Part shown: positions 1 to 10,375 of the stretch, one piece after another | Numbering within the stretch: the first letter of the stretch is position 1 | How the letters are laid out: each line of letters starts with the position of its first letter | NCBI GenBank assembly: GCA_027021085.1 | Contig: JALUVB010000266.1 | Span: 1-10,375, forward strand | Length of the DNA: 10,375 nucleotides | Direction: 5' to 3' | From: a bacterium | Lineage (GTDB): Bacteria > CAIJMQ01 > JAADFP01 | Program-made: the position numbers and the translations under genes | Notes under the pieces: generated by a model | The model's input: the letters and a program-made list of their open reading frames with translations, nothing else | What the model was told of the DNA's origin: nothing | Database searches by the model: none

Positions 1-69
1 ATGCAATGGCTGCCCGAGATAACCAATCCCGCCATCACCTGCTTTATTTTTAAAACTTGTAACTGCCAA
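1..69 (-). CDS. Possible 5' end of a gene; N-terminus resembles PduO-type cobalamin adenosyltransferase (partial)
   Basis: A minus-strand frame is open from a stop at 76-78 to the window edge. If it starts at the TTG at 67-69 it encodes 23 residues containing FKNKAGDGGIGYLGQ. The G-D-x-G-x-x-x-L-G pattern after a basic stretch resembles the N-terminus of PduO-type ATP:cob(I)alamin adenosyltransferases (K-T-G-D-x-G-x-T-x-L-x-G), but this is a short match made by eye. A purine-rich AGAGGA sits at 71-76, closer to the TTG than usual, so the start is uncertain. The gene would lie 38 bases downstream of tRNA-Leu in the same transcript. Other frames are open here too: minus-strand GTG/ATG at 33-38, and a plus-strand frame from 1 to a TAA near 93. 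Which one is coding cannot be settled from 69 bases. Confidence 0.3.
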   Translation of the reverse strand, partial: MAVTSFKNKAGDGGIGYLGQPLH

Positions 70-107
70 ATCCTCTTAAGCCCTATATTTTAACAGAAAC
101 CCTGGTC

Positions 108-193
108 TGGTGCGAGAGGGGGGAGTTGAACCCCCACGGGATTTCCCCACTGGATCCTAAATCCAGCGCGTCTACCAGTTCCGCCACCCTCGC
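108..193 (-). tRNA. trnL(uag): tRNA-Leu, anticodon UAG
   Basis: The reverse complement folds as a class II tRNA of 86 bases. The acceptor GCGAGGG pairs with CTCTCGC, the anticodon stem CTGGA/TCCAG encloses the loop TTTAGGA with anticodon TAG (plus-strand bases 157-159), a long variable arm follows (TGGGGAAATCCC), and the T-arm contains GGTTCAA. It reads CUA/CUN leucine codons. The discriminator A is at 111 and the 3' CCA is encoded (108-110). It is the second gene of a tRNA-Lys/tRNA-Leu transcript; a single base (194) separates the two tRNAs, so they must be separated by processing. Confidence 0.97.
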
Positions 194-194
194 G

Positions 195-267
195 TGGGAC
201 GTGGAGGACTTGAACCCCCAACCCACGGATTAAGAGTCCGTTGCTCTACCAGTTGAGCTAACGTCCC
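195..267 (-). tRNA. trnK(cuu): tRNA-Lys, anticodon CUU
   Basis: The reverse complement gives a canonical 73-base class I tRNA. The acceptor GGGACGT pairs with ACGTCCC, the D-loop contains AGCTCAACTGGTAGAGC, and the anticodon loop CTCTTAA carries CTT (plus-strand bases 232-234), reading AAG. The T-arm loop is GTTCAAG. The discriminator A is at 195. The next bases are C then the first G of tRNA-Leu, so CCA is not encoded and must be added by a nucleotidyltransferase, unlike the other two tRNAs in the window. It is promoter-proximal, with a promoter a few bases upstream. Confidence 0.97.
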
Positions 268-276
268 TCGGGCAGA

Positions 277-306
277 ATTATACCTTAATTACAGCTTTTA
301 TTTCAA
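277..306 (-). promoter_or_regulatory. Sigma70-type promoter of the tRNA-Lys/tRNA-Leu transcript
   Basis: On the minus strand, TTGAAA (301-306) and TATAAT (277-282) are separated by 18 bases. The -10 box ends nine bases before the 5' end of tRNA-Lys, giving a leader of a few bases, normal for a tRNA promoter. The -10 is perfect and the -35 matches five of six. Confidence 0.82.
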
Positions 307-330
307 CTCTTTCTGCATATCTGGTATCAT
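301..330 (+). promoter_or_regulatory. Candidate promoter of the ubiB-like gene, leaderless geometry
   Basis: TATCAT (325-330) is a five-of-six -10 box. TTTCAA (301-306), 18 bases upstream, is a weak -35 that shares its bases with the -35 of the opposite tRNA promoter. Only six bases separate the -10 from the ATG at 337, so transcription would start at or next to the start codon. No Shine-Dalgarno is visible in this interval. Confidence 0.45.
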
Positions 331-336
331 TAAAGC

Positions 337-2001
337 ATGGAGAAATTTTTACTCAGGCGGCCCATTCCTATTCACCGTTATCAGGAAATCGTGAATGTCT
401 TCGTGAAGTACGGTTTCCGTATGATTCTGGAGAAGTTAAGGCTCAGGGGAAAACTGCGTATAACTCCGGGAAGCAGGGAAAGCAAGGAGAAAACCGTCTT
501 GGCTTTGCCTGTGAGGGTGAGGATGATATGCGAGGAGTTAGGCCCTACATTTATAAAATTCGGACAGATTCTCAGTACTCGACCTGATTTGGTTCCCCTG
601 CCGTTACTACGGGAGTTGGAGAAACTGCAGGATGAAATACCACCGGTAAAAAAAGAAGAAATTTTTTCTGTGATTCACCAGGCTCTGAAAGAGAAGGAGT
701 CTATGTTTGCCAGTATAGATGAGATTCCCATAGCTTCCGGGTCCCTGGCGCAGGTGCATAGGGCAAGGCTTCACACGGGAGAGGAGGTGGTGCTGAAGGT
801 TAAAAAGCCTAAAGTGGAGGAACAGATAAAGGGGGATATTCGCATTCTTCATACTTTAGCCCATCTTATGGAAAGGTTTGTGCCGGAGCTACGGGTTTAT
901 GAGCCGATGAAAATTGTGGAAGAGTTTGAGAAATCGGTAAACCAGGAGCTTAATTTCCTTATAGAGGCGCGGAATATTTCCCTGCTCAGAAATGTTTTAG
1001 AGAAAGATAAAGTTATTAAGGTTCCCAGGGTATTTGAGAAGTTTTCCACGCACTCCCTTCTGGTAACGGAATATATTGAAGGGGACAAGCTCAGAGAGAT
1101 TATAGAGAAGAAGAGTTCTATGAGTGAGGCGATAGGTAAGAAGTTAACCGATTCAATCCTGGAACAGATTTTTTGCTACGGTATCTTTCATGCAGACCCT
1201 CACCCCGGGAACATAATAGTGGATAAGGAGGGAAATATTTATTTCCTTGACCTGGGGATAATAGGAAGATTGAGTGAGGAAAAGAGGCGGGTTATTGTCT
1301 CCTTGCTATATTATTCAATAGAGGGGGATGTGGAGAAAGTAATGAGGGGACTGCATACTTTAAAGATGTTCCCGGAGGAGATTGATAAGGAAAGACTGGA
1401 ATGGGAATTGGAAGAATTTATGAACAAATACCAGGGTATACCTCTTGCCCAGTTAAAGATTTCACAGATTATCGGTGACCTTTTGCAGATATTCAGGGAA
1501 TTCAAATTACGCCTTCCTTATAATCTTTCCCTAATGTTTAAGGCACTTTTGACCTGGGAGGGAGTGTATGTTCTGCTTGCTCCTGAAAAGGATATCGTGT
1601 TAGAGATGAAGGATGTTTTACTGAAATCCTTGAAACAGAATATTTCGCTTTCCCAGGTAATCAAGCAGTTGGGGAAACTGGGCGAGGAACTCTCAAGTTT
1701 TTCTCATGATTTGCCGGGACTAATAGATTCTCTCAGGAATATATTGAAAAAGGGATATGTGAATGTTGCTTTTGAACACAGGGGGTTGAAAGATTTTACC
1801 TCTACCATAGATAAGTCTTCCTATAGAATTTCTTTCAGTCTTATCATAGCTTCGCTTATTGTTGCCTCTTCCCTCATAATTGTTTCGGGTAAAGGCCCTA
1901 AATGGCTGGGACTTCCCTCTCTGGGGATTGCCGGATATGTCCTTTCGGGTTTCCTTGGGCTCTGGTTGATAGTGGGAATTCTAAAAGGAAGAAGGATGTA
2001 G
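337..2001 (+). CDS. ubiB: ABC1/AarF/UbiB family atypical kinase-like membrane protein
   Basis: The 554-residue length is typical of the family. Family hallmarks appear in order: the KxGQ segment (KFGQ at 74-77, followed by STRPDLVP), the nucleotide-binding loop ASGSLAQVH (133-141, normally AAASIGQVH), the invariant Lys in VLKV (154), QELNF (203-207), the catalytic-loop motif HADPHPGN (285-292), and DLG at 305-307 where most members have DFG. Two hydrophobic segments near residues 500-521 and 529-550 form the C-terminal membrane hairpin. Known UbiB/COQ8 proteins support quinone biosynthesis and act as ATPases rather than classical protein kinases. No quinone genes are nearby, so the substrate pathway here is inferred only from family. 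The ATG at 337 has no Shine-Dalgarno. It is transcribed alone, divergently from the tRNA pair. Confidence 0.93.
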   Translation: MEKFLLRRPIPIHRYQEIVNVFVKYGFRMILEKLRLRGKLRITPGSRESKEKTVLALPVRVRMICEELGPTFIKFGQILSTRPDLVPLPLLRELEKLQDEIPPVKKEEIFSVIHQALKEKESMFASIDEIPIASGSLAQVHRARLHTGEEVVLKVKKPKVEEQIKGDIRILHTLAHLMERFVPELRVYEPMKIVEEFEKSVNQELNFLIEARNISLLRNVLEKDKVIKVPRVFEKFSTHSLLVTEYIEGDKLREIIEKKSSMSEAIGKKLTDSILEQIFCYGIFHADPHPGNIIVDKEGNIYFLDLGIIGRLSEEKRRVIVSLLYYSIEGDVEKVMRGLHTLKMFPEEIDKERLEWELEEFMNKYQGIPLAQLKISQIIGDLLQIFREFKLRLPYNLSLMFKALLTWEGVYVLLAPEKDIVLEMKDVLLKSLKQNISLSQVIKQLGKLGEELSSFSHDLPGLIDSLRNILKKGYVNVAFEHRGLKDFTSTIDKSSYRISFSLIIASLIVASSLIIVSGKGPKWLGLPSLGIAGYVLSGFLGLWLIVGILKGRRM

Positions 2002-2155
2002 TATGGCACTTGATTGGGTGCCCTGCTGCCCGCTCTTCTCGCCTGCCGGCTAATCCCTCCCTCCCGGGAGACCAGTGAGCTGCTTTTACCCGACCCGAAG
2101 TATCTGCCTGCTCACTTCACTCTGTTTTCTTTCTGTCCCGGTCTGTGGGTTGCCG
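2002..2155. other. Convergent intergenic gap, C-rich on the plus strand
   Basis: This 154-base spacer separates the 3' ends of the ubiB-like gene and plsC. It is richer in C on the plus strand than the flanking genes, and includes a 10-bp palindrome CTCCCGGGAG near 2061-2070. An inverted repeat AGTGAGC (2074-2080) / GCTCACT (2110-2116) encloses a 29-base loop and is followed by a T/C-rich stretch. That could be a weak terminator for ubiB, but the loop is too long to call it. No ORF or RNA gene is supported. Confidence 0.5.
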
Positions 2156-2767
2156 TCAAGGATGGCTTTGCAGTTTTCGTATCTCTTCCATAATCAGGAA
2201 GGTGAATTTTTTATAATTTTCTTTATTTCCTTTTCCCTGCGGATATAGCGGCTTGCCAAATTTAACCGTGATTTTAACCGGTGAGAGCATCTTGGCGCCG
2301 GGGGGGAGTGCTTTGAAGCTGTTCTCTATGAATGTAGGGATAACGGGTGAGGAAGTGAGATACGATATGAAGGCTACGCCTGGCTTCCCCTCCTGTAGTT
2401 TCCCGTCTTTACTGCGGGTTCCTTCGGGAAAAAGCAGGACTACTTTTTCTTCCTTGAGCACTTCTCTTAATTTGCGAAAGGTCAGCGCAGATGCGTTATC
2501 CCTGTCCATGGGAATGGCATTGATTTTTCTCAGAAATAAGGGGAAGAAAAACCCCTCGAATAACTCGGCTTTTGCCAGGAAGAACATCTGGCGTGAGCAG
2601 GCGGTGCCTATCAATACCGGGTCAAGGAAACTGGCATGATTGGCAGCCAGGATAACCCTCCCTTTCCTGGGAATATTTTCTGCCCCGATGTTCTCCAGGC
2701 GGAATAATGCCCAGAGAATGAATCTCCCGATTGAGTGCAAAAATGCGTAGAGTAAGTTAATTTTCAT
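2156..2767 (-). CDS. plsC: 1-acyl-sn-glycerol-3-phosphate acyltransferase (PlsC family)
   Basis: This 203-residue protein should acylate lysophosphatidic acid to phosphatidic acid at the inner membrane face. Acyltransferase block I is NHASFLD with the catalytic His44 and Asp49 (HX4D). Block II is IPMDRD at 85-90, block III is FPEGTRS at 113-119, and block IV is near VIPTF (about 142-146). The N-terminal 20 residues are amphipathic to hydrophobic, as usual for membrane attachment. It is the last gene of the minus operon. Its ATG (2765-2767) lies inside the end of cmk, an 11-base overlap, with no strong Shine-Dalgarno, so translation is probably coupled to cmk. Exact acyl-donor preference (acyl-CoA or acyl-ACP) cannot be read from the sequence. 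Confidence 0.93.
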   Translation of the reverse strand: MKINLLYAFLHSIGRFILWALFRLENIGAENIPRKGRVILAANHASFLDPVLIGTACSRQMFFLAKAELFEGFFFPLFLRKINAIPMDRDNASALTFRKLREVLKEEKVVLLFPEGTRSKDGKLQEGKPGVAFISYLTSSPVIPTFIENSFKALPPGAKMLSPVKITVKFGKPLYPQGKGNKENYKKFTFLIMEEIRKLQSHP

Positions 2768-3410
2768 CTCTATTTATAAATGCAAGTATTTGGTCTATGG
2801 TTTCCTCTATGGAAAGGTGCGTATTATCTATGAATAGTGCCCCCTTGGGCACAGTAAGCGGAGCTAATTTCCTTTTGGAGTCTCTTTTGTCCCTTTCCTC
2901 TATCGCGTTCTTTACCTGGGTAAAGTGAGCTTCTTTTCCTTTCTCCTTCAATTCTTTGCATCTCCTGCGTGCCCGTTCTTCTAATGATGCTGTGAGGTAT
3001 ATCTTGTAGGAAGCATGGGGGAATACCACGCTTCCCATGTCTCTTCCTTCCACTACTACATTCCTGTTTCTGGCGTACTCCCGTAAAATGTTATTCACTT
3101 TCTCTCTTACCTGGGGAATACGGCACACCCACCAGATTTCACGGGTAACTTCCGGGTTTCTTATCTCTTCCGTTATCTCTTCCCCATTTATCCATAGGCG
3201 CATTTTCTCTGCTATTTTTATGGTTAATTTCAACCCGGGAAGGATCGATTTTATTATACGGTCTTTGTCAAAACCTTTTTTTAATGCTTCCAGGGTAATA
3301 GCTCTATACAGTGCGCCGGAGTCTAAGTATATTATACCAAGTCTCCTGGCCAGGCTCTTGGCCAGGGAAGTTTTTCCTGCACCGGAAGGTCCGTCAATGG
3401 TTATAATCAT
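2757..3410 (-). CDS. cmk: (d)CMP kinase (cytidylate kinase)
   Basis: The 217-residue enzyme phosphorylates CMP/dCMP with ATP. The start is the ATG at 3408-3410, because the family begins directly with MIITIDGPSGAGKT; an upstream extension to 3551 would only run into lepB. Visible motifs are the P-loop GPSGAGKT (7-14), LDSGALYR (29-36), PEVT (86-89), PQVR (99-102), EGRDMG (121-126) and the RDKRDSKR substrate-lid motif that precedes APL. Most residues that bind CMP in the E. coli enzyme are kept. However, the position of E. coli Ser101, which contacts the nucleotide sugar, is Trp93 here (IWWV). GGGGAG inside the lepB end, 11 bases before the ATG, can serve as Shine-Dalgarno. lepB ends four bases upstream and plsC overlaps its end. 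Confidence 0.95.
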   Translation of the reverse strand: MIITIDGPSGAGKTSLAKSLARRLGIIYLDSGALYRAITLEALKKGFDKDRIIKSILPGLKLTIKIAEKMRLWINGEEITEEIRNPEVTREIWWVCRIPQVREKVNNILREYARNRNVVVEGRDMGSVVFPHASYKIYLTASLEERARRRCKELKEKGKEAHFTQVKNAIEERDKRDSKRKLAPLTVPKGALFIDNTHLSIEETIDQILAFINRDEN

Positions 3411-3414
3411 TTTT

Positions 3415-3924
3415 TTACTTACTCCCCGAGATTTTCCCCCAGCGGGAAGGAGGCCAGTAGATAAAAACATCCTTTCCCCGGATAAGCTTTCTGGGAATGG
3501 GGCCATACACCGAGGAGTCTTCCGAGTTATTGCGGTTGTCCCCCAGCACAAAGTAATAGCCTTCCGGTATTTTAATAGGGGGGAGGTAATAGGCAGGAGG
3601 ATTTTTTATGTATGGTTCGTAGAGGTAGACACCATTTATAAAAACTTTTCCATCTTTTATGCTTATGGTTTCTCCCGGGAGGGCTATCACTCTTTTCACT
3701 AATATCTCTTTTTTATCCAGGGGATTAATGAAGACTACCAGGTCCCCTCTGTTTATCTCTTTTGTGCGAAAGGTTATCACCTTATCCCCGGGTTTCAAGG
3801 TTGGTTCCATGGAAGCAGAGGGCACCAGGAAGAAACGCATACCGCGAAAGTAAACCAGGTAATTCCATAGGGAGAATAAAATCAGTACACCCAGGAGACT
3901 CCGGTCTCTGCGGGACAGCTTCAT
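3415..3924 (-). CDS. lepB: Signal peptidase I (S26 family)
   Basis: This 169-residue membrane protease removes Sec/Tat signal peptides on the outer face of the membrane. A single N-terminal membrane segment spans about residues 9-26. Box B is PSASMEPTL with nucleophile Ser38, box C covers RGDLVVF (59-65), and box D is KRVIALPGE with general-base Lys77. Box E is GDNRNNSEDSSVYGP near the C-terminus. The usual SxDSRxxG reads SEDSSVYG, so the customary Arg is Ser. The short periplasmic portion resembles Gram-positive-style SipS more than the large E. coli enzyme. Its ATG overlaps the aroA stop codon in an ATGA junction (3921-3924), indicating coupled translation. Confidence 0.93.
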   Translation of the reverse strand: MKLSRRDRSLLGVLILFSLWNYLVYFRGMRFFLVPSASMEPTLKPGDKVITFRTKEINRGDLVVFINPLDKKEILVKRVIALPGETISIKDGKVFINGVYLYEPYIKNPPAYYLPPIKIPEGYYFVLGDNRNNSEDSSVYGPIPRKLIRGKDVFIYWPPSRWGKISGSK

Positions 3925-5183
3925 ATATCCTTCAGCAGATTAAAGAAGTTGGGAAAGGAGATGTTCACGCATTCGGTTCCTTCTACGATAGTTTCGCCTT
4001 CGGCGATGCTGCCGGCTATAGAGAGCATCATGGCAATTCTGTGGTCACCGTTGCTTTTTACCCGGTTTCCTTTTAGAGCCGCAGGGCCCTTGATTATCAT
4101 TCCATCAGGCCGTTCCTGGATATCTGCTCCCATAAGCCGGAGATTATCCACGGTAGTTTTTATACGGTCAGATTCCTTTACCCGTAATTCTTCTGCTCCT
4201 TCAATTCTACTTTCTCCTTCTGCCTGTGTGGCCAGAAGCGCTATAAGGGGTATTTCGTCTATTACGCCAGGGATGTCTTCTCTCTGCAAGGCTATGGGGG
4301 AAAGTTTACTCCCTTCTATTTCTATGTCTCCGCGCGGTTCCCAGGTCTCTCCCTTCCGGCTAATTTTTATTTTTGCGCCCATCTTCTCTAATACTTTTAA
4401 AAATCCTGTTCGAGTGGGATTCAGGCCTACATCTTTTATGGTAAGTGAGCTTCCTTCTATAAGTGCAGACAGGGCAATGAAGAAAGCGGCGGAAGAGAAA
4501 TCGCCCGGCACACAAAAATATCGGCTTCTTAATTTTGCCTTACCGCTTACTATGATTTTACTTCCTTCTCTCCGGATGTCTCCTCCCATGTATTTAAGCA
4601 TCCTTTCGGTATGGTCCCGGGAGGGAAGTGGTTCAATTATTGTGGAATATTTGGGAATTCCCAGGGCCGCCAGTATAATAGATGATTTGACCTGGGCACT
4701 TGGGATGGGCAGGGTATAGCTAATAGGAGAAAGTCTGTTTCCCTTTACTGCTACGGGCAGATACTTATCCTGCCTTGCCCAGAATTTTCCTCCCATAAGG
4801 GTAAGGGGCTGGATTACCCTGTCCATGGGTCTTCTGCGGAGGGAATTGTCTCCTGTTATCACGGAAAAGAAGGGAAGCCGGGAGAGGATTCCCAGAATCA
4901 GCCTGGCCGTGGTTCCGGAGTTTTCTGCATTAAGCACATCTTCCGGTTCTTTCCAGCCTCTGCCTTTTATTATCCAGGCTTCTCCCTCTTTTTCTATGGT
5001 TTTGCCCAGTTTTTTGAGTATTTCAAGGGTAGCCAGGACATCCCGGGATTCGAGTAAATTTTCCACCCTGCTTTCTCCTTCTGCCAGGCTGCCTAAGATT
5101 AAAGCACGGTGGGAAATGGATTTATCTGCCGGGACTCTAAGCGAGGAAGCAAAGGGTTCCTTCCGGGTAATATGGTAATTCAT
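3921..5183 (-). CDS. aroA: 3-phosphoshikimate 1-carboxyvinyltransferase (EPSP synthase)
   Basis: This 420-residue enzyme joins PEP to shikimate-3-phosphate in the sixth step of chorismate synthesis. Motifs are VPADKSISHRA with PEP-binding Lys21 and Arg26, NSGTTAR (88-94), GDNSLRRRPM (111-120), SAQVKSS (162-168), SRDHTERM, NPTRTG, DEIPLIA and LRVKESDRI with the catalytic Asp and Glu. SAQ-V-K, R-D-H-T-E and N-P-T-R are the set seen in Bacillus-type and class II enzymes rather than in E. coli AroA. Gly90, equivalent to E. coli Gly96 at the glyphosate pocket, is retained. The ATG follows the preceding gene's TAA directly (TAAATG), and GGGGGA nine bases upstream is the Shine-Dalgarno. It ends in an ATGA overlap with lepB. 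Confidence 0.97.
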   Translation of the reverse strand: MNYHITRKEPFASSLRVPADKSISHRALILGSLAEGESRVENLLESRDVLATLEILKKLGKTIEKEGEAWIIKGRGWKEPEDVLNAENSGTTARLILGILSRLPFFSVITGDNSLRRRPMDRVIQPLTLMGGKFWARQDKYLPVAVKGNRLSPISYTLPIPSAQVKSSIILAALGIPKYSTIIEPLPSRDHTERMLKYMGGDIRREGSKIIVSGKAKLRSRYFCVPGDFSSAAFFIALSALIEGSSLTIKDVGLNPTRTGFLKVLEKMGAKIKISRKGETWEPRGDIEIEGSKLSPIALQREDIPGVIDEIPLIALLATQAEGESRIEGAEELRVKESDRIKTTVDNLRLMGADIQERPDGMIIKGPAALKGNRVKSNGDHRIAMMLSIAGSIAEGETIVEGTECVNISFPNFFNLLKDI

Positions 5184-5762
5184 TTAATAGATCCCCCACA
5201 TTATTAAAGAGGCGATTAAAGGGATAGTAAAATTGTCATCCAGGGGTAGGGGGAGAATTTCTACTACTGCACTGGTAAGAGCACCGGCAAAGATTAAAAG
5301 AGGAGTAAGTTGAGGGTAATAACGGGAGAGAAACCAACCGCTAAGGAGGGCTACGATAAAAAAGCCTAAAAAACCTTCCAGTGTCTTATTAAATATTTTT
5401 ATTCTGCCCCATTTTTCCCCTACTACTGCTGCTGATACATCTCCCAGGGCAAGAAAAGTAAGAGCAGCTACCCCGATGAATTTTGGGAATACCAGGATGG
5501 TGATTAGCACACTTATAAGGAAAAAAGTGGTGCCGATAGGTTTTTTCCTTTCCTCTTCCTTTACCAGGCCTCTTATATTGCGGAATACCCAGTTGTTAAA
5601 GCTAGGGTGGGTAAACCTTTCTATTTCAAAGATCAGAACGAGCAACAGAAGAAAACCAGTAAAAAGAGCGGGCCAGAGCTTAGAAGAAGCAAAGTAATAC
5701 CCTAAGGGAAATAGTATCCCTACTCCTAAGTGGTACAGGTTGCGGTGCCATCTCTTTGCCAT
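5184..5762 (-). CDS. Polyprenol/diacylglycerol kinase-like integral membrane protein (SEC59/DGK1/VTE5-like)
   Basis: The 192-residue protein is mostly hydrophobic, with about six membrane segments. It carries signature pieces of the CTP-dependent lipid kinase and phytol/dolichol kinase family, which is related to phosphatidate cytidylyltransferases: KKPIGTTFF (73-81), GDVSAAVVGEKWG (107-119), KTLEG (126-130), and LPLDDNFTIPL near the C-terminus. Such proteins phosphorylate a membrane alcohol (phytol, dolichol or diacylglycerol) using CTP. The actual substrate cannot be deduced. Co-transcription with cmk (supplying CDP and hence CTP) and plsC (supplying phosphatidate) fits a lipid role. It is the first gene of the operon. 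The ATG at 5760-5762 has AAGG 13 bases upstream and GGCAGG directly abutting, so its ribosome binding site is not ideal. Confidence 0.83.
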   Translation of the reverse strand: MAKRWHRNLYHLGVGILFPLGYYFASSKLWPALFTGFLLLLVLIFEIERFTHPSFNNWVFRNIRGLVKEEERKKPIGTTFFLISVLITILVFPKFIGVAALTFLALGDVSAAVVGEKWGRIKIFNKTLEGFLGFFIVALLSGWFLSRYYPQLTPLLIFAGALTSAVVEILPLPLDDNFTIPLIASLIMWGIY

Positions 5763-5786
5763 CCTGCCAGAACCTTACTATCTAAC

Positions 5787-5809
5787 TAATTGAATAAACT
5801 AATCAATTA
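5787..5809. promoter_or_regulatory. Candidate operator palindrome over the operon's -10/start region
   Basis: TAATTGA (5787-5793) and TCAATTA (5803-5809) form perfect 7-bp inverted arms with a 9-base spacer. The right arm overlaps the minus-strand TATAAT, and the centre falls at the expected transcription start. A dimeric repressor bound here would block the operon. In an AT-rich interval such a repeat can also arise by chance. Confidence 0.35.
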
Positions 5810-5814
5810 TATCA
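5806..5814 (-). promoter_or_regulatory. Extended -10 promoter of the lipid kinase-aroA-lepB-cmk-plsC operon
   Basis: The minus strand reads TGATATAAT, a perfect TATAAT (5806-5811) with the TGn extension (5812-5814). No good -35 lies at the usual distance, as expected for extended -10 promoters. A start near 5799 would leave a leader of roughly 37 bases before the ATG at 5762. Confidence 0.68.
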
Positions 5815-5833
5815 TATCAATAAGGCGGAAAAT

Positions 5834-5862
5834 TTGTAAAAATGCTCGCTTTTGTGTAAAAT
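5834..5862 (+). promoter_or_regulatory. Promoter of the nucleotidyltransferase-moaC-macrodomain transcript
   Basis: TTGTAA (5834-5839, four of six) and TAAAAT (5857-5862, five of six) are separated by exactly 17 bases. The -10 ends seven bases before the GTG at 5870, so the predicted start of transcription coincides with that codon. Confidence 0.58.
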
Positions 5863-5869
5863 TGCCTCC

Positions 5870-6622
5870 GTGAAAGAACATAGTGTTATTGGAATCGTCC
5901 TGGCGGGGGGGAGGAGTTCCCGCTATCACAGGTTGAAGCATAAATTCCTGGATATTTACAGGGGAGAGGAAATAATAAAGCATGTTTTAAGAGCTATGAA
6001 GCCATTGGTGGAGGAAATAGTTATCGTGGTGGGCCCGGAACACGAGGAAGTCAGAGAGGTGCTGGAAGGTTTTGAGGTGCCCATTAATTTTGCCATTCAG
6101 GAATCACCCCTGGGAACAGGCCATGCGCTGCTCTCCACGGCTCCTCTCCTGGAAAAGAGAAATGCGATTTTACTGATGAGTTTTGCTGATAAACCCCTGA
6201 TTACTTCTTCTACCTTTTCTGTCCTTCTTACTGAACATATACAGAGCAAAGCAGAAATCACTTTTGCGGTGGCTTCTTTGCCTGACCCCGGGTCAAAGGG
6301 AAGGATTATAAGAAAAGAGGGCAAATTTATAGATATTGTGGAAGCGAAAGATGCTGGTGAGGATATAAAACACATTAAAGAGGTGCATGCGGGTTATTTA
6401 TGTTGTTATACCAGAAGTATTTATGAACGTCTCCGGCGCCTGGATAACAATAATGCAGCCGGAGAGTATTACCTGACCAAGGTATACCGGGAGTTTATAA
6501 ACGATGGGCTGCCTCTGCATACGGTGGAAATCCCTGGCAGGGAAAGTTACGATATCAATGCTGTCCACCAATTGGACAATATACAGGAATGGGAATCTCT
6601 CTTTGCGGGTAAAAAAGAATAG
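5870..6622 (+). CDS. GlmU-like sugar-phosphate nucleotidyltransferase, stand-alone catalytic domain
   Basis: This 250-residue Rossmann-like nucleotidyltransferase matches the N-terminal uridylyltransferase half of GlmU. It has VLAGGRSSR with KHKFL (residues 10-27) as the nucleotide-binding loop, QESPLGTGHAL (77-87), FADKPL with the metal-site Asp107, GRIIRKEGKFIDIVEAKDA, and NNNAAGEYYLT. Asn230 in DINAVHQL corresponds to the second metal ligand. GlmU's left-handed beta-helix acetyltransferase half is absent, so it probably only activates a sugar-1-phosphate; the sugar is unknown. The GTG at 5870 is preferred because conserved sequence begins there and the promoter ends just before it. An in-frame TTG at 5852 would add six residues (MCKIAS) but lies upstream of the -10 box. 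No Shine-Dalgarno is present. The Asp-Lys-Pro replaces the usual Gly-Asp-Val-Pro. Confidence 0.84.
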   Translation: MKEHSVIGIVLAGGRSSRYHRLKHKFLDIYRGEEIIKHVLRAMKPLVEEIVIVVGPEHEEVREVLEGFEVPINFAIQESPLGTGHALLSTAPLLEKRNAILLMSFADKPLITSSTFSVLLTEHIQSKAEITFAVASLPDPGSKGRIIRKEGKFIDIVEAKDAGEDIKHIKEVHAGYLCCYTRSIYERLRRLDNNNAAGEYYLTKVYREFINDGLPLHTVEIPGRESYDINAVHQLDNIQEWESLFAGKKE

Positions 6623-6664
6623 TCCTACTTTTTTCAGAGCTGTTCCATTCTCCGGGAGGATGAA

Positions 6665-7105
6665 ATGAAATATTCCATGGTTGACGTTTCCGAGAAACCA
6701 GCATCTCTTAGGTGGGCTTCTGCCCAGGGAAAGATTATACTTTCCGGGGTAACAGTGGAGAAAATAAAAAAGAAGCAGTTGCGAAAGGGAGATGTGCTTT
6801 CGTTATCGGAATCCTCCGGCATCGTAGCGGCTAAATGGGTCCCCTATTTGATTCCCCTGGCGCATAAGGTAAAGATAGATAAGGTAGAGGTTAAGTTTTC
6901 CCTGGAAGAGGACGGAATTGTGGCCATCTCAGAGGTGAGGGGTAAGGACAGAACAGGGATGGAATTAGAGGCACTTTTGTCTGTAACTGTTGCCCTGCTT
7001 AATATTTACGATTTTTGTAAGGCAGAGGACGAAAGAGCAGAAATTACCGGTATAAAACTCCTGGAAAAAGGCAAGCAGGAATCGGAGAAAAGTAAGCAGG
7101 TATAG
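6665..7105 (+). CDS. moaC: MoaC-family cyclic pyranopterin monophosphate synthase, divergent
   Basis: The 146-residue protein has the MoaC layout: MVDVSEKP at 5-12, KGDVL (41-45), GIVAAK, LIPLAH (62-67), RTGMELEAL (96-104) and IYDFCKA (114-120). Aligned by eye with E. coli MoaC, the catalytic Lys51, His77, Glu112, Glu114, Asp128 and Lys131 correspond to Lys41, His67, Glu100, Glu102, Asp116 and Lys119, all kept. It therefore probably converts the MoaA product to cyclic pyranopterin monophosphate in molybdenum cofactor synthesis. Around the active site it is unusual: AAKWVPYLIPLAHKV replaces the near-universal AAK-R/K-T-x-x-LIPLCHPL, and the C-terminal GGKSG is missing. A strong Shine-Dalgarno GGGAGG (6654-6659) sits five bases before the ATG. 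It follows the nucleotidyltransferase by 42 bases. No other moa gene is in the window. Confidence 0.86.
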   Translation: MKYSMVDVSEKPASLRWASAQGKIILSGVTVEKIKKKQLRKGDVLSLSESSGIVAAKWVPYLIPLAHKVKIDKVEVKFSLEEDGIVAISEVRGKDRTGMELEALLSVTVALLNIYDFCKAEDERAEITGIKLLEKGKQESEKSKQV

Positions 7106-7144
7106 TCCTGGTGGTCAGGGGATACCGGTAATATTAAAAATTAA

Positions 7145-7663
7145 ATGGAAGATAGATTAGAAATTATAGAGGGTGATATTACCCGGCAGAAAGTAGATGC
7201 GATTGTAAATGCTGCCAATACTTCCCTTCTGGGAGGTGGGGGAGTGGACGGGGCTATTCACCGTGCAGCGGGCCCGGCCTTATTGGAGGAATGCAGAAAG
7301 TTGGGAGGATGTCCTACGGGAGAGGCAAGGATTACCGGGGGATATAATCTCCCGGCTAAATGGGTTATTCATACGGTCGGCCCTGTATGGCGAGGTGGAA
7401 ATCGTGCGGAAGATGAATTGCTGGCAAAGTGTTACAGGAATAGTTTAGCCCTGGCAGAAAGGCACTCTGTAAAGACTATTGCTTTCCCTTCCATTAGTAC
7501 GGGTGCTTACCGGTTTCCCCTGGAGAGGGCAGTCAGAATTGCGCTCAGGGAAATAAAAAACTTCCTTGCTCATAATAGGACACTGGAAAAGATAGTTATA
7601 GTATGCTTTGAGAAAAGAGTTTACAAGGCTTATAAATCTGCTTTGGAAGAAATGGGTTTTTGA
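7145..7663 (+). CDS. Macrodomain protein, MacroD/YmdB-type ADP-ribosyl hydrolase
   Basis: This 172-residue single macrodomain closely follows the YmdB/MacroD pattern: GDIT (10-13), [24 protein letters not shown] (17-40), [24 protein letters not shown], and the phosphate-loop sequence [10 protein letters not shown]. Asn25 and Asp35 match the catalytic residues of YmdB. Family members hydrolyse O-acetyl-ADP-ribose or mono-ADP-ribose esters on proteins. It is the third gene of the plus-strand set, 39 bases after moaC. No Shine-Dalgarno is visible before the ATG; the upstream TAATAT (7129-7134) could be a weak -10, but no matching -35 is seen. It ends 17 bases from the purL stop on the other strand. 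Confidence 0.95.
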
Positions 7664-7680
7664 GCACCCTAATAAAAATT

Positions 7681-10056
7681 TTATCGGAAGGCTTGTGGTA
7701 CTGACTCCTGCCAGATACGCAGCAATTCATCCAGGGAAAGGTTAATGATATTTTTCCCTTCCAGAGATATTTGCAGACAGGGTTCGCTGGTTACTTTTCC
7801 TATTCTGAAGAAGTACGCGCCGTGTTCTTCCATTGTTTTCTCAAAAATCTCTTCCTGGTGGACTTCTACAATATAACCACTTGACTGGGAAAAGAGTAAT
7901 TTTTCTGAGGGAAGTGTATCTTCCACCCCTTTCAGGTCAATCTCTGCTCCCAGCTTATTTTTGTTTCTGCCATTTACCATCATCTCTGCCAGAGCTATTC
8001 CCAGGCCGCCCTCGGAAATATCGTGGCAGGCTTTTACTGTCCCCTTGTTGATGGCTTCAATGATGGCATAAAGATTATTCCTTTCTTCTTCCCATCTTAT
8101 CTTTGGAACATTGCTTCCCATTTCATTAAGGATAAGCCGATAGAATTCAGAGCCTCCCATTTCGTCGTAGCGTTTACCCACCAGGTAAATAGCATCTTCT
8201 GCTTCTTTTAAGTTTAAAGTGATTGCTTTGCTGTAATCATTTAGGATGCCTATGCAGCCAACAATAGGGGAGGGATCAATGGCTTTCCCGGCTGCTGATT
8301 CATTGTAGAAGCTTACGTTTCCTGTAACTATAGGAACGGGAGTCCCCGGGTGTTCCATGAGCCATAGGTTCTTTGCCGCTTCGGATACCCCTTTTACTCC
8401 TTCCACGAAGTCATGAAATGCTTCGGGTTTCTCCGGGTTGCCGAAGTTAAGGCAGTCGGTAAGGCACCAGGGTGTGGCACCTACGCAGGCCACGTTCCGC
8501 ATCGCTTCTGCTACTGCGTTTGCTCCGCCCCAGTAGGGATCTATTCTTCCGTAGAATGGGTTTCCATCCATGGAAAAGGCGATGCCCACTGGAGAGCCTA
8601 TCTCTTCCAGGGGAGCCATTACTCCTGCGTCTGCCTCGCCTGGCCGGATAACGGCTTTTCCCTGCACCTCTGTGTCATAGTAGCGAAAAACGTATGCACG
8701 GGAAGCAATATTCGGGGAGGAAAGCACCTTGAGGAAAACCTGGTTTAAGTTTTCTATTTTGTAGGCGGGTTCGGTGAAAAATCTTTGGGGAGGAGAGGAA
8801 GCACGTGCGTATTCTATCCCCTCTGTAATTTTTTCTATGGGAATATCGCAGACTATTTCTCCTTTATAATATACTACGTATTGTTTATCTTTTCTGGTTT
8901 TCCCTATTACCCGTGCTTGTGCCCCCTCGTAGATGTGGGGTAGTTCCCATATCTCGTTGTAAATTCTTAATACTTCCGGGGTAAATTCCCGGGGAACGGC
9001 AAGAACGTAACGTTCCTGTGTCTCAGAGCAAAGGATTACTTCGGGGAGCAATCCTTCCATGGCTACATGCACCTCATCCAGGTAGATATCCATTCCGATA
9101 TTGCCGGCAGCTCCCAGCTCGGAAGATGAACCGCAAATACCGGCAGCTCCCAGGTCTTTCATGCCTATGGCATACCCTCTCTTTTCAGCCTCTTTCCATA
9201 CCTGGTAGTTTGCCTTTTTCATGAGCAGAACATTTTTGAGAAATGGATCGTGTACCTGCACTGCCCCTTTTTTCTCCTCTTCTTTTTCCTCGTCAAGTAT
9301 TTCAGAGGCAAAGGCGGCTCCCCCAAATCCGGAGGCATCTGTTGGTTTACCTACCAGGATAATGTCGTAAGGTGTGGTTTTTGCTTCCTCTGGAACCTTG
9401 GAAGGCAGGATGTTCTTTTCCTTCACAATCCCCATGGCTACAACATTTACCAGGCAGTTGTCATCGAACGATGCGTTGAAGTATAGGTCCCCTCCGATAT
9501 TGGGAACTCCCAGGGCATTGGCATATTCCCATATTCCCTGTACCACTCCTCCGGCAATCCACTTGGTTCTTTCCCGGTACTTACCTTGCGGGTCCCCGAA
9601 TCTCAATCCGTCCGCCACTGCAATTACCTCGGCTCCCATGCAGTCAACATCTCTCACAATGCCTCCCACGCCTGTTGCAGCTCCTTCCACCGGGAGGACT
9701 TGGGAGGGATGGTTATGGGATTCATGCGCGATTACCAGCCCGTACCTTTCCCCCTGGTGAGTGGTTAAGTAAACGATGCCTGCATCTTCCCCGGGCCCCA
9801 TGATTACGTTAGGTGCTTTAGTGGGGAGGTATTCTTTGAGAATTTTTTTGCTGCTTTTGTAGGAACAATGTTCGCTCCATTCCACATTGAATATATGAAG
9901 CTCTACCAGAGAAGGATTTCTACCCAGGATATCAGCGATTTTCCCCACCTCCTGGGGGGTGAGATTGATTCCCTCTTTGTGCAGGCAAGGAGCCAATTCT
10001 TCTGCGGAAAGATTACCCACAGGAAGCACTCTCTTGGTAAAATTGGACATATGCAA
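7681..10056 (-). CDS. purL: Phosphoribosylformylglycinamidine synthase subunit II (small-type PurL)
   Basis: This catalyses the fourth step of purine synthesis, ATP-dependent conversion of FGAR to FGAM with ammonia delivered by PurQ. The small-type architecture of two PurM-like halves without a glutaminase implies separate PurS and PurQ genes elsewhere. Motifs are NVEWSEHCSYKSS (57-69), MGPGEDAG (86-93), HESHNHPSQ (111-119) with LPVEGAATGVGG, GMKDLGAAG, and in the second half TDCLNFGNPEKPEAF, GNVSFYNES and HDISEGGLG. At about 790 residues it is longer than Bacillus PurL (about 740); part of the excess is a charged insertion EEKEEEKK after FASEILD. The TTG at 10056 is 6 bases after AAGGAT; the ATG two codons later (10050) is equally plausible. 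It is 37 bases downstream of tRNA-Phe on the same strand. Confidence 0.97.
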   Translation of the reverse strand: MHMSNFTKRVLPVGNLSAEELAPCLHKEGINLTPQEVGKIADILGRNPSLVELHIFNVEWSEHCSYKSSKKILKEYLPTKAPNVIMGPGEDAGIVYLTTHQGERYGLVIAHESHNHPSQVLPVEGAATGVGGIVRDVDCMGAEVIAVADGLRFGDPQGKYRERTKWIAGGVVQGIWEYANALGVPNIGGDLYFNASFDDNCLVNVVAMGIVKEKNILPSKVPEEAKTTPYDIILVGKPTDASGFGGAAFASEILDEEKEEEKKGAVQVHDPFLKNVLLMKKANYQVWKEAEKRGYAIGMKDLGAAGICGSSSELGAAGNIGMDIYLDEVHVAMEGLLPEVILCSETQERYVLAVPREFTPEVLRIYNEIWELPHIYEGAQARVIGKTRKDKQYVVYYKGEIVCDIPIEKITEGIEYARASSPPQRFFTEPAYKIENLNQVFLKVLSSPNIASRAYVFRYYDTEVQGKAVIRPGEADAGVMAPLEEIGSPVGIAFSMDGNPFYGRIDPYWGGANAVAEAMRNVACVGATPWCLTDCLNFGNPEKPEAFHDFVEGVKGVSEAAKNLWLMEHPGTPVPIVTGNVSFYNESAAGKAIDPSPIVGCIGILNDYSKAITLNLKEAEDAIYLVGKRYDEMGGSEFYRLILNEMGSNVPKIRWEEERNNLYAIIEAINKGTVKACHDISEGGLGIALAEMMVNGRNKNKLGAEIDLKGVEDTLPSEKLLFSQSSGYIVEVHQEEIFEKTMEEHGAYFFRIGKVTSEPCLQISLEGKNIINLSLDELLRIWQESVPQAFR

Positions 10057-10093
10057 GATTCCATCCTTAAAAAAACAAAAAGATACTTATGCC

Positions 10094-10169
10094 TGGTGGC
10101 GCGACCCCGAGTCGAACGGGGGACGCCGGGCTTTTCAGGCCCGCGCTCTACCACCTGAGCTATCGCGCC
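10094..10169 (-). tRNA. trnF(gaa): tRNA-Phe, anticodon GAA
   Basis: The 76-base reverse complement folds canonically. The acceptor GGCGCGA pairs with TCGCGCC, the D-arm contains AGCTCAGGTGGTAGAGC, and the anticodon stem CGGGC/GCCCG encloses CTGAAAA with GAA at positions 34-36. The T-arm contains GTTCGAC. The discriminator A is at 10097 and CCA is encoded (10094-10096). It lies between a perfect promoter and purL, so the tRNA and purL may share a transcript. Confidence 0.98.
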
Positions 10170-10179
10170 GGGTGAGAGA

Positions 10180-10208
10180 ATTATAGAAGAAGGTAAAACT
10201 CATGTCAA
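10180..10208 (-). promoter_or_regulatory. Perfect-consensus sigma70 promoter of tRNA-Phe (and probably purL)
   Basis: The minus strand reads TTGACA (10203-10208), 17 bases, then TATAAT (10180-10185), matching the consensus at all twelve positions with optimal spacing. The -10 box ends ten bases before the tRNA 5' end, predicting a leader of only about three or four bases. Confidence 0.92.
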
Positions 10209-10255
10209 GCGAATGTGTAGGAATAGGAGATAGTGGTGAGTAGCGAGGGGGGCAT
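10209..10255. other. Spacer between the tRNA-Phe -35 box and the heptad arrays
   Basis: TAG triplets recur at 10218, 10224, 10231 and 10241, suggesting a decayed extension of the heptad pattern up to about ten bases from the -35 box. No ORF or RNA gene is supported. Confidence 0.4.
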
Positions 10256-10290
10256 TTTAGACTTTAGACCATAGACTTTAGACTGTAGAC
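10256..10290. repeat. Heptad tandem array A, five units (YNTAGAC)
   Basis: Five consecutive 7-bp units read TTTAGAC, TTTAGAC, CATAGAC, TTTAGAC and TGTAGAC. Positions 3-7 (TAGAC) are invariant and only the first two bases vary. Seven is not a multiple of three and there is no ORF, so the repeat acts at the DNA or RNA level, or is simply slippage-derived. It lies upstream of the tRNA-Phe promoter. Confidence 0.9.
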
Positions 10291-10294
10291 TGGA

Positions 10295-10343
10295 AGATAG
10301 TAAGCAGTAAATAGTAAACAGTGAACAGTAAATAGTAAATGGT
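10295..10343. repeat. Heptad tandem array B, seven units (AAAYAGT)
   Basis: Seven consecutive 7-bp units read AGATAGT, AAGCAGT, AAATAGT, AAACAGT, GAACAGT, AAATAGT and AAATGGT. The consensus is AAAYAGT. It follows array A after four bases, with the same period but a different unit and a shifted phase. Confidence 0.9.
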
Positions 10344-10350
10344 GGGGAAG

Positions 10351-10375
10351 TAGCGGGTAGCGGGTAGTTAGTAGT
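10351..10375. repeat. Heptad array C, at least two to three units (TAGCGGG), cut by the window end
   Basis: TAGCGGG occurs twice in tandem (10351-10364), followed by TAGTTAG and TAGT to the window edge. The heptamer AGTAGCG at 10349-10355 also occurs at 10239-10245, on the other side of arrays A and B. The array may continue beyond the window. Confidence 0.7.

Follow-up and report, generated by a model that had tools for sequence, protein, structure and literature searches.

The STRR sequences of heterocystous cyanobacteria are heptameric tandem repeats located in intergenic regions. In most bacterial genomes seven nucleotides is the commonest period among long-unit repeats, and slippage was proposed to make them, 7 nt being perhaps the footprint or contact length of the polymerase, as far as this survey is quoted in a later paper (Mrazek 2007, cited in PMC4679880). 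The GGGNATC heptamers of Xanthomonas and Nostoc are found within 50 bp of stop codons and on the coding strand, in a study that also mentions the STRR sequences briefly (Rehm 2015, PMC4692102), and the TAACTGA repeats of Beggiatoaceae stop all three frames in one orientation (MacGregor 2015, PMC4679880). Contiguous heptads are bound by the omega protein (ParB) of pSM19035, with one dimer per heptad and a need for four or more contiguous repeats (PMC9499535). The seven-base preference of bacterial tandem repeats has been noted previously, and a tested explanation is wanting.

The heptamer blocks of Table 1 are modules of one composite repeat and make up one copy of a genome-wide family, since the same order of blocks on the same strand is kept throughout the genome. 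The window, i.e. the whole stretch of DNA analysed, is the complete contig C266 of 10,375 bp, and the array reaches the contig end, hence the gene context on its far side is unseen. We counted 93 identities at a lag of seven nucleotides in 10218-10375, whereas 1000 dinucleotide shuffles had a mean of 43.8 (sd 5.7) and reached 60 at most; at lags 6 and 8 the count is no higher than chance, and TRF recovered the same three arrays with period 7. This confirms the strict 7-bp period that an earlier note, made from the sequence alone, had read in three adjacent arrays, and what it described as a fainter continuation towards the -35 region is a further, degenerate A-type block, with about 20 bp between it and the -35 box of the tRNA-Phe gene. 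The plus strand is the purine-rich one in this copy. By reading, the promoter is conserved in the orthologous locus of a congener (L150), where the homology stops just upstream of it; at positions 1-110 of that locus, the orthologous tRNA-Phe gene is preceded by a REP-like palindrome whose loop contains a second, nested palindrome.

Table 1. Features of the window copy and its neighbourhood
Feature	Position	Strand	Basis or remark
A-type block, GTAGYGR heptamers, degenerate (TAGTGGTGAGTAGCGAGG / TAGTGGTGAGTAGCGAGGGGGG)	about 10228-10252	+	read from sequence
B block, five NNTAGAC heptamers: TTTAGAC TTTAGAC CATAGAC TTTAGAC TGTAGAC	10256-10290	+	sequence, TRF
7-nt linker TGGAAGA, variant of the usual post-B TGGGA(GA)	10291-10297	+	
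C block, six to seven AGTRARY heptamers (AAAYAGT of the earlier note)	10298 to about 10342	+	sequence, TRF
Second A-type block (A2), GTAGCGG GTAGCGG GTAGTTA GTAGT, cut by contig end	10350-10375	+	
Sigma-70-type promoter of tRNA-Phe, spacer 17	TTGACA 10208-10203, TATAAT 10185-10180	-	by reading
tRNA-Phe (GAA)	10094-10169	-	confirmed; context, outside the element
791-aa ORF, next minus-strand gene	7681-10056	-	taken as purL, following the earlier note

Seven is the only favoured period in the host genome. This draft genome (G000) is a MAG of 1.93 Mb in 307 contigs, 94% complete; its PurL-like protein is 93% identical to a protein from a Caldisericota-labelled MAG (M_MaxBin.041) and shares 74% identity with one carrying the label Candidatus Calescamantes, and judged from the identity of this one protein the genome probably sits near the candidate phylum Calescamantes. 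A genome search with the window's array found 99 places. The NNTAGAC-word pattern TTTAGACNNTAGACNNTAGAC, with up to two mismatches, has 231 + 238 = 469 matches on the two strands of the genome, compared with 0 for the same pattern read backwards as a control. We found 107 lag-7 arrays, and 0-4 arrays for each of the other periods that are not multiples of seven, in 768 kb of contigs that were partly picked for bearing arrays and partly taken in number order. There 97% of the array bases are intergenic as compared with 13% of the sequence, and a 1.0-Mb sample gave 165 lag-7 arrays with 98% of their bases intergenic. The earlier note had argued that words of different sequence share a fixed length of seven, which the lack of other favoured periods supports, and had suggested a scan for further arrays in the genome and its relatives and a check for an intergenic preference; the genome has many such arrays, they lie between genes, and the congener has them too.

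Several simple origins do not account for the family. Local slippage of one seed, which the earlier note had already doubted, is rejected by the hundreds of dispersed copies with fixed order. Slippage through loss of mismatch repair was considered, as MutS_I (PF01624) has no match in G000 and is found in all six class relatives searched, but the congener carries MutS_I together with the same arrays. Repeats made by a reverse transcriptase (DGR, retron or telomerase-like) are rejected by the absence of PF00078 matches in seven class genomes, control genomes having such matches. An assembly artefact or contaminant could be suspected from the position of the window array at a contig end, modules being found at 39 of 190 sampled contig ends. 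However, arrays in mid-contig with unique flanks occur in two different MAGs, which refutes an artefact for the family and makes it extremely improbable here. We suggest that arrays of such kind may break assemblies of uncultured genomes.

The composite repeat is built from four recurrent heptamer words, i.e. A (GTAGYGR), B (NNTAGAC), C (AGTRARY) and G (AACTNRC). A copy keeps order and orientation as GTAGYGR, five NNTAGAC, TGGGA and AGTRARY. C follows B on the same strand in 70 of 121 cases (58%), compared with 4.7% expected at random intergenic places, and A precedes B on the same strand in 39 of 121 (32%), compared with 3.7% of random intergenic 70-mers; most B arrays are followed by a linker TGGGA, TGGGG or TGGAA. 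The modal size of the B array is five units (57 of 78 or 78 of 121, depending on the definition used). Each of the five unit positions has its own spacer preferences, and 61 of the 78 five-unit arrays are distinct. In the next unit, when left unconstrained, positions 1-3 vary and positions 4-7 (AGAC) are 90-94% one base; the T of TAG is missing in about 30% of the B units, which keep AGAC. REP-like palindromes of the CCTGCTTTCGCAGG type and other short modules are interspersed among the heptamer blocks. Fold z-scores of -1.3, -2.0, +1.7 and 0.1 do not give a clear RNA hairpin, and runs of at least three G are absent from the B and C units.

The modules spread by copying and shuffling and turn over fast, as shown by their fixed order, the mostly five units, and gains and losses between congeners. 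The congener (G001, same genus, 86% complete) has 160 + 128 matches to the NNTAGAC word. The regions between 93 syntenic gene pairs bear arrays in 12 cases in the host genome and in 11 in the congener, 9 being common to both (Fisher 1e-8), and the array-bearing intergenic DNA of these pairs is mostly unalignable. At 175 comparable orthologous gene ends, B arrays are found in both genomes at 5, only in the host at 7 and only in the congener at 4; this comparison, like that of unit numbers, is at the species level and covers few shared arrays. The window gene at 6665-7105 has no array, and its reciprocal best match in the congener (L197, near 6543) ends at a B array that gives it its TAG stop. 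A genome of the same family (64% complete) has 0 word matches and 0 lag-7 arrays in 99 kb. Three genomes of another family within the class (G003, G004, G006) have few matches of the NNTAGAC word, yet 7-bp arrays of other words, their array densities being biased since the stretches were picked for holding matches; 26 loci of other phyla gave two lag-7 arrays in 396 kb. Loci L191, L189 and L146 of the congener also hold runs of CCCTAAA/AAACTC-like, i.e. plant-telomere-like, heptamers and CTCTGTGC octamers.

Such dispersal could also come from a selfish, non-autonomous MITE- or REP-like element, in which a transposase preferring gene ends inserts A-B-C plus palindromes and the heptamers are the body. 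The dispersed copies of fixed order would fit, as would the modules adjoining REP-like palindromes, the insertion-like differences at two orthologous sites (C32 vs L183 and C162 vs L189) and two Y1 transposase (RAYT-like; PF01797) genes in G000. But the array-rich congener, at 86% completeness, has no PF01797 match, the blocks are found in many combinations, and we saw no defined ends, terminal inverted repeats or target duplication at the compared sites, whose flanks align poorly. Moreover, other words in other families and in phages obey the gene-end rule given below without the composite. We hold this explanation to be unlikely.

The arrays are associated with gene 3' ends in sense orientation, a point that the earlier note missed together with the dispersed modules of the composite repeat. 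Using genes called by a home-made predictor, we counted the modules lying no more than 120 bp from the 3' end of a gene as sense:antisense = 119:11 in the host genome and 43:0 in the congener, 162:11 in total, a ratio whose p-value is too small because neighbouring modules of one composite are not independent; counts per intergenic region (27:5, 34:12 and 27:11) agree with the sense bias. Beyond 120 bp the bias vanishes or reverses, and there is no orientation bias at 5' ends within 200 bp. The window copy is no example of this rule, because its sole visible neighbour is the minus-strand tRNA-Phe gene, about 60 bp off with the 5' end towards the array. In general, a link to tRNA genes, for which the earlier note had suggested a check, is not supported by our counts, with 2 of 29 tRNA genes within 250 bp of an NNTAGAC array compared with 127 of 886 protein genes. 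A link to promoters, one of the possibilities it had raised, is not supported either, since modules avoid the last 50 bp before start codons and, close to 5' ends, have no preferred orientation. The interpretation given there thus stands for the fixed period, the further arrays, their intergenic location, their presence in the congener and the precedents in other bacteria, and is not supported for tRNA genes and promoters.

The start of a module commonly coincides with the stop codon or follows it by no more than 30 nt, and some genes have their stop supplied by the array. TAG is the stop of 20 of 38 (53%) and 15 of 20 (75%) array-flanked genes in the two genomes, compared with 19% and 18% of the others. 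Where B arrays are close together, they point towards each other in 11 cases and apart in 1, as expected if each convergent gene carries its own array. Two further explanations were tried. Orientation by the replication strand fits poorly, as an array takes the direction of its neighbouring gene even where that gene runs opposite to most genes of the contig (10:2, 10:2 and 9:1), draft contigs making this count not decisive. Arrays being copies of the gene's own stop does not fit either, as genes with TAA or TGA stops show no clear 7-nt phase; TAG stops show an about two-fold excess in 7-nt phase, partly since the stop lies inside the array.

The sense strand of the arrays carries 3.0-4.2 stops per 21 nt, as compared with 0-1.8 on the antisense strand and 0.75 in intergenic DNA. 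An alternative hypothesis could be that the arrays are all-frame stop cassettes under selection, in which a stop-carrying heptamer (7 = 1 mod 3) halts stray ribosomes in every frame, as noted for the three frames of the TAACTGA repeats (MacGregor, PMC4679880). At gene ends in virus contigs from many sources, ORFs of at least 100 codons being used as genes, the stop-bearing strand is indeed sense for three words, with sense:antisense = 29:5 for AGTRARY, 29:8 for the reversed word and 21:6 for CTGYCYR, and a stop-free word gave 2:3. The octamer analogue AGTRARYN shows no bias (9:9), which indicates that stop codons alone do not explain the orientation. We chose the word YYTGACY, which has its stop on the pyrimidine-rich strand, to part the stop effect from a purine effect. 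Among the matches listed, the purine strand is sense in 27:8 if the gene has already reached a stop codon of its own ahead of the array, and the stop strand is sense in 20:9 if the ORF continues into it. Arrays of RGGARNC, a word without stops in sense, are likewise oriented in sense (8:1 among the matches listed), and five words pooled over own-stop genes of virus contigs have the purine-rich strand in sense in 93:45 (p 5e-5), again among the matches listed. These correlations show two separable orientation effects, one of the stop strand and one of the purine strand. Stop cassettes would not predict the purine strand prevailing over the stop strand in own-stop genes, the sense bias of a stop-free word, or B units that lose the T of TAG and keep AGAC; a trivial filter makes up much of the stop effect, and a survey is reported to see no evidence in eubacteria of selected fail-safe extra stops (PMC6764699). 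Selection for stop cassettes is hence very unlikely.

C-type arrays also lie behind genes in sense at single loci of unrelated genomes, i.e. L252/L263 (one locus), L254, L257, L260 and L264, and in antisense at L253. At L257 (G362:C9, about 1475-1640) both convergent genes are followed by a sense C-type array, and this inverted pair of heptamer arrays could form a long hairpin. Matches to the word were found in 12 of about 380 distant genomes; of two scrambled controls, one matched 2 genomes and the other 4 (Fisher 0.012 for the first control, 0.004 for the two together), which is suggestive only of a word shared across distant phyla. The abundance of the reversed word in virus contigs (69 vs 93 stretches) does not single out the C word. 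The scrambled control queries, too, led to unrelated genomes with heptamer arrays built from other words (L287-L292).

We propose, at about even chances, that these are arrays at transcript 3' ends which arise by 7-nt tandem duplication, spread as modules and have their orientation set by transcription. An array would be born by tandem duplication of 7 nt, a step that the agreement of the period preference with published surveys fits. Finished blocks would then be copied and shuffled as modules between intergenic sites with fast turnover, and near genes they would persist mainly just behind stop codons and in transcript sense. For an ORF that continues into the array, the sense strand has to be the one bearing stops, because a stop-carrying heptamer closes all three frames within three units. 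Where a gene has its own stop, the purine-rich strand is preferred in the RNA, possibly through transcription-coupled mutation or through selection against C-rich RNA that loads Rho.

A dedicated function of the arrays is not required by our proposal, but the unchanged AGAC core hints at one. In three arrays that we aligned by eye and judged to be shared by the two congeners (C2/L183, C95/L178 and C79/L191), changes are found at 11 of 24 spacer positions, 1 of 12 third positions and 0 of 48 core positions; unlike a purely neutral array, this looks like selection on sequence, with n = three and a bias towards an unchanged core, since the arrays were found by that core. Sequence-specific reading of the AGAC core is a serious rival: an oligomerising factor that binds DNA or RNA would occupy each heptamer as one site and read the 4-nt core at transcript 3' ends for termination, end protection or insulation, with seven set by the protein footprint, as for omega dimers on WATCACW. 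A core that is fixed next to a free spacer, both across units genome-wide and between species, argues for such a reader, as do the mostly five units and the sense orientation at 3' ends, and pSM19035 ParB shows that a reader of contiguous 7-bp units exists (PMC9499535). The fast gain and loss of arrays and the selection of the three arrays by their core argue against it. At least four words in a genome would need several readers, and for the one family searched, RHH_1 (PF01402), G000 has no match, though relatives do. We consider such recognition possible, though unlikely. We may speculate, with considerable doubt, that heptad arrays are a widespread and unnamed class of transcript-3'-end elements in bacteria and phages, which differ in word, share one period and lie in sense after stop codons, and whose fixed core is read every 7 nt by a dedicated DNA- or RNA-binding factor. 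Multi-word arrays tied to 3' ends and the transcript strand, together with the phage rule, turn the heptamer preference into a testable question on transcription, stops and repeat birth.

By its period excess and intergenic location the array family belongs to the general class of heptanucleotide intergenic tandem repeats. The long repeats of Mrazek, as far as quoted, are near-exact copies of one word, whereas those studied here are degenerate at fixed positions, use several words in fixed order and are dispersed. The words of the STRR sequences appear to differ from ours, and as far as we found neither a composite order nor a gene-end rule is described for them; our units also differ from the GGGGAYT word of Nostoc (PMC4692102). 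The omega heptads resemble our arrays in that several 7-bp units, each with a fixed core, directly adjoin one another, but they are plasmid centromere and promoter sites of the sequence WATCACW with a known RHH reader, for which our PF01402 search found none in G000. REP/RAYT (TnpAREP) systems resemble the family in the REP-like palindromes found among the heptamer blocks, but the blocks are non-palindromic and also occur without such palindromes. TAACTGA repeats share the intergenic direct heptamers with stops in all frames one way, and differ in that a single word is repeated exactly and most of them are directed towards a start codon downstream. The GGGNATC repeats are likewise intergenic, genome-wide and strictly heptameric and lie behind stops on the coding strand; however, they repeat one G-rich word, preferably in four units, a number linked to G-quadruplexes, whereas the B and C words lack G-runs. 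Among the open-licence papers we found none that describes a composite heptamer family of several degenerate words, nor one that makes a purine/stop test. The family is a composite, multi-word variant of the known heptamers, and what is new is the sense bias at 3' ends, the unchanged core and the test that separates purine from stop effects.
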